Source of the DNA: Aquisediminimonas profunda
GTDB taxonomy: Bacteria > Pseudomonadota > Alphaproteobacteria > Sphingomonadales > Sphingomonadaceae
Direction of reading: 5' to 3'
Assembly (NCBI RefSeq): GCF_019443285.1
Contig: NZ_CP080327.1
Span: forward strand, 1,360,001 to 1,424,000
DNA: 64,000 bases
Below are positions 1 through 64,000 of the stretch, piece after piece; position 1 is the first letter of the stretch; the number at the start of each line of letters is the position of its first letter. The translations under genes and the position numbers were made by a program. Below the pieces are notes generated by a model. It saw nothing but the letters and a program-made list of their open reading frames with translations, made no database searches and was not told where the DNA came from.

Positions 1-1850
<1,850 letters not shown>

Positions 1851-1860
1851 GAGTCCCGCC

Positions 1861-1892
1861 ATCAATGACAGCACTGGGTGCTGGCCATTGAT
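1861..1892 (+). other. Spacer hairpin between 23S and 5S rRNA
   Basis: An imperfect inverted repeat pairs 1861-1874 (ATCAATGACAGCAC) with 1878-1892 (GTGCTGGCCATTGAT) around a three-base loop. It lies just after the 23S 3' end with no U-tract, so a role in precursor processing is more likely than termination. That role is inferred from position only. Confidence 0.5.
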
Positions 1893-2006
1893 TGTGTGAT
1901 AATCATTCGCAGCCCAAGATTACGGTCAGATTTGCTAACAACAAATCCAATGCACGGTATTGATTTTAAGAACCCGCATTTCGCTTTTTTGAGCGCCTGC
2001 TACATA

Positions 2007-2122
2007 GCTTGGTGACCATAGCGTCTGTGACCCACCCGATCCCATCCCGAACTCGGCCGTGAAACCAGTCTGCGCCGATGGTACTGTTGCTTAAGCACCG
2101 GAAGAGTAGGACGTCGCCAGGC
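2007..2122 (+). rRNA. rrf: 5S ribosomal RNA
   Basis: This 116-base segment has the 5S core (cccgatcccatcccgaactc near 2035-2054, and cgatggtact). Its ends pair (GCTTGGTG with CGCCAGGC, allowing G-U pairs), which set the boundaries. It lies about 155 bases after 23S and 180 bases before tRNA-fMet. Confidence 0.95.
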
Positions 2123-2301
2123 TTTGCAGCAGGCGCTCGGAAAAGCACACGATATGCGGGATCTTCAACGAACCCATTTACTTTGTTGAAAACCGGTCGG
2201 AGCCGCAAGGCTCCGCAAGGCCGAACGGCCGCCGCGCCTTATTGGCGCGTTAGCCAAGCGAACGGATGTTCGCACCGGCGCTTGAGGCCAACCCAAGTTG
2301 T

Positions 2302-2378
<77 letters not shown>

Positions 2379-2385
2379 ACAAAAC

Positions 2386-2410
2386 AACCCGCCTTTGTGC
2401 GGGTTTTTTT
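2386..2410 (+). terminator. Rho-independent terminator of the rrn operon
   Basis: The 7-bp stem AACCCGC/GCGGGTT (2386-2392 with 2399-2405) has a six-base loop and a run of seven T at 2404-2410. It lies just after the CCA end of tRNA-fMet and before the convergent ung gene. Confidence 0.9.
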
Positions 2411-2424
2411 GTGTCTGCAACAAA

Positions 2425-3117
2425 TCAGAGTTGCCGCGGGAGTGCCCAGTCAATCGGCGCGAGGCCTTTGCTTTCAAGAAAGGCATTTGCCTTGGAAAAA
2501 TGCCTGCAGCCCAGAAACCCGTTGTGCGCCGAAAAAGGTGACGGGTGGGCAGCCTTCAGCACGAGGTGCTTCTGCGCGTCGACAAATTCTGCCTTGCGCT
2601 GCGCATAATTGCCCCAGAGCATGAACACGACAGGCGTTTCTTGCGCGTTGACGAGGCGCACTATTGCGTCCGTAAATCTCTCCCAGCCCTTGCCCTGATG
2701 CGAAGCAGGCTGCCCCTGCTCGACTGTCAGAACCGAGTTGAGCAGCAAGACCCCCTGTTGTGCCCAGTGCTCGAGAAACCCATGTGCCGGTGGTCGAATG
2801 CCAAGGTCGGATTCGATTTCCTTGTAGATGTTCACAAGGCTTGGCGGCGGGCGGACGCCCGGCTGCACGCTGAAGCACAGACCGTGCGCCTGTCCTTCGC
2901 CATGATAAGGATCCTGCCCGAGAATGACGACACGGACCTTGTCGAGCGGTGTCAGGTTGAGGGCCCGGAACCATTCGGATCCTTTAGGAAATACCCGCTT
3001 GCCAGCCTTCTTTTCCGCGACAAGAAATGCCCGCAGTGCACCCATATAGGCGCTTTCAAATTCTGGAAGGAGTGGAACTTTCCAGCTCGGCTCGAGGGCA
3101 ATTGCGTCGGACATCAT
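2425..3117 (-). CDS. ung: Uracil-DNA glycosylase (family 1)
   Basis: This enzyme removes uracil from DNA to start base-excision repair. The 230-residue product has the family 1 water-activating motif GQDPYHG (catalytic Asp near residue 69) and the second motif [11 protein letters not shown] (His near 191). The uracil-pocket Phe (CFSV) and LLLNSVLTV are also present. Length is normal. The start reads MMSD, so initiation may be at either of two adjacent Met codons. The gene converges on the rrn operon, with the rrn terminator between them. It is single and intact, with nothing suggesting operon partners. Confidence 0.96.
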
Positions 3118-3331
3118 TAGTCATTCTCGTGGCGGTGCTCTCAAGTCAACCGCCTCCGTCATCGATCGTCTTTTCAGCACAACTGCCGGTAGATGGGGCG
3201 CGCATGGAGACGAACCGCATCGCCTCAGGTTGCTTTCGAGTCCATGGTGGAGCCTAAAGGCGGTGCGGGCAGGACCACGGCGCGCATGAACCGTACTCTG
3301 TCCGCGTGCACCGTAAATGTGGAGTAAGACT

Positions 3332-3688
3332 ATGCGTGAACCCTTGCTTGCGAGCCTGCTCGCACTTTCGCTGACATCACCGGCCTTCGCGAGTCTGGAT
3401 ACTCAATCTGTAGCGGTAACGGCTACGACTGCGAGCCCATCACCCGCAGACGCCAAGGCGGCTGTTGCTGAAAAGATCAGGTCGGACTGGTCAAAATATG
3501 ATGGTGGCGCAAAGGGGCATTTGACGCGACCGGAGCTCGCCAAATGGATGGCAGACCTGCGGGTTGCTGCTGGGCAGCCAGTTCCCGATACCGAATGGCA
3601 GAAGAAGGCCTTCGTGCAAACCGATACGAACAGTGACGCCAAAATTTCGCTGGAAGAACTGACAGCTTTTCTTGCGGGCGGCGCCTAG
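3332..3688 (+). CDS. Small exported EF-hand protein
   Basis: The start at 3332 is chosen because GGAG (3321-3324) lies 7 bases upstream; an in-frame ATG at 3317 has no such signal. The 118-residue product begins with a Sec-type signal peptide (MREPLLASLLALSLTSPAFA, cleavage near residue 20). Two EF-hand-like loops follow. The first (DGGAKGHLTRPE) is degenerate. The second (DTNSDAKISLEE) has Asp/Asn/Asp spacing and a final Glu consistent with calcium binding. Such proteins are usually periplasmic calcium binders of unknown role. No operon partner is evident, as the next gene starts 107 bases downstream with its own ribosome site. Confidence 0.75.
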   Translation: MREPLLASLLALSLTSPAFASLDTQSVAVTATTASPSPADAKAAVAEKIRSDWSKYDGGAKGHLTRPELAKWMADLRVAAGQPVPDTEWQKKAFVQTDTNSDAKISLEELTAFLAGGA

Positions 3689-3795
3689 CGTTCGTTTGCG
3701 GCCAACTTGCATAGCGCACAGGGACAGGGGAATTCCTGTGCGCTCTTTTCAATTGAAGAAAATCCCTCCAAGGCTGTCGACCGACAAGAGGGAGA

Positions 3796-4710
3796 ATGGC
3801 CTTGACCGACTTTGAAACAATCCGCGTCGACATCAGCGAAGGCATTTTGACGATTACCCTCCATCGACCGGACCGCATGAATGCGTTTACCGGCCAGATG
3901 ATGAAGGACATGGTTGCCGCATTCGATATCGCGGATGCCGACGATGCCGTGCGTGCCGTGATCGTGACGGGTTCCGGCGATCGTGCCTTTTGTGCCGGCG
4001 CTGACCTGGGTTCGGGCAGTGCCACTTTCGATTACACCAAGCGCCCTGATCGACTGGAGCATGGTTCGCCGATCCAGCCCGATGGCAGCATCGATATGTC
4101 GCACCCCAGCGTACGTGACAGCGGTGGCCGTCTCACCCTGCGCATCTTCAACTGCAAGAAGCCCGTGATCGGTGCAATCAATGGTGCCGCCGTGGGGATC
4201 GGCGTGACCATGCAATTGCCGATGGACTTCCGTCTGGCGAGTGAAACGGCACGGTTCGGCTTCGTCTTTGCGCGTCGCGGCATCGTTCCAGAAGCCGCCT
4301 CAAGCTGGTTTCTCCCGCGGCTTGTCGGGATCAGCCAGGCACTTGACTGGTGTTATTCCGGTCGCGTTTTCGGCGCGGAAGAGGCCAAGCGCGGCGGCCT
4401 TGTCCGTTCGATCCACGCGCCGGAAGACCTTATCCCAGCGGCGCGTGCCCTTGCCAAGGAACTCACAGCCGACAGCGCGCCGGTCTCGATTGCGCTCACC
4501 AGGCAAATGATGTGGCGGATGCTTGGCGCGAGCCATCCCATGGAGGCGCACAAGCTTGACAGCCGTGCCATCTGGGTGCGGGGCCAGGGCGGCGATGCCA
4601 AGGAAGGCGTCACGTCGTTCCTCGAAAAACGCCCGGCCCAATATACCGACAGTGTGGCCGCCGATATGCCGCACTTTTCGCCCTGGATGGATGAGCCCGA
4701 CTATCAATAG
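3796..4710 (+). CDS. Enoyl-CoA hydratase/isomerase (crotonase) family protein
   Basis: The 304-residue product has the crotonase fold signature: N-terminal ITLHRPDRMNAFTGQMM, the first oxyanion-hole segment RAFCAGADL, and the second GAINGAAVGIGVTMQL followed by DFRLAS. Members add water to, isomerise or cleave acyl-CoA thioesters. The exact substrate cannot be read from sequence. An insert after the first oxyanion segment makes it about 40 residues longer than classical enoyl-CoA hydratase, as in many lipid-degradation paralogues. An AAGAGGGAG ribosome site precedes the start very closely. The downstream transporter begins 24 bases later, so the two may be co-transcribed. Confidence 0.88.
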   Translation: MALTDFETIRVDISEGILTITLHRPDRMNAFTGQMMKDMVAAFDIADADDAVRAVIVTGSGDRAFCAGADLGSGSATFDYTKRPDRLEHGSPIQPDGSIDMSHPSVRDSGGRLTLRIFNCKKPVIGAINGAAVGIGVTMQLPMDFRLASETARFGFVFARRGIVPEAASSWFLPRLVGISQALDWCYSGRVFGAEEAKRGGLVRSIHAPEDLIPAARALAKELTADSAPVSIALTRQMMWRMLGASHPMEAHKLDSRAIWVRGQGGDAKEGVTSFLEKRPAQYTDSVAADMPHFSPWMDEPDYQ

Positions 4711-4734
4711 AGCTGTCGGGGACGCTGGAAGCGG

Positions 4735-5790
4735 ATGACGATGAAAGGCCCGAAGTCCCTGCCCCTGGCGGCAGACCTTTATGGGGACCTGCTCGACACC
4801 ACACCGGCCGAGCAGGTCGGATGGCGAGCCTATTGGCCCGGGCTTGCCATGACGATCATCGCTGCGTTGGCTGCTGCCTGGCTCTCGGATCATTATGGAG
4901 CGCCCAGAATGTTGATGGGCCTGCTGATCGGGCTTGCCTTCAATTTTGCCAATGCAGACGTGCGGCTTCATCCCGGGCTCGGTTTTGCATCCAAGACACT
5001 GCTGCGCTGGGGCATCGTTGTGACCGGGCTCCAGGTCACGGTCTGGCAAATCATCGATCTTGGTTGGGCGAGCTTTGCATGGATTGCAGCCATGGTCGCG
5101 CTCGTGACCGCCACGGGTGCCCTTGCGGCAAGGTCACTCCGGCTGGATGCCGGATTCGGCGTCCTGGCCGGCGGATCAGTAGCCATTTGCGGCGCATCTG
5201 CAGCCCTCGCCCTCTCGAGCGTTCTGGGTGAGCGACGGTCGAGCCAAGCGCAATTGACCCTTGTGCTGGTGACCATCTCCGCTGCAAGTGCGATTGCCAT
5301 GTCGCTCTATCCTGTCCTGACGCACATCTTCGGACTGACGGATCGGCAGTCTGGCTGGCTTGTCGGCGGCTCAATCCACGATGTCGCGCAAGCGCTTGGT
5401 GCAGGCTATTCCATATCCGACGAGGCCGGAGAAACCGCGGCCATAGTCAAGCTGACGCGGGTGGCCCTGCTGGCTCCTGCGCTTGCTGTCGTGGCGCTGA
5501 TCTTTCCGGCCGATGCCGGCCAAAAGCGTGCGCGCATCGAACTGCCCTGGTTTGTGGTCGGCTTCCTGGTTTTGGGCGCAATCAATTCATTCCTGCCGCT
5601 CCCGGCCGTTGCGGCGGGCTGGGCCAAGACCGCGACTCAGGCTTTGCTCCTGCTTGCTGTGACCGCAACGGGCATCCGATCTCCCATGCAGCTTCTGCTG
5701 AATCAGGGATGGCGAAGCGCCATTCCCGTTATAGCCGCAACCCTTGTCGCTTTTGCGCTTAGCCTTGCTGGGGCATGGATCATCGCATGA
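4735..5790 (+). CDS. YeiH/UPF0324-family integral membrane transporter, putative sulfate exporter
   Basis: The 351-residue protein is mostly hydrophobic, with about ten predicted membrane segments. It carries family motifs such as GSVAICGASAALAL, the loop SIHDVAQALGAG, and a gene-end segment of paired helices. YeiH relatives are annotated as putative sulfate exporters, but the substrate is poorly established. An N-terminal hydrophilic stretch of about 30 residues precedes the first helix. The stop codon overlaps the start of the downstream N-acetyltransferase (ATGA at 5787-5790), indicating translational coupling. Confidence 0.85.
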   Translation: MTMKGPKSLPLAADLYGDLLDTTPAEQVGWRAYWPGLAMTIIAALAAAWLSDHYGAPRMLMGLLIGLAFNFANADVRLHPGLGFASKTLLRWGIVVTGLQVTVWQIIDLGWASFAWIAAMVALVTATGALAARSLRLDAGFGVLAGGSVAICGASAALALSSVLGERRSSQAQLTLVLVTISAASAIAMSLYPVLTHIFGLTDRQSGWLVGGSIHDVAQALGAGYSISDEAGETAAIVKLTRVALLAPALAVVALIFPADAGQKRARIELPWFVVGFLVLGAINSFLPLPAVAAGWAKTATQALLLLAVTATGIRSPMQLLLNQGWRSAIPVIAATLVAFALSLAGAWIIA

Positions 5791-6599
5791 CGGAACTCCC
5801 GGACTATTTCGAACGGATAGGATATACGGGTCAAAACGCGCCTAGCCTCGCAACCCTCGAAGGTGTCTTTCGTTCGCACATTGGCGCAATTCCGTTTGAG
5901 AATCTTGACGTGCAGCTTGGACGGCCAGTGTCTCTCGATCTTGCTGCTATTCGCAAAAAGCTGATTGCTGAACGCCGCGGCGGCTGGTGTTTCGAGCAGA
6001 ACGGCTTGTTGGGCTGGGCCCTTGCGCAGATGGGCTTCACAGTGCGCAGGGTCTCCGGAGGAGTGCTTCGCAGCATGAACGGCGATGCGGCGCTTGGGAA
6101 TCACCTTGCGCTGATCGTGACAATTGATCGCCCCTATCTGGTGGACGCTGGATTCGGAGGCAGCCTTGCAGCGCCTATTCCGCTCGCGGAAGGGAGCCAC
6201 GATCATGAGCCCTTCAAGCTGACATTGACGAAACTTGACGGCGGCTTCTGGCGGTTTGAAGAGCAACTAGGAGATGCGCCTTTCAATTTCGATTTCCGCG
6301 ATGAGCCTGCCGATGAAGATCTGTTCGCGCGCCAATGTGCGTGGCTGCAGACTGACCCGGGTTCACCCTTCGTCAACAATCTCGTCGCCCAGCGCCGGGT
6401 CGGTGCGTTGCATCGTGTGTTGCGGGGAAGGGTTTTTTCGACAGCGGGTCCGGAAGGGCAGACCAGCCAAGTGCTGGATGATGCAGATGCTCTTGTTTCC
6501 GTTCTGCGAGACCACTTTGCCCTGAATGTTCCGGAAATCACCCAACTTTGGCCGGCCATCTGTGCCCGGCATCAGGAAGTTACAGCCTCCCGGTCGTAA
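5787..6599 (+). CDS. nat: Arylamine N-acetyltransferase
   Basis: NAT enzymes move an acetyl or acyl group from CoA to arylamines, hydrazines or related amines. The Cys-His-Asp triad is visible: Cys68 in RGGWCFEQN, His106 in GNHLAL and Asp120 in YLVDAGFG. The 270-residue length is normal. The start at 5787 is preferred over 5775 because it gives the ATGA overlap with the upstream transporter gene and the expected N-terminus (MTELPDYFERIGY). The physiological substrate is unknown. Coupling to a YeiH-type exporter is noted as context only. Confidence 0.93.
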   Translation: MTELPDYFERIGYTGQNAPSLATLEGVFRSHIGAIPFENLDVQLGRPVSLDLAAIRKKLIAERRGGWCFEQNGLLGWALAQMGFTVRRVSGGVLRSMNGDAALGNHLALIVTIDRPYLVDAGFGGSLAAPIPLAEGSHDHEPFKLTLTKLDGGFWRFEEQLGDAPFNFDFRDEPADEDLFARQCAWLQTDPGSPFVNNLVAQRRVGALHRVLRGRVFSTAGPEGQTSQVLDDADALVSVLRDHFALNVPEITQLWPAICARHQEVTASRS

Positions 6600-6641
6600 A
6601 TCGCGCGTCATAGACTGTGAAAAGGGATGTGATAACAGTCG

Positions 6642-6670
6642 TTGACATTCACATCACAATGTGAATAATC
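6642..6670 (+). promoter_or_regulatory. Predicted promoter with perfect palindrome, upstream of the HTH-RibB gene
   Basis: TTGACA at 6642-6647 is a perfect -35 box. AATAAT/ATAATC at about 6664-6670 serves as -10 with 16-17 bp spacing. Between and overlapping them lies a perfect inverted repeat, ATTCACAT-CACA-ATGTGAAT (6647-6666). A transcript would begin about at 6676-6677, which is the ATG itself, so the mRNA is probably leaderless. The palindrome sits where a repressor would block RNA polymerase, and the gene it precedes encodes a helix-turn-helix domain. Confidence 0.7.
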
Positions 6671-6676
6671 GGGGTC

Positions 6677-7951
6677 ATGTCTACACAACTGATCGAAAAA
6701 GTCCGCAAGCTTGTCACTGAAGGTGGCATGTCGCGGTCTGGCTTGGCCCGTGCGGCAGGCCTTCATGCCAACACCTTGCGTGACCTGGAAGAGGCGCATT
6801 GGAATCCGACAGCCGAAACGCTGCGCAAGCTTGAGACCTTCCTCTTTTCAAGCAATGACGGGCCAAGCCTGGTGCCGATCGAAGAGATCATCGAAGAAGC
6901 GCGCAACGGGCGCATGTTCATTCTCGTCGATGATGAAGATCGCGAGAATGAGGGCGATCTGATCATCCCCGCTCAGATGGCAACGCCAGATGCAATCAAT
7001 TTCATGGCGATGCACGGTCGCGGACTGATCTGCCTGACGCTCACAAAGTCGCGTATTGACCAACTCGGTCTTGAGTTGATGAGCAGGGCCAATGGCACCC
7101 GGCATGAGACAGCCTTTACAACTTCGATTGAAGCCCGCGAGGGAGTCACGACGGGCATTTCGGCTGCCGATCGAGCACGCACAGTGTCGGTTGCAATCGA
7201 TGCCTCAAAGGGCCGGGACGACATCGTCACGCCGGGCCATGTTTTCCCGCTGATCGCGCGTGACGGCGGCGTGCTTGTCCGCGCAGGGCACACGGAAGCT
7301 GCCGTCGATATTTCGAGACTGGCAGGCCTCAATCCTTCAGGCGTGATCTGCGAGATCATGAAGGACGACGGCACTATGGCGCGAATGGATGATCTTGTTC
7401 CCTTCGCCAGGTTGCACAATCTGAAAATGGGTACGATCCGCGATCTCATCGAATACAGGATGCGCCACGATCACCTTGTTGAACGGGCGAGCGAGAGCAG
7501 CTTTGTCTCCGATTATGGAGGTGACTGGCGGGCCATGACCTATCGCAACAAGGTCGATGGGTCGACAAATGTGGTGCTCCAGAAGGGACATGTCGTACCG
7601 GAAGAGCCGACGCTGGTCAGGATGCATTCCATCTCGATCTTTTCGGATGTTCTGGGTCTTGCCGGACCGCGCAAACGGACCTTGCAACGCGCCATGTCGG
7701 AAATCGGGCGTCATGGTTCGGGCGTGATTGTGATTCTCATGCCGAACGATTCGCAGAAACTGCAGAATGAAATCGGCGGCAGCCGGCCTGAAGGTGGCGA
7801 CTTGCGCGACTATGGCATTGGAGCGCAAATTCTTGCGGACCTCGGGGTTCACGAGATGATCCTCCTTACCAATGCACATCGCAACGTTGTGGGCCTGGAA
7901 GGCTATGGCTTGCAGGTAGTGGGCGAACGTGCAATTCCCATGAGTGATTGA
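6677..7951 (+). CDS. ribB: 3,4-dihydroxy-2-butanone-4-phosphate synthase with N-terminal HTH and degenerate GTP cyclohydrolase II domain
   Basis: Three parts are visible in 424 residues. Residues 1-57 form an XRE-like helix-turn-helix (SRSGLARAAGLHANTLRDLE, then WNPTAETLRKLETFL). Residues 66-270 are the DHBP synthase domain, making the four-carbon unit of riboflavin from ribulose 5-phosphate; the acidic loop RENEGDL, TPGHVFPL and RAGHTEAAVD are intact. Residues 271-424 resemble GTP cyclohydrolase II, but the zinc site is gone: LVRMHSISIFSDVLGLAG has none of the three expected cysteines. The C-terminal NDYG-like core (DYGIGAQILADLGV) is kept. So RibB activity is expected and RibA activity is not. 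Start at 6677 keeps the first HTH helix; a Met at residue 18 has a better ribosome site (GAAGG) but would cut that helix. Confidence 0.9.
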   Translation: MSTQLIEKVRKLVTEGGMSRSGLARAAGLHANTLRDLEEAHWNPTAETLRKLETFLFSSNDGPSLVPIEEIIEEARNGRMFILVDDEDRENEGDLIIPAQMATPDAINFMAMHGRGLICLTLTKSRIDQLGLELMSRANGTRHETAFTTSIEAREGVTTGISAADRARTVSVAIDASKGRDDIVTPGHVFPLIARDGGVLVRAGHTEAAVDISRLAGLNPSGVICEIMKDDGTMARMDDLVPFARLHNLKMGTIRDLIEYRMRHDHLVERASESSFVSDYGGDWRAMTYRNKVDGSTNVVLQKGHVVPEEPTLVRMHSISIFSDVLGLAGPRKRTLQRAMSEIGRHGSGVIVILMPNDSQKLQNEIGGSRPEGGDLRDYGIGAQILADLGVHEMILLTNAHRNVVGLEGYGLQVVGERAIPMSD

Positions 7952-8052
7952 TCCGTGCATCGCGGATCCGGCGCCGAAGCTCGCCGGGTTCAACGCTATA
8001 GCCAGTCGATGCGGAGCCCTGAAGGCGGGCGATTGTTTTGGGAGGGGCCGAG

Positions 8053-9807
8053 ATGCTTGATGTCTTGATCAAGGGCGGAAGCCTCATTGATGGCCTTGGC
8101 GGCGACGCACGTCGTGCGGACTTAGGCATCAAGGATGGTCGCATTGCCGAGATTGCTTCAGCAATTTCGACGCCCGCGAAAGAGACGGTTGATGCAACCG
8201 GGGCAATCGTTACGCCCGGCTTTATCGATGTGCATACGCATTATGATGGGCAGGTCTGCTGGGATGACCAGCTGGATCCATCTGCCGGGCACGGCGTCAC
8301 GACAGTCGTGATGGGCAATTGCGGGGTTGGCTTTGCGCCATCACCTCCCGGCGGCGAGCTCGAACTGATCGAGGTGATGGAAGGCGTCGAAGATATTCCC
8401 GGCACCGCTCTTTATGAAGGCGTGCCCTGGGGCGCATGGGAGAGCTTTCCTGAATATATGGATTATCTCGATACCCGCAGATACGCGCTCGATATCAGTG
8501 CACAGATTCCGCATGCGGCCCTTCGCAACTATGTGATGGGTGAACGCGGCCGGGCGAACGATCCCGCAACGCCCGAGGACATGTCGAAGATGGCTGCACT
8601 TGTGGAGGACGCGCTCAAGGCAGGAGCGATAGGCTTTTCCACGTCGAGGACGATCGGACATCGGACGATGTCGGGTGACCCCATTCCCGGGACCTATGCA
8701 GCGGACGAGGAAGTTCTGGAGCTCGCGGCAGCAATGCGCCGGGCAGGTCGGGGTGTATTTGAGCTGATCCCGGGCGGCACAGTCGGCGATCTTGCGGTGC
8801 TGGGTTGGGAGCACACGACTCTCGAGCAGGAAGTCGCCCTGATGGACAAGGTGTCGCATGTCAGCCAGCGGCCCGTGACCTTCACTTTGGTCCAGAACGC
8901 CGATCATCGTTCAGCCTGGCGTGATGTGTTGAGCCAGATTGAGCAGTGCAATGCGAACGGCGCCCGGCTTTATCCGCAGGTGGCGTCACGTCCGATTGGC
9001 CTGGTGACCAATATCCAGACCTACCACATGTTTCAGCGGCGCGAGACTTATATGAAGCTGGCGCACTTGCCGCTGCCAGAACGTCTGGCTGAAATGCGCA
9101 AGCCGGATGTTCGTTCGGCCATTCTGGCGGATCGCGATATCTCTTCCGGCAAGGCCGGCATGATGGCCAACGCAAACACCATTTTCAGGCGGGCAGCTCC
9201 CAATCTGTACGAACTGGATCTGCCGATCGACTATGAGCCGACCAGCGACAAGCGCTTTGGCGAGCGTGCCAAGGCTACAGGCCAGACGGTCGAAGAATTC
9301 ATGTATGACTTCCTGATTGGCAATGACGGCCGGAATTTCGCAATTCAGCTGGGAGCGAACTACTATAACGGCAATTTCGACGTGATCCGCGAAATGCTCC
9401 TTCATCCGGACACGATCACCGGGCTAAGCGATGCGGGCGCACATGTGAACCTTATCTTTGACGGCGTCGCGCCGACCTACCAGATGATCCACTGGGCACG
9501 CGATCGCACACGCGGCGAGGGGCTTCCGCTCGAATTCATCATTGCCAAACAGACCAAGCGAAATGCCGACCTCTACGGCATGAACGACCGGGGATCGCTG
9601 GAAGTCGGCAAGCGTGCAGATATCAATGTGATCGATTTTGAGCGGCTCAGCCTTGGCGAACTCGAAGTAAGGAGTGACCTCCCCGCAGGTGGCACGCGCA
9701 TTCTACAACCGGCCTCAGGCTATCTGGCGACCTTTGTGAACGGTGTGCAGACGCGCAAGGACGATCTCGACACCGGAGCGCGTCCGGGTCGCCTGATGCG
9801 GAGCTGA
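8053..9807 (+). CDS. N-acyl-D-amino-acid deacylase family amidohydrolase
   Basis: The start at 8053 follows GGAGGGG (8041-8047); a TTG codon 15 bases upstream is less likely. The 584-residue protein is a metal-dependent amidohydrolase of the D-aminoacylase type. It has [13 protein letters not shown] (HxH metal site), [20 protein letters not shown], a late LSDAGAHV segment carrying the catalytic Asp, and a C-terminal beta-sandwich tail ([16 protein letters not shown]). Relatives remove acyl groups from N-acyl-D-amino acids, though many members have unassigned substrates. It stands alone, about 100 bases after ribB. Confidence 0.88.
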
Positions 9808-9907
9808 CACAGTTCGGTGAGCGATCATCAGCATTCCCCGCCCGTGCATGTTGCGACCACTGCGATGTAAACACGGGGGAATACCCGAAAATAGGAAACT
9901 CTGCGAC

Positions 9908-9979
9908 GAGAGGCCCGCATAACCAGGCCCTCTCAGCCGGGTCGGGGCAGAACAGGCCACTAGGACCTTGCTCTGCCCC
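9908..9979. other. Intergenic tandem hairpins between the deacylase and groEL
   Basis: The 179-base space between two convergent genes holds two inverted repeats. One is an imperfect pair near 9908-9936 (GAGAGG...CCTCTC). The other is an 8-bp pair GGGGCAGA (9944-9951) with TCTGCCCC (9972-9979). Neither is followed by a T-run on either strand, so a classical terminator is not clear. They may still separate the convergent transcripts. Confidence 0.4.
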
Positions 9980-9986
9980 CATTACG

Positions 9987-11654
<1,668 letters not shown>

Positions 11655-11660
11655 TTACTT

Positions 11661-11975
11661 TTACGCCGCCTTCTTGAGCTCGGCGATCGATACGATGATG
11701 CCCAGGATGTCGCTCTCCTTCATGATGAGCAAATCCTCGCCATCTATCCGCACATCTGTGCCGGACCATTTGCCGAAAAGGATATGATCGCCCGGCTTCA
11801 CGGCGAGTTCGACAAGTTTCCCGGACTCGTCGCGAGCGCCCGGGCCAACTGCGATTACCTCGCCCTCCTGGGGCTTTTCCTTCGCTGTATCCGGAATGAT
11901 AATGCCGCCTGCGGTCTTCTCGTCCGCTTCGATGCGGCGAACCAGCACACGATCGTGCAAGGGGCGGAAATGCAT
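11661..11975 (-). CDS. groES: Co-chaperonin GroES
   Basis: GroES caps the GroEL ring. The 104-residue product has the family start [12 protein letters not shown], a mobile loop ([18 protein letters not shown]) and [15 protein letters not shown] strong AAAGGAGG ribosome site precedes the start, where two ATG triplets overlap in the repeat atgcatgcat; the one that gives the GroES frame begins at 11975. It is the first gene of a groES-groEL operon. Confidence 0.97.
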
Positions 11976-12045
11976 GCATGACCTCCTTTTGCAAATACAT
12001 GATGATCAGAACGCCACCTTCGTGTCCGAAGGAGACGGGGCAGGA

Positions 12046-12072
12046 ATTAGGTGGAGACCGGACCGTTTCAAG
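12046..12072 (-). promoter_or_regulatory. Possible heat-shock sigma-factor (RpoH) promoter for groES-groEL
   Basis: On the minus strand, CTTGAAA (12072-12066) is an exact match to the -35 element of sigma-32 promoters. CCACCTAAT (12054-12046) resembles its -10 element, with an 11-base spacer at the short end of the accepted range. It lies about 70 bases before the groES start. No start-site data are available. Confidence 0.5.
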
Positions 12073-12089
12073 AGGCGGCAGAATTTTTT

Positions 12090-12116
12090 TTGGCACTCCT
12101 TGCTTAAGACTTCCAG
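12090..12116 (-). promoter_or_regulatory. Degenerate CIRCE-like inverted repeat upstream of groES
   Basis: Written on the plus strand, TTGGCACTC is followed by nine bases and GACTTCCAG. The first arm matches the CIRCE half-site recognised by HrcA, and the second matches 6 of 9 positions of the expected GAGTGCCAA. The site lies upstream of the proposed heat-shock promoter rather than over the start site, which weakens it. Confidence 0.35.
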
Positions 12117-12232
12117 GCGGCCTTGGAGGCAGTTTCCCTGCTCTTGACGCCAGGCCTGCTTCGCACAAAATTGTTGCTGCAGATTGCGCCGCTGTGCGTG
12201 ACACGCGACCCGTCAGAAAGGAGGATATCCCA

Positions 12233-12466
12233 ATGTCGCAGTCTTTCTCACGCTACCTCCACCCGTTCGAAGCCGTGCACCACCCCTTGCTGGAGCCCGA
12301 GGTCAAGCAAGCCATTCTGGCCGCATGGGCTTCTGGTCGAAACGGGGGCGAAGTCCATCGCGGCAGGCGTCGATCCCGGGACATACATGAGCAGGCGCTG
12401 GCGAAAGAAACCGCATCTCGGTTGCGATCTCGAAAAGGTCGGTCGGGTCAGCGTGTTATGCAATGA
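12233..12466 (+). CDS. Small conserved hypothetical protein coupled to the usg homologue
   Basis: A strong ribosome site (AAAGGAGG, 8 bases before the ATG) and an ATGA overlap with the next gene support this 77-residue frame. The N-terminal half (SRYLHPFEAVHHPLLEPEVK, then AILAAWAS) resembles a family of short alphaproteobacterial proteins. The second half is rich in Arg and does not look like that family, so a frameshift after about residue 40 is possible. The neat coupling to the downstream start argues against it. No function is known. Confidence 0.6.
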   Translation: MSQSFSRYLHPFEAVHHPLLEPEVKQAILAAWASGRNGGEVHRGRRRSRDIHEQALAKETASRLRSRKGRSGQRVMQ

Positions 12467-12732
12467 CGGACAAGGCCTTTCTCATTCAACTGAGCGGTTA
12501 TGGGCTGACGACTGCTGAGATTTATTATTTCATGCCAGACCATCCTTCACTGGTGCAGCTTTATGCATGGCAGGACTATGACGCCGCGCCCGACTTCCCT
12601 GTGCTTTTCGATTTTCTGGATCACTGGCGGCGCGAGATTGAAGCAAGAATTCAATCGGTGCGCATCGCGCACGACAGAATGATCCGTCCGGCGGAATGGC
12701 GTTCGGCCGACGGCTTGATTTCGTGGGATTAG
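12463..12732 (+). CDS. usg: Usg-like family protein
   Basis: The 89-residue product closely follows the small alphaproteobacterial Usg family: LSGYGLTTAEIYYFMPDHP, then LVQLYAWQDYD, FPVLFDFLDHWRREIEA and a C-terminal IRPAEWRSADG. The function is unknown; the name comes from its position in other genomes. It overlaps the preceding small gene by ATGA, so translation is probably coupled. Confidence 0.85.
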   Translation: MTDKAFLIQLSGYGLTTAEIYYFMPDHPSLVQLYAWQDYDAAPDFPVLFDFLDHWRREIEARIQSVRIAHDRMIRPAEWRSADGLISWD

Positions 12733-12818
12733 CGTGCCTGAAAAATGAAGGTTGGTTCGCCGCCAGCGGACTTTTGCGTCACTGCCGATCATTCGAATCG
12801 TTCAGGAACATGTCCTGA

Positions 12819-12959
12819 TTTTCCGCGAGTGCGAGCGACCAGGAAGTGGCGGACATCATGGGCTGGTCGTCTGATCGGGTTGCCAGCATCTGGCGGGTTT
12901 ATGTTGACCAGCCCCATATCATTGTGGCAATCGGCCAGCGGACCGCGAGTTCACTGTAA
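12819..12959 (+). pseudogene. Relic of a tyrosine-recombinase (phage-type integrase), C-terminal tail only
   Basis: After an in-frame TGA at 12816 a 46-codon stretch reads DQEVADIMGWSSDRVASIWR followed by VYVDQPHIIVAIGQR and ends at TAA. This is the typical last segment of alphaproteobacterial phage-type integrases, which after the catalytic Arg-His-Arg region end in a GWS...YVD...VVALG-like tail. No catalytic residues remain and no start codon is present, so it is a decayed fragment. It lies about 70 bases upstream of tRNA-Gly, a common integration target. The rest of 12733-13026 shows nothing else recognisable. Confidence 0.6.
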
Positions 12960-13026
12960 AACACAGTGTAACATTCGGTCTCTGGTCTTGAAAGGCGTCC
13001 GATAAGTTACGCTTTTTCAATCACAT

Positions 13027-13100
13027 GCGGGTGTAGCTCAATGGTAGAGCAGAAGCCTTCCAAGCTTACGACGAGGGTTCGATTCCCTTCACCCGCTCCA
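13027..13100 (+). tRNA. tRNA-Gly (TCC)
   Basis: The 74-base cloverleaf has acceptor GCGGGTG/CACCCGC, anticodon loop CTTCCAA (anticodon TCC), T-loop GGTTCGATTCC and an encoded CCA end. It stands alone between an integrase relic and a membrane-protein gene. Confidence 0.95.
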
Positions 13101-13144
13101 GACCTTTCATCCAATACTGACGATTTGCCTCTAGGACGGGCGGC

Positions 13145-14458
13145 ATGATCGAGCGCGACCTGTCCGAAACCGCCTCCCGCCCACCTTCAGCCGTCAGCAC
13201 GGGCGTCGGCATTGCGGGCCTGGCGGGTCTTGCGGTCTGGATGGCGGTTGCAATCGTCTTTCAGTTCGAAGGTCCCTATGCGGCCCTGGTCAATGTCGCG
13301 TCATGCGGCATTCCCATGGTCCTCTGGTCTTTGCTGATCGACAAGGTGCATCGCAGCCCCACGACCGGGATCGACTGGGCTGTCCATCGACACCGTCCTG
13401 AGGACCTGACAGACATATCCGTGACGAAGCTGGTCGGACTTTGGGCCACCTGGGCGATGATCGCTGGAGTTTATTGCATTTTCCGGTTTTACTGGAGTGG
13501 CGACTATGTGTTCGCCATGCACCTGTTCGCCACAGCAGCCATTCCTTTGCTCTTGGCTTCGGTGCCATATGTCTTTTGGCTCGACCGGAGGCTGGTGGAA
13601 CCGCGCGACGGGGTCTGGCATCTGGGAGCCATGCTGCGGATGAAGCCCGGGGTTTCGCCTGACGAGATTTGGTCTCACTTGCGGGCATGGGCTGTGAAGG
13701 CCTTTTTCCTGGCCTTCATGATCTCGATTATCCCCGGCAGTTATCGCAGCGTGGTGGCGGCGGACTTCAACCGGATCCAGGTCGACACGGTTGCGCTCGC
13801 GCAATGGCTGATCGGGTTCATGTTCGTGATCGACATTGCTTTCGCCACGGTTGGCTATCTCCTGACGATGCGGCCACTTGACGCCCATATCCGGTCGGCG
13901 ACGCCCTATGCGTCAGGCTGGGCTGCAGCCTTGATCTGCTACCCTCCATTCATCCTTATGAATTCGGGTGGTCCGCTGGATTATCGGCTGGGCGCGCAGG
14001 ATTGGCATTATTGGCTTCAGGCCCATCCGACTCTGCTTGTCGTGACGGGATTTGTCCTTGTCGCGCTCACGGCATTCTATGCCTGGGCGACTGTTGCGTT
14101 CGGCCTGAGATTTTCGAACCTGACACACCGCGGCATTCTGACGCACGGGCCCTATGCGTTGACCAAGCACCCGGCCTATCTCTCGAAGAACCTGTTCTGG
14201 TGGATTGCAGGGCTTCCGTTTCTGGTCACGACGGACAATGTCGTCGATGCAATCCGCAACACGACGCTACTCGCTGCTGTGAGCGGCGTCTATTACTGGC
14301 GCGCCAAGACCGAGGAATGGCATCTCTCCGCCGATCCGGCGTACCGCGCTTATGCAGCCTGGATGGCGCGGCATGGGCCGATTACGCGCCTGCTGACACC
14401 GGCAAATCTGCGGAACGGCAAGCGCCCGGAAGCGCCTGCCGTCTCGTCAGCAGACTAG
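13145..14458 (+). CDS. Polytopic membrane protein with C-terminal isoprenylcysteine-methyltransferase-like domain
   Basis: The 437-residue protein has about eight to ten hydrophobic segments. The C-terminal quarter matches the ICMT/PEMT-like superfamily: FGLRFSNLTHRGILTHGPYA, then TKHPAYLSKNLFWW and later AKTEEWHLSADPAYRAYAAW. In this superfamily the HP and paired acidic/Arg residues hold S-adenosylmethionine. The methyl acceptor is unknown; lipids or other membrane molecules are likely. The N-terminal part is not recognised. It converges on the YceI gene with only one base between stop codons. Confidence 0.75.
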   Translation: MIERDLSETASRPPSAVSTGVGIAGLAGLAVWMAVAIVFQFEGPYAALVNVASCGIPMVLWSLLIDKVHRSPTTGIDWAVHRHRPEDLTDISVTKLVGLWATWAMIAGVYCIFRFYWSGDYVFAMHLFATAAIPLLLASVPYVFWLDRRLVEPRDGVWHLGAMLRMKPGVSPDEIWSHLRAWAVKAFFLAFMISIIPGSYRSVVAADFNRIQVDTVALAQWLIGFMFVIDIAFATVGYLLTMRPLDAHIRSATPYASGWAAALICYPPFILMNSGGPLDYRLGAQDWHYWLQAHPTLLVVTGFVLVALTAFYAWATVAFGLRFSNLTHRGILTHGPYALTKHPAYLSKNLFWWIAGLPFLVTTDNVVDAIRNTTLLAAVSGVYYWRAKTEEWHLSADPAYRAYAAWMARHGPITRLLTPANLRNGKRPEAPAVSSAD

Positions 14459-14459
14459 T

Positions 14460-15071
14460 TCAACCGGCCTTTTCGAACGCGACTGAAATCCTTAGCGCAA
14501 CATCGTCGCCAACAAGCGGAATGCCCGTACCCATGCTCCAGTCGCTCCGCTTGATCGCGGTGGTGGCTGAAAAGCCGACAGTTTCCCGCTTGCTGAAGGG
14601 ATTCATTCCGGCTCCGGTGAATTTCGCATCGAGCGTGACAGGCTTGGTGATGCCCTTCAGGGTCAACGTCCCGGCAATCTTTGCGGTGGTTCCGTCAACG
14701 GTCACGCTGGTCGAAACGAACTTGGCCGTCGCAAAACGATTGACGTCGAAAAAGTCCGCTGATTTCAGGTGTTCGGTCAATTTGGCGTTGGCCGTGAACA
14801 ATTCCCCGACCGGTATGTCGATGCTGACTGTGCTGGCATTGGGCTTTGCCGGATCAAGTTTCAGAGTTCCGGTCGGGCTGCCGAACACTCCGAAATAGTC
14901 GGTGAAGCCGAAATGGTTGATCGTCCATCCGATCAGGGTGTGGGTCGGCTCGACCGCATAGGTTCCAGCGGTGATGCGTGAGGGGTCAAGCTTGCCGGGG
15001 GCTTCCTTTGGCATCTGGGCCATCAACGGAACTGCGAGCAGCAGCGGCAGGGCGAACAAGGTCTTTTTCAC
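14460..15071 (-). CDS. YceI family exported lipid-binding-like protein
   Basis: YceI proteins are periplasmic lipocalin-like barrels that bind isoprenoid-type lipids. The 203-residue product begins at a GTG (15071) preceded by CAGGAG, giving a clean signal peptide (VKKTLFALPLLLAVPLMAQ). The mature part has the family features EPTHTLIGWTINHFGFTDYF, LKSADFFDVNRFATAKF, LTLKGITKPVTL and GFSATTAIKRSDW. An upstream ATG at 15131 would add 20 residues before the signal peptide and is rejected. It follows ilvC on the same strand after a 90-base gap and may have its own promoter. Confidence 0.9.
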   Translation of the reverse strand: MKKTLFALPLLLAVPLMAQMPKEAPGKLDPSRITAGTYAVEPTHTLIGWTINHFGFTDYFGVFGSPTGTLKLDPAKPNASTVSIDIPVGELFTANAKLTEHLKSADFFDVNRFATAKFVSTSVTVDGTTAKIAGTLTLKGITKPVTLDAKFTGAGMNPFSKRETVGFSATTAIKRSDWSMGTGIPLVGDDVALRISVAFEKAG

Positions 15072-15161
15072 TTGGGGGTACTCCTGACAACGAAAAGGGA
15101 TGGCACCAATTTCGGTGCCACCCCTCCTCAAGTCAATAAACCAAATCTAGTGCGGCAAGGA

Positions 15162-16196
<1,035 letters not shown>

Positions 16197-16199
16197 TTA

Positions 16200-16224
16200 C
16201 GTCGCCCCTGCGGAGGCAGGGGCC
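16200..16224. repeat. Dispersed 25-bp palindromic repeat, copy 1
   Basis: This copy matches the paired copies at 35211-35235 and 35268-35292 in 24 of 25 positions. It can fold as GCCCCTGC/GCAGGGGC-type arms around a four-base loop. It lies between ilvN and ilvC and could affect RNA stability or partial termination. Confidence 0.7.
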
Positions 16225-16278
16225 AAATTGGAGTTCTGCGCCGCAGCGGCTTCTGCCTTTGCTGCAGCGACGTTCAGC

Positions 16279-16797
16279 TCAAACCGCCTCTTTCCCGCGC
16301 GCCATTGCCACAACGCCGGTGCGGGCGACTTCGACCAGCCCGATCTCGCGCATCAGTTCGATGAAACGGTCGATCTTGGTCGAAGCCCCTGTCACTTCGA
16401 AAACGAAGCTGGCAATTGTCGTGTCGACCACATTGGCACGGAAGACTTCCGCCAGCCGCAGCGCCTCGATGCGGTGATCGCCAATACCGGCAACCTTGAC
16501 CAGCGCCAGTTCACGTTCGACATGATCGCCCAGAACGGTGAGATCGGTAACTTTGTGGACGGGTACCATCCGGTCGAGCTGGGCGGCCACTTGCTCGATC
16601 ACGGCGGGTGTCCCGCTTGTGACGATCGTGATGCGACTGATCGAATCGTCTTCGGTGATGTCGGCGACCGTGAGGCTTTCGATATTATAGCCGCGTGCCG
16701 TGAACATGCCTGCGATCCGGGCAAGCACGCCGGGTTCGTTGGACACGGTGACAGAGAGCGTGTGACGCTCCTTCGGACCTTCCTTGATATGCATCAC
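16279..16797 (-). CDS. ilvN: Acetolactate synthase small (regulatory) subunit
   Basis: The 172-residue product has an N-terminal ACT domain (HTLSVTVSNEPGVLARIAGM, then FTARGYNIESLTV) that senses valine and stimulates the large subunit. The C-terminal half matches IlvN/IlvH (LALVKVAG, FRANVVDTTIASFVFEVTG). It overlaps the end of ilvB by four bases (ATGA), so the subunits are translationally coupled. Confidence 0.96.
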   Translation of the reverse strand: MMHIKEGPKERHTLSVTVSNEPGVLARIAGMFTARGYNIESLTVADITEDDSISRITIVTSGTPAVIEQVAAQLDRMVPVHKVTDLTVLGDHVERELALVKVAGIGDHRIEALRLAEVFRANVVDTTIASFVFEVTGASTKIDRFIELMREIGLVEVARTGVVAMARGKEAV

Positions 16798-18542
16798 ACC
16801 AGTGCCTTCGCTTCATCGGACATTTCGCCGGACACTTTTTCGTCGCCGAGGATCATGTCGGTATGCGCAGCCCCTGACGGGATCATCGGGAAGCAATTGG
16901 CGAGCTTTGCCACCATGCAATCGACGATGACAGGGCCGTCATGATCAAGCATGGCCTTGATTCCGGCCTCCAGATCGTCCGGATCCTCGATCCGGATGCC
17001 CTTCCAGCCATAGGCCTCTGCAAGCTTCACAAAGTCGGGCAGTGAATCGGAATAGCTTTCGGAATAGCGGCTCGAATAGGTCAGTTCCTGCCACTGGCGG
17101 ACCATGCCCATATACTCATTGTTCAGGATGAAGATCTTGACCGGCAGCCGGTATTGGGTGGCCGTTCCCAGTTCCTGGATGTTCATCTGGATCGATGCTT
17201 CGCCGGCGATGTCGATGACGAGGGCCTTGGGATTTCCAAGTTGTGCCCCGATGGCGGCCGGCAGACCATAGCCCATCGTGCCGAGCCCGCCCGATGTCAG
17301 CCACTTGTTGGGGCTCTCGAAATCGAAATGCTGCGCTGCCCACATCTGGTGCTGGCCGACTTCGGTCGTGATGATCGGCGCCTTCCTGTGCGTGGCTTCA
17401 CACAGTTTGCGAATCGCATCCTGCGGCATGATGACGTCTTTAGACGGTGCATAGGAGAGCGACTTTTTCGCCCGCCAGCCATCGATGCGCTTCCACCAGG
17501 CAGAGAGGTCCTGCTTCTGGTGCTGACGTCCCTTCCAGATCTTGACCATGTCCTCGATCACGCGGCCTACGTCGCCGACAATCCCGACATCGACCGGAAC
17601 AACCTTGTTGATCGAACTGCGATCAATATCGACATGGATCTTGCGTGCCTTGGGCGCAAAGGCATCGAGCCTGCCCGTCACCCGATCATCAAAACGCGCG
17701 CCGAGGCAAACGATAAGGTCCGCCTGGTTCATGGCCCAATTGGCTTCGTAGGTGCCGTGCATGCCGAGCATGCCCAACCATTGCTCGTTGGACGCCGGGA
17801 ACGCGCCGAGCCCCATGAGGGTCGACGTGACCGGGGCACCTGTGATCCGGGCAAGTTCACGAAGAACCTGGCTTGCACCTGGCCCAGAATTGATGACCCC
17901 GCCGCCGGTATAGAGAATCGGGCGTTCGGCCGCTGCGAGCATTTCAACGGCGGTCTCGATCGCCTTGATATCGCCCTTGGTCTGCGGCTTGTAACTTGGA
18001 TGGTTGATTGGGCCGGGCTTGGCATAGCGCGCCGAGGCGACCTGAACGTCCTTCGGGATGTCGACGACAACCGGGCCGGGACGACCTGAGGTCGCAATGT
18101 GAAACGCCTCGTGAATGACATGGCCGAGTGTCTCCGGCGACTTCACGAGATAATTATGCTTGGTGCAATGCCGCGTGATGCCCACCGTGTCCGCTTCCTG
18201 AAAGGCATCGGAGCCAATCAGGTGCGTTGCGACCTGGCCGGTGATGACTACCATTGGAATGGAATCCATCAGGGCGTCGGTGATGCCCGTAACCGCATTG
18301 GTCGCGCCGGGCCCCGATGTGACAAGGACGACACCGGGCTTCCCGGTCGAGCGGGCATAGCCTTCGGCGGCATGGGTTGCGGCCTGTTCGTGCCGCACGA
18401 GGATGTGGCGGATCCGCTTCTGCTTGAACAGGGCATCGTAGATCGGGAGGACGGCCCCGCCCGGATAGCCGAAAATGACCTCCACACCGAGATCGCTCAG
18501 CGCCTCGATGAGGATATCAGCTCCTGACAGTTCCTTGGCCAT
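16794..18542 (-). CDS. ilvB: Acetolactate synthase large (catalytic) subunit
   Basis: This thiamin-diphosphate enzyme condenses two pyruvates, or pyruvate and 2-oxobutyrate, in branched-chain amino acid synthesis. The 582-residue product has VIFGYPGGAVLPIYDAL, the catalytic-Glu region (RHEQAATHAAEGYARSTG), the FAD-contact region and the ThDP site GDVGR.../GEASIQMNIQELGT with FILNNEYMGMVRQWQEL. The ThDP GDG motif is read here as GEAS, a minor departure from the usual GDGSF/GDASF form. It follows miaA by 96 bases and begins the ilvB-ilvN-ilvC run. Confidence 0.96.
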   Translation of the reverse strand: MAKELSGADILIEALSDLGVEVIFGYPGGAVLPIYDALFKQKRIRHILVRHEQAATHAAEGYARSTGKPGVVLVTSGPGATNAVTGITDALMDSIPMVVITGQVATHLIGSDAFQEADTVGITRHCTKHNYLVKSPETLGHVIHEAFHIATSGRPGPVVVDIPKDVQVASARYAKPGPINHPSYKPQTKGDIKAIETAVEMLAAAERPILYTGGGVINSGPGASQVLRELARITGAPVTSTLMGLGAFPASNEQWLGMLGMHGTYEANWAMNQADLIVCLGARFDDRVTGRLDAFAPKARKIHVDIDRSSINKVVPVDVGIVGDVGRVIEDMVKIWKGRQHQKQDLSAWWKRIDGWRAKKSLSYAPSKDVIMPQDAIRKLCEATHRKAPIITTEVGQHQMWAAQHFDFESPNKWLTSGGLGTMGYGLPAAIGAQLGNPKALVIDIAGEASIQMNIQELGTATQYRLPVKIFILNNEYMGMVRQWQELTYSSRYSESYSDSLPDFVKLAEAYGWKGIRIEDPDDLEAGIKAMLDHDGPVIVDCMVAKLANCFPMIPSGAAHTDMILGDEKVSGEMSDEAKALV

Positions 18543-18585
18543 TGGACTCGCTTTCTAAAAACTGGCTCATTTCCGAGGTCGAAGC

Positions 18586-18602
18586 GCTGTTGCACTGCAA
18601 CA
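18586..18602 (-). promoter_or_regulatory. Hairpin in the ilvB leader
   Basis: A perfect inverted repeat, CTGTTGC-ACT-GCAACAG, sits 44 bases before the ilvB start in the gap behind miaA. Outer GCGCT/AGCGC arms could extend it. No run of T follows on the minus strand, and no leader peptide rich in Val, Leu or Ile was seen, so classical attenuation is not supported. It may be a weak terminator for miaA or an mRNA structure. Confidence 0.35.
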
Positions 18603-18638
18603 GAAAGAGCGCAAGCGCCGCCCGCTAATGATAACAAA

Positions 18639-19583
18639 CTAATCTGTCAACGCCATATGTTGTAATTTTATTGCTAAATCATCAATATTATCATCGTCTA
18701 ATTGCGCATCAATCCTAAGCCAGTCGGTGGGGGCCTGATTCCGGAACCAGGTGTATTGCCGCTTTGCATATTGCCGGGTGGCCATCTTTGCGTCTTCGAT
18801 GCTGCGTTCGGCGTGTTCCGGATTGGCAAGCATCGCAGCAATCTCGCGAACGCCGATCGCGCGCATGACGGGAAGGTCCGGATCCAGCCCCCTCCTCAAC
18901 AGGGCGGCCACTTCGTCCTTGCCGCCGGATGCAAGCATTGCGTCGAAACGCGCGTCGCAACGCTGGAACAGCCACTCGCGCGGTGGCAGCAGGACCAGTG
19001 GCGTCAGGCGCACCATGTCCCGGATTCCGCCTGTCCGCATCTCTTGCCATTGCGAGAGAGGCTTTCCGGTCGATCGAACCACCTCAAGAGCACGGGCCAC
19101 ACGGGCGGTGTCGTTAGCGGACAGCCTTTGAGCAGCGGCCGGATCTTCCTGCGCCAGTGCTGCATGCGCATCTCCGACGGCCAGGGCGCGAATGGACTTG
19201 CGTATATTCGGATCAATCTCTGCAACCGGAGCAATGCCGTCGAGAAGAGTGCGCACATAAAGGCCGGTGCCACCGACAAGCACTGGAATCCGCCAGCTTG
19301 CGTGCGATCGTGCGATGGCTGCACGCGCATCGGCTGCCCAGGCGGCCGCCGAATAGCCCTGCGCGCCATCGACATGCCCGAACAATCTGTGTGGTGCACG
19401 GCGCAGGTCTTCAGAAGAGGGGCGGGCAGAAACGATATTAAGGTCCCGATAGACCTGACTCGCGTCGGCATTTATCACCGTGATCGGCAGCGATCTTGAC
19501 AGCGCCAGCGCGAGCGACGACTTGCCGCTCGCTGTCGGTCCAACAATCAGGATCAGCGGCGGTTTTTCTGGATTGGAATTCAT
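18639..19583 (-). CDS. miaA: tRNA dimethylallyltransferase
   Basis: MiaA adds a dimethylallyl group to A37 of tRNAs that read codons starting with U. The 314-residue product has the P-loop VGPTASGKSSLALAL, DASQVYRDL, LVGGTGLYVRTLLDG and the C-terminal RQYAKRQYTWFRNQ. The start at 19583 (MNSNPEKPPLIL) is chosen; longer upstream frames do not look like family sequence. This ATG overlaps the ATG of divergent serB by two bases, so each gene's promoter must lie inside the other's coding region. The last 20 codons are noticeably AT-rich. Confidence 0.94.
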   Translation of the reverse strand: MNSNPEKPPLILIVGPTASGKSSLALALSRSLPITVINADASQVYRDLNIVSARPSSEDLRRAPHRLFGHVDGAQGYSAAAWAADARAAIARSHASWRIPVLVGGTGLYVRTLLDGIAPVAEIDPNIRKSIRALAVGDAHAALAQEDPAAAQRLSANDTARVARALEVVRSTGKPLSQWQEMRTGGIRDMVRLTPLVLLPPREWLFQRCDARFDAMLASGGKDEVAALLRRGLDPDLPVMRAIGVREIAAMLANPEHAERSIEDAKMATRQYAKRQYTWFRNQAPTDWLRIDAQLDDDNIDDLAIKLQHMALTD

Positions 19584-20460
19584 GTTCACAGCCTCTCTTA
19601 TCGCGGCAGATGCCTTGAATGAAGCCGCTGTTTTGGCGCTTGCAGAAAGACTTGCCGCTGCGGATGCAGAGATCCTCGACAGGCAGTGGCTTGAAGCTGG
19701 CACGGCATGCGATTTGCACTTCGCCGGCGACGCCGGCGCCGTGCGCGGAGCGCTGGAGGGAGCAATCGACGGCGTTGACGTGATCGTCCAGAAGACGGCC
19801 GAACGCCGTCGGCGACTGATCATTGCCGATATGGATTCGACGATGATCACGGTGGAATGCATTGACGAGCTTGCCGATTATGCCGGGATCAAACCTCAAA
19901 TCGCTGAAGTGACCGAACGCGCAATGCGGGGCGAACTCGATTTTGAGGAAGCCCTGAGGAGTCGCGTCTCACTTTTGAAAGGGCTGCCCGAGTCCGTGAT
20001 CGAGCAATGCCTGGCAGAGCGCGTCATCATCATGCCGGGAGCAAAGACTTTGGTGCGCACTATCCGTGCCCACGGGGGGCATGCAATCCTTGTCTCGGGG
20101 GGCTTCACGCGATTCGCAGACCCTGTGGGTGCACAGATTGGCTTTGATCGGGTTGTGGCGAACCGGCTTGGCGTCAGCGATGGTCATCTGGACGGGACCG
20201 TTGAGGAGCCAATAGTCGGCGCAGCAACCAAAAGGGAAACGCTGCTGTCAGCGCTGGCTGATCGAGGCTGGGGCCAAAGCGATGCGCTTGCCGTCGGGGA
20301 TGGGGCCAATGACATCCCGATGATTGAAGCCGCAGGACTTGGCGTCGCCTATCATGCCAAACCCAAGACGCGAGCAGCGGCGTCGGCCGGAGTTGCCAAT
20401 GGCGATTTGACGACGATCCTTTATGCGATGGGCTATCCGCGCGCTCAATGGGCGGACTGA
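19582..20460 (+). CDS. serB: Phosphoserine phosphatase
   Basis: SerB is the last enzyme of serine synthesis from 3-phosphoglycerate. The 292-residue product has the HAD nucleophile motif IIADMDSTMITVECIDELAD, the motif-II Ser/Gly (VSGGF), and the motif-III/IV acid loop VGDGANDIPMIEAAGLGVAYH. The N-terminal 70 residues form the usual small regulatory-like domain. Start at 19582 (MFTASLIAAD) fits sphingomonad relatives; a frame start at 19480 would run through miaA. It converges on the next gene with 7 bases between. Confidence 0.95.
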   Translation: MFTASLIAADALNEAAVLALAERLAAADAEILDRQWLEAGTACDLHFAGDAGAVRGALEGAIDGVDVIVQKTAERRRRLIIADMDSTMITVECIDELADYAGIKPQIAEVTERAMRGELDFEEALRSRVSLLKGLPESVIEQCLAERVIIMPGAKTLVRTIRAHGGHAILVSGGFTRFADPVGAQIGFDRVVANRLGVSDGHLDGTVEEPIVGAATKRETLLSALADRGWGQSDALAVGDGANDIPMIEAAGLGVAYHAKPKTRAAASAGVANGDLTTILYAMGYPRAQWAD

Positions 20461-20467
20461 TCACGCG

Positions 20468-21367
20468 TCAAGGAGCGACCGGAAAGCAGGCCTGCCCAGC
20501 TGCTTTGGCTTTGGCGCATACCGATATCGCCGCTGCCTTTGATCCGATTGGTCCGGCCCGCAAGCGAGTGAACGGACCGGCTTTTTCATAACTCGGCTGG
20601 AGACCGGACAAAGCCCCGATGCGACTCTTCAAAGCCGTCCATTGCGCCTTGGCCAGCGCTTCGCTGTCCAGTGCGCCTAACTGAACGCGCCAGCTTCCGC
20701 CAGAGCCAGGCGCCGCTTTGGCGATGGCAGGGGCGAGACTGGGGAGCGGGTTGACTGACCTGGTTGGCTTAGCCGCAGGTGCAGGCTCTGCAACGCGGGT
20801 TGCACCGGGGTTTTCCATCTTGCGCGCGAGTGCCAATCCCTGCTGCCGCTGATCAAGAGGAATATATTTGTCCATCTGTGCGAGGCTTGTGGTTGCGGAG
20901 GTCAGGCCAGCCGCTGCCGCGCGCGTCATCAGCGCATAGGCGCGAGGCCAATCCTTCTGCCCAAAGTCGCCATTGAAAAGAGCGGTGCCCACGAGATATT
21001 GGGCGCGCGGTTCGCCTCTCGCTGCAGATTTCTGAAGGTAGGGATAGGCTTTCTGCCGATCGCCATATTGGAAGAGTATGATGCCGTAATTGTCTTCGGC
21101 CTGGATGTTGCCCTGTTGCGCCGCCTTCAGGAACCAGTCTCCCGCCTGCTTGGGATCAGCGGGCACGCCGCGACCGAGTTTGTAGGCCTGGCCCATGTTA
21201 AATTGCGCTTCTGCATTGCCGTTGATCGCGGGCTGGCGCCACTCCTTGACGGCGGTGGCATAGTCTCCCCGATTCCACGCATCCGTTCCCGCCTTGACGT
21301 CAGCCAATGCCGGCCCAGCTAGAAGCAATGTGACCACTCCGCACAATAACCACCGCAATCCCCGCAT
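20468..21367 (-). CDS. Exported Sel1-repeat and SPOR-domain protein
   Basis: The start at 21367 follows GGAG at 8 bases and gives a clear signal peptide (MRGLRWLLCGVVTLLLAGPA, cut near residue 22). The 299-residue protein then has Sel1-like helical repeats at about 24-170 (AEAQFNMGQAYKLGRGVPAD is typical), a Pro/Ala linker, and a SPOR domain at about 224-299 (SWRVQLGALDSEALAKAQW). SPOR domains bind denuded septal peptidoglycan, so a division-site envelope role is likely. The longer frame upstream reads through the intergenic region and antisense of parA, so it is rejected. Confidence 0.85.
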   Translation of the reverse strand: MRGLRWLLCGVVTLLLAGPALADVKAGTDAWNRGDYATAVKEWRQPAINGNAEAQFNMGQAYKLGRGVPADPKQAGDWFLKAAQQGNIQAEDNYGIILFQYGDRQKAYPYLQKSAARGEPRAQYLVGTALFNGDFGQKDWPRAYALMTRAAAAGLTSATTSLAQMDKYIPLDQRQQGLALARKMENPGATRVAEPAPAAKPTRSVNPLPSLAPAIAKAAPGSGGSWRVQLGALDSEALAKAQWTALKSRIGALSGLQPSYEKAGPFTRLRAGPIGSKAAAISVCAKAKAAGQACFPVAP

Positions 21368-21550
21368 CCATTTTACTCCTACGCCTGAATTTGAGCCACC
21401 TTTCGCGAGGTGGCCCTGCTCTCGCATTAGCACAAATTCGGCGGTCCTAAATCCGGAAAAATTTGGTGGTGCGTCGGGGGCGAATGTTAACCTAATCTTA
21501 GCCATCCGCGTGCGAATTACTGCGAGATTATTGCAACTCGGGGAATTTTC

Positions 21551-22276
21551 ATGCGCGTATTGGCGTTGGCATCGCAAAAGGGCGGATCCGGCAAGACCAC
21601 CTTGTCCGGACATCTCGCAGTCCAGGCTGAGCGAGCAGGAGCGGGCCCGGTCGTCCTGATCGACATCGATCCGCAAGGTTCGCTGGCAGACTGGTGGAAT
21701 GAACGCGAAACCGAGCTTCCGGCCTTTGCCCAGACGACTGTTGCTCGTTTGTCGAGCGATCTGGAGATGCTCAGGCAACAGGGCTTCAAACTGGCTGTCA
21801 TCGATACCCCGCCCGCAATCACGATGGCCATCCAGAGCGTTATTGCGGTTGCCGAACTCATCGTCGTCCCGACTCGGCCGAGTCCGCATGACCTTCGCGC
21901 CGTCGGTGCCACGGTCGATCTTTGCGATCGGGCCGGCAAGCCGCTCATCTTTGTGGTCAATGGTGCCACACCCAAGGCCAAGATCACCTATGAAGCCGCG
22001 GTTGCGCTCTCGCAGCATGGCACCGTCGCTCCGGTTACGCTTCACCACCGCACTGACTATGCAGCATCGATGATCGACGGCCGGACTGTCATGGAAGTCG
22101 ATCCGAAGGGCCGCTCCGCAGCCGAGATCGAAGAGCTGTGGCGTTATGTTGCCGATCGGCTTGAAAAGAATTTCCGGCGGACAGTGTTCGCCGCCCCCAA
22201 CCAATCTCCGGCTGCCTATCAGGCTCGCACAAGTGCTGCTGCCGGGGGCTTTGGTCGTCGTGGAGTTACACAATGA
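21551..22276 (+). CDS. ParA/MinD-type ATPase (orphan)
   Basis: The 241-residue protein has the deviant Walker A box KGGSGKTT at residues 10-17 with the signature Lys, a Walker A-prime (VVLIDIDPQGSLADWW) and Walker B (LAVIDTPPAI). These ATPases form dynamic patterns on DNA or membrane to position cargo. Length is short and there is no N-terminal HTH, as in the small ParA/McdA class. No ParB or parS-like gene is adjacent. Instead its stop overlaps the start (ATGA) of a ribbon-helix-helix-like protein, and exported SPOR proteins lie on both sides. Confidence 0.9.
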   Translation: MRVLALASQKGGSGKTTLSGHLAVQAERAGAGPVVLIDIDPQGSLADWWNERETELPAFAQTTVARLSSDLEMLRQQGFKLAVIDTPPAITMAIQSVIAVAELIVVPTRPSPHDLRAVGATVDLCDRAGKPLIFVVNGATPKAKITYEAAVALSQHGTVAPVTLHHRTDYAASMIDGRTVMEVDPKGRSAAEIEELWRYVADRLEKNFRRTVFAAPNQSPAAYQARTSAAAGGFGRRGVTQ

Positions 22277-22803
22277 ACCGGGAAGCCAGATCCATGAACG
22301 AAGCAAAGCCCTTCGCCTCGCTGTCATCGACGCTGCTTGCCCGAAAGGGGCAGGCGAAGCCCGCGATGCGTCCGCAGGGCTTCCACATGACGCACGATGC
22401 ATCATTCCAGATCGATCCCTTCCAGCCGCAGGATCAGGATGATCTTGGCTGGAACGACATGGGGCATGATGTCGCGCCAGTTGTCCTGCATCCGACCGTA
22501 CAGTCCGAGCCAGTGCCCGCGACGCCTGTCGTCGTCCGTCAGCAGCGGGAACTTGAAGAGGAGTTCTCCGCTGCAATGGCGCCGGCATCCGCGCCATGGG
22601 CGGAACCGAAACCGCGCGCACGCCCGGGCTCCAATGGAAAGTCGGCCTTCACATTGCGCCTCGATGGCGAACGCCATTTGCGGCTGCGCCTCGTCTGTGC
22701 GGTCGAGCACCGCTCTGCCCAGCAGATCGTGACGCAGGCGCTTGATGAATTCCTCGATCGCCAGCCCGACAATTCGGCACTGGCAGGCAGGTCAGCCAAG
22801 TGA
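22273..22803 (+). CDS. Disordered protein with C-terminal ribbon-helix-helix-like segment, partner of ParA-like ATPase
   Basis: The 176-residue product overlaps parA by ATGA. Residues 1-115 are low-complexity, rich in Pro, Ala and Gln, and look disordered. The last 55 residues (FTLRLDGERHLRLRLVC, then AVEHRSAQQIVTQALDEFL) have the beta-strand plus two-helix pattern of ribbon-helix-helix DNA binders. Small RHH proteins are known partners of some ParA ATPases, acting as centromere binders or ATPase activators. The partnership here is inferred from coupling. There is no named family that I recognise. Confidence 0.7.
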   Translation: MNREARSMNEAKPFASLSSTLLARKGQAKPAMRPQGFHMTHDASFQIDPFQPQDQDDLGWNDMGHDVAPVVLHPTVQSEPVPATPVVVRQQRELEEEFSAAMAPASAPWAEPKPRARPGSNGKSAFTLRLDGERHLRLRLVCAVEHRSAQQIVTQALDEFLDRQPDNSALAGRSAK

Positions 22804-22832
22804 ACCCATAAAAAACAAGGCGGAGACGAAAG

Positions 22833-24179
22833 ATGAAAAAAATTGGGATGTTGAAAATAGCGGCATCGTCGCTCATTCTCGGAACGGCCATTACACCGGT
22901 CAGTGCATCGAACTATGGTCATGAGACGTCCGGGCCGCAAAAGGCTGCCGCTCAAGCTGCGCAGCAGGCCACGAAGCTTCTGGCCAAGCGCAAGTTCGCA
23001 GATGCTGTCGAAAAGGCCGAAGTGGCCGTTGCTGCCATGCCGAATGTTGCCGAATATCGGGCATTGCTTGGCCAGGCCTATCTCTCTTCGGGTCGTTTCC
23101 AATCCGCAGAAACAACGCTGGGTGATGCGGTTTCGCTTGATCCTGCCAACGCGCGCGCGGGTCTGAACCTTGCCTTGGCGCAGATTGCCAATGCCCGCAG
23201 CGATCGCGCACTGGCGACGCTTGACGTCTATCGTGACCGGTTGTCCCCCACTGATTTCGGACTTGCCCTTGCCCTTGCCGGTGATCTGGCGGGCGCGACG
23301 AGCGTCCTGGAAGGCGCTGTCCGGGCACCGGAGGCCGATGCCAGAACGCGCCAGAATCTGGCGCTCGCCTATGCCCTTTCCAATCGTTGGCGCGAAGCCC
23401 GCATCATGGCTGCGCAGGATCTTTCCGGCGACGCTTTGTATGGCCGCATGACGGAATGGGCTGCCCTCGCCATGCCATCCTCGGCATCGCAGCAAGTGGC
23501 CGGTCTTTTGAAGGTTACACCGTCGGCAGACCCCGGCCAACCCGAACAGCTTGCCCTTGCCCGTGGGTCTGACACACAGGTTGCTCTGGCGGCACCCGCA
23601 CCTGTCAAGGCAGAGGTCCCCGTCGCTGCGACCAGCGATGAACCCGCCCCCGTTTTCGAAGTTGCTGAGGTGCCTGCTCCCGCTGTCGCTGTTGCAGAAT
23701 CGACCCCAGCGCCTGCATCAATCCCGACAGCTGCACCTGCTGCAAGCGAGACGGTCGTGGCCAAGCCCGCTCCGCTTATCCGGGCGGCTTCGAATCCGAT
23801 CAAGCAGGTTGTTGTGCCTGCAAGCAATTCGGCGCCGGCGCGCCCTGCGCAGGCGTTTCATCCAGCCCAGAGCGGCAATTACGTTGTTCAGCTGGGCGCG
23901 TTCTCCAGCGCATCGCGCAGCGAAGTCGCCTGGCGCGGCGCTGTCGGTCGTTATCACGACCTCAACAGCTACACGGCGGCAACTGCGCGGGTGCAAGTCA
24001 ACAACGCCACACTGTATCGACTTTCGGTTTCCGGCTTCACGTCGCGTGCCGTTGCAGGCCAGGTCTGTGCGCGAATCAAGGCTGCTGGCGGAGACTGTTT
24101 CGTCCGTGCCGCGGCGGGCGATACGCCGCTGCAATGGGCATCGAACGGCGGCGGAATGCGCATCGCGTCGCGCAGATAG
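22833..24179 (+). CDS. Exported TPR and SPOR-domain protein
   Basis: The start follows GGAG. The 448-residue product has a signal peptide (MKKIGMLKIAASSLILGTAI, cut near residue 26), tetratricopeptide-like repeats at about 35-210 (AEYRALLGQAYLSSGRFQSA is typical), a long Ala/Pro/Val-rich linker at about 235-345, and a SPOR domain at about 350-430 (NYVVQLGAFSSASRSEVAW). The domain layout parallels the SPOR protein on the other side of parA. It begins 29 bases after the RHH gene and is probably in the same operon. A role at the septum is inferred from the SPOR domain. Confidence 0.85.
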   Translation: MKKIGMLKIAASSLILGTAITPVSASNYGHETSGPQKAAAQAAQQATKLLAKRKFADAVEKAEVAVAAMPNVAEYRALLGQAYLSSGRFQSAETTLGDAVSLDPANARAGLNLALAQIANARSDRALATLDVYRDRLSPTDFGLALALAGDLAGATSVLEGAVRAPEADARTRQNLALAYALSNRWREARIMAAQDLSGDALYGRMTEWAALAMPSSASQQVAGLLKVTPSADPGQPEQLALARGSDTQVALAAPAPVKAEVPVAATSDEPAPVFEVAEVPAPAVAVAESTPAPASIPTAAPAASETVVAKPAPLIRAASNPIKQVVVPASNSAPARPAQAFHPAQSGNYVVQLGAFSSASRSEVAWRGAVGRYHDLNSYTAATARVQVNNATLYRLSVSGFTSRAVAGQVCARIKAAGGDCFVRAAAGDTPLQWASNGGGMRIASRR

Positions 24180-24199
24180 CCGGCTTCAGACGCTTCAAG

Positions 24200-24231
24200 A
24201 AGGGTGGTCAGCCGAGAGGCCGGCCACCCTT
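24200..24231 (+). terminator. Possible terminator hairpin between convergent genes
   Basis: AAGGGTGG (24200-24207) pairs with CCACCCTT (24224-24231), followed by a short TTATCGTTTT stretch. It lies just after the SPOR gene and overlaps the last codons of the convergent dihydroorotase-like gene. The loop is 16 bases, longer than usual. Confidence 0.45.
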
Positions 24232-25422
24232 TATCGTTTTGAGGACCTTGCCCTGTGTGGGCAGCATGTCGAACGGCGTATTACCCGCCTGACCCGCAAA
24301 TCGTGACCCGTCGATGATCCATGGCGCGTCCGGATCGAACAGCATGAGGTCGGCGGCGGCACCTTCTCCAAGCGAGCCGCCCTCGACACCGATGATCCGT
24401 GCCGGATTGGCAGAGAGCATCGCCATCAGCCGGGGCAAGTCGATCAGGCCGTCGCGTACCAGCCCCAACCCGAGCGCCAGCAAGGTTTCAGCGCCTGCCA
24501 TTCCTGGCTCTGCATCGGCAAAGGGCAGCCTCTTGGCTTCAGGGCCGCGTGGATCATGCGCCGAACACAGGACATCAATCGTGCCGTCTGCAATGGCTTC
24601 GAGGCAAGCCTGACGATCTGCCTCGCTGCGCAGGGGTGGGGAGAGCCGCGCAAAGGTCCGGAAATCCGTAACCGCAATGTCTGACAGGAACACATGCGCG
24701 GGCGTGATCCCGCAGGTCACACGATGCCCTTGGGTCTTGGCTGCGCGGATCAGGGCCAATCCTCGTGCCGTTGTGACCTGACGGAAGTGGATTGCAGCGC
24801 CGGTTTCCTCGACCAGCGCAAGATCGCGCGCAATCGCCATGGCCTCCGCACGCGCAGGGGCGCTTGGCAGCCCCAGCCTGCTTGCCGTTTCGCCCGAAGT
24901 TGCCACGGCATTGCGCACCAGCCCTTCATCCTCGGCATGCGCAATGACAGTCAGGCCCTGCGATGCGGCATAGGCCAACACGCGGTGCATGACGCCTGAA
25001 TCCGCCACCTGGCTGCGTCCCGTCGCCACGGCGCGTGCGCCGGCGCGCACCATCAGCGCATATTCCGCCAGTTCACGCCCTTCGAGCCTGCGGGTCGCAG
25101 CAGCCAACGGATGCACCCAGAGGTCCGGCTTGGCCGCCAGCGCGGACCGCTGCACCAATCCTGGATCGTCGAGGGGCGGCGAAAGATCGGGCATCAGCGC
25201 CACACGCGTGATTCCGCCCGCGATGCAGGCGGCCTTGTCGACCGAAAAGACACCCAGATCGACAATACCGGGGGCAAGGTGCGCGCCCTTTGCATCGATC
25301 GTTTCGGCGCCGTCAGGAGCCTTCGCGGCAATCCGGTCCTTGGAAACAGCCAGGCTCCCGGTCTTTATGCCCCCGACGGGATCGACCAGGATCGCGTTTG
25401 CGATGGTAAGGCCGCCGTTCAT
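24208..25422 (-). CDS. pyrC: Dihydroorotase-like protein, probably non-catalytic (PyrC'/PyrX type)
   Basis: The 404-residue product has the class I dihydroorotase fold and overlaps pyrB by ATGA. Key residues are missing. The zinc HxH is replaced (PGIVDLGVF at 51-59, where DxHxH is expected). The catalytic Asp region normally TDHAPH reads SAHDPR at 287-292. Two other histidines remain (His162 in AHAEDE, His212 in IHFRQ). Inactive dihydroorotase homologues paired with pyrB are known in Pseudomonas, where they hold aspartate transcarbamoylase together. The same structural role is inferred here. A true dihydroorotase should be encoded elsewhere. Confidence 0.88.
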
Positions 25423-26369
25423 GCTGCAACCCCCCGACGACCGCGTGTCAGCACGTCAAGGCAGGCCATCCGGACCGCGACCCCCATTTCGACCTGTTCG
25501 GCAATAACCGAGCGATTGACGTCGTCTGCCACATTGCTCGCAATCTCCACGCCGCGGTTCATCGGGCCGGGGTGCATGACAAGCGCGTCGGGCTTGGCAC
25601 GCTTCAGCCGCTCATAGGTCAGGCCGTACAGCGCATGATATTCGCGCGGGGAGGGGACGAAAGCACCGTCCATCCGTTCGTTCTGCAAGCGCAACATCAT
25701 CACGACATCGGCACTGGAAATCCCTTCGTCCATATCGGTGAAACGCGCTGCGCCCATGGCTTCGATTGCGTCCGGGATCAGTGTTGCAGGCCCCACGACC
25801 CGAACCTCGGCTGCCAGCGCCGTGAGGGCAAGAATGTTCGATCGGGCAACCCTGCTGTGCAGCACATCGCCGCAGATGGCGACGGTGAGTCCGGCGATGC
25901 TGCCCTTGTGGCGGCGGATTGTCAGTGCATCGAGCAGGGCCTGCGTCGGATGCTCGTGGCGGCCGTCTCCCGCATTGAGAACGGGACAGTCCACCTTGTC
26001 TGCAATCAGTGCGACCGCACCCGAACTGCCGTGGCGGATCACGATCACGTCGGACCGCATGGCGTTCAGCGTGATCGCCGTATCGATCAGCGTCTCGCCC
26101 TTCTTCACACTCGATTGCGCGGCATGCATGTTCACGACGTCCGCGCCCAGTCGCTTTCCTGCAATCTCGAAGCTCAGGAGCGTGCGGGTAGAATTCTCGA
26201 AAAAGGCATTGATCTGCGTCAGCCCGGCCAGCCGGCCATCATGTTTGGCCGCCCGCCGGTTGACGGCGACCCAATGTTCGGCCTCATCGAGCAGATAGGA
26301 AATTTCGTGCGGCTGCAAGCCAGCGATCCCGAGCAAGTGCCGGTGCGGAAAGTTTGATGGCGATGTCAT
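25419..26369 (-). CDS. pyrB: Aspartate carbamoyltransferase catalytic chain
   Basis: PyrB joins carbamoyl phosphate and aspartate in the first committed step of pyrimidine synthesis. The 316-residue product has the phosphate loop [50 protein letters not shown] and the aspartate-site segment [12 protein letters not shown]. It is translationally coupled (ATGA) to the dihydroorotase-like gene, as in the non-regulatory-subunit type of complex. Confidence 0.96.
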
Positions 26370-26525
26370 TAAAGCGCCGTCTTAGCGAGGGCGAGCGCCG
26401 AGGGCAAGGCAGGACGAAAGCGCTACGAATCTCTCGCCAATCCGACCAGGTTTAGAGCGCTGAACCGACATCCGGATTGCAAATCACGGTGTATTCGAAA
26501 GACGATCGAACAGAGTTGAGTAACG

Positions 26526-26741
26526 ATGACCAGCGTCCAAAATCGTCGGATTGGGAAGTTGAATTGGCACAAGGTTCGCGAGATCAGGCACCGGTCAGGC
26601 GAAATATGCTCGTCCTGCGGCGAAACGCCCAGCAATACTGTGTTGGCGCGGCAATTCGGAATTTCGCGCGTCATGGTTCACAAAATTCTCAAGAACAAAG
26701 CCTGGAGAGCGGAGCTGGATCCCGGTCACGACGCTGTTTAG
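26526..26741 (+). CDS. Small helix-turn-helix-like protein
   Basis: The 71-residue frame reads [15 protein letters not shown], a CSSC pair, then [19 protein letters not shown] and ends with KAWR. The LARQFGIS...VHKIL segment matches the helix-turn-helix commonly found in small phage-type or HNH-associated DNA-binding proteins. The ribosome site is weak. Its stop codon overlaps that of convergent ruvX. The gene is a plausible orphan DNA-binding protein, perhaps from a mobile element. It could also be a chance frame. Confidence 0.45.
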
Positions 26742-27199
26742 CTCATCATCAATGCGTCAATCGCCCCTTGCAGGATATAGGCAGCGGCGGCGCAGTCGAC
26801 CTGCTCTGCGCGCTTGGCACGAGAAACGTCTGCGGCGATCATCTGGCGTTCGACCGCTTGGGTGGACCAGCGTTCGTCCCACAGCAGGATGGGCAATCCC
26901 ATTGATTCGACGTTGCGGGCAAAGGCGCGGGTCGATTGGGTGCGCGGGCTGTCACTGCCATCAAGGTTCAGTGGCAGGCCAATCACGATCCCTTTCACCG
27001 ATTGGGCTGCGATCATCTTCGAGAGCAATGCCTTTTCGACGCTGAATTTGCTGCGGCGGATGAGGTCGGCCGGACTGGCGATTGTCCATCCGGCATCGCA
27101 CAGCGCCGTGCCGATGGTCTTGGTGCCTACGTCCAGCCCGATCAGCCTCCCTCCTGCAAGCAGCGCCTCGCGGAAGTCAGGTGCAGCCGTCGTAATCAC
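26738..27199 (-). CDS. ruvX: Putative pre-16S rRNA nuclease / Holliday junction resolvase (RuvX/YqgF family)
   Basis: The 153-residue protein has the RNase H-like fold motifs [37 protein letters not shown] and [16 protein letters not shown], with the final Asp in [13 protein letters not shown]. YqgF members process the 5' end of 16S rRNA; the resolvase role is older annotation. It overlaps the DUF3089 gene by four bases and ends the sodB-dinB-DUF3089-ruvX run. Confidence 0.92.
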
Positions 27200-28305
27200 T
27201 TCTTCCCGAATGCCTCCACGCGACGGGCGACGTCCGCGCGCATGGTCGCCCAGAACAGGCTGTAGTCATACATGTGGTAATTGTTGTTCGGCAGGACATA
27301 GGGGCCCAGGTCGGGTCCGGGACCGATCAGCAGGAAGCCCTTGTCATCGCACCGCGCCGGTGCGCCGCCCTGGACGATTTCGCCCTGACTGAAATCTGCC
27401 GAACTCTTGAGCATGCCGCGATTTGCACTGGCCGGTGCCGACCCGCCCATCCCGCCCGTCAAGGGGTTGGTGCACAGGTAGCGATCGCCCCTCCGCGATT
27501 TGCCCGCAAGGCCCGGAATGGCCTCGAAGAGGTCCATCGTGTCCGCATATCCGGCTGGTTCGGCATAGCTTTGCCAAGACAGGATGCAGCCTGTCTGATC
27601 GGGCCCTTCGCACGGTGGCAGGCCAAGTGCGGGGAGGTCGGCGGTTACGGGGACGGGCCAGCCAATGACATAGGCCGCGACGATTCTGCTGGCGATCGGC
27701 TTACCGGCAATCCGGTCTTTCAGCAGACGCGCAAGATGCATCGACCCTTGGCTGTGTGCGGCAAGGATGATTGGCGTGTCGGAATCCTGATTGGCCATGA
27801 ACGCGTCAAATGCGGCAAGTACATCGCGATAGGCGCCTTCGAGCGCGCGTTGCCCCTCGGGCTTGTCAGTCAGGAATGCACCAAGCGTGGCCTGACGATA
27901 GCGCGGAATCCAGATATCTTTCGCATTTCCGAAGACGCTTGCCTGGGCGCGAACAAACTTGATCGCGCGGTCGTTGGCTTCCGCATCATTGAGCGGCGCA
28001 TTCCAGTGCGCACGGGCGAGGTAGCTGGTCGGGTGAATGAAGAAGACCGTCGCGTTGATCCGCGCCGGTTCAGGGGTAATCCCCGCCGGGGTCCATCGCG
28101 CAGGATTCTCCGCTTTGCCGGGACGCGCGATCCACATGTCATTGTGCGCATAGGCATCGGCCGGGAGCGGCGCGAGCGCGGCGAATGGTTCTCCCGGAAC
28201 CAGTGCAAGGCGCGACAGTTGCAACCCGAACAGACGAAGGGCGAGGAGGACCGCGATCACCAGGACGATCAGGGCGGCCACGATATAGAGAAACTTGCGA
28301 GCCAT
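27196..28305 (-). CDS. DUF3089 alpha/beta-hydrolase-like membrane-anchored protein
   Basis: The 369-residue product starts with one hydrophobic helix (residues 5-28), which acts as an anchor or uncleaved signal. The remainder matches DUF3089: [23 protein letters not shown], and a lipase-like nucleophile elbow [14 protein letters not shown] hydrolase role in the periplasm is likely, but the substrate is unknown. It is 9 bases after dinB and overlaps ruvX, so these genes are co-transcribed. Confidence 0.82.
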
Positions 28306-28314
28306 TCGGGCCTC

Positions 28315-29424
28315 CTATGCCGCTGCTTCGCCAAAGTCCAACAGCGGCTGGACGGGTTCCGGTGCTTCGCCCTTGTCAAGATTTGACAATGTCACACCGA
28401 GCAGTCGCACGCCCTCCTGCAGGGGAAGGAGTGTGTTGAGGAGAAGCTGCACTATCTCCTCGATCTGTTCGGGGCTGGAGATCGGGCGGACGACCGAGCG
28501 GCTGCGCGTCACCGTCCTGAAGCTTGCCGTCCTGAGCTTCAAGGTCACGGTGCGGCCGCTGACATCATATTTGTCGCACCAGCGTGCAACCGAAGCGATC
28601 AGCGGGCGAAGCTCTCCCATGCAGGCGTCCCCGGTCATCAGATCCTCGCCAAAAGTCGCTTCGGAGCCAACGGATTTGCGCTCCTGATGCGGATTGACCG
28701 GCCGGTGGTCGATCCCCCGCGACGCCCAGTAATAATAGCCGCCCGACTTGCCGAAATGCCGGTCGAGGAATTCGCGCGACTGCGCCCGGATGTCGGCGCC
28801 GATCACAAGGCCCAGCCGTTCCATCTTGGCGGCGGTTGCTGGCCCGACGCCATAGAATTTTCTGACCGGCAAAGCCGCGACGAAGTCCGGCCCCTTGGCA
28901 GGCGTGATCACGCACAGGCCGTCGGGCTTGTTCTGGTCCGATGCAATCTTGGCAATGAACTTGTTGTAGGACACGCCTGCGGAGGCCGTCAGCCCGGTTT
29001 CGGCGCGGATCGCATCACGGATTTCCTCGGCAATCTGCGTGGCAGACGCAATGCCCAACAGGTTTTCGGTCACGTCGAGATAGGCTTCATCCAGCGAGAG
29101 CGGCTGGACGAGCGGGGTGTAGCGTTCAAAAATGTCCCGGATCTGACGCGAAACCTGGCGGTAGACCTCGAAGCGGTGCGGGACGAAAATCAGGTCAGGG
29201 CAGAGGCGCCGCGCCTTCGCCGAAGCCATTGCTGATCGCACGCCAAAAACCCGCGCTTCATAGCTTGCTGCTGCAACGACCCCGCGCGGTCCCAACCCGC
29301 CGACGGCGACAGGTTTGCCCCGCAGGTCGGGATTGTCGCGCTGTTCGCAAGACGCAAAAAACGCATCCATGTCGATATGGATGATCTTGCGGATTGGCGA
29401 GGCGTCGTTCACGCTGTGTTCCAT
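28315..29424 (-). CDS. dinB: DNA polymerase IV (Y-family, translesion)
   Basis: DinB copies past damaged bases with low fidelity. The 369-residue product has the first metal motif IHIDMDAFFASCEQRDN, the finger segment VVAAASYEARVFGVRSAM, the SLDEAYLDVT carboxylates, the HhH segment KFYGVGPATAAKMERLG, and the little-finger domain. Length is normal; no clear C-terminal clamp-binding peptide was picked out (the end is LLDFGEAAA). The gene lies 27 bases downstream of sodB on the same strand. Confidence 0.94.
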   Translation of the reverse strand: MEHSVNDASPIRKIIHIDMDAFFASCEQRDNPDLRGKPVAVGGLGPRGVVAAASYEARVFGVRSAMASAKARRLCPDLIFVPHRFEVYRQVSRQIRDIFERYTPLVQPLSLDEAYLDVTENLLGIASATQIAEEIRDAIRAETGLTASAGVSYNKFIAKIASDQNKPDGLCVITPAKGPDFVAALPVRKFYGVGPATAAKMERLGLVIGADIRAQSREFLDRHFGKSGGYYYWASRGIDHRPVNPHQERKSVGSEATFGEDLMTGDACMGELRPLIASVARWCDKYDVSGRTVTLKLRTASFRTVTRSRSVVRPISSPEQIEEIVQLLLNTLLPLQEGVRLLGVTLSNLDKGEAPEPVQPLLDFGEAAA

Positions 29425-29451
29425 ACCGCGGCGACGGCCCGGTGTTAAGAC

Positions 29452-30144
29452 CTAGGTGACAGCCTTAGCAAAGCGATTGTCCGCGGTCGCCCAGTTGGTC
29501 GTTGCCATGTAAGCATCGACATAGGCCCCAGCCTTGCTGCCATAGTCCATCGCATAGGCGTGTTCGAACATGTCCAGCACCAGCAGCGGGGTTCCGCCGG
29601 CAAAGGCCATCGTATGGTCGTTCGCCCATTGGTTGAGAAGGCGCCCGTCACGCTCCATCCAGTTGAGGACGACCCAGCCAGACCCGCCGCCTAGAGCTTT
29701 GCCCATCCCGGAGAATTCGGTGCGCCACTTGTCCATACTGCCAAAGTCGCGCTCGATCTGCTGGGCGAGCTTTGGGCCGGGGCCGGTTGGCGCGCCAAGG
29801 CACGAAAAATAGAGTTCATGCAGGAACATCGAATTCTGGGCGATCAGCTCTTCGCGCTTCAATCCGTTGATCAGGAAGCCCGGCGCCGTCCCAGGATCGA
29901 GCTTGGCGTATTCAGCCGCAATTACCCCCAGCCGTTTGACGGCGCCGACATAATTGTTGTCGTGATGGCTGGTCAGCAGTTTTTCGGACAGGCCAGTGAT
30001 TGTCTTTGGGTCGAAAGGGAGGGGCTTTGGCGCATAGGCAATCGCGGGTGCTGCAGTCTGCGCCGCGGCGATCCCAGGTGCGATTGCCACCGCTCCGAGT
30101 GTGACCCCCAACATTTCGCGTCGATCAAGGCTGATTTCGGGCAT
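29452..30144 (-). CDS. Exported Fe/Mn superoxide dismutase family protein, Tat signal
   Basis: The start at 30144 gives 230 residues with a probable twin-arginine signal ([19 protein letters not shown], cut near residue 28). So the enzyme should act in the periplasm. The dismutase domain is divergent. Candidate metal ligands are one of His60/His61 ([16 protein letters not shown]), His109 ([10 protein letters not shown]), Asp191 and His195 ([14 protein letters not shown]). Usual markers such as NHxFxW and DVWEHAY are altered. Activity and metal need testing. It begins the sodB-dinB-DUF3089-ruvX run, and gatC starts divergently 54 bases away. Confidence 0.88.
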
Positions 30145-30198
30145 GGAAGGTTCCTTCGCGCTTGCCGTTTTGGTGGGGCAATGATAGCGGCCCGCGCC

Positions 30199-30486
30199 AT
30201 GTCCGTCGATAGTGCAACCGTCCGCAGGATCGCCTCGCTCGCCCGCATTGCCACCAGCGATGCGGAGGTTGAGGCCATGGTCCCCGAACTCAACAACATC
30301 CTTGGCTGGATCGAGCAGCTTGGCGAAGTCGATACATCTGCCGTCCAGCCCATGACAGCGGTGATCGCCAACACGCTGCGGCTGCGCGATGATGTCGTGA
30401 CGGACGGAAACGTTCGGGACAAGATTCTCGCCAATGCGCCGGCTCCCGAGCACGGGTTCTTTGGCGTGCCGAAGGTGATCGAATAA
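30199..30486 (+). CDS. gatC: Asp-tRNA(Asn)/Glu-tRNA(Gln) amidotransferase subunit C
   Basis: GatC bridges GatA and GatB in the transamidation route to Gln-tRNA and Asn-tRNA. The 95-residue product has the family start [20 protein letters not shown] and core [20 protein letters not shown], with C-terminal LRDDVVTDG and [16 protein letters not shown]. Its TAA overlaps the gatA start by one base, so the two are coupled. Confidence 0.95.
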
Positions 30487-31967
30487 TGGCTGACATTACC
30501 GACCTCGGCATCGCCGCCATCCGCGACGGCTTCCGTGCCGGAGACTTTTCTGCGCGCGAAGTGGCCGATGCGTTCAACGCGGCGGTTGCCGGAGCCAAGG
30601 CGCTGAACGCCTTCATCGTCGAAACGCCGGACCACGCGATTGCTGCGGCGGAACAGGCTGATCGCGACCGCAGCGAAGGCACATTCAAGGCTCTCTCCGG
30701 CGTTCCCATCGGCATGAAGGACCTTTTCGCAACGCGCGGCGTACAGACAACCGCTGCGAGCCACATCCTCGAAGGGTTCAAGCCGGAATATGAATCGACC
30801 GTTTCCGCTCGGCTCTGGGCGGCAGGCGCAGGAATGCTTGGCAAGCTGAATATGGACCAGTTTGCCATGGGCTCCTCGAACGAGACCAGCGCGTTCGGCA
30901 ATGTGATATCGCCCTGGCGGCGCAACGATGGCGGCAATGCACCTTTGGCGCCCGGCGGCTCGTCTGGCGGATCATCATCGGCTATCGCAGCACGCATCGT
31001 GCCCGGCGCGACCGGAACGGACACGGGCGGCTCAATCCGCCAGCCCGCGGCGTTTACAGGTATTTCGGGGATCAAGCCGACCTATGGCCGGTGTTCGCGT
31101 TGGGGCATTGTCGCTTTCGCGTCTTCGCTTGATCAGGCCGGGCCGATGGCGCGCAACGTCAAGGATTGCGCAATCCTGCTGGAGGCGATGTCCGGCTTCG
31201 ACCCAAAGGATTCGACCTCGCTCGACCTGCCCGTTCCCAATTGGGAGTCGGCGCTTTCCGGCGATCTCAGGGGCAAGCGGATCGGTATCCCCAAGGAATA
31301 TCGGGTCGACGGCATGCCGGGAGAAATCGATGCGCTCTGGGAACAGGGCATTGCGTGGGTGAAGGACGCAGGCGCCGAAGTCGTCGAGGTTTCGCTGCCG
31401 CACACCAAATATGCGCTGCCCGCCTATTACATCATCGCGCCTGCCGAAGCGTCCTCGAACCTCGCGCGCTATGACGGCGTGCGTTATGGCCTGCGCGAAC
31501 TGCCGGAAGGGGCCGGGCTGCAAGACATGTATGCGGCCACCCGTGCCGCCGGATTTGGTGCAGAGGTGAAGCGGCGCATCCTGATCGGCACCTATGTGCT
31601 GAGCGCCGGCTTTTACGATGCCTATTACACTCAGGCGCAGAAGGTCCGTACATTGATTGCGCGTGATTTCGATGCAGCCTGGGAATTGTGCGACCTGCTT
31701 TTGACGCCGACGGCCCCCTCTGCGGCCTTTGCGCTGGGCGAAAAGAACGCGGACCCGCTGGCCATGTATCTGAATGACGTTTTCACCGTGCCGAGTTCGC
31801 TGGCCGGCCTTCCTGCGATGTCGGTACCGGCTGGGCTCGACGGGCAAGGGCTCCCGTTGGGGCTTCAGGTCATTGGCAAGGCGCTTGACGAACAGGGCGT
31901 ACTGAACGCGGGGCTCGCAATCGAGGAAAGGGCGGGTTTCACGGCCCGTCCGGAGGCGTGGTGGTAA
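30486..31967 (+). CDS. gatA: Asp-tRNA(Asn)/Glu-tRNA(Gln) amidotransferase subunit A
   Basis: GatA hydrolyses glutamine or asparagine and hands ammonia to GatB. The 493-residue product has the amidase-signature Ser/cis-Ser/Lys site: [18 protein letters not shown] (Lys), [14 protein letters not shown] and [18 protein letters not shown] (Ser nucleophile). Length is typical. It sits between gatC (1-base overlap) and gatB (1-base gap). Confidence 0.96.
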
Positions 31968-31968
31968 G

Positions 31969-33423
31969 ATGAGCAGCTATCGCATCCAGGGCGCAACCGG
32001 TGAGTGGGAGGTCGTGATCGGCCTTGAAGTTCATGCCCAGATCACCTCGAACGCAAAGCTGTTTTCCGGCGCCTCGACGGCGTTCGGGTCAGAGCCGAAT
32101 ACCAATGTCTCGCTCATCGATGCGGCGATGCCCGGCATGCTGCCTGTGCCCAATGCCGAATGCGTGAAGCAGGCGGTGCGCACGGGCCTTGCCATCGACG
32201 CCCAGATCCACCGCTGGAGCCGGTTCGACCGCAAGAATTATTTCTACGCCGATCTGCCGCAAGGTTACCAGATTTCGCAGCTCTATCATCCGATCGTGGG
32301 TGAAGGGTCGCTGACCGTCGAAACCGATGAAGGCGAAAAGGTGATCGGTGTCGAGCGCATCCATATCGAGCAGGATGCGGGCAAGCTGATGCATGACCAG
32401 CATCCGACCATGTCCTATGTCGATCTCAATCGCTGTGGCGTCGCGCTGATGGAAATTGTCTCCAAGCCGGACATGCGGTCGCCTGCCGAGGCCGGGGCCT
32501 ATATGAAGAAGCTCAGAGCCATCCTGCGCTATGTCGGCTCGTGCGACGGCAATATGGAGCAGGGCTCGATGCGCGCGGACGTGAACGTTTCGGTGCGGAA
32601 ACCCGGCGCAGAGTTCGGCACGCGGACCGAAACGAAGAACGTCAATTCGGTGCGCTTCATCCAGCAGGTCGTGGAATATGAAGCACGGCGCCAGGTTGAT
32701 GTGATCGAAGAGGGCGGCACGATTGTCCAGGAAACCCGCCTGTTCGATCCCGACAAGGGTGTGACGCGGTCGATGCGGTCCAAGGAAGACGCGCACGATT
32801 ATCGCTATTTCCCCGATCCCGATCTTTTGCCGCTCGTCCTTACCGAAGACTTTGTCGAGGAATGCAAGGCAAGCCTGCCTGAGCTCCCCGATGCCAAGCG
32901 GCAGCGCTATGTCGAGGCACTGGGCATCACACCTTACAATGCCGATGTCATCACGTCGGATGTCGAGACCGCGCGCTGGTTCGAGGCGCTGCTGGATGCC
33001 GGTGCCGAGGCAAAGGCTGGCGCGAACTGGCTGACGTCCGAACTGTTTGGCGCGCTCAACCGGCTCGGCAAGGATATTGGCCAGAGCCCGGTAAGTCCGG
33101 AGCAGGCGGCCCAGTTGCTCGGGCTTGTCGCAGACGGCACGCTTTCGGGCAGCCTTGCCAAGCAGGTCTTCGAAATCATGCTCGAAACCGGAGACGATCC
33201 TGCAAGGATCGTCGAGGAAAAGGGCTTGAAGCAGACCAGCGATACCGGCGCCATCGAGGCAGTCATCTCCGAAATCCTGAGCGCCAATGCGGACAAGGTC
33301 GACCAGTACAAGGGCGGCAAGGAAGCCCTGTTTGGCTTCTTCGTGGGTCAGACGATGAAGGCCATGGCCGGAAAGGCCAATCCGCAGGTTGTCAATGAAT
33401 TGCTGAAGAAGGCTTTGGCTTGA
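31969..33423 (+). CDS. gatB: Asp-tRNA(Asn)/Glu-tRNA(Gln) amidotransferase subunit B
   Basis: GatB binds and phosphorylates mischarged tRNA before amidation. The 484-residue product has [62 protein letters not shown] and the C-terminal YqeY-like helical domain that ends [13 protein letters not shown]. With gatC and gatA it makes a complete GatCAB operon, implying the indirect pathway for Gln- and/or Asn-tRNA. Confidence 0.96.
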
Positions 33424-33505
33424 TCGTCACAAAAGAGGGCAGGGACCACACCACCCTTGCCCTTGCGCATGAACGCGCTATAGAGCCGCGCCTGACCGGG
33501 CTCGT

Positions 33506-33590
33506 GCGGGCGTGGCGGAACTGGTAGACGCGCCAGATTTAGGTTCTGGTATCGAAAGGTGTGGGGGTTCGAGTCCCTTCGCCCGCACCA
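33506..33590 (+). tRNA. tRNA-Leu (TAG)
   Basis: The 85-base gene has acceptor GCGGGCG/CGCCCGC, an anticodon loop TTTAGGT (anticodon TAG), a long variable arm typical of class II tRNAs, T-loop GGTTCGAGTCC and encoded CCA. It lies between gatB and trigger factor. Confidence 0.95.
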
Positions 33591-33591
33591 G

Positions 33592-33621
33592 AACGGGCCG
33601 CGCACCAAAGCGGGCCGTTTT
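33592..33621 (+). terminator. Probable terminator after tRNA-Leu
   Basis: AACGGGCCGC (33592-33601) pairs with GCGGGCCGTT (33610-33619) with one mismatch and an eight-base loop, followed by a short T-run. It separates tRNA-Leu from the trigger factor gene, whose start is 30 bases beyond. Confidence 0.55.
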
Positions 33622-33651
33622 ACATTGAACTCAAGGATTGATTGGCTGAAC

Positions 33652-35208
33652 ATGCAGATTGTCGAGACGTTGAACGAAGGCCTGAAGCGCGGCTACACGC
33701 TGACCATCAAGGCCAAGGATATCGAAGCCCGTGTCGAGGGCGAGATTCGCAAGGTCGCGCCGCAGATGCGCATGCCCGGCTTCCGTCCTGGCAAGGTCCC
33801 GGCCAATCTTGTCCGCAAGATGCATGGCGAAGCGCTTCAGGCCGACGCGCTCAACAGCTCGATCCAGGAAGGCGTGCAGTCGCTCGTCGCCAAGGAAAAA
33901 CTCCGCCCGGCCATGTCTCCGTCGGTCGAACTGGTCGATGGCTATGCCCATGGCAAGGATGCGGAACTCAAGGTCGAACTCGAAGTCCTGCCCGATGTGC
34001 CGACCCCAAAGGTGGACGGCCTCAAGCTGGAGCGGCTGACGGTTGAAGCCGATGAAGCGGCTATCGATGCGTCGGTCCTGCAACTCGCAAACCAGCAGAA
34101 GACCTATGAGGATGCGCCCAAGGGCCACAAGGCCGCGCTTGGCGATCTCGTGGTCATCGATTTCGTCGGGAAGATCGATGGAGTGGAATTCGATGGCGGC
34201 AAGGGCGAAGGCGCGTCAATCGAACTGGGTTCGGGCCGGATGATTCCAGGCTTTGAAGAAGGCATGATTGGCGTGACAGCCAATCAGGAAAAGACGATCA
34301 CCGTCACCTTCCCGGCAGACTATTCGGTTGATTACCTCAAGGGCAAGGAAGCGACTTTCGATCTGGTCATCAACGATGTCCGCGTCGCCAAGGAACCCAA
34401 GGCCGACGATGACTTCGCAAAGTCGCTGGGCCTGGAAGGGCTTGAGCAGCTGCGCGGTCTGTTCAAGGGACAGATCGAGCAGGAACTGAACAATCTGACG
34501 CGGACGCACATGAAGCGTCGCTTGCTCGACCAATTGGCCTCTTCGCATGATTTCGAGGTGCCGCCATCAATGGTTGAGGCGGAATTCGAACAGATCTGGA
34601 AGCAGCTCGAACATGAAGCGAGCCATGATGCTGATCCCGAAGCAGCTCTCAAGGAAATGGAAGCCGAAAAGGAAGACTATCGCGCAATCGCGGTTCGTCG
34701 TGTCCGGCTTGGCCTTTTGCTCTCGGAAATCGGTCGTGAGCACAAGATCGAGATTTCGAGCGCCGAAATGAGCCGACTGATCCAGCAGGCCGCGCAGCAA
34801 TATGATCCCAAGGATCGCCAGCGCTTTGTCGAATGGATCCAGCAGGATGCGATGGCATCAGCCCAGCTTCGTGCGCCGCTGTATGAGGACAAGGTTGTCG
34901 ATTTCCTGTTCAGCAAGGCAGAAATCACGGATCGCGTTGTGACCCGCGCCGAACTCGAAGCCGCGATTGAGGCTGACGAGGATGAAGGCCATGTACATGG
35001 GCCGGGCTGCGGGCATGATCATCACGATCATGCGCCCAAGGCAAAGAAGGCTGCTGCCAAGAAGCCGGCTGCTGCGAAGGCTGCGGAACCGGCCAAGGAA
35101 GAAAAGGCTGCCAAGCCCGCCGTCAAGAAGGCTGCTGCTCCCAAGGCTGCAAAAGCTGGGGACGAAAAGCCGGCTGCCAAGAAGGCACCTGCAAAGAAAG
35201 CGAAATAG
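33652..35208 (+). CDS. tig: Trigger factor (ribosome-associated chaperone) with unusual C-terminal tail
   Basis: Trigger factor meets nascent chains at the ribosome exit. The start at 33652 gives 518 residues with the N-terminal ribosome-binding loop GFRPGKVPANLV (residues 43-54). A central FKBP-type prolyl isomerase domain follows at about 155-245 (LGDLVVIDFVGKIDG, GSGRMIPGFEEGMIG), then the C-terminal helical arms. The protein is about 80 residues longer than the E. coli form. From about residue 442 comes an acidic and His-rich patch (HVHGPGCGHDHHDH) and then a Lys/Ala/Pro repeat like histone H1 tails. The His patch could bind metal; the basic tail could bind RNA or rRNA. Confidence 0.95.
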   Translation: MQIVETLNEGLKRGYTLTIKAKDIEARVEGEIRKVAPQMRMPGFRPGKVPANLVRKMHGEALQADALNSSIQEGVQSLVAKEKLRPAMSPSVELVDGYAHGKDAELKVELEVLPDVPTPKVDGLKLERLTVEADEAAIDASVLQLANQQKTYEDAPKGHKAALGDLVVIDFVGKIDGVEFDGGKGEGASIELGSGRMIPGFEEGMIGVTANQEKTITVTFPADYSVDYLKGKEATFDLVINDVRVAKEPKADDDFAKSLGLEGLEQLRGLFKGQIEQELNNLTRTHMKRRLLDQLASSHDFEVPPSMVEAEFEQIWKQLEHEASHDADPEAALKEMEAEKEDYRAIAVRRVRLGLLLSEIGREHKIEISSAEMSRLIQQAAQQYDPKDRQRFVEWIQQDAMASAQLRAPLYEDKVVDFLFSKAEITDRVVTRAELEAAIEADEDEGHVHGPGCGHDHHDHAPKAKKAAAKKPAAAKAAEPAKEEKAAKPAVKKAAAPKAAKAGDEKPAAKKAPAKKAK

Positions 35209-35210
35209 TG

Positions 35211-35292
35211 CGTCGCCCCTGCGCAGGCAGGGGCCGGTTTGAAGGGTTCGCACCCGACTCCCGCAAAGGCCCCTGCCTGCGCAGGGGCGACG
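35211..35292. repeat. Pair of inverted 25-bp palindromic repeats, copies 2 and 3
   Basis: The 25-bp sequence at 35211-35235 is repeated exactly, in inverted orientation, at 35268-35292, with 32 bases between. Each copy is itself a near-hairpin (CCCCTGC.../GCAGGGG). A third copy with one mismatch lies at 16200-16224. The arrangement resembles REP/BIME-type elements. It starts two bases after the trigger factor stop and may also terminate transcription. Confidence 0.8.
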
Positions 35293-35341
35293 CGATCAAA
35301 ATTAATCGAAATTTGCAGAATCTGCGGTTAGGAGTGCGGGG

Positions 35342-36277
35342 ATGACTGAGCGTTCTCCCCGCATTGCAGTGCTGTTGCCCTGCTACAACGAGGCCGCTGC
35401 AATTGCTCAGACGATTGCAGATTTCCGCGCAGCGCTGCCTGCGGCAACCATCTATGTCTATGACAACAACAGCAGCGATGCGACCTGCGAAATAGCAGCA
35501 GCGGCCGGCGCGATCGTCCGGACCGAGCGTATGCAGGGCAAGGGCAATGTCGTGCGGCGCATGTTTGCGGACGTGGATGCTGACATCTATGTCATGGCTG
35601 ATGGCGATGCGACTTATGAAGCCGCCGCTGCGCCCGCATTGGTGAACAAGCTGCTTGATGAAACCCTCGACATGGTCGTGGGTGCCCGCAAATCCGAAGT
35701 GGAGGCTGCCTATCGGCGCGGGCACCGGCTCGGCAATGCTCTTCTGACGGGAATGCTGGCGCGAATCTTCGGGCGGACCTTCACTGATATTCTTTCCGGA
35801 TACCGCGTGTTTTCGCGGCGGTTCGTGAAGAGCTTCCCAGTGCTGTCTGCCGGTTTCGAGATCGAGACAGAAATCAGTGTTCACGCGCTCGAGTTGCGTA
35901 TGCCGGTGGCCGAACAGGTCACGGCCTATGCCGCTCGTCCGGAAGGCTCCGAATCCAAGCTCAATACCTGGCGCGATGGATTGCGGATTCTCAACACGAT
36001 CCTGTTGCTGTTCCGCTATGAACGGCCGCTGCAGTTCTTCGGGGCGATCGCCGCGACATTTGCGATCATGGCGATCATACTTGCCATCCCGCTTTTCATC
36101 ACCTTCATGCAAACTGGCCTGGTGCCGCGTTTTCCGACGGCAATCCTTGCGACCGGGCTCATGATCCTCTCCGCGCTCAATGGCCTGTGCGGGCTAATTC
36201 TCGACACTGTGGTCCGCGGTCGCCTTGAGGTCCGCCGCATTGCCTATCTCGCCTATCCGGCGCCTTCCCGGGATTGA
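35342..36277 (+). CDS. Family 2 glycosyltransferase, membrane-anchored
   Basis: The 311-residue product has a GT-A domain (AVLLPCYNEAAAIAQTI, DNNSSDATCEIA, and the metal site VMADGDATYEA at about 80-90) and SGYRVFSRRFVKSFP. Two C-terminal hydrophobic segments follow (about 231-255 and 262-290). This is the layout of dolichol-phosphate mannosyltransferase-like or undecaprenyl-phosphate glycosyltransferases, which load a sugar on a lipid carrier. Sugar and acceptor are unknown. It is a single gene. Confidence 0.87.
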   Translation: MTERSPRIAVLLPCYNEAAAIAQTIADFRAALPAATIYVYDNNSSDATCEIAAAAGAIVRTERMQGKGNVVRRMFADVDADIYVMADGDATYEAAAAPALVNKLLDETLDMVVGARKSEVEAAYRRGHRLGNALLTGMLARIFGRTFTDILSGYRVFSRRFVKSFPVLSAGFEIETEISVHALELRMPVAEQVTAYAARPEGSESKLNTWRDGLRILNTILLLFRYERPLQFFGAIAATFAIMAIILAIPLFITFMQTGLVPRFPTAILATGLMILSALNGLCGLILDTVVRGRLEVRRIAYLAYPAPSRD

Positions 36278-36437
36278 AGGTCGCTCACGGTATCGGTGTG
36301 GCATTAGGGCAACGATTGCTTTCAAATCGTTACCTGCGGCGCGTCCTTAGTTCCCAATAGCTCCTGTACCTGTCAATTAACTGCAATCCGATCGACGGCC
36401 AATCTGGCCCGTCGGTGCAAATTGCTTTGGAGGACTT

Positions 36438-39347
36438 GTGAACTACTTCAACCAGCTGCGGGCCGCGCCCGCTTCGATGGCCCTAGCCATCTGCCTTTTG
36501 GCGACGGGCAATGCCGCACTTGCCCAGGATGCAGCGCCGCAGGCTGCTGCCGAAGACAGCGGTAGCGAAATCATCGTCACCGGCTCACGTATCCGTCAGG
36601 ACCCCCTGAACCAGGATTCGCCAGTCATCCGTCTTGACCAGGATGCACTTGCGCAATCGGGTCTCTCGTCAGTCGCGGATATTCTCCAGCGTCTGCCCAG
36701 CGCGAGCGGCGGTCTCAATTCCAAGGTCAACAACAGCGGCAACCTCGGCAATCCGCCAGACGGCGGCGGCGTTGGCGCGGGTTCGGCTGAAATCGATCTG
36801 CGCTACCTGGCAGCGAAGCGCACACTTGTGCTCGTCGATGGCCTGCGCTTTGTGAATGGCACCAGCGGCAGCGGCATTCCTGCGACCGTCGACATCAACT
36901 CGATCCCGTCGAACATGGTCGACCGCATCGAAGTACTGCAGGCTGGCGCTTCGCCGCTTTACGGGTCTGATGCCATTGCCGGCGTGGTGAACATCATCAC
37001 CGTCGCGCAACAGGAAGGGCTCCGTGCCTCCGCACAGTTCGGCACGTTCCGTCAGGGAGACGGCCATACGCAGGATTACAACATCAGCTATGGCATCAAG
37101 GGTGACACGACGAACCTTGTGTTCGGCGCCAGCTATGTGAAGCAGGAAGCTGTCCGGTCGCGCGATCGGGCCATTTCGCAATTCCCGAATCCCGGCCAGA
37201 CGGCATGCTCGAACGGCGGTGGCGGGTGCAGCAGCGCGTCCTTCGGCGGCCGCTTTGATACCCGCACCAGTGCGGGACCACTTCCGGGCGTTCCGTTCGG
37301 CAATTTCACGATCAGCAATCCGCCGGACAACAACCCGACGCTCGGCGAACTTCGCCCGTTTGTCGTGACGGATCGCTTCAACTTCGCACCCTTTCAGTAC
37401 ATCCTGACGCCGTCGGAACGCTATGGCGCGTGGATGAGCTTCAAGCAGGAGTTGGGTTCCAACATCAACTTGCGCGTCAAGGCGCAGTACAACCGGCGCA
37501 AGTCGCAGAACCAGGCCGCGTTCGAGCCGCTGTTCCTCGGCCCCGATGCTGGCAACGGTGCGGGCAGCCTGTTCGACACCTTGTCGATCGATGCGACCAA
37601 CCCGTTCAATCCTTTCGGTGTGACTCTCGAGTCCGGCCTCAATCCGGATGGCACGCCGAACGGCAGGACGCAGAACTATTCGTTCATTGCGCGTCGTCTT
37701 GTCGAAGCCGGTCAACGGACGTTCAACCAGACGGTTGACACAATGTCGGCAACGGCGACGCTCGATGGCTCGTTCGAGGTCGGTGGACACACCTGGTATT
37801 GGGACGCGACGGCGCTCTTCGGCATCAACGATGCGCACCAGAGCTTCACCGGCAACGTCAACGCGGCGCGTGTGGCGCAGGCACTCGGCCCGGTTGCCAA
37901 TTGCAATTCACCGTGCGTGCCGCTGAACATTTTCGGCGGTGCGGGCTCGATCACGCCTGCGATGCTGGCATTCATTGCCTTTACCGAGCGCGACAAGAGC
38001 CAGCAGCATCTCTACGACTATACGGCGAACCTGAGCGGAGACATTTTTGATCTGCCAGCTGGCCCCGTTGGCTTTGCGGTCGGCGTCGAACATCGCATCC
38101 AGAGTGCCAGCTTCGATCCCGATCCGATCATTGCTGCCGGTCTTGGTGCCGATATTCCATCGCAGCCCGCAGCGGGCCGCTATAATGTCGACGAAATCTA
38201 CGGCGAATTGCGTGTTCCGCTGTTGAAGGAAAAGCCCTTTTTCCATTCGCTTGAGGTGAATGGTGCCGTGCGGCACTCGAGCTATTCGATCAGCGGCTCG
38301 AGCACGACCTTTACCGGCACCGGTCTTTGGAAGCCGGTACAGGATCTGCTGTTGCGTGGGTCTTATTCGACAGGCTTCCGGGCCCCCAGCCTTGGTGAGC
38401 TGTTTGGCGGTCGGTCGCGTTTCGACCTTCCAGCGAACGACCCCTGCACCAGTGCGGCAGGCGGCTTGTTCCAGACCAATGCAACGGTCCGGGCAAACTG
38501 CATCGCCAATGGTGTTCCAGCAAGCGGCAGCTATGCAGAGGATCAGGGCGGACAGCTCCCGATCATCACGCAGGGCAACCTGAACCTGAAGCCGGAGAAA
38601 TCGCGCAACCTTCTGTTCGGTGCGGTCTATGCTCCGGCCTGGGCGCGCAACAGCGGGTTTGCCAAGAACTTCAGCATCGAGGCCAATTATTACGACATTC
38701 GCGTGAGCAAGGCGATTGGCGCGATTGATCCCACCCTCACGCTGAACAATTGCGCGCTCCTTGGCGATGCTGCCAGCTGCGCCCGTGTAAAGCGGACTGG
38801 CAATGGCTTGATCAATGAGATCGATGGAACTCTCCAGAACCTCGATAACATCCGCACCAAGGGTCTCGACGTCACGCTGAACTATGTGACGCCGGAAACT
38901 GGGATCGGCACGTTCGGCCTGTCTGCAAATGCAACCTGGCTGCTGAAATATGTTCTGTCGGCTTCGAACGGCTTTGTGGTCCTTGACCGCAAGGGCACCG
39001 AACGCGGCAGTCCCGATCAGGCATTTCCCAAGTTCAAGGGCAACACGACCCTCAACTGGTCGATTGGCGATTTCGGGGCGTCCTTCACGGGCCGCTATAT
39101 CCACAGCGTCATCGAACAGGGCGGGCCGACCGGCACGAACAAGCTCGACAGCCGTTTCTATGGCGATGTCCAGCTGACGTTCACGCCGTCGTTCCTTGAT
39201 CAGCGCTTTGCCTTCACGGCGGGCGTGAACAATGTGTTCAACCAGGATCCGCCGGCTTGCTTCTCATGCAGCCTGAACAATTTTGACCCGACGACCTATG
39301 ATGTCCCGGGACAGTTCGGATATCTGCGCGTTTCCTACAAGATGTAG
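36438..39347 (+). CDS. TonB-dependent outer-membrane receptor
   Basis: The 969-residue product starts at a GTG (36438) after a strong TTGGAGG ribosome site. Residues 1-30 are a signal peptide (ALAICLLATGNAALAQ). A TonB-box-like EIIVTGSRI precedes the plug domain (VADILQRLPSASGG, VLVDGLRFVNG, RIEVLQAGASPLYGSDAIAG), and the beta-barrel ends in YLRVSYKM with the terminal aromatic/Met signature. Such receptors import oligosaccharides, siderophores or other large ligands. The ligand cannot be read here. No local sigma/anti-sigma gene is present, and the nearest gene is a glycosyltransferase. Confidence 0.93.
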   Translation: MNYFNQLRAAPASMALAICLLATGNAALAQDAAPQAAAEDSGSEIIVTGSRIRQDPLNQDSPVIRLDQDALAQSGLSSVADILQRLPSASGGLNSKVNNSGNLGNPPDGGGVGAGSAEIDLRYLAAKRTLVLVDGLRFVNGTSGSGIPATVDINSIPSNMVDRIEVLQAGASPLYGSDAIAGVVNIITVAQQEGLRASAQFGTFRQGDGHTQDYNISYGIKGDTTNLVFGASYVKQEAVRSRDRAISQFPNPGQTACSNGGGGCSSASFGGRFDTRTSAGPLPGVPFGNFTISNPPDNNPTLGELRPFVVTDRFNFAPFQYILTPSERYGAWMSFKQELGSNINLRVKAQYNRRKSQNQAAFEPLFLGPDAGNGAGSLFDTLSIDATNPFNPFGVTLESGLNPDGTPNGRTQNYSFIARRLVEAGQRTFNQTVDTMSATATLDGSFEVGGHTWYWDATALFGINDAHQSFTGNVNAARVAQALGPVANCNSPCVPLNIFGGAGSITPAMLAFIAFTERDKSQQHLYDYTANLSGDIFDLPAGPVGFAVGVEHRIQSASFDPDPIIAAGLGADIPSQPAAGRYNVDEIYGELRVPLLKEKPFFHSLEVNGAVRHSSYSISGSSTTFTGTGLWKPVQDLLLRGSYSTGFRAPSLGELFGGRSRFDLPANDPCTSAAGGLFQTNATVRANCIANGVPASGSYAEDQGGQLPIITQGNLNLKPEKSRNLLFGAVYAPAWARNSGFAKNFSIEANYYDIRVSKAIGAIDPTLTLNNCALLGDAASCARVKRTGNGLINEIDGTLQNLDNIRTKGLDVTLNYVTPETGIGTFGLSANATWLLKYVLSASNGFVVLDRKGTERGSPDQAFPKFKGNTTLNWSIGDFGASFTGRYIHSVIEQGGPTGTNKLDSRFYGDVQLTFTPSFLDQRFAFTAGVNNVFNQDPPACFSCSLNNFDPTTYDVPGQFGYLRVSYKM

Positions 39348-39363
39348 TGCAGTAGACATGAAT

Positions 39364-39401
39364 AACCCGCCCCGGCATGCGCTGGGGCGGGTTCTTTTTT
39401 T
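39364..39401 (+). terminator. Rho-independent terminator of the TonB receptor gene
   Basis: AACCCGCCCC (39364-39373) and GGGGCGGGTT (39384-39393) form a perfect 10-bp stem with a ten-base loop, followed by C and seven T (39394-39401). It lies 16 bases after the stop codon. Confidence 0.93.
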
Positions 39402-39411
39402 GCAAGGGCGA

Positions 39412-40026
39412 TCAGAACTTGATCTGGTCGCCCTTGTTGATGACGGTCCCGAGAATGCCATAGTCCTTGGCTTCCTCCGTCGACATCCAATAGTCACGTT
39501 CGATATCTTCGCGCACGCGCTCGATCTTTTGGCCGGTTTTTTCCGCAATGACCTGCGCAAGCCGTTCGCGCATTTTCACGATTTCCTGAGCCTGAATGGC
39601 AATATCACCTGCACGCCCCTGTGCACCGCCGGAGGGCTGGTGAATCAGGAACCGTGTATTGGGCAGGCAGTAACGACGCTCTTTGGGCGCCCCCAGGAAA
39701 ATATGGGTTCCGGCACTTGCGACCCATCCCGTGCCGATCACGGCAACCGGTGAGTCGATAAAGGAAATCAGGTCATGGATTGTATCGCCCGATTCGACAT
39801 GGCCGCCGGGCGAATTGATGAAGATCTTGATCGGATCATGGTTCACATGGTCGAGATAAAGCAATTGTGCCGACACAATTTGCGCGAGCTTCTGGTCGAT
39901 GCCGCCAAAGATGAGCACTGTTCGTGCCTCGAGGAACTTGCTCATCAAGAGGCCGCTTGATCCCGGCCGATCATCCTCGTCTTCGTCGCGTGTCATGCCG
40001 GGAAGGCTGGTGTCCCACAAAGTCAT
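39412..40026 (-). CDS. clpP: Second ATP-dependent Clp protease proteolytic subunit (ClpP paralogue)
   Basis: The 204-residue product begins at 40026 (MTLWDTSLPG) and has a charged, non-canonical N-terminus (MTRDEDEDDRPGSSG). The Ser104-His129-Asp178 triad appears intact (WVASAGTHIFLG, RFLIHQPSGG, IERDYWMSTEEAKDYG), so proteolytic activity is expected. It is divergent from the standard clpP gene, with 126 bases between. It may assemble mixed rings with the other ClpP or act with a different ATPase. Confidence 0.9.
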   Translation of the reverse strand: MTLWDTSLPGMTRDEDEDDRPGSSGLLMSKFLEARTVLIFGGIDQKLAQIVSAQLLYLDHVNHDPIKIFINSPGGHVESGDTIHDLISFIDSPVAVIGTGWVASAGTHIFLGAPKERRYCLPNTRFLIHQPSGGAQGRAGDIAIQAQEIVKMRERLAQVIAEKTGQKIERVREDIERDYWMSTEEAKDYGILGTVINKGDQIKF

Positions 40027-40152
40027 TCTGTTCTCCTGTGAACGTATTCCCCTTGTCGAGTAGCTGCGCCCAATGGCCCGCGCAAGCCGAAGGACTTGAA
40101 CATCTTGCAACAAGTCCAGATATAGGCGGTTCAATTCATCCAAGGATATTTC

Positions 40153-40773
40153 ATGCATCCGGCAGACGCACTCATTCCCATCGTTATCGAACAATCCAAC
40201 CGCGGCGAACGCAGTTTTGACATTTATTCGCGATTGCTGCGCGAACGGATCGTCTTTGTGACGGGCGGAGTTGAGGACAATATGGCCTCGGTCATTACGG
40301 CCCAGCTGCTCTTTCTCGAATCGGAAAATCCGAAGAAGGACATCTGGATGTACATCAATTCACCGGGCGGGGTTGTTACCGCTGGCATGGCGATTCACGA
40401 CACGATGCAATATATCCGGCCCAAGGTCGGTACGGTCTGCATTGGCCAGGCGGCGTCAATGGGAAGCTTCCTGCTCGCTGCGGGCGAACCGGGCATGCGG
40501 GTCGCATTGACCAACGCGCGGATCATGATCCACCAACCTTCGGGCGGCGCGCAGGGACAGGCCTCCGATATTGCACTGCAAGCACAGGAAATCCTTCGGA
40601 TTCGCGCGAGCATGAACGGACTCTATTCGAAATATACGGGCAAGGACCTGCCGACGATCGAAAAGGCCATGGAACGCGATAATTTCATGACAGCAGACGA
40701 AGCGAAGAAATTTGGTCTGATTGACGAGGTGTTCGACAAGCGCCCGGTCCCGGCCGACGATTCTGCTAGCTAG
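40153..40773 (+). CDS. clpP: ATP-dependent Clp protease proteolytic subunit ClpP
   Basis: The 206-residue product is a canonical Clp[21 protein letters not shown] (N-terminal loop), [18 protein letters not shown], the active Ser in [15 protein letters not shown] (Ser102), His127 in [12 protein letters not shown] and Asp176 in MERDNFM. It works as a 14-mer barrel with ClpX or ClpA. clpX follows 117 bases downstream, the usual order. Confidence 0.97.
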
Positions 40774-40890
40774 CGTTTCGCGGCCCAAACTGGCAAAGAG
40801 TGTAAACGGCATTTAAGCCATTGCCGGTTAGGAATATCGCTGTAACATGGCTGTAATGTGCGACTTGCCGGATTTCCGGGGAAGGTTTGA

Positions 40891-42162
40891 ATGACGAAGC
40901 TTAGCGGTACTGATACCAAAAGCACGCTTTACTGTTCCTTTTGCGGCAAATCGCAGCATGAGGTCCGGAAGCTGATCGCTGGCCCGACCGTCTTCATCTG
41001 CGATGAATGCGTTGACCTCTGCAATGACATTATTCGCGAGGAAACCAAATCCGCGCTGGTCAGCAAGAAGGACGGCGGCGTCCCGACTCCGCAGGAAATC
41101 TGCAATGTTCTCGATGATTATGTCATTGGTCAGCGGTCGGCGAAGCGGGTACTCTCGGTTGCAGTGCACAACCATTACAAGCGGTTGAACCACGGTGCCA
41201 AAGGCGCCGATGTCGAGCTTGCCAAGTCGAACATCCTGCTCGTCGGGCCCACCGGCTGCGGCAAGACGCTCCTCGCGCAGACGCTGGCCCGAATCCTCGA
41301 CGTTCCGTTCACGATGGCCGATGCCACGACACTCACCGAGGCTGGCTATGTCGGTGAAGATGTCGAAAATATCATCCTGAAGCTGCTGCAGGCCTCCGAC
41401 TACAATGTAGAGCGGGCGCAGCGCGGGATCGTCTATATCGATGAAATCGACAAGATCAGCCGCAAGGCTGAAAATCCGTCGATTACGCGCGATGTGTCGG
41501 GCGAGGGCGTGCAGCAGGCGCTCCTCAAGATGATGGAAGGCACCGTTGCCAGCGTTCCTCCGCAGGGCGGCCGCAAGCATCCTCAGCAGGAATTCCTGCA
41601 GGTCGATACGACCAACATCCTCTTCATTTGCGGCGGCGCCTTTGCCGGCCTCGAAAAGATCATTTCTGACCGCCTGCAGGGCAAGTCGATTGGCTTTGGT
41701 GCTCATGTATCGGGCGCGGATGACCGGCGCACAGGCGAAATCCTGCGTCAGGGCGAGCCGGAAGATCTGCTCAAATACGGCCTGATCCCGGAATTTGTCG
41801 GGCGTCTGCCTGTGATTGCGACGCTGGAAGACCTTGATGTCGAAGCATTGGTCAAGATCCTGAAAGAGCCCAAGAACGCGCTCGTCAAACAGTATCAGAA
41901 GCTGTTCGAGATGGAGGAAGTCAAGCTCGGCTTCACCGAGGACGCGCTTGTTGCCGTTGCCAAGAAGGGCATCGAGCGCAAGACAGGCGCGCGCGGCCTT
42001 CGTTCGATCCTGGAGAGCATCTTGCTCGACACGATGTTCGATTTGCCGGCAATGGACGGAGTCGATGAAGTGATGATCGACAAGGACGTGGTCGCTGGCA
42101 CCAAGGAGCCGATCCGCGTCTATACGCACAAGGAAAAGGAAGCCGCAGGCGACGCCGCCTGA
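40891..42162 (+). CDS. clpX: Clp protease ATPase subunit ClpX
   Basis: ClpX unfolds substrates and feeds them to ClpP. The 423-residue product has the N-terminal C4 zinc domain ([26 protein letters not shown]), Walker [16 protein letters not shown], the pore loop [10 protein letters not shown], Walker [14 protein letters not shown], and the ClpP-docking IGF loop (KSIGFGAHV). It lies downstream of clpP and 7 bases upstream of the metallo-beta-lactamase gene. Confidence 0.97.
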
Positions 42163-42169
42163 TCGGTAC

Positions 42170-43105
42170 GTGAAAATGAATGTGCGCGTCCGTGTTGCTG
42201 GTCTCGCTCTTGCGATGGCCTTTCAATCGGGTTGCGTCTCAAGCGAACAGCACCACCCACTTGCAAGTGATGCAGTGATTGATGCGGCCGAGCATTCTCC
42301 TCTCAATCCCTTTGCCGTCTCGGGGCGCTGGAACAAGCCATTTGCGCCGTTCACGATCATCGGCAATATTCACTATGTCGGGACCGAGGGCGTCAGCGCT
42401 TTCCTGATCACGACGCCGAAGGGCCATATCCTGATCGATGGCATCCTAGCGCAATCAGTCCCGCAGATCATCGCCAATATCCAGGCGCTCGGTTTCGATA
42501 TCCGCGACGTCAAATTCTTGCTCAACAGTCACGCCCACATTGATCATGCTGGCGGCCTTGCCGGCCTCCAGCGGGCAAGCGGGGCGAAAATGGTGGCCAG
42601 CGCGGGAGATCGGCCGACGCTTGAAGCGGGGGCCATCGGGTTTGGCCCGACCAAGGGCATGGCGTTCCCGCCTGTTCGCGTTGATCGCGTCATAGCGGAT
42701 GGTGGCACTGTTAGCCTCGGCGGCACAACCCTGACCGCCCATTTAACGCCGGGGCATACACAGGGATGCACGACCTGGAGCATGTCTGTCCGCGGGGCCG
42801 ACGGCGCACCGCACACTGCGGTTTTTCATTGCAGTACCACTGTGGCGGGACAGGCCCTGGTTCCTGAATCATGGCCGGGCATGGTCGCTGCCTATCGCGC
42901 GAGCTTTGCAAAGCTGCGGGACATGAAAGCAGACATCTTGCTCGCACCGCATGATGATTTCTTCGACCTTGAAGCCCGCCGTGCACGCCAGATTGCAGGC
43001 GATGCGAATGCTTTTGTTGATCCCGGCGCACTTGGGCTGCTGAACGACGACATGGAAAAGGCATTCGAGGCTGAGCTCGAACGCCAGAAGAAACAGGCTG
43101 GATAG
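42170..43105 (+). CDS. Subclass B3 metallo-beta-lactamase
   Basis: The 311-residue product keeps the full B3 zinc set: His121, His123, Asp125 and His126 in LLNSHAHIDHAGG, His196 in LTPGHTQGCTTW, and His261 in LLAPHDDFFD. An export signal is present (GLALAMAFQSGCVSS), with a possible but non-canonical lipobox at Cys22. B3 enzymes hydrolyse penicillins, cephalosporins and usually carbapenems. The start may be GTG 42170 or ATG 42176. It lies 7 bases after clpX, so it may be read through from the clpPX promoters. GC content and codons look like the neighbours, suggesting a long-resident gene rather than a recent arrival. Confidence 0.9.
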   Translation: MKMNVRVRVAGLALAMAFQSGCVSSEQHHPLASDAVIDAAEHSPLNPFAVSGRWNKPFAPFTIIGNIHYVGTEGVSAFLITTPKGHILIDGILAQSVPQIIANIQALGFDIRDVKFLLNSHAHIDHAGGLAGLQRASGAKMVASAGDRPTLEAGAIGFGPTKGMAFPPVRVDRVIADGGTVSLGGTTLTAHLTPGHTQGCTTWSMSVRGADGAPHTAVFHCSTTVAGQALVPESWPGMVAAYRASFAKLRDMKADILLAPHDDFFDLEARRARQIAGDANAFVDPGALGLLNDDMEKAFEAELERQKKQAG

Positions 43106-43301
43106 GAACGGCTGGAGTTTTGGCACTGGCGCGACCGGAGCCAACGGCCAGACAAGAATGATCGCGCGCCCAAATTCCCGTTCGCTGTTGCGCTATGTTC
43201 TGCTATCAAGCCACTAATGTCATGATCAGTCAGCTTCGTAGTTGCTGAGATCTGGTTTGTTTAAGTCCGCAGTGCCCCATTGTCAGGCAAGGGAGGTTCG
43301 C

Positions 43302-43934
43302 ATGGCCTATGTTGATTGGCGTATTCGTGGTCCAGAGATTTCGAATTGCAATTGCGATTGGGGCTGTCCCTGCCAGTTCAATGCCCTTCCGACCAAGGGC
43401 GACTGTCGCGCGATGACGGCCATGAGCATCGAAGAAGGCCATTTCGGGGATACTTCGCTGAATGGCGTGAAATGGGTCGGTATGTTTGCCTGGCCCAAGG
43501 CAATCCATGAAGGCGGTGGTGAGGCCTTTGTTGTCGTCGATTCTGCCGCCAGCCCTGCACAACGTGAGGCGATCCTCACGATTCTGTCGGGGGGCGAAAC
43601 CGAGCCCGGTGCAACGATCTTCAATGTCTTCTCAACTGTCATCGACCATATGCATGAACCGGCATTTTTGCCGATCACATTTGAAGCGGATATTGAGCGG
43701 AGGCAAGCGCGCGTCCTGGTCGGCGGTGTCATTGACACGGCAGTAGAGCCAATTCGCAACCCGGTGACCGGCGATGAACATCGGGCCCGGGTAAGTCTCC
43801 CGAACGGCTTCGAATACAAGGTCGCGGAATTTGCAAGCGGCACGACCAACGCCGATGGACCTGTCGCGCTCGGCTGGGCTTCAAGCCATGCCCATTTGGC
43901 GATGCTTGACCTGTCCACCCATGGAGCTGCCTGA
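43302..43934 (+). CDS. DUF1326 cysteine-rich protein
   Basis: The start at 43302 follows GGGAGG at 5 bases; the earlier frame start is not supported. The 210-residue product is a DUF1326 member, with the cysteine cluster ISNCNCDWGCPCQFNALPTK near the N-terminus and later VVVDSAASPAQREAIL. The closely spaced cysteines suggest metal binding or a thiol function. No characterised role is known to me. Its 3' end overlaps the DUF2182 start by 14 bases, and the two families are often neighbours. Confidence 0.85.
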   Translation: MAYVDWRIRGPEISNCNCDWGCPCQFNALPTKGDCRAMTAMSIEEGHFGDTSLNGVKWVGMFAWPKAIHEGGGEAFVVVDSAASPAQREAILTILSGGETEPGATIFNVFSTVIDHMHEPAFLPITFEADIERRQARVLVGGVIDTAVEPIRNPVTGDEHRARVSLPNGFEYKVAEFASGTTNADGPVALGWASSHAHLAMLDLSTHGAA

Positions 43935-44739
43935 AACCGACCGCATCGCTTCAGAGCGGCGGGGGAATTCGGTAGAGCAAATTCTCCGCCGTGACGGGCT
44001 GATTGTCGGCTTTTGCATTGTTGCCCTAGTCCTGTTGGCCTGGTGGTGGCTCTTCAGGTCGGCCGGCATTGGCATGGGCACCAATATGGGCGCCTCTGCC
44101 ATGTCTGATATGGGCCGTGGTGTGCCGGTCTGGACATGGACCTACCTGACCTCGGCATTCGCCATGTGGGTGTTGATGATGGTTGCAATGATGCTCCCTT
44201 CTGCGGCGCCCATGATCCTTCTCTTTGCGCGGCTCTCGGGACAGTCCGAACACGGATTGGCGCGAACAATCGGCTTTGCGAGCTGCTATTTGCTTGTTTG
44301 GGCGCTTTTTTCGGCACTGGCATCGGTCTCGCAGGCAGCGCTTGTGTCGTTTGCCTTGGCGTCCGAAGGAACGTTGAGACTCGTTGATGGCAAGATTGCC
44401 GGAATCCTCATGCTGCTCGCAGGGGCCTATCAGCTAAGTCCTTTGAAATCAGCCTGTCTCGACCATTGCAGGTCGCCGCTTGCCTTTCTGATGCAGGGGT
44501 GGCGGCCAGGCTGGCGTGGTGCAACGCGGATTGGGCTGCGACATGGCCTTTACTGCCTCGGATGTTGCTGGGCGTTGATGCTGCTTCTGTTTGTGGCCGG
44601 GGTCATGAACCTGGCCTGGATCGCCGCTCTGACGATCGTCGTTTTGGCAGAGAAACTGGCTCCTCCGAGCATGCGGGTGCGTCAGGGTTTGGCTCTTGCG
44701 CTGTTGCTTGGCGGTATGCTGATGATCGTCGGCCGTTAA
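43921..44739 (+). CDS. DUF2182 integral membrane protein
   Basis: The 272-residue product has about seven membrane segments. It matches the predicted metal-binding DUF2182 family: WVLMMVAMMLPSAAPMILLF (first core), a YQLSPLKSACLDHCRSPLAF loop with two cysteines, and GLRHGLYCLGCCWALMLLLF. The conserved Met and Cys pattern suggests copper or other soft-metal handling, which is inferred. It overlaps the DUF1326 gene and is probably co-translated. Confidence 0.85.
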   Translation: MELPETDRIASERRGNSVEQILRRDGLIVGFCIVALVLLAWWWLFRSAGIGMGTNMGASAMSDMGRGVPVWTWTYLTSAFAMWVLMMVAMMLPSAAPMILLFARLSGQSEHGLARTIGFASCYLLVWALFSALASVSQAALVSFALASEGTLRLVDGKIAGILMLLAGAYQLSPLKSACLDHCRSPLAFLMQGWRPGWRGATRIGLRHGLYCLGCCWALMLLLFVAGVMNLAWIAALTIVVLAEKLAPPSMRVRQGLALALLLGGMLMIVGR

Positions 44740-44776
44740 GCGGGAAGACTCGCCGAAAAAGGCCTTGTCGATTCCA

Positions 44777-44897
44777 TACAATAATTCCGTGCCGACTCGC
44801 GTTATCGGAAATCTGCGACCCGAGGGGCTTCAGGTATACCTGAACACCTTCAACTTCGTCAGGACCCGGTCGGTACGCTGACCGGGTCCTTTCTTTT
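44777..44897 (+). ncRNA. Possible small RNA or leader ending in a strong terminator
   Basis: A TACAAT -10-like element (44777-44782) lies about 80 bases before an 11-bp stem AGGACCCGGTC/GACCGGGTCCT (44861-44871 with 44880-44890) and its T-rich tail TTCTTTT. A perfect 12-bp palindrome CAGGTATACCTG lies at 44831-44842. No open frame fits. No good -35 was found, so the terminator may simply end the DUF1326/DUF2182 operon. The RNA gene is a hypothesis; the terminator is solid. Confidence 0.35.
44861..44897 (+). terminator. Rho-independent terminator after the DUF1326/DUF2182 operon
   Basis: A perfect 11-bp stem with an eight-base loop is followed by TTCTTTT. It lies 122 bases downstream of the DUF2182 stop codon and upstream of the glutathione peroxidase gene. 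Confidence 0.88.
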
Positions 44898-44989
44898 GGT
44901 GCAAGTCAGTGCGCCGCCAGCATTTGATTCTCTCAACATTGTGACGCACAAGGGCGTCGTTCATGTTGTCGAAGATCGAGGAAGCGGAA

Positions 44990-45466
44990 ATGACAAGCGT
45001 TCATGATTTCACTGTGAAGAAGGCCGACGGGACCGAGCAGAAGCTCTCCGATTTTGCGGGCAAGCCCATGCTGATCGTCAACACGGCCTCCAAGTGCGGG
45101 TTCACGCCGCAATATGAAGGGCTTGAGGCGCTGCACCGTGAATATGGCGACAAGGTCGAGATCATTGCCTTCCCCTGCAACCAGTTCGGCGCGCAGGAAC
45201 CCGGCAACGCGGAAGAGATCGCCAATTTCTGTTCGCTGACGTATGACGTGACCTTTCCGGTCATGGCGAAGGTCGAGGTCAACGGCGCAAACGCCGATCC
45301 GCTCTACAAGCATCTGAAAAAGGAAAAGCCGGGCTTGATGGGGCTCCAGTCGATCAAATGGAATTTCACCAAGTTCCTCGTCGACAAGAATGGCAAAGTG
45401 GTGTCCCGCCATGCGCCAACCGAGAAGCCGGAAAGCCTGAAGGGTGATATTGCCAAGCTGCTTTAA
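44990..45466 (+). CDS. Glutathione peroxidase family protein
   Basis: The start at 44990 is chosen over 44963 because GAGGAAGCGGAA sits just before it. The 158-residue product has IVNTASKCGFTPQYEGLEAL (catalytic Cys in place of selenocysteine), FPCNQFGAQEPG (Gln) and KWNFTKFLVDKNG (Trp-Asn). These enzymes reduce peroxides, in bacteria often using thioredoxin rather than glutathione. It is upstream of dnaE, but 75 bases and no shared signal separate them. Confidence 0.92.
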   Translation: MTSVHDFTVKKADGTEQKLSDFAGKPMLIVNTASKCGFTPQYEGLEALHREYGDKVEIIAFPCNQFGAQEPGNAEEIANFCSLTYDVTFPVMAKVEVNGANADPLYKHLKKEKPGLMGLQSIKWNFTKFLVDKNGKVVSRHAPTEKPESLKGDIAKLL

Positions 45467-45541
45467 GCAGCGCACCGGTTATCCCCAATTCTGTTGCTCA
45501 GTGCTGTTCACAAAGGCCGTTCCGCCGCCTAAGACGGCTTC

Positions 45542-48500
45542 ATGCCGCATGCGCCCTTTGTTCCCTTGCGAATCCTGTCCGCCTATTCGATGCTCGAAGG
45601 CGCGATCGATCCGAAGGGCATAGCAAAGCGGGCGCGGGAACTTGGTTTTCCGGCCGCCGCGATCACGGACCGCAATGGCCTCTATGGCGTCATGGAATTC
45701 TCCGAGGCTTGCAAGTCTGCGGGCGTTCAGCCGATCATCGGAACCCTGCTTGCAGTCTCGCGACCGGACCGGCCCGATGCTGTCGCGCCAGCCTATGACT
45801 GGCTGCCGCTCTATGCGCAGGACGAGGCAGGCTATGCCAATCTCTGCGCGCTGACCTCGGCTGCGCATCTCGATCGCCCGCTTGAAGAGCCGGCCCATGT
45901 CACGTTTGAAAAGCTGGCCGAACACACCGATGGGCTGATCGCGCTCACAGGCGGTGCCGAAGGAGCGATGGCGCGCCTCATTGCCGAAGGGCAGGATTAT
46001 GCAGCCATTGGCTATGCCGATCGCTTGCTGCAGCTGTTTCCGGGCCGGGTCTATGTCGAGATCGCCCGGACGCTGAACCCGATCGAAGGCGCAAGCGAAG
46101 CGGGCCTGATCGAGATCGCCCATCAGCTTGACCTGCCGCTGGTCGCGACCAACCCGGCCAATTTTGCCGAAGCCGATTTCCACGATGCGCATGACGTCAT
46201 GCTCTGCATCGCGCACTCGAGCTATGTGGACAGCGACGACCGGATCAAGAGTTCGCCCGATTCATGGATCAAGCCCGCGCGCGACATGCGCCTGCTTTTC
46301 GCCGACTTGCCGGAGGCCTTGGCCAATACATTGGTCGTTGCCCAGCGGTGCGCCGTCATGGCCCCCAAGCGCAATCCGATCCTGCCCAGCATCGTCGGGG
46401 ACAAGGAAGGCGAGATTACGCAACTTCGCAGCGATGCTGCAGCCGGACTCGAACGGCGGCTGGTGCGGATTTCCGAAAGCGAGCATCAGATCTATCGGGA
46501 TCGGCTGGAATTCGAACTGGACGTCATCACGTCCATGGGCTTTGCGGCCTATTTCCTGATCGTTGCCGATTTCATCAAATGGGCGAAGGAACACGGCATT
46601 CCCGTGGGTCCGGGGCGTGGCTCGGGTGCGGGGTCTGTCGTTGCCTGGTCGCTGACGATCACGGATCTTGACCCGATCAAGCTGGGGCTGCTGTTCGAAC
46701 GCTTCCTCAATCCGGAACGTGTCTCGATGCCGGACTTCGACATCGACTTCTGCGAAACCCGGCGCGAGGAAGTGATCCGCTATGTTCAGGCCAAATATGG
46801 CCGCGATCAGGTGGCCCAGATCATCACGTTCGGGCGCTTGAAGGCACGTGCTGTGCTGAAGGATACCGGACGGGTCCTCCAGATGAGCTATGGCCATGTC
46901 GACCGGCTGGCCAAGCTCGTCCCCAATCATCCAACCGACCCCTGGACGCTTGAACGCGCGCTCAATGGCGTTTCGGAACTGGCAGCCGAATACAAGTCCG
47001 ATGCGCAGGTCCGGCGGCTGTTCGATCTTGCGCTGAAGCTGGAAGGGCTGCCCCGTCACAGTTCGACCCACGCGGCGGGCGTTGTCATCGGAGACAGGCC
47101 GCTGGCGGAGCTTGTCCCGCTCTATCGCGATCCGCGGTCCGACATGCCGGTCACGCAATTCGACATGAAATACAGCGAGAGCGCAGGGCTGGTGAAGTTC
47201 GACTTCCTCGGCCTCAAGACGCTGTCTGTCCTTCAGAAGGCGTGCGACCTGATCGAGGCACGCGAAGGTTTGCGGCCCGATCTCGATGCCCTCTCGTGGG
47301 ACGATGAGGACGTTTATGCGCTCCTCCAGCGCGGAGACACGGTCGGCGTGTTCCAGCTGGAATCCGAAGGGATGCGCCGGACGCTTGCGGCCGTGCGGCC
47401 ATCCAACTTCGGGGACATCATCGCGCTCGTTTCGCTCTACCGGCCGGGCCCGATGGACAATATCGGCCTGTTCGGGGATCGGAAGAACGGCCGCGTCGCG
47501 ATCGAATATCCGCACCCGCTGCTCGAGGGCATCCTCGCCGAGACCTATGGCATTTTCGTGTACCAGGAACAGGTCATGCAGGCCGCGCAGATCCTTGCGG
47601 GCTACACGCTTGGCGGCGCGGACCTGCTGCGCCGTGCGATGGGCAAGAAGATCAAGGCCGAAATGGATGCCCAGCGCGAGGCATTCGTTTCGGGCAGCGC
47701 CCAGCACAACGGGATCGACGCGGCCAAGGCAAACGAACTGTTCGACTTGATCGACAAGTTCGCCGGCTATGGCTTCAACAAGAGCCACGCGGCTGCCTAT
47801 GCCCTGCTTGCCTATCAGACGGCATGGCTCAAGGCGCACTATCGCGAGGATTTCTTTGCCGCCTCGATGGCGTTCGATATCTCGAACACCGACAAGCTCA
47901 GCATTTTTGCCGATGACATGCGGCGATTGGGCGTTGCCCTGCTGCCGCCCTGCATCAATCGCTCCCAGGCCGATTTCAGTGTCGAGCGGACGGATGAGGG
48001 GCTCGCGGTCCGTTATGCCCTTGGTGCGCTGAAGGGGGTGGGCGAAGGGGCCATGGAAACGCTCTGCGCCGAACGCCAGGCCAATGGTGCATTCGCTTCG
48101 ATCGACGATTTTGCCGATCGTATCGGCGCGCGGCTGCTCAACCGGAGGCAGGTCGAAAGCCTTGCCGGTGCCGGGGCCTTTGATGCGATCGAGCCGCAGC
48201 GTGCCGCCGTTTTCCAGTCAGCGGAAACCATCATTGCCGTGGCGGCCCAGGCAGACTCTGCCCGGGTCAGCGGGCAGGGTGGCCTCTTTGGTGCGGAGGA
48301 AACGAGCACTGCCGCCGTCCAGCTGCCCAGCGGCGCGCACTGGTCGCTCGCCGAACGGATGAGCCAGGAGAAAGAGGCGTTCGGCTTCTATCTCTCGGCG
48401 CACCCGGTCGACCGCTATCGCCACCTTGCCGATGCGCATCACGCCCGCAGCTTCGGGGCCATCTGCGCATTGCCCGCGCCTGTTGATGGCTCGCGCACCG

Positions 48501-49018
48501 GCGCGGTGATGGCCGGCCTTGTCGAAGAGGTCCGCTGGCGCACATCGGCGCGCGGCCGGCGCTATGCGATGGCCACGCTGTCGGATGCGAGCGGTCAGTA
48601 TGTGGTCAGCTGCTTCGATGACCTTGTTTCAAGCGAACTGGAAGAGGCCGGTCGCACCGGCGCCTGCGCCTTGCTGACGGTCGAGCTTGATCGCAAGCCC
48701 GGCGAAGAACTGCCGCGCGTCACCCTTAAACGGGTCCAGCCCTTCGAAGCGCTGGCAGCGCACACGCGGTTGAAGGCCGAACTCCTCCTGTCGGACGCTG
48801 CGGCACTGGACGGGCTTGCAGCGCTTGTCTCCGGATCGCGCGGCGGGCGGGGCGAATTGCTGATCGTCGTGCCGACCGCAACGGGCACCGCGCGGCTACG
48901 GCTGGGGCGCGACTTTGCGCTTGATGCCGAACTTGCGGCGCGGATGGAGGCCTTGCCCGGCGTCGCTGCCGTCAGGCTGGGGGCGGCTGAATCGCCCCGG
49001 CTGGCCTTGGTGTCCTGA
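45542..49018 (+). CDS. dnaE: DNA polymerase III alpha subunit
   Basis: This is the replicative C-family polymerase. The 1158-residue product has the PHP domain, a central polymerase core with PGRGSGAGSVVAWSLTITDL, MPDFDIDFCETRREEVI (catalytic Asp pair), GLVKFDFLGLKTLSVLQKA and QEQVMQAAQILAGYT, and a C-terminal OB-like region. In the PHP domain the first zinc motif is lost: FVPLRILSAYSMLEGA stands where HVHS is usual, so intrinsic proofreading is unlikely and a separate DnaQ-type exonuclease should be used. Length fits DnaE1. The HD-domain gene follows 9 bases later. Confidence 0.95.
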   Translation: MPHAPFVPLRILSAYSMLEGAIDPKGIAKRARELGFPAAAITDRNGLYGVMEFSEACKSAGVQPIIGTLLAVSRPDRPDAVAPAYDWLPLYAQDEAGYANLCALTSAAHLDRPLEEPAHVTFEKLAEHTDGLIALTGGAEGAMARLIAEGQDYAAIGYADRLLQLFPGRVYVEIARTLNPIEGASEAGLIEIAHQLDLPLVATNPANFAEADFHDAHDVMLCIAHSSYVDSDDRIKSSPDSWIKPARDMRLLFADLPEALANTLVVAQRCAVMAPKRNPILPSIVGDKEGEITQLRSDAAAGLERRLVRISESEHQIYRDRLEFELDVITSMGFAAYFLIVADFIKWAKEHGIPVGPGRGSGAGSVVAWSLTITDLDPIKLGLLFERFLNPERVSMPDFDIDFCETRREEVIRYVQAKYGRDQVAQIITFGRLKARAVLKDTGRVLQMSYGHVDRLAKLVPNHPTDPWTLERALNGVSELAAEYKSDAQVRRLFDLALKLEGLPRHSSTHAAGVVIGDRPLAELVPLYRDPRSDMPVTQFDMKYSESAGLVKFDFLGLKTLSVLQKACDLIEAREGLRPDLDALSWDDEDVYALLQRGDTVGVFQLESEGMRRTLAAVRPSNFGDIIALVSLYRPGPMDNIGLFGDRKNGRVAIEYPHPLLEGILAETYGIFVYQEQVMQAAQILAGYTLGGADLLRRAMGKKIKAEMDAQREAFVSGSAQHNGIDAAKANELFDLIDKFAGYGFNKSHAAAYALLAYQTAWLKAHYREDFFAASMAFDISNTDKLSIFADDMRRLGVALLPPCINRSQADFSVERTDEGLAVRYALGALKGVGEGAMETLCAERQANGAFASIDDFADRIGARLLNRRQVESLAGAGAFDAIEPQRAAVFQSAETIIAVAAQADSARVSGQGGLFGAEETSTAAVQLPSGAHWSLAERMSQEKEAFGFYLSAHPVDRYRHLADAHHARSFGAICALPAPVDGSRTGAVMAGLVEEVRWRTSARGRRYAMATLSDASGQYVVSCFDDLVSSELEEAGRTGACALLTVELDRKPGEELPRVTLKRVQPFEALAAHTRLKAELLLSDAAALDGLAALVSGSRGGRGELLIVVPTATGTARLRLGRDFALDAELAARMEALPGVAAVRLGAAESPRLALVS

Positions 49019-49027
49019 GGGAGCGGC

Positions 49028-49792
49028 ATGGACAGCGAATTTCTCGAACGGGCCTTCATCCAGCCGCCGCAGTCCGATGGCCCGCAAGCCGGCCGGGCCC
49101 GGATGCTGATGCCGGCGCCTGTCGGCATCACGGGAACGGGGATCGACAATCCAGAGCCGGACCTGCTGGCCCGCATGGACCCCGGCCATGTGTTCATGAT
49201 GGGGGACAATCCGGCGCTGCCACCGATGCCGGCACGGCCGACACTCCTCGATTTCCTGAAGCACCGAATGCAGGGCATCACGATCCGCCATTTGCTGACG
49301 AGTGCGACCAAGGCGTTGGAGGATGGCCGCGATGACACGATCGTCATGGCCTGCCTGCTGCATGACATTTCCAATGGCTGCCTGATCCGGTCCGATCATG
49401 GCTATTGGGGTGCACAGATGCTTGCGCCGTATGTGAGCGAGGAAATCGCCTGGGCTGTGCAATATCACCAGTGTCTGCGCTATTTCGCGGACGAGGCAGA
49501 GGGCTATACCTATCCCGAAAGCTACAACCGCTTTTTCGGGCCGGATTATGTGCCGCCGGACTATATCCGCAAGGATGCCGACTTCGCGCGCACGCACCCC
49601 TGGTATGGCACCGCGCGCGCCGTGACGCTTTACGACATCTATTTCTTCGACGATTCCCCGACGCCCGATCCCGACATCTTCACGGACATCATCGGCCGCA
49701 ATTTTCGCAATCCCGAAGAGGGACTTGGCTTCGACGGCTCACCCGTCGCCCATATGTGGCGGACGGCGATCTGGCCGAACAACCTGCTATAG
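49028..49792 (+). CDS. HD-domain phosphohydrolase-like protein
   Basis: The 254-residue product carries an HD-type signature at about 100-150 (TIVMACLLHDISNGCLIRS and later AVQYHQCLRYF). The rest (LARMDPGHVFMMGDNPALPP, YNRFFGPDYVPPDYIRKDAD) matches a group of alphaproteobacterial HD proteins without an assigned substrate. Metal-dependent phosphoester hydrolysis is the family reaction. It is close behind dnaE, so it may share its transcript. Confidence 0.78.
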   Translation: MDSEFLERAFIQPPQSDGPQAGRARMLMPAPVGITGTGIDNPEPDLLARMDPGHVFMMGDNPALPPMPARPTLLDFLKHRMQGITIRHLLTSATKALEDGRDDTIVMACLLHDISNGCLIRSDHGYWGAQMLAPYVSEEIAWAVQYHQCLRYFADEAEGYTYPESYNRFFGPDYVPPDYIRKDADFARTHPWYGTARAVTLYDIYFFDDSPTPDPDIFTDIIGRNFRNPEEGLGFDGSPVAHMWRTAIWPNNLL

Positions 49793-49938
49793 ACATTGGG
49801 TAGGTTTTTGACCCGAGATTGGCCAACATCGCTCTGATATTCATCCCAGCAAATGCAAACGGCAAAGTTGGCCTTGATTTTTTTGAGTTTGCCGTCAACG
49901 AAGTCGCACAGCTAGGCATCTGTTTTTGGGGCAAATTT

Positions 49939-51294
49939 ATGTCGCGCATCATGTTTGCAAAAATGGAAGTCTGGATGGTCCTGCTTCTGTCACTTGCTGT
50001 GATCCCTGTAATGATCCTCTTCGGTTTTCTGGTTTTGGACGGGTCAACCGGAGGCGAGCGCTTTGGCAAGGCTTCACTTTCTGCGGTGGGCATTGCCAAG
50101 ATTCCGGACACGCTGCGCGACGTCATCTCTCCGCGAGATCGTTTGCAAATCTGGAACAGCAAACGGTATGACGCAAAGCCGACAGGCTGGCACACTGCGT
50201 TGGCAAAAATGCCTCAAATTGATGGATACCTTCTGGCCAGTCGGTATGACGGATCGGTAAAACGGCACAAACTTGAACTGATCTCGATGCAAGACTGGTC
50301 GGTGAAACACACCTGGATGCCCCACGCAGAACATATCCTTGAAGGGGCGTCCACGGCATCGGCGTTTGCAGATTATACGGCCTGGAATGCTTCACTGTTC
50401 AGGGAGATCAGTCCGCTGCTGCTTGCGAATGGGGATATCATAGCCAAAGATCACAATGCGCCTTTGTTCCGGCTTGATATTTGTGGACAGCGCAAATGGA
50501 TGAACGACGGAAGGATATTCCATCATTCAACAGAAATGGATGGTGACGGCCATATATGGGTGCCTTCAGTTGTGGAGCCTCACTCTGTGAAGGCATTACC
50601 CCCCGATTTTTTTGAGGATCAGATTGTACAGTTGGATCTGAACGGCAAGATCCTGTTTGCGCGGTCTGTGCCGAAGTTGATGCTCGATAATCAACTTGAG
50701 TTTCTTCTGTTCACCAACGGAATGTACAACCGCGATCCGACGCATCTTAATGACATTGAGCCGGTGCTTGACGATGGACCATTTTGGAAGCGCGGCGACG
50801 TATTCTTGAGTTTGCGCAATATTTCAACAATCCTGCTGTATCGGCCTTCTTCGGACAAGATTATCTGGATGAAGCAAGGGCCTTGGGTTGCGCAACACGA
50901 CGTTGATATTTTGGATGATCACAGGATTTCGGTTTACGACAATCATGCCCAGGATCGCGGATATGGTCCGTATTTTGAGGGCAACTCGAACATCCTGGTC
51001 TATGACTTTTCAAACGGCGCTGTGAGCAGGCCCTACAGTGATTTGATGAAGTCCGAAAACATTCGAACGTCGGCCGCAGGGCTTTTTACACCTTTATCGA
51101 ATGGTTACGCCTTGATCGAAGACGTTCAAGACGCGCGCCTGCTCATCGCTGGTCCCGACAATTCCCTGGCTGCAGAATTCACAAATCGTGCTGCAGACGG
51201 AAACATTTACCTCTTGGGCTGGAGTCGGTTCTTGGACAAAGCTCTGGGTGATAGGGTCGTGCGCCTTGCGAAGGCTGCACACTGCACAGCTTAG
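49939..51294 (+). CDS. Arylsulfotransferase-like (ASST family) membrane-anchored protein
   Basis: The start at 49939 gives 451 residues with one N-terminal hydrophobic helix (about 11-33). The rest resembles arylsulfate sulfotransferase-type beta-propellers: DGHIWVPSVVEPHS, THLNDIEPVLDDGPFWKRGD, VFLSLRNISTILLY and WVAQHDVDILDDHRISVYDN. ASST enzymes move sulfate from a phenolic ester to another phenol without PAPS; whether this one keeps that activity is untested. It opens a four-gene AT-richer cassette ending in a PAPS-type sulfotransferase. Codon use differs from the dnaE side. Confidence 0.72.
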   Translation: MSRIMFAKMEVWMVLLLSLAVIPVMILFGFLVLDGSTGGERFGKASLSAVGIAKIPDTLRDVISPRDRLQIWNSKRYDAKPTGWHTALAKMPQIDGYLLASRYDGSVKRHKLELISMQDWSVKHTWMPHAEHILEGASTASAFADYTAWNASLFREISPLLLANGDIIAKDHNAPLFRLDICGQRKWMNDGRIFHHSTEMDGDGHIWVPSVVEPHSVKALPPDFFEDQIVQLDLNGKILFARSVPKLMLDNQLEFLLFTNGMYNRDPTHLNDIEPVLDDGPFWKRGDVFLSLRNISTILLYRPSSDKIIWMKQGPWVAQHDVDILDDHRISVYDNHAQDRGYGPYFEGNSNILVYDFSNGAVSRPYSDLMKSENIRTSAAGLFTPLSNGYALIEDVQDARLLIAGPDNSLAAEFTNRAADGNIYLLGWSRFLDKALGDRVVRLAKAAHCTA

Positions 51295-51377
51295 GCTCTC
51301 GCGGCGGCATTAACCATAGAGGTTTTGTGAGCGAGAGAATTGGTGATAAGGGCTGAGGCTCAGGGAGGGGCGCCGCA

Positions 51378-51611
51378 ATGGAAAAGTTATTGCGTTATAT
51401 CTTTGTGTTTCAGTTTCTGGTGCTTCAGGCAAGTATGGCTGAAGCCTATATAGGGCCCGGCACTGCAGCCAGCGCCATAATGACAATGCTTGGAGTGGTT
51501 GGCTCCTTCTTCCTCGCGATCTTCGCAATCGTCTGGTATCCGATCAAGCGCGCATTGAAGGCTCGGAGAAAGCCGACTGCGGCCGATGATAGCGCTCAAC
51601 CAAAAAAATGA
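51378..51611 (+). CDS. Small exported or membrane protein with IGPG motif
   Basis: The 77-residue product has a signal-like start (LLRYIFVFQFLVLQASMAEA), then AYIGPGTAASAIMTMLG and a hydrophobic helix (about 40-58) ending in WYPIKRALKARRK. Similar small YIGPG proteins occur near polysaccharide and sulfotransferase genes in other bacteria, but the family has no assigned function. It overlaps the next gene by ATGA. Confidence 0.7.
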   Translation: MEKLLRYIFVFQFLVLQASMAEAYIGPGTAASAIMTMLGVVGSFFLAIFAIVWYPIKRALKARRKPTAADDSAQPKK

Positions 51612-51982
51612 CATTTTGGCTGCTGATCATTGCAGCTACGATTGTCACCTCAGAGACATTGTGGCGCATGCCAATAGTCGCGAGCATACGCGCTGGATCG
51701 GATTACTCACATAGGGCTTTTCGTGTTCTGAGATCGCACAGAATTTCGGATCACTGGAAAGAATGTGTGCTTCCCACCTACGCCAGGCACATATGCATTC
51801 GCTCGGTGGCCACATTTGGACTCATGATGTTTGCCCTTCTGCCAATGCTCTTGGCTGGCCTAATCTTCCCGCTTGGGTTGAGGGCTTGGAGTGAGGAATT
51901 GATGCAACCAATGACGATTGCCGCAGTTACTGCTGTTTCATTGAGTTACATCGGTCTTCGGAAAAGAGTGATCGGTGGCTGA
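51608..51982 (+). CDS. Small integral membrane protein
   Basis: The 124-residue product has an N-terminal helix (WLLIIAATIVTSETLWRM), a basic middle part (SHRAFRVLRSHRISDHWKE) and two C-terminal hydrophobic segments. No family was recognised. It overlaps both neighbours (ATGA with the small IGPG gene and 8 bases with the sulfotransferase), so it is part of the same operon and may help anchor or position the other products. Confidence 0.68.
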   Translation: MTFWLLIIAATIVTSETLWRMPIVASIRAGSDYSHRAFRVLRSHRISDHWKECVLPTYARHICIRSVATFGLMMFALLPMLLAGLIFPLGLRAWSEELMQPMTIAAVTAVSLSYIGLRKRVIGG

Positions 51983-53006
51983 CTATTCGGTCGCCGATCA
52001 GATATTGCATCGCCTTGCATTGGGCTTGCCATTTCTTGCTGAAGCTGTGCACGATATTGAACGAGCAACATTCCTCAAATCGGCTCCGAGGAATGAAGGA
52101 AATCATGTTTTTGTCTGCGGGCTTGCACGCTCTGGTACAACAATCCTCATGCGCGAAATATACGCGACCGCCCAATTTGGATCTTTGACTTATGCCGATA
52201 TGCCATTTGTTCTGGCGCCAAATCTTTGGGCGAAGTTGTCCAACAACCACGGCAAACAGAGCCAAAAGTCGGAACGGGCGCATGGTGACGGCATAGACGT
52301 TGACAACCAGAGCCCTGAGGCACTGGACGAAGTTTATTGGCGTATATTTGACGGTCCCACCTACGTTGGCACCGATGCTCTAATGCCGCACACTCCAAGC
52401 AAGGAATTGATTGCAGGCTATGAGGATCTTATCCGGCTTGTGCTTCGAAAAACCGGCAAGACACGATATTTGTCAAAAAACAACAACAACATTCTGAGAA
52501 TTGGATCGCTGTCGGCAGCCATGCCAGAAGCTCATTTTTTGATACCTGTGCGCCATCCCTTGGATCAGGCGCAGAGCCTCTGGAAGCAGCACAGGAGATT
52601 TTTGGATGCTCCCCGGTTTACGCAAAGCTACATGACTTGGCTTGGTCACCATGAATTCGGAGCCACCCATCGGCCGTTTCGCTTTTCTTCAATCATCACC
52701 GGTGACCCGAATGGCATCGATTATTGGCTCCGCAACTGGATTTCGGCCTACGCCGCATTGGCCAGAGTCGAGGAAGACGCCAAGAATATGGTCTTCGTTC
52801 CGTTCGAGGATCTTAACAGCAAGCCTGCGGTTTGGCAGGCCGTGGCAGAACGCATCGCAATCAGAAATGGCCCGGCCGTGGAATTGCGCGAAATCAATCA
52901 TGCTACGGAATCTTCGCCCGATCCTTTGCTACTGGCTGAGGCAAAATCGATTTATGACAACCTCAGATCACGAGGGCTGTCGAGCCTTGGGCTAATGACA
53001 GGTTAG
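51975..53006 (+). CDS. PAPS-dependent sulfotransferase family protein
   Basis: The 343-residue product starts at a GTG (51975). It has the 5'-phosphosulfate loop VFVCGLARSGTTILMREIY (about residues 45-63) and the 3'-phosphate segment HFLIPVRHPLDQAQSLWKQH (about 187-206), the two hallmarks of PAPS-using sulfotransferases. The acceptor could be a glycan, lipid or small molecule. It closes the ASST-like/IGPG/membrane/sulfotransferase cassette. The stretch behind it holds a large hairpin and no gene. Confidence 0.85.
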   Translation: MADYSVADQILHRLALGLPFLAEAVHDIERATFLKSAPRNEGNHVFVCGLARSGTTILMREIYATAQFGSLTYADMPFVLAPNLWAKLSNNHGKQSQKSERAHGDGIDVDNQSPEALDEVYWRIFDGPTYVGTDALMPHTPSKELIAGYEDLIRLVLRKTGKTRYLSKNNNNILRIGSLSAAMPEAHFLIPVRHPLDQAQSLWKQHRRFLDAPRFTQSYMTWLGHHEFGATHRPFRFSSIITGDPNGIDYWLRNWISAYAALARVEEDAKNMVFVPFEDLNSKPAVWQAVAERIAIRNGPAVELREINHATESSPDPLLLAEAKSIYDNLRSRGLSSLGLMTG

Positions 53007-53361
53007 GCACAGTAAATTCTCGATGTCTGCAGCTTTGCAGCGCATGGCAGTGTCTCCCAAACTGCCATCCCCAACGGTCCATGCGCTGAGCTTAACGGGC
53101 TGGTGCCAGCTTTACATCCCAAATCAGCCGAAGCACTTGGTGTGCAAGCGAACCCTTCCTTGCCTCACGTGAACCGCCTAGTTTCAGTGCCTTTGGTAGG
53201 TTCAAGCATTCTGGTGCTCGTGCTCAACGTCGATGCTTGAGACGCTGTTCCCCATATCAAGGCCTTTGTCGTGCGACGATCGAATTTCCGCCCTGGTGCA
53301 GCTGCGCGCGCAAAAGAGATGAAGGACTTGAGCAGCGCGCGCCAGTCCCTATGACCGACCC
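53007..53361. other. Non-coding stretch with a nested hairpin
   Basis: No gene was recognised in these 355 bases. A striking structure spans 53038-53088. Outer arms CAGCGCAT (53038-53045) and ATGCGCTG (53081-53088) enclose an inner stem TGGCAGT/ACTGCCA (53045-53051 with 53061-53067). It follows the sulfotransferase gene and has no T-run, so it could be an mRNA 3' structure or the remains of a mobile element end. The remainder contains nothing I can name. Confidence 0.5.
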
Positions 53362-56300
53362 ATGAGCGCGCGATGGCAATTCTGGATCGACCGTGGTGGA
53401 ACCTTCACCGATGTCGTGGCGCGGGCGCCGGACGGGCGGGTCTTGACGGCCAAGCTGCTGTCTGAAGACCCGGCGCGGCCGGGCGATGCCGCAGTTGCCG
53501 CAATTCGTCGGCTCAGCGGGGTCGCGCTAGGCCCCTTGCCTGATGCAGATGTGAGGATGGGGACTACCGTAGCTACCAATGCCCTGCTCGAGCGCAAGGG
53601 AGAGCCGACCGTGCTCGCAATCACCCGGGGCTTTGGCGACGCGCTCAGGATCGGTACGCAAGAACGGCCCGAGCTGTTCGTACGCCAGATCGTTCTTACC
53701 GAGCCACCCCATGCCAGAGTGATCGAGATCGATGAGCGGATGAGCGCTTCGGGCGCGGTGCTAAGCGAACTGGATGAGGACGGGGCCGCGCGCGCCTTTG
53801 CAAGGGCTCATGCAGACGGCTTTCGTTCGATTGCCATCGTGCTGTTGCACGCCTGGCGTTATCCCGCACATGAAGCGCGGCTGGCTGGCATCGCCCGCGC
53901 GGCGGGCTTCACGCAGGTTTCTGTCAGCCATGAATTGTCACCCACAATCAAGCTGGTGGCTCGGGGCGATACGACGCTGGTCGATGCCTATCTCTCGCCC
54001 GTGCTGCGGCGCTACGTCAGTGCGTTTGAAGCGGAACTGGGCGGACACAACCGCCCATTGTTCATGCAATCAAGTGGCGGCCTTGTCGACGGCGCGCGCT
54101 TTCACGGCAAGGACGCCATTCTGTCTGGCCCTGCCGGCGGCATAGTTGGAATGGCTCGCACCGCGGCGCTTTCGGGCTGCAATCGGGTGATCGGCTTTGA
54201 CATGGGGGGGACTTCGACCGACGTCTCGCATTATGCTGGTGAGTTCGAACGCGATAGCGAGACCCGCGTTGCCGGTGCACGGATCACGGCACCGATGCTG
54301 CGGATCCACACCGTGGCGGCAGGTGGCGGCTCGATCTGCCGGTTTGACGGCGGGCGACTGGTGGTTGGCCCGCAAAGCGCGGGGGCACTTCCCGGCCCGG
54401 CCTGTTATGGCAATGGCGGCCCGCTTACCGTCACGGACTGCAATGTCCTGCTCGGCAAACTGATACCCGCACAGTTTCCCAAGGTGTTCGGACCCACAGG
54501 CGACCAGCCGATCGACCGCGCGATCGTTGACGCGCGGTTCGCCGAGCTTGCCGCTACGATCGCTGCCGAGACGGGCGACGCGATGGAGCCCGAACAGATT
54601 GCCGAGGGCTGCATTCGCATCGCGGTTGCCAACATGGCCAACGCGATCCGCCGGATAAGCGTCGCACGCGGCCATGATGTGACCAATCATGCGCTCGTCT
54701 GCTTTGGCGGGGCAGGCGGCCAGCACGCCTGTCTGGTAGCCGAAGCGTTGAGCATCGATACTGTGCTGGTCAATCCGCTCGCCGGTGTACTTTCAGCCTA
54801 TGGCATGGGCCTCGCGAGCGAAGCGGTAGTGCGCGAGGCCAGCCTTGGCATGCAGCTGGTGCCGGGAGTCGAGGTCGAGGTCGAGGCGCTGCGCGTGAAG
54901 TTGGCCGAAGAAGCGAGCGCACAACTCAGCTCGATGCCAAGCCGGATCGAAGCGTGGCTATTCGTGCGGCGCGAAGGCTCGGAAAACGCCTTCCCGCTCA
55001 AACCTGCGCCGGCGCCTGAACTGGCTGAGGCCTTTGCGAGGGCCCATCGTGCCGAATTTGGCTACGACGGCCATGGTGCGCTGATCATCGAGCGCGTTCG
55101 TGTCGAGGCGGCGGCAGAGGATGGTTCGGCGGGCGGGCTCGTCTGGCCGCTGCCTGCAGTTTCGGCGCCCCCGCTGATGCAAGCGCGCTGCTGGTTGGGA
55201 GGTGCTTTCCAAGAGGTCCCGGTTCATGATCGTGCCGGGCTGGCTTCAGGCTTTGTTGCAGACGGGCCACTGATTGTTTGCGATCGGCTAGCGACGACCA
55301 TCGTCGAACCCGGTTGGGCGCTGAGGGTCGATGAGGATGGCACGCTGAGGCTCACGCGCCACGGGGCGTGCCTGACTGACCTGTCTGCCCGCGCCGGGAA
55401 TGTCGAAGGCGAGTCATCTTCTCCTGACCCGATCCGACTCGAAATCTTCAACGGACTGTTCATGGGAATAGCTGAGGATATGGGCGCCGCGCTTGCGCGA
55501 ACGGCCAGTTCGGTCAACATCCGCGAGCGGCTCGATTTCTCCTGCGCGCTGTTCGATAGCGCTGGCCGGCTTGTGGCGAATGCGCCGCACATGCCCGTGC
55601 ACCTCGGCTCTATGGGGGAAAGCGTCGGCCGGGTGATTGCGGCACGGCTTGGCGGATCGGACGGGCGGGGCGTGAAGCGCGGCGATGCCTACGTCCTCAA
55701 CGCCCCTTATGCCGGGGGCACTCACCTGCCCGACATTACGGTGATTGCCCCGGTCTTTGTCGAAGGTGACGCACAGGCCCCCAGCTTCTGGGTCGCGGCG
55801 CGCGGGCACCACGCTGACATTGGCGGCATCGCGCCCGGATCGATGCCTCCGACCAGCCGAACCATTGCCGATGAAGGGGTGATGATCGACAATGTGCTGC
55901 TCGTCGATGAGGGCGTTTTGCGCGATCGCGAAATGCGAACATTGCTTGGCTCTGGGGCATACCCTGCGCGCAACATCGATCAGAACATGGCAGACCTTGC
56001 CGCCCAGCTTGCCGCCTGCGCGCGCGGAGCGGCGGGCCTTCAGGCGGCGTGTGCCGAGCATGGCCGCGCGGTCGTCTCTGCGTATATGGGCCACGTCAAC
56101 GCCAATGCCGAAGAGGCGGTGCGCAGGCTGATCGGTCGACTGAAGGATGGAACGTTCGCTTACGAGATGGATAATGGCGCGATTGTGAAGGTCGCTGTCA
56201 GGATCGATGCGGCAGCGCGCCACGCCACGATCGACTTTGCCGGAACCAGTGCACAACGCACCGACAATTTCAATGCACCGTTCAGTGTTGTTCGCGCTGC

Positions 56301-56970
56301 GGTGATGTATGTGTTGCGCACAATGATCGACGATCCGATCCCGATGAACGAGGGCTGCCTGACCCCTGTGACGATTCTCGTGCCCGAGGGTTCGATGCTG
56401 CGTCCGCGCTATCCCGCAGCGGTGGTGGCCGGCAATGTGGAAACCAGCCAGGTGGTCACTGACGCCCTTTTCGGAGCCTTTGGGGCAATGGCCGCGAGCC
56501 AGGGCACGATGAACAACTTCACCTTCGGCAACGCCCACTACCAGTATTATGAGACCATTGCAGGGGGGTCGGGGGCAGGGCCGGGTTTTGCCGGAGCATC
56601 GGCCGTTCAAACCCACATGACAAACTCGCGCCTGACCGATCCCGAAATACTGGAGAGCCGCTTCCCCGTGGTGATTGAGGAATTTGCGATCCGTGCTGGC
56701 TCAGGCGGCGCTGGCAAATGGCGTGGCGGCGATGGCGTTGTGCGGCGAATCCGCTTCGAAGAGGGAATGCAGGCGGGGATCCTCGCGAACCGACGCCGCG
56801 TGCCACCTTTCGGTTTGGCAGGTGGCATGCCGGGCAAGCCAGGTGCGATGCGGGTCGAGCGAACCTCGGGCATGGTCGAGGTGCTAGATGCGACTGCTTC
56901 GGTCGCGGTTGAGCCAGGCGATGTGGCGGTGATCGAAACTCCGGGTGGCGGGGGGTATGGGGCGCCATGA
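53362..56970 (+). CDS. 5-oxoprolinase (HyuA-HyuB fusion), ATP-dependent
   Basis: This enzyme opens 5-oxoproline (pyroglutamate) to glutamate using ATP. The 1202-residue product joins the HyuA-like ATPase half ([56 protein letters not shown]) and the HyuB-like half from about residue 690 ([44 protein letters not shown], ending [11 protein letters not shown]). Length matches single-chain 5-oxoprolinases. It overlaps the DUF969 gene by ATGA. The downstream DUF969/DUF979 pair, named as 5-oxoproline transporter subunits in current annotation, supports the substrate over hydantoin. Confidence 0.9.
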
Positions 56971-57620
56971 ATCTGCTCGTGCTCAGTGGCATCGCGGTGA
57001 TGATCGGCGGCTTCATGCTGCGCTTGAACCCGCTCCTGGTGGTCTTGTGCGCAGCGCTGGCGAGCGGGCTTTCTGCGGGAATGGATCCGGTCGCGGTCAT
57101 CGCGATTTTTGGCAAGGCCTTCAATAACAGCCGATATGTCAGTGTTGTCTGGATCGTTCTGCCGGTAATCGGACTCCTGGAACGTCGCGGCCTGCAGGAA
57201 CGCGCGCGGGGTGTGATTGCGGGGATGAAGGGAGCCACCCTGCCGCGTCTGCTCACAGGCTATCTGCTGTTTCGTCAGCTCAGTGCGGCACTTGGCCTTG
57301 TCTCGATCGCCGGCCACGCACAAACTGTGCGACCGCTGCTTGCCCCTATGGCCGAGGCCACTGCAGAGCCCAGAGACGAAGCAGAGGCTGAACGGGTCAA
57401 GGCTCTTGCCGCGGCGACTGACAATATCGGCCTGTTCTTCGGTGAGGACATCTTCATTGCGATCGGCTCCATCCTGTTGATGAAGGGTTTTCTTGCCCAG
57501 AACGGGATTGAACTTTCGCCTTTCTCGCTTTCGGTCTGGGCGATTCCGACCGCTGTCGCCGCCTTCCTGATCCATTCGCTGCGCATCCGCCTGTTCGAAT
57601 GGCGCAGGCATCGCAAATGA
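56967..57620 (+). CDS. DUF969 family membrane protein, putative 5-oxoproline transporter subunit
   Basis: The 217-residue product has about six hydrophobic segments and DUF969 features ([37 protein letters not shown]). It overlaps 5-oxoprolinase and DUF979 by four bases each. DUF969 and DUF979 proteins occur as pairs, probably forming one transporter. The substrate assignment is by context. Confidence 0.85.
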
Positions 57621-58552
57621 TCGGGCTCCCTCAAGTCTATCTGCTTGCTGGCCTCATTTTCGCGGCTTTCGCGGTGCTGTCCGCGCGCGATGCCAGCAAC
57701 CCGCGCCGTTTGGCCAACGCCGCGTTCTGGGCGCTCCTTGCGCTTTCCATGGTGGCGGGTGACTGGCTGGGCGATGTTGCCAACGGCCTCCTGGTTCTGG
57801 CGCTGGTCGGCATTGCGGCGTTCGGACTGGGGCGCGGCACGAGCGAGGCCAGCGTCGGTGAACGTGCCGCCGAAGCTGCACGTCATGGCAATCGGCTGTT
57901 CTTTCTTGCGCTCGTGATTCCGCTGGTCGCGCTTGCAGGAACGCTCTGCTTCAATGCGCTGCCGGACCTCGTCGATCCCAAGCAGGTGACGCTGGTCAGT
58001 CTTGCGCTGGGCACGCTGCTGGCGCTGACAATCGGACTTGCATGGCTTCGAGTGAGGGCGCTCGAGCCGTTCGAGGAAGGCCGGCGTTTGATGGACGCCG
58101 TCGGTTGGGCTGCGGTGCTGCCACAGATGCTTGCCAGTCTGGGCGCAGTGTTCGCGGCTGCCGGGGTTGGAGATATCGTCGGCCAGTTCGCGAGTGCGGC
58201 GATCCCTGCTGACAGCCGGCTTGCGGCGGTGATTGCCTATGGTCTTGGCATGGCGGCATTCACGATGGTGATGGGCAATGCCTTTGCTGCCTTTCCGGTG
58301 ATGGCAGCGGGGATCGGGCTACCGATCCTGGTCCACCAATATGGCGGAGATCCGGCTGTGGTCGCGGCGATCGGCATGCTCTGCGGCTTCTGCGGCACGT
58401 TGATGACGCCAATGGCGGCAAACTTCAACATTGTGCCCGCGGCCCTTCTCGAGCTTTCCGACCGCAACGCAGTGGTGAAGGCCCAGGTGCCCACCGCACT
58501 GCCTTTGCTGGCGGTCAACATTGCCCTGATATGGTTTCTGGCGTTCCGATGA
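57617..58552 (+). CDS. DUF979 family membrane protein, putative 5-oxoproline transporter subunit
   Basis: The start at 57617 creates the ATGA overlap with DUF969; an upstream frame start at 57599 is less likely. The 311-residue product has about nine membrane segments and conserved FTMVMGNAFAAFPVMAAGIG, GMLCGFCGTLMTPMAANFN and an N-terminal YLLAGLIFAAFAVLSARDA. It is the partner of DUF969 in this operon. Confidence 0.85.
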   Translation: MIGLPQVYLLAGLIFAAFAVLSARDASNPRRLANAAFWALLALSMVAGDWLGDVANGLLVLALVGIAAFGLGRGTSEASVGERAAEAARHGNRLFFLALVIPLVALAGTLCFNALPDLVDPKQVTLVSLALGTLLALTIGLAWLRVRALEPFEEGRRLMDAVGWAAVLPQMLASLGAVFAAAGVGDIVGQFASAAIPADSRLAAVIAYGLGMAAFTMVMGNAFAAFPVMAAGIGLPILVHQYGGDPAVVAAIGMLCGFCGTLMTPMAANFNIVPAALLELSDRNAVVKAQVPTALPLLAVNIALIWFLAFR

Positions 58553-59571
58553 GCGGCCTTACTTCCGATCTTGCCGCGCGGTTCATGGCCACGACGCTGG
58601 GCCATCTGGGGCGCGAATATCCCCACAAGCTTGACCATGTGATGGACGGTCCAGCGGACGCCCTGACCCCTTCGCAGCTTCACCCGATTTTCCACGGCAG
58701 CTTCGATTGGCACAGCTGCGTCCATGGCTGGTGGCAGGTGTTGCGCCTGGCCCGGCTCCATCCCGACCTGCCCGAAGCGGTGGAGGTGCGCGCCCGGGCA
58801 GCAGCGATGCTGAGTGCCGATAATTTCGACCGAGAGACCGCCTATCTCGCGCGGCCCTCCTCGCGCGGGTTTGAGCGTCCCTACGGATGGGCGTGGGCAC
58901 TTGCACTGCACGGCGAAATGGTCCTCCACGTAGCGCCCTGGGCGCGTAACGCCGACGGCTTTGCTCGTGCATTTGCGGCGCGCTTTGCCACGTTTCTGCC
59001 CTTGCAGACCTATCCGATCCGTACCGGCACGCACTTCAACAGCGCGTTTGCCCTGACACTGGCGCTCGACTGGGCTCGCGGGCATGATTCCGCCCTTGCC
59101 ACACTTATCGAACAGCGCGCAGTCCACTGGTTTGGCGCAGACCGTGCTGCCCAGGTCTGGGAGCCGGGCGGGGACGAATTCCTCTCGTCCACCCTGTGCG
59201 AAGCACTATTGATGAGCCGGACACTGGGCGCGCAGTTCCCTGACTGGTTTGGCAATTTCCTGCCCGATCTGGCCAAGGGCGAACCCGCAACGCTGTTTTC
59301 GCCAGCAACAGTCTCCGACCGAAGCGATGGCAAGATCGCGCATCTCGACGGGCTCAATCTCAGCCGCGCATGGTGCCTTCGGGAGATTGTTGCCGCACTG
59401 GGCGATGATCACCCGCTAACCGCGCGCCTTCTTGCAAACGCCGAACTGCACCTCGCTGCCGCACTACCGCACATCGCAGGCGACTTTATGGGCGAACACT
59501 GGCTGGCGACCTTTGCCCTGCTGGCGCTGGAAGCAGGCCCATTGCCCGGTTGCGCCTCCGGCCCACCCTGA
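58549..59571 (+). CDS. DUF2891 family protein
   Basis: The 340-residue product overlaps DUF979 by ATGA. It matches DUF2891: EYPHKLDHVM, HPIFHGSFDWHSCVHGWWQV, PYGWAWALALHGEM, GTHFNSAFALTLALDWARGH and VWEPGGDEFLSSTLCEA. Repeated aromatic and His/Asp positions suggest an alpha/alpha-barrel enzyme, but no reaction is established. Its position closes the 5-oxoproline operon, suggesting a linked catabolic step. Confidence 0.82.
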   Translation: MSGLTSDLAARFMATTLGHLGREYPHKLDHVMDGPADALTPSQLHPIFHGSFDWHSCVHGWWQVLRLARLHPDLPEAVEVRARAAAMLSADNFDRETAYLARPSSRGFERPYGWAWALALHGEMVLHVAPWARNADGFARAFAARFATFLPLQTYPIRTGTHFNSAFALTLALDWARGHDSALATLIEQRAVHWFGADRAAQVWEPGGDEFLSSTLCEALLMSRTLGAQFPDWFGNFLPDLAKGEPATLFSPATVSDRSDGKIAHLDGLNLSRAWCLREIVAALGDDHPLTARLLANAELHLAAALPHIAGDFMGEHWLATFALLALEAGPLPGCASGPP

Positions 59572-59725
59572 CGGAATGAACACACGATCGGCATACCCGG
59601 CCGCTATTCGGTTTGGCCCGATCCTGCTTCATCGCGCTTGAAGCTACCCTACACACTTATGATAATCTCGTGCTCGCCAGCGACTTTGGCTGTGACGATT
59701 CTGGAACAGCGAGCTATGCGTCAGG

Positions 59726-60595
59726 TCACCGGGATGAAAGACGCTCGACTAGCAAGTCCACGAAGGCGCGCAGACGGGGCAAACGTCCCAGATCCCTGTG
59801 GAACCCAAGCCAGTTGTCCCGGCTTGGCGGCTCAGTGTCGAGATCCACTCTCTCAATTCCGGCAGTAACTTCACCGAGGGGGACGGGAAGGACAGCGATC
59901 CCGACACCAAGTGCGCAGAGCTGCGCCTGAACATCGCGGCTATTGCTCCTTGCCGAGATGTGCGCGTTCGGAAAAGTCCGCGTCATCCAAGCAACATCGG
60001 GCATTGCGTCATAGGCCGTGTCCATCACAATCATCGGGCAGCCGGCGCCATCCCCTGCGGCTGGCTGAAAAGTACCGGCCTTCGCATAGACTCCATATTT
60101 TATGGTCACCAGCCTGCGGGCGATAACCTCTGGTTCGTCGAAACTGGCGATGCGGATGACCAGATCTGCCTCACGGCGGGCAAGGCTGTAAACGCGGGCA
60201 TCGGTGAGGAGCTCGACGACAACGGCTGGATTCAGCTGGGCGAACTCTGCCACCACCGGCGCCAACATGATCCGGCCGAACCAGTCCGAACAAGTCAGGC
60301 GCAGAGCGCCTTGGAGGGACCCATCTCTGCCGAAAAATTCACGAGCGAGCGCCAGGGCTTCGACCTCCATGATCTCAGCATGACGAAGCATGACCTCACC
60401 CTCGTCGGTCAGCGAAAGGCCGGATGCAGAGCGCTGGAACAGTATTGCGCCGACGGCCTTTTCGAGCGCTCGCAACCGCCGCCCCATCGTCGGCTGTGAT
60501 TGCCCCAATCGTCGGCCCGCGCCCCCCAGGGACCCAGCCCGCGCTATAGCGAGAAAAACGCGCAGGTCACTCCACTCAAGAGGTGCAGCGGGCAT
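59726..60595 (-). CDS. LysR-family transcriptional regulator
   Basis: The start at 60595 gives 289 residues with the N-terminal winged HTH (WSDLRVFLAIARAGSLGGAG, GQSQPTMGRRLRALE) and the effector-binding domain (RLTCSDWFGRIMLAPVVAEF, then CALGVGIAVLPVPLG). An extra 25 residues in the longer frame are not family-like. It is divergent from the quinone-oxidoreductase gene across a 99-base region with a palindrome, the usual LysR layout, and probably controls that gene and itself. Confidence 0.9.
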   Translation of the reverse strand: MPAAPLEWSDLRVFLAIARAGSLGGAGRRLGQSQPTMGRRLRALEKAVGAILFQRSASGLSLTDEGEVMLRHAEIMEVEALALAREFFGRDGSLQGALRLTCSDWFGRIMLAPVVAEFAQLNPAVVVELLTDARVYSLARREADLVIRIASFDEPEVIARRLVTIKYGVYAKAGTFQPAAGDGAGCPMIVMDTAYDAMPDVAWMTRTFPNAHISARSNSRDVQAQLCALGVGIAVLPVPLGEVTAGIERVDLDTEPPSRDNWLGFHRDLGRLPRLRAFVDLLVERLSSR

Positions 60596-60603
60596 ATGAC
60601 ATC

Positions 60604-60619
60604 CATTCAAAAATGAATG
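60604..60619. promoter_or_regulatory. Likely LysR operator in the divergent intergenic region
   Basis: CATTCA-AAAA-TGAATG is a perfect 6-bp inverted repeat with the T-N11-A form used by LysR-type regulators. It is 8 bases from the regulator's start codon and about 75 bases before the divergent oxidoreductase gene. Confidence 0.55.
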
Positions 60620-60694
60620 AACCATGTGCACTTTTTGTGACTGCCAGTCAAAGAAGAATGCGTTCATCACCTGACCAACATCAGGAGTTCGACC

Positions 60695-61711
60695 ATGTCT
60701 ACATCAACCATGACCGCAGCCGTCGTTGAAGCAACAAACGGGCCTTTCGTCTTGCGCGAGCTTGACCGCCCTAAGCCGGGTCCTGGGCAGGTGCTTGTGC
60801 AAATCGCGGCAAGTGGCACCAATCCGCTCGATGCGAAGATCAGAGCCGATGGGGCTCCCCATGCCAAGCAGCCCTTGCCGGCAATTCTCGGAATGGACCT
60901 TGCCGGAACCGTTGTCGCGACCGGTCCAGGTGTGGAGGACTTCCGAACTGGTGACGCCGTCTTCGGACTAACTGGCGGAGTTGGCGGGTTGCAAGGCTCG
61001 CACGCGCAGTTTGCAGCCGTCGATGCCAAACTGCTGGCTCGTAAACCGGAATCGCTGACCATGCAGGAAGCCTCGGTGCTTCCACTGGTTGTTATCACTG
61101 CATGGGAGGGATTGGTCGATCGCATGCAGGTGCATGCCGGGCAGACAGTGCTCGTTCAGGGCGGCGGCGGCGGCGTGGGTCACGTCGCTGTCCAGATAGC
61201 GCTCGCACGCGGCGCGAAAGTGTTTGCAACCGCGCGCGGCAAGGATCTCGAATATGTGCGCAGCCTGGGAGCGACCCCCATCGACGGGTCCGTCGACACT
61301 GAGACATATGTGGCCGAGCATACCGGCAGTCGGGGCTTTGATCTCGTCTACGATACGATCGGCGGCGACCTGCTGGATGCCTCTTTCCGGGCCGTGAAGC
61401 GGTTCGGGCACGTGGTGAGTTGTCTTGGCTGGGGCACACACAAGCTTGCCCCTCTTTCGTTCAAGCAAGCGACCTATTCCGGCGTGTTCACGCTTCACAC
61501 CCTGCTTGCCGATGAGGGCCGGGCCCACTTCGGGGAAATTCTGGAGCAGGCGAGCGCACTTGTAGAGGCAGGCAAACTTCGCCCTCGGCTCGATCCGCGC
61601 AGCTTCCAGATGGAAGATATCATGGCTGCCTATGACGCGGTGCTCGGACGAAACGGGGCTGCGCGGGCGCAAGGGAAAATCGCAATCACGATCGACTCGC
61701 AATTCGACTAG
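60695..61711 (+). CDS. Zinc-independent MDR-family oxidoreductase (quinone reductase-like)
   Basis: The 338-residue protein has the medium-chain dehydrogenase fold: GPGQVLVQIAASGTNPLDAK, LGMDLAGTVVATGPGV, the dinucleotide loop VLVQGGGGGVGHVAVQIALA and the C-terminal GAARAQGKIAITI. Zinc-binding residues are absent, so it belongs with NADPH quinone or enone reductases. The substrate is unknown. A GGAG site precedes the start. It is the likely target of the divergent LysR protein. Confidence 0.9.
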   Translation: MSTSTMTAAVVEATNGPFVLRELDRPKPGPGQVLVQIAASGTNPLDAKIRADGAPHAKQPLPAILGMDLAGTVVATGPGVEDFRTGDAVFGLTGGVGGLQGSHAQFAAVDAKLLARKPESLTMQEASVLPLVVITAWEGLVDRMQVHAGQTVLVQGGGGGVGHVAVQIALARGAKVFATARGKDLEYVRSLGATPIDGSVDTETYVAEHTGSRGFDLVYDTIGGDLLDASFRAVKRFGHVVSCLGWGTHKLAPLSFKQATYSGVFTLHTLLADEGRAHFGEILEQASALVEAGKLRPRLDPRSFQMEDIMAAYDAVLGRNGAARAQGKIAITIDSQFD

Positions 61712-61783
61712 TCGAGCGGCGCCGGTGCCGGGTCCCCGACTTGGCTTCCCATCAAAGAATTCCCGCACTTACAGGAGTAAAAC

Positions 61784-62803
61784 ATGACCAAGACATTTGG
61801 AGCCAAATCGACCACCGATGAGGTGCTCGCCGGTATCGACCTGACGGGCAAGCGTATCCTTGTGACCGGGATTTCGGCCGGACTGGGCCTTGAAACCGCC
61901 CGTGCACTTGCCAGCCACGGTGCGACAGTAGTCGGCACCGCGAGGGACTTGAACAAGGCGCTCAAAGCACTCGCCCAAGCAGGATTGGACACAACCTCGA
62001 TCGAACTGGCCGAACTGGATCTGGCTGACCTTGCGAGCGTCAGGAGTGCCTCTGACAAGCTGGGCGTGGAAGGGCGGACGCTCGATCTTGTTATCGCAAA
62101 TGCCGGGGTCATGGCACCGCCATTCGGTCTCACGGCTGACGGCTTCGAGACTCAGTTCGGCACCAACCATCTCGGGCATTTTGTCTTCGTCAACAGGATC
62201 GCCAAGCTGATGTGCCCCGGATCTCGGTTAGTCATTCTGGCGTCTTCGGGACATCGCTTCTCAGATGTCGATCTGGCGGATCCCAACTTCGATAGGACAC
62301 CCTACGATCCCTTTGTCGGCTATGGTCGTTCCAAGACCGCCAACATCCTGTTCGCGGTCGAGTTCGATCGTCGCTATCGCTCGCTCGGCTTGCGCGCGAC
62401 CGCGGTTCATCCTGGCGGGATCCAGACCGAGCTCGCCCGGCACATGGGCGGCGATCGACTCCAACTGCTCTTCGACCAGATCAATCTGGATCTGGCAAGG
62501 GAGGGCAAACCGCCAATGGAGTGGAAGACGCCGCAGCAGGGCGCTGCGACAACACTGTGGGCGGGCCTCGTTGCGGACGCAGATGACGTCGGCGGCCGAT
62601 ATTGCGAAGATTGCCAGGTATCCCCAGTGGTCAGCGAACAGAGCATTGGCTTTGGCAGCCCGGGAGTGCGTCCCTATGCGCTAGACCCGAAAACGGCCCA
62701 AGCCTTGTGGAAGAAGAGCGAGGATTGGGTCTCTGAGACCTTTGACTTGAGGCACGCTGGCGCTCGCGCTGACGCCGAAACGCCCCTCAGTCAAATAAGC
62801 TGA
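61784..62803 (+). CDS. Short-chain dehydrogenase/reductase (retinol-dehydrogenase-like)
   Basis: The 339-residue product has TGISAGLGLETARAL (cofactor loop), DLVIANAGVMAPPF, LVILASSGHRFSDV (catalytic Ser) and YGRSKTANILFAVEF (Tyr-x3-Lys). It resembles the WW-domain or retinol-dehydrogenase-like subgroup, longer than classical SDRs. GGAG precedes the start. It follows the MDR gene by 72 bases and precedes an alpha/beta hydrolase, so the three may form one operon. Confidence 0.9.
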   Translation: MTKTFGAKSTTDEVLAGIDLTGKRILVTGISAGLGLETARALASHGATVVGTARDLNKALKALAQAGLDTTSIELAELDLADLASVRSASDKLGVEGRTLDLVIANAGVMAPPFGLTADGFETQFGTNHLGHFVFVNRIAKLMCPGSRLVILASSGHRFSDVDLADPNFDRTPYDPFVGYGRSKTANILFAVEFDRRYRSLGLRATAVHPGGIQTELARHMGGDRLQLLFDQINLDLAREGKPPMEWKTPQQGAATTLWAGLVADADDVGGRYCEDCQVSPVVSEQSIGFGSPGVRPYALDPKTAQALWKKSEDWVSETFDLRHAGARADAETPLSQIS

Positions 62804-62875
62804 TGAAGCGCGCGCTGGCTGCCGCGCGCCGGACAGCCAGCGCTCTTGAGTTTCGGCGCTACATGGAGACTAACA

Positions 62876-63709
62876 ATGGACACGATCACCACCAGCGACG
62901 GCACGCGCATCTTCTACAAGGACTGGGGACCAAAGGAGGCGCGGCCGATCGTTTTTCACCATGGTTGGCCCCTCAGTGCCGACGAGTGGGACAACCAGAT
63001 GATGTTTTTCCTCGAACGCGGCTTTCGCGTGATTGCACATGACCGGCGCGGTCACGGCCGGTCAACGCAGACCAGCCGGGGAAATGATATGGACACTTAT
63101 GCCAACGACGTCGTCGCACTCGCCCGCGAGCTCGACCTGCGAGGCGCAATCCATGTCGGGCACTCCACGGGCGGCGGCGAGGTAGCCCGCTATGTCGCCC
63201 GGGCTGAACCCGGTCGTGTGTCCATGGCCATACTGATAAGCGCTATCACTCCGGTCATGATCCGCAAGGACACCAACCCCGCCGGGCTCCCAATCGAGGT
63301 GTTCGACGGGTATCGCGCCGCAGTTGCAGGGAACCGGGCGCTGGCCTACCTCGAAATCGCTTCCGGCCCCTTCTACGGCTTTAATCGCCCCGGCGTCGCG
63401 CCGATCGAAGGCACTATTCGAAACTGGTGGCGCCAGGGAATGATGGGCGGGATCAAGGCACACCATGACTGCATCAGGGTCTTTTCCGAAACCGATCTGA
63501 CCGAGGATCTCAAGGCAATCGATGTTCCGGTCCTCGTGCTTCACAGCGAGGATGATCAGGTCGTGCCGTATGTGGCGTCTGCCCCAATTGCGGTCAAGCT
63601 GCTGAAAAACGGCACGCTCAAAACCTACTCTGACCTGCCGCATGGGATGCCGACGAGCCACCCGGATATCATCAACGCGGACATTCTGGCCTTCATTGAG
63701 AAAGGATAG
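62876..63709 (+). CDS. Alpha/beta hydrolase of the non-haem chloroperoxidase/arylesterase group
   Basis: The start at 62876 follows GGAG by 7 bases; a start at 62846 lacks one. The 277-residue product has FHHGWPLSADEWDNQM (oxyanion), VIAHDRRGHGRST, the nucleophile elbow VGHSTGGGEVARYVAR (Ser), LHSEDDQVVP (Asp) and DLPHGMPTSHPDI (His). The reaction is probably ester hydrolysis or perhydrolysis. It is 72 bases after the SDR gene. Confidence 0.9.
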   Translation: MDTITTSDGTRIFYKDWGPKEARPIVFHHGWPLSADEWDNQMMFFLERGFRVIAHDRRGHGRSTQTSRGNDMDTYANDVVALARELDLRGAIHVGHSTGGGEVARYVARAEPGRVSMAILISAITPVMIRKDTNPAGLPIEVFDGYRAAVAGNRALAYLEIASGPFYGFNRPGVAPIEGTIRNWWRQGMMGGIKAHHDCIRVFSETDLTEDLKAIDVPVLVLHSEDDQVVPYVASAPIAVKLLKNGTLKTYSDLPHGMPTSHPDIINADILAFIEKG

Positions 63710-63819
63710 GCTGAGCTGGCGGTTTATAGATGTCCGCTTTCCACCCCATTTGCGACGAAGCGGTCGGTCAGTGAGCGACCCCATTGCTGACATTGCTGTT
63801 CCTGCTTAGGTTGAAGCCA

Positions 63820-64000
63820 ATGGCAACCGAAGTACGAGACCAACTACTCCGCCAATTCGAAACGGCTTCGAGGCTCCTGCACTTTCATTTGGACGGGCTC
63901 ACACTTGACGAAGCCATGTGGCGACCATCCATCCGAGGCCTGCATGTTCATCGTGACGAAAAAGATGGATGGACCGCAGATTGGCCGGAGCATGAAGGCT
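63820..64000 (+). CDS. DinB-like (DUF664-type) protein, truncated by the window end
   Basis: A frame opens at 63820 (MATEVRDQLLRQFETASRLL, then HFHLDGLTLDEAMWRPS) and runs off the window after about 60 codons. The helical start with a final DEAMWRP segment resembles DinB/YfiT-type four-helix proteins, which often bind a metal with His residues. The rest lies outside the window. Confidence 0.55.
   Translation, partial: MATEVRDQLLRQFETASRLLHFHLDGLTLDEAMWRPSIRGLHVHRDEKDGWTADWPEHEG

Follow-up and report, generated by a model that had tools for sequence, protein, structure and literature searches.

A DHBP synthase of Sphingomonadaceae with an N-terminal helix-turn-helix and an operator-like palindrome in its promoter, a candidate self-repressing enzyme of riboflavin synthesis

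Enzymes of metabolism can bind the operators of their own genes, as do PutA, BirA, and NadR, which are other enzymes in other pathways than the case described here. In many bacteria, the rib genes are controlled by the FMN riboswitch (RFN, RF00050), which is a control by RNA. RibBX was reportedly described in a 2013 paper as a RibB with a RibA-like domain that lacks GTP cyclohydrolase II (GCH II) function. Similar in architecture to the protein reported here is RbkR, an archaeal fusion of a helix-turn-helix (HTH) and a riboflavin kinase, which is presented as a bifunctional protein, enzyme and gene regulator in one, that has a relative lacking the HTH (PMC8305020), and for which control of a riboflavin operon has been predicted (PMC10746257). 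RbkR is likewise a flavin-pathway enzyme with an N-terminal HTH, but its enzyme part is a kinase and it belongs to the Archaea, whereas the enzyme here is a DHBP synthase, so that the protein is not an RbkR; the likeness is one of architecture. In the alphaproteobacterium Wolbachia, wBmxR1 and wBmxR2 bind the promoter of the riboflavin gene ribA (PMC3518464), but these are separate proteins acting in trans and not fused to an enzyme. Among the matches listed from the riboflavin-regulation literature, of which titles and abstract openings were available and most subscription papers were beyond reach, no report of an HTH-RibB was found; the text of a 2026 riboflavin review does not contain “helix-turn-helix,” “RbkR,” or “ribBX,” and that of a survey of proteobacterial regulons (PMC5343134) does not contain “riboflavin.” That an enzyme of the flavin pathway can possess an HTH of its own is already known from RbkR; the HTH-RibB variant is new with respect to these titles, abstract openings, and texts.

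The window analyzed is a stretch of 64,000 nucleotides from Aquisediminimonas profunda. On its plus strand, positions 6677 to 7951 encode a protein of 424 amino acids, as indicated by the open reading frame, its translation, and relatives matching over nearly the full length. The original prediction had recognized an XRE-like HTH (residues 1 to 57) fused to DHBP synthase, and the Pfam borders agree with this: a Cro/CI-type HTH at residues 10 to 56 (6704 to 6844) is followed by the DHBP synthase (RibB) domain at residues 69 to 260 (6881 to 7456). With an HTH_3 score of 25.7 bits (cut-off, 23), the HTH belongs to the Cro/CI (XRE, HTH_3) family, and the best PDB sequences for this part were 6jq1 (E value of 5e-4), followed by DdrO, 6rnz (E value of 0.0024). 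Residues R25, A26, G28, L29, H30, N32, L34, and R35 and the stretch W42 to T45 of the HTH were invariant in 34 aligned sequences. The RibB domain covers the whole Pfam model (1 to 191 of 191; E value of 3.7e-83) and contains the motifs DDEDRENEGD and RAGHTEA, nearly invariant in 34 sequences, so that it appears complete with its conserved motifs, as in RibBX. Not mentioned in the original prediction was a C-terminal RibA-like “X” domain at residues 270 to 417 (7484 to 7927; Pfam GTP_cyclohydro2, E value of 9.3e-34), in which an alignment to the mycobacterial RibBA 4i14 shows that the zinc-cysteine motifs of GCH II are not kept. Among solved structures, 6mnz is the best match by sequence; titled RibBX, it is a two-domain DHBP synthase of Acinetobacter baumannii that likewise possesses RibB plus a second domain but no HTH; residues 67 to 415 of the window protein align to residues 5 to 362 of its 373-residue chain. 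A RibB domain, a GCH II-like domain without zinc cysteines, and 6mnz as the best relative identify the window protein, as far as its sequence tells, as a RibBX with an extra N-terminal HTH.

By the Pfam borders, about 12 residues separate the HTH from the enzyme domain, and a gap of this length could couple the enzyme dimer to a pair of HTHs. A structure predicted from the 34 sequences had a mean pLDDT of 70.7 and a poor RibB core, with values below 50 at residues 132 to 165 and 167 to 203 of the monomer model. When this model was used in Foldseek, enzyme parts alone were matched among the 50 matches listed, with 6mnz in third place. The model was set aside as a guide to mechanism, its RibB core being too weak and the dimer not being addressed.

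Upstream of the gene lies the palindrome ATTCACAT-CACA-ATGTGAAT at positions 6647 to 6666, with two exact arms of 8 nucleotides, a 4-nucleotide center, and an end 10 bp before the ATG. The inner arms are TCACAT (6649 to 6654) and ATGTGA (6659 to 6664). A perfect palindrome in front of ribB had been claimed before; it is indeed exact, it is conserved in the relatives with an HTH, and no other match with up to three mismatches exists in the window (mean of 0.00 in 100 shuffles). The left edge of the palindrome overlaps a −35-like TTGACA (6642 to 6647, plus strand) and its right edge a −10-like AATAAT (6664 to 6669, plus strand). The proposed overlap with a TTGACA/AATAAT promoter was also borne out: the two elements, 16 nucleotides apart, agree with the consensus in 11 of 12 bases, the −35 element alone in 6 of 6. 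The scan of the window for such promoters yielded 1 site versus 1.1 expected by chance, so that the promoter match alone is unremarkable. With the usual spacing from the −10 element, transcription should start near the ATG at 6677. Reading of the sequence revealed, in addition to the features listed in the original prediction, an upstream half-site ATGTGA (6627 to 6632, plus strand), 32 bp from the right arm of the main palindrome.

The palindrome was evaluated in relatives. The motif TCACAT-N4-ATGTGA with at most 2 mismatches in 12 positions was present within about 200 nucleotides upstream in 94/94 ribBX loci with the HTH and in 0/42 without it, so that fusion and palindrome occur together in the sphingomonad homologues; these loci had been selected for their similarity to the window protein and are related, and the 94 loci do not represent 94 independent events. 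Exact motifs were found in 54 of the HTH-containing loci, one mismatch in 34, and two in 6, while the best locus without an HTH had three; in shuffled upstream regions, about 1.5 of 94 loci would be expected to reach two mismatches or fewer. Sphingomonadaceae in the broad sense, the same family, are also represented among the loci without HTH. These numbers derive from 138 fetched loci, sorted by likeness to the window HTH into 95 with and 43 without the domain. Two were dropped from the palindrome count, L074 with 39 nucleotides upstream and L105 with 87; the latter is a gene cut by a contig end that had been wrongly sorted as lacking the HTH, of which a remnant is visible. For loci with the HTH, the 200 nucleotides were counted back from the start and 30 nucleotides of the gene were added; for loci without it, whose start codon was unsure, the DHBP synthase domain served as the reference point instead. 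Paralogues from the same genome are among the loci (L002 and L003; L157 and L158; L179).

Without the near-duplicates L035 and L159, 92 loci remained for the alignments (53 exact, 33 with one mismatch, and 6 with two). The core palindrome is located 11 to 14 nucleotides before the start codon in 57/92. In all 57 of these common-spacing loci, CACA-N6-TGTG is invariant, with variation in the 4-nucleotide center and the flanks; a TTG-like element stands at a fixed spacing in front of the palindrome, 49 of the 57 have a T at column −6, and letters resembling AATGTGAT are repeatedly seen near −21. In 53/92 loci, an ATGTGA half-site precedes the main right arm by 30 to 33 bp, mostly by 32 bp (31 loci, as in the window, about three helix turns) or 31 bp (13 loci), and a looser half-site 28 to 36 bp away on either side is found in 68/92. 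In 25/92 loci, the best palindrome is at least 24 nucleotides from the start, and 23 of these 25 contain a half-site-like stretch within 40 nucleotides of the start. In a quick tree built from the enzyme part of 127 of the 138 loci, which does not distinguish gain from loss, the HTH and the palindrome each required at least 8 changes, 5 of the HTH changes being forced by well-supported branches. HTH and palindrome went the same way in 5/5 independent pairs on supported branches, a number of pairs that cannot reach a P value of 0.05.

The genome of the window contains one copy of the exact WTCACATNNNNATGTGAW. With at most 2 mismatches, 15 sites versus 2 for the backwards control were obtained; the near-copies are one place with one mismatch, by eye inside an open reading frame, and 13 with two. 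In 249 genomes of the family, the exact 18-bp pattern occurs at 70 sites in 67 genomes and the reversed pattern at none, and 65 of the 70 sites are just upstream of an HTH-ribB gene: 52 of the 55 sites in genomes with the ribB place listed are 10 to 71 nucleotides upstream of the HTH-ribB match, and 13 of the remaining 15 are 11 to 57 nucleotides upstream of an HTH-ribB. The 182 genomes without an exact match include many with the HTH, whose operators differ from the pattern in one or two positions. When 60 relatives were searched with a slightly looser pattern, the 36 family genomes contained 27 sites, spread over 20 genomes, and the 24 genomes of other families a single one; by coordinates, 20 of the 27 are immediately upstream of ribB. 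Five exact sites are elsewhere (genomes G029, G137, G138, G223, and G228), the one in G029 in a prophage-like region by eye, with ribB genes of this genome that have no HTH; the seven looser-pattern sites not before ribB belong to G011 (five), G029, and G035. The exact sites away from ribB and the five of G011 make other targets possible.

The ribB message had been predicted to be leaderless, with its start at the ATG. A Shine-Dalgarno-like sequence (AGGA, GGAG, GAGG, or AAGG within the 16 nucleotides before the start codon) was present in 3/57 close-spaced ribB loci versus 54/55 ribH starts of these loci, the latter picked by a simple rule as the nearest ATG or GTG. Together with the position of the −35 and −10 elements, this absence in 54 of 57 supports a likely leaderless transcript starting near 6677. 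The layout does not appear to be universal, since the 25 of 92 loci with a palindrome farther from the start are spaced otherwise and 10 of these 25 possess a Shine-Dalgarno-like sequence. Control of ribB by an FMN riboswitch was considered and rejected. As predicted for the region upstream of ribB, none was found: no Rfam riboswitch reached the gathering score in the window, RF00050 was not found in the genome of the window, and 0/36 family genomes had a match over the cut-off with strict filters that lose weak matches (one match, in G009, was below the cut-off). In other families of the order, the FMN riboswitch was present in 4/24 genomes.

These data can be combined into a mechanism that is considered quite probable, in which a dimer of HTH-RibBX would repress its own promoter through the palindrome, with a further contact at the upstream half-site and a leaderless mRNA. 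Binding by the HTH, repression rather than activation, and the leaderless start are the parts of it that we infer. The family’s usual RibBX-type DHBP synthase would have received a DNA-binding domain at its N terminus. Other RibB enzymes are homodimers, and the two HTHs of an HTH-RibBX homodimer would bind TCACAT-N4-ATGTGA; the bound dimer would fill the spacer between −35 and −10 and keep the RNA polymerase out, and a further dimer or protomer may occupy the half-site about 32 bp, or three helical turns, upstream. With the mRNA starting at or close to the ATG, the operator would be the only obvious control point. ribH, directly downstream in most fetched relatives, would belong to the same unit as ribB, while ribB stands apart from ribE and ribH in the genome of the window. 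With respect to a possible autogenous control by the enzyme, the candidate operator is located in the own promoter and is near-unique in the genomes. The strength of the repression may be set by ribulose 5-phosphate, by a flavin, or by the protein amount alone. A tentative extension, somewhat doubtful as a whole, would be that a family-wide self-repressing enzyme replaces RNA control, the HTH lying immediately next to the DHBP synthase dimer, with ribulose 5-phosphate at the active site or a flavin at the X domain shifting the HTH spacing and thereby setting the promoter; the X domain, without a known catalytic role, would be the candidate sensor.

Evaluation of this mechanism needs to consider other uses of the palindrome. 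Since the operator fills the promoter spacer, a location typical of repressor sites, and the −35 match of the window is already 6/6, repression by the HTH-RibBX dimer is the most likely reading, and activation of ribB or ribB-ribH by the same protein is unlikely, even if the half-site upstream of −35 could place a protein beside the RNA polymerase. A separate transcription factor could bind the palindrome, with the HTH of RibB doing something else or nothing; binding by the RibB HTH is a prediction, and a few sites exist away from ribB. Such a factor would have to account for a palindrome that tracks the HTH in 94/94 versus 0/42 loci even with members of the same family in the HTH-free set. 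In addition, the genome of the window contains no close relative of the HTH, the next one having 29% identity at an E value of 0.42, and a general regulator would be expected to have more than about one exact site per genome, which makes a factor of this kind improbable.

Alternatively, the palindrome could be a hairpin in the leader RNA that is bound by the HTH or masks the start codon. A stem of 8 bp with a loop of 4 nucleotides could form if the region were transcribed, and in 57/92 loci the core ends 11 to 14 nucleotides ahead of the start codon. Deviations in the arms, which in a hairpin should favor G-U, show no such preference, with 9 G-U versus 30 other non-Watson-Crick pairs and, at position 6, 11 C-A versus 8 U-G; this fits a DNA site with two equal halves and disfavors the RNA reading. 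The −35-like element in front of the palindrome at fixed spacing and the half-sites repeated at 30 to 33 bp, in agreement with DNA helical phasing, point in the same direction, and a role as hairpin is considered very improbable.

If repression by HTH-RibBX is correct, the protein would be a bacterial counterpart of the archaeal RbkR, built on another enzyme, and an example of a vitamin pathway governed by an enzyme that represses itself, a task left to a riboswitch in other bacteria; for the RibX domain, which otherwise lacks an explanation, a role would then be possible. The operator-promoter pair, a short element, could serve as a reporter of riboflavin synthesis. The site, its spacing, the transcription start, and the dependence on the HTH are each predictions that can be tested in ordinary laboratory strains.

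Concerning its distribution, RibBX was found at an E value of 1e-90 in 245 of 249 family genomes that were at least 90% complete. The best 150 matches came from 150 genomes; 149 of them began at residues 1 to 7, and in the remaining match, truncated at a contig end, the last part of an HTH is visible. This list favors matches with the HTH, since the HTH adds score, and thirteen more family genomes outside the best 150 possess it, so that the fusion is present in at least 162/249 family genomes. Outside the family, no fusion was found among the best 150 matches from 289 genomes of the class, 193 of which had a match; none of the out-of-family matches in this list began before residue 17. Six matches beginning at residues 17 to 38 had no HTH on reading and were rejected, their N termini being by eye the tail of the preceding gene or a short unrelated stretch. 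By organism names, the fusion seems to be a trait of the Sphingomonadaceae in the broad sense, and it is absent in some Sphingomonas. Apparent in-frame stops in six ribB matches of the family were the terminal stop or outside the gene, with none inside the six genes.

The window ribB is flanked by genes for an N-acetyltransferase (Acetyltransf_2; 5775 to 6599) and an amidohydrolase (Amidohydro_3; 8053 to 9807), both assigned by Pfam, and no riboflavin genes adjoin. On contig C1 of the window genome (G000), ribE (954252 to 954848) and ribH (953781 to 954194) are adjacent on the minus strand, their matched parts separated by about 57 bases, and no ribB match is present there, while several relatives of the same genus have ribB at this ribE-ribH place. 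In the 94 loci with the HTH, ribH is directly downstream in at least 73, ribE directly upstream in at least 23, and both in at least 18, numbers that are lower bounds due to short flanks in some loci. The window ribB has apparently moved out of a ribE/ribH-type operon. An open reading frame with the CDCG motif of true RibA is located elsewhere in the genome (L005).

Three further RibB-like places in this genome, also absent from the original prediction, are two RibBX-like genes without HTH and one distant RibB-like open reading frame. The RibBX-like copies have 63% (L002; residues 50 to 419) and 53% (residues 64 to 418) identity to the window protein. In L002 (G000:C1:1200270-1201376), which adjoins an acyl-CoA dehydrogenase-like open reading frame, DDEHSQSKAD replaces DDEDRENEGD, so that the protein is probably inactive or in another role. 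The third RibBX-like gene, L003 (G000:C1:2996449-2997525), has an intact-looking motif and flavin reductase-like and enoyl-CoA hydratase-like neighbors, and perhaps serves a flavin-dependent catabolic cluster. Gene names in these two loci, as well as in L150 to L153 and L215, were assigned by eye from translations of open reading frames.

In G011, a genome of the same genus, the five operator palindromes away from ribB are found in L150 (contig C77; 2672 to 2814) and L151 (contig C255; 2555 to 2707), three before a lon-like and two near a DAHP synthase-like open reading frame, and represent either a wider regulon or a spreading repeat. In G137, an exact operator-like palindrome (L215; 1529 to 1546) lies some 1.5 kb past the end of HTH-ribB, and the promoter of this HTH-ribB itself contains only a weaker copy. 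A contig labeled Actinobacteria bacterium 21-64-8 (L073) carries a sphingomonad-type HTH-ribB with the operator and is probably misbinned.
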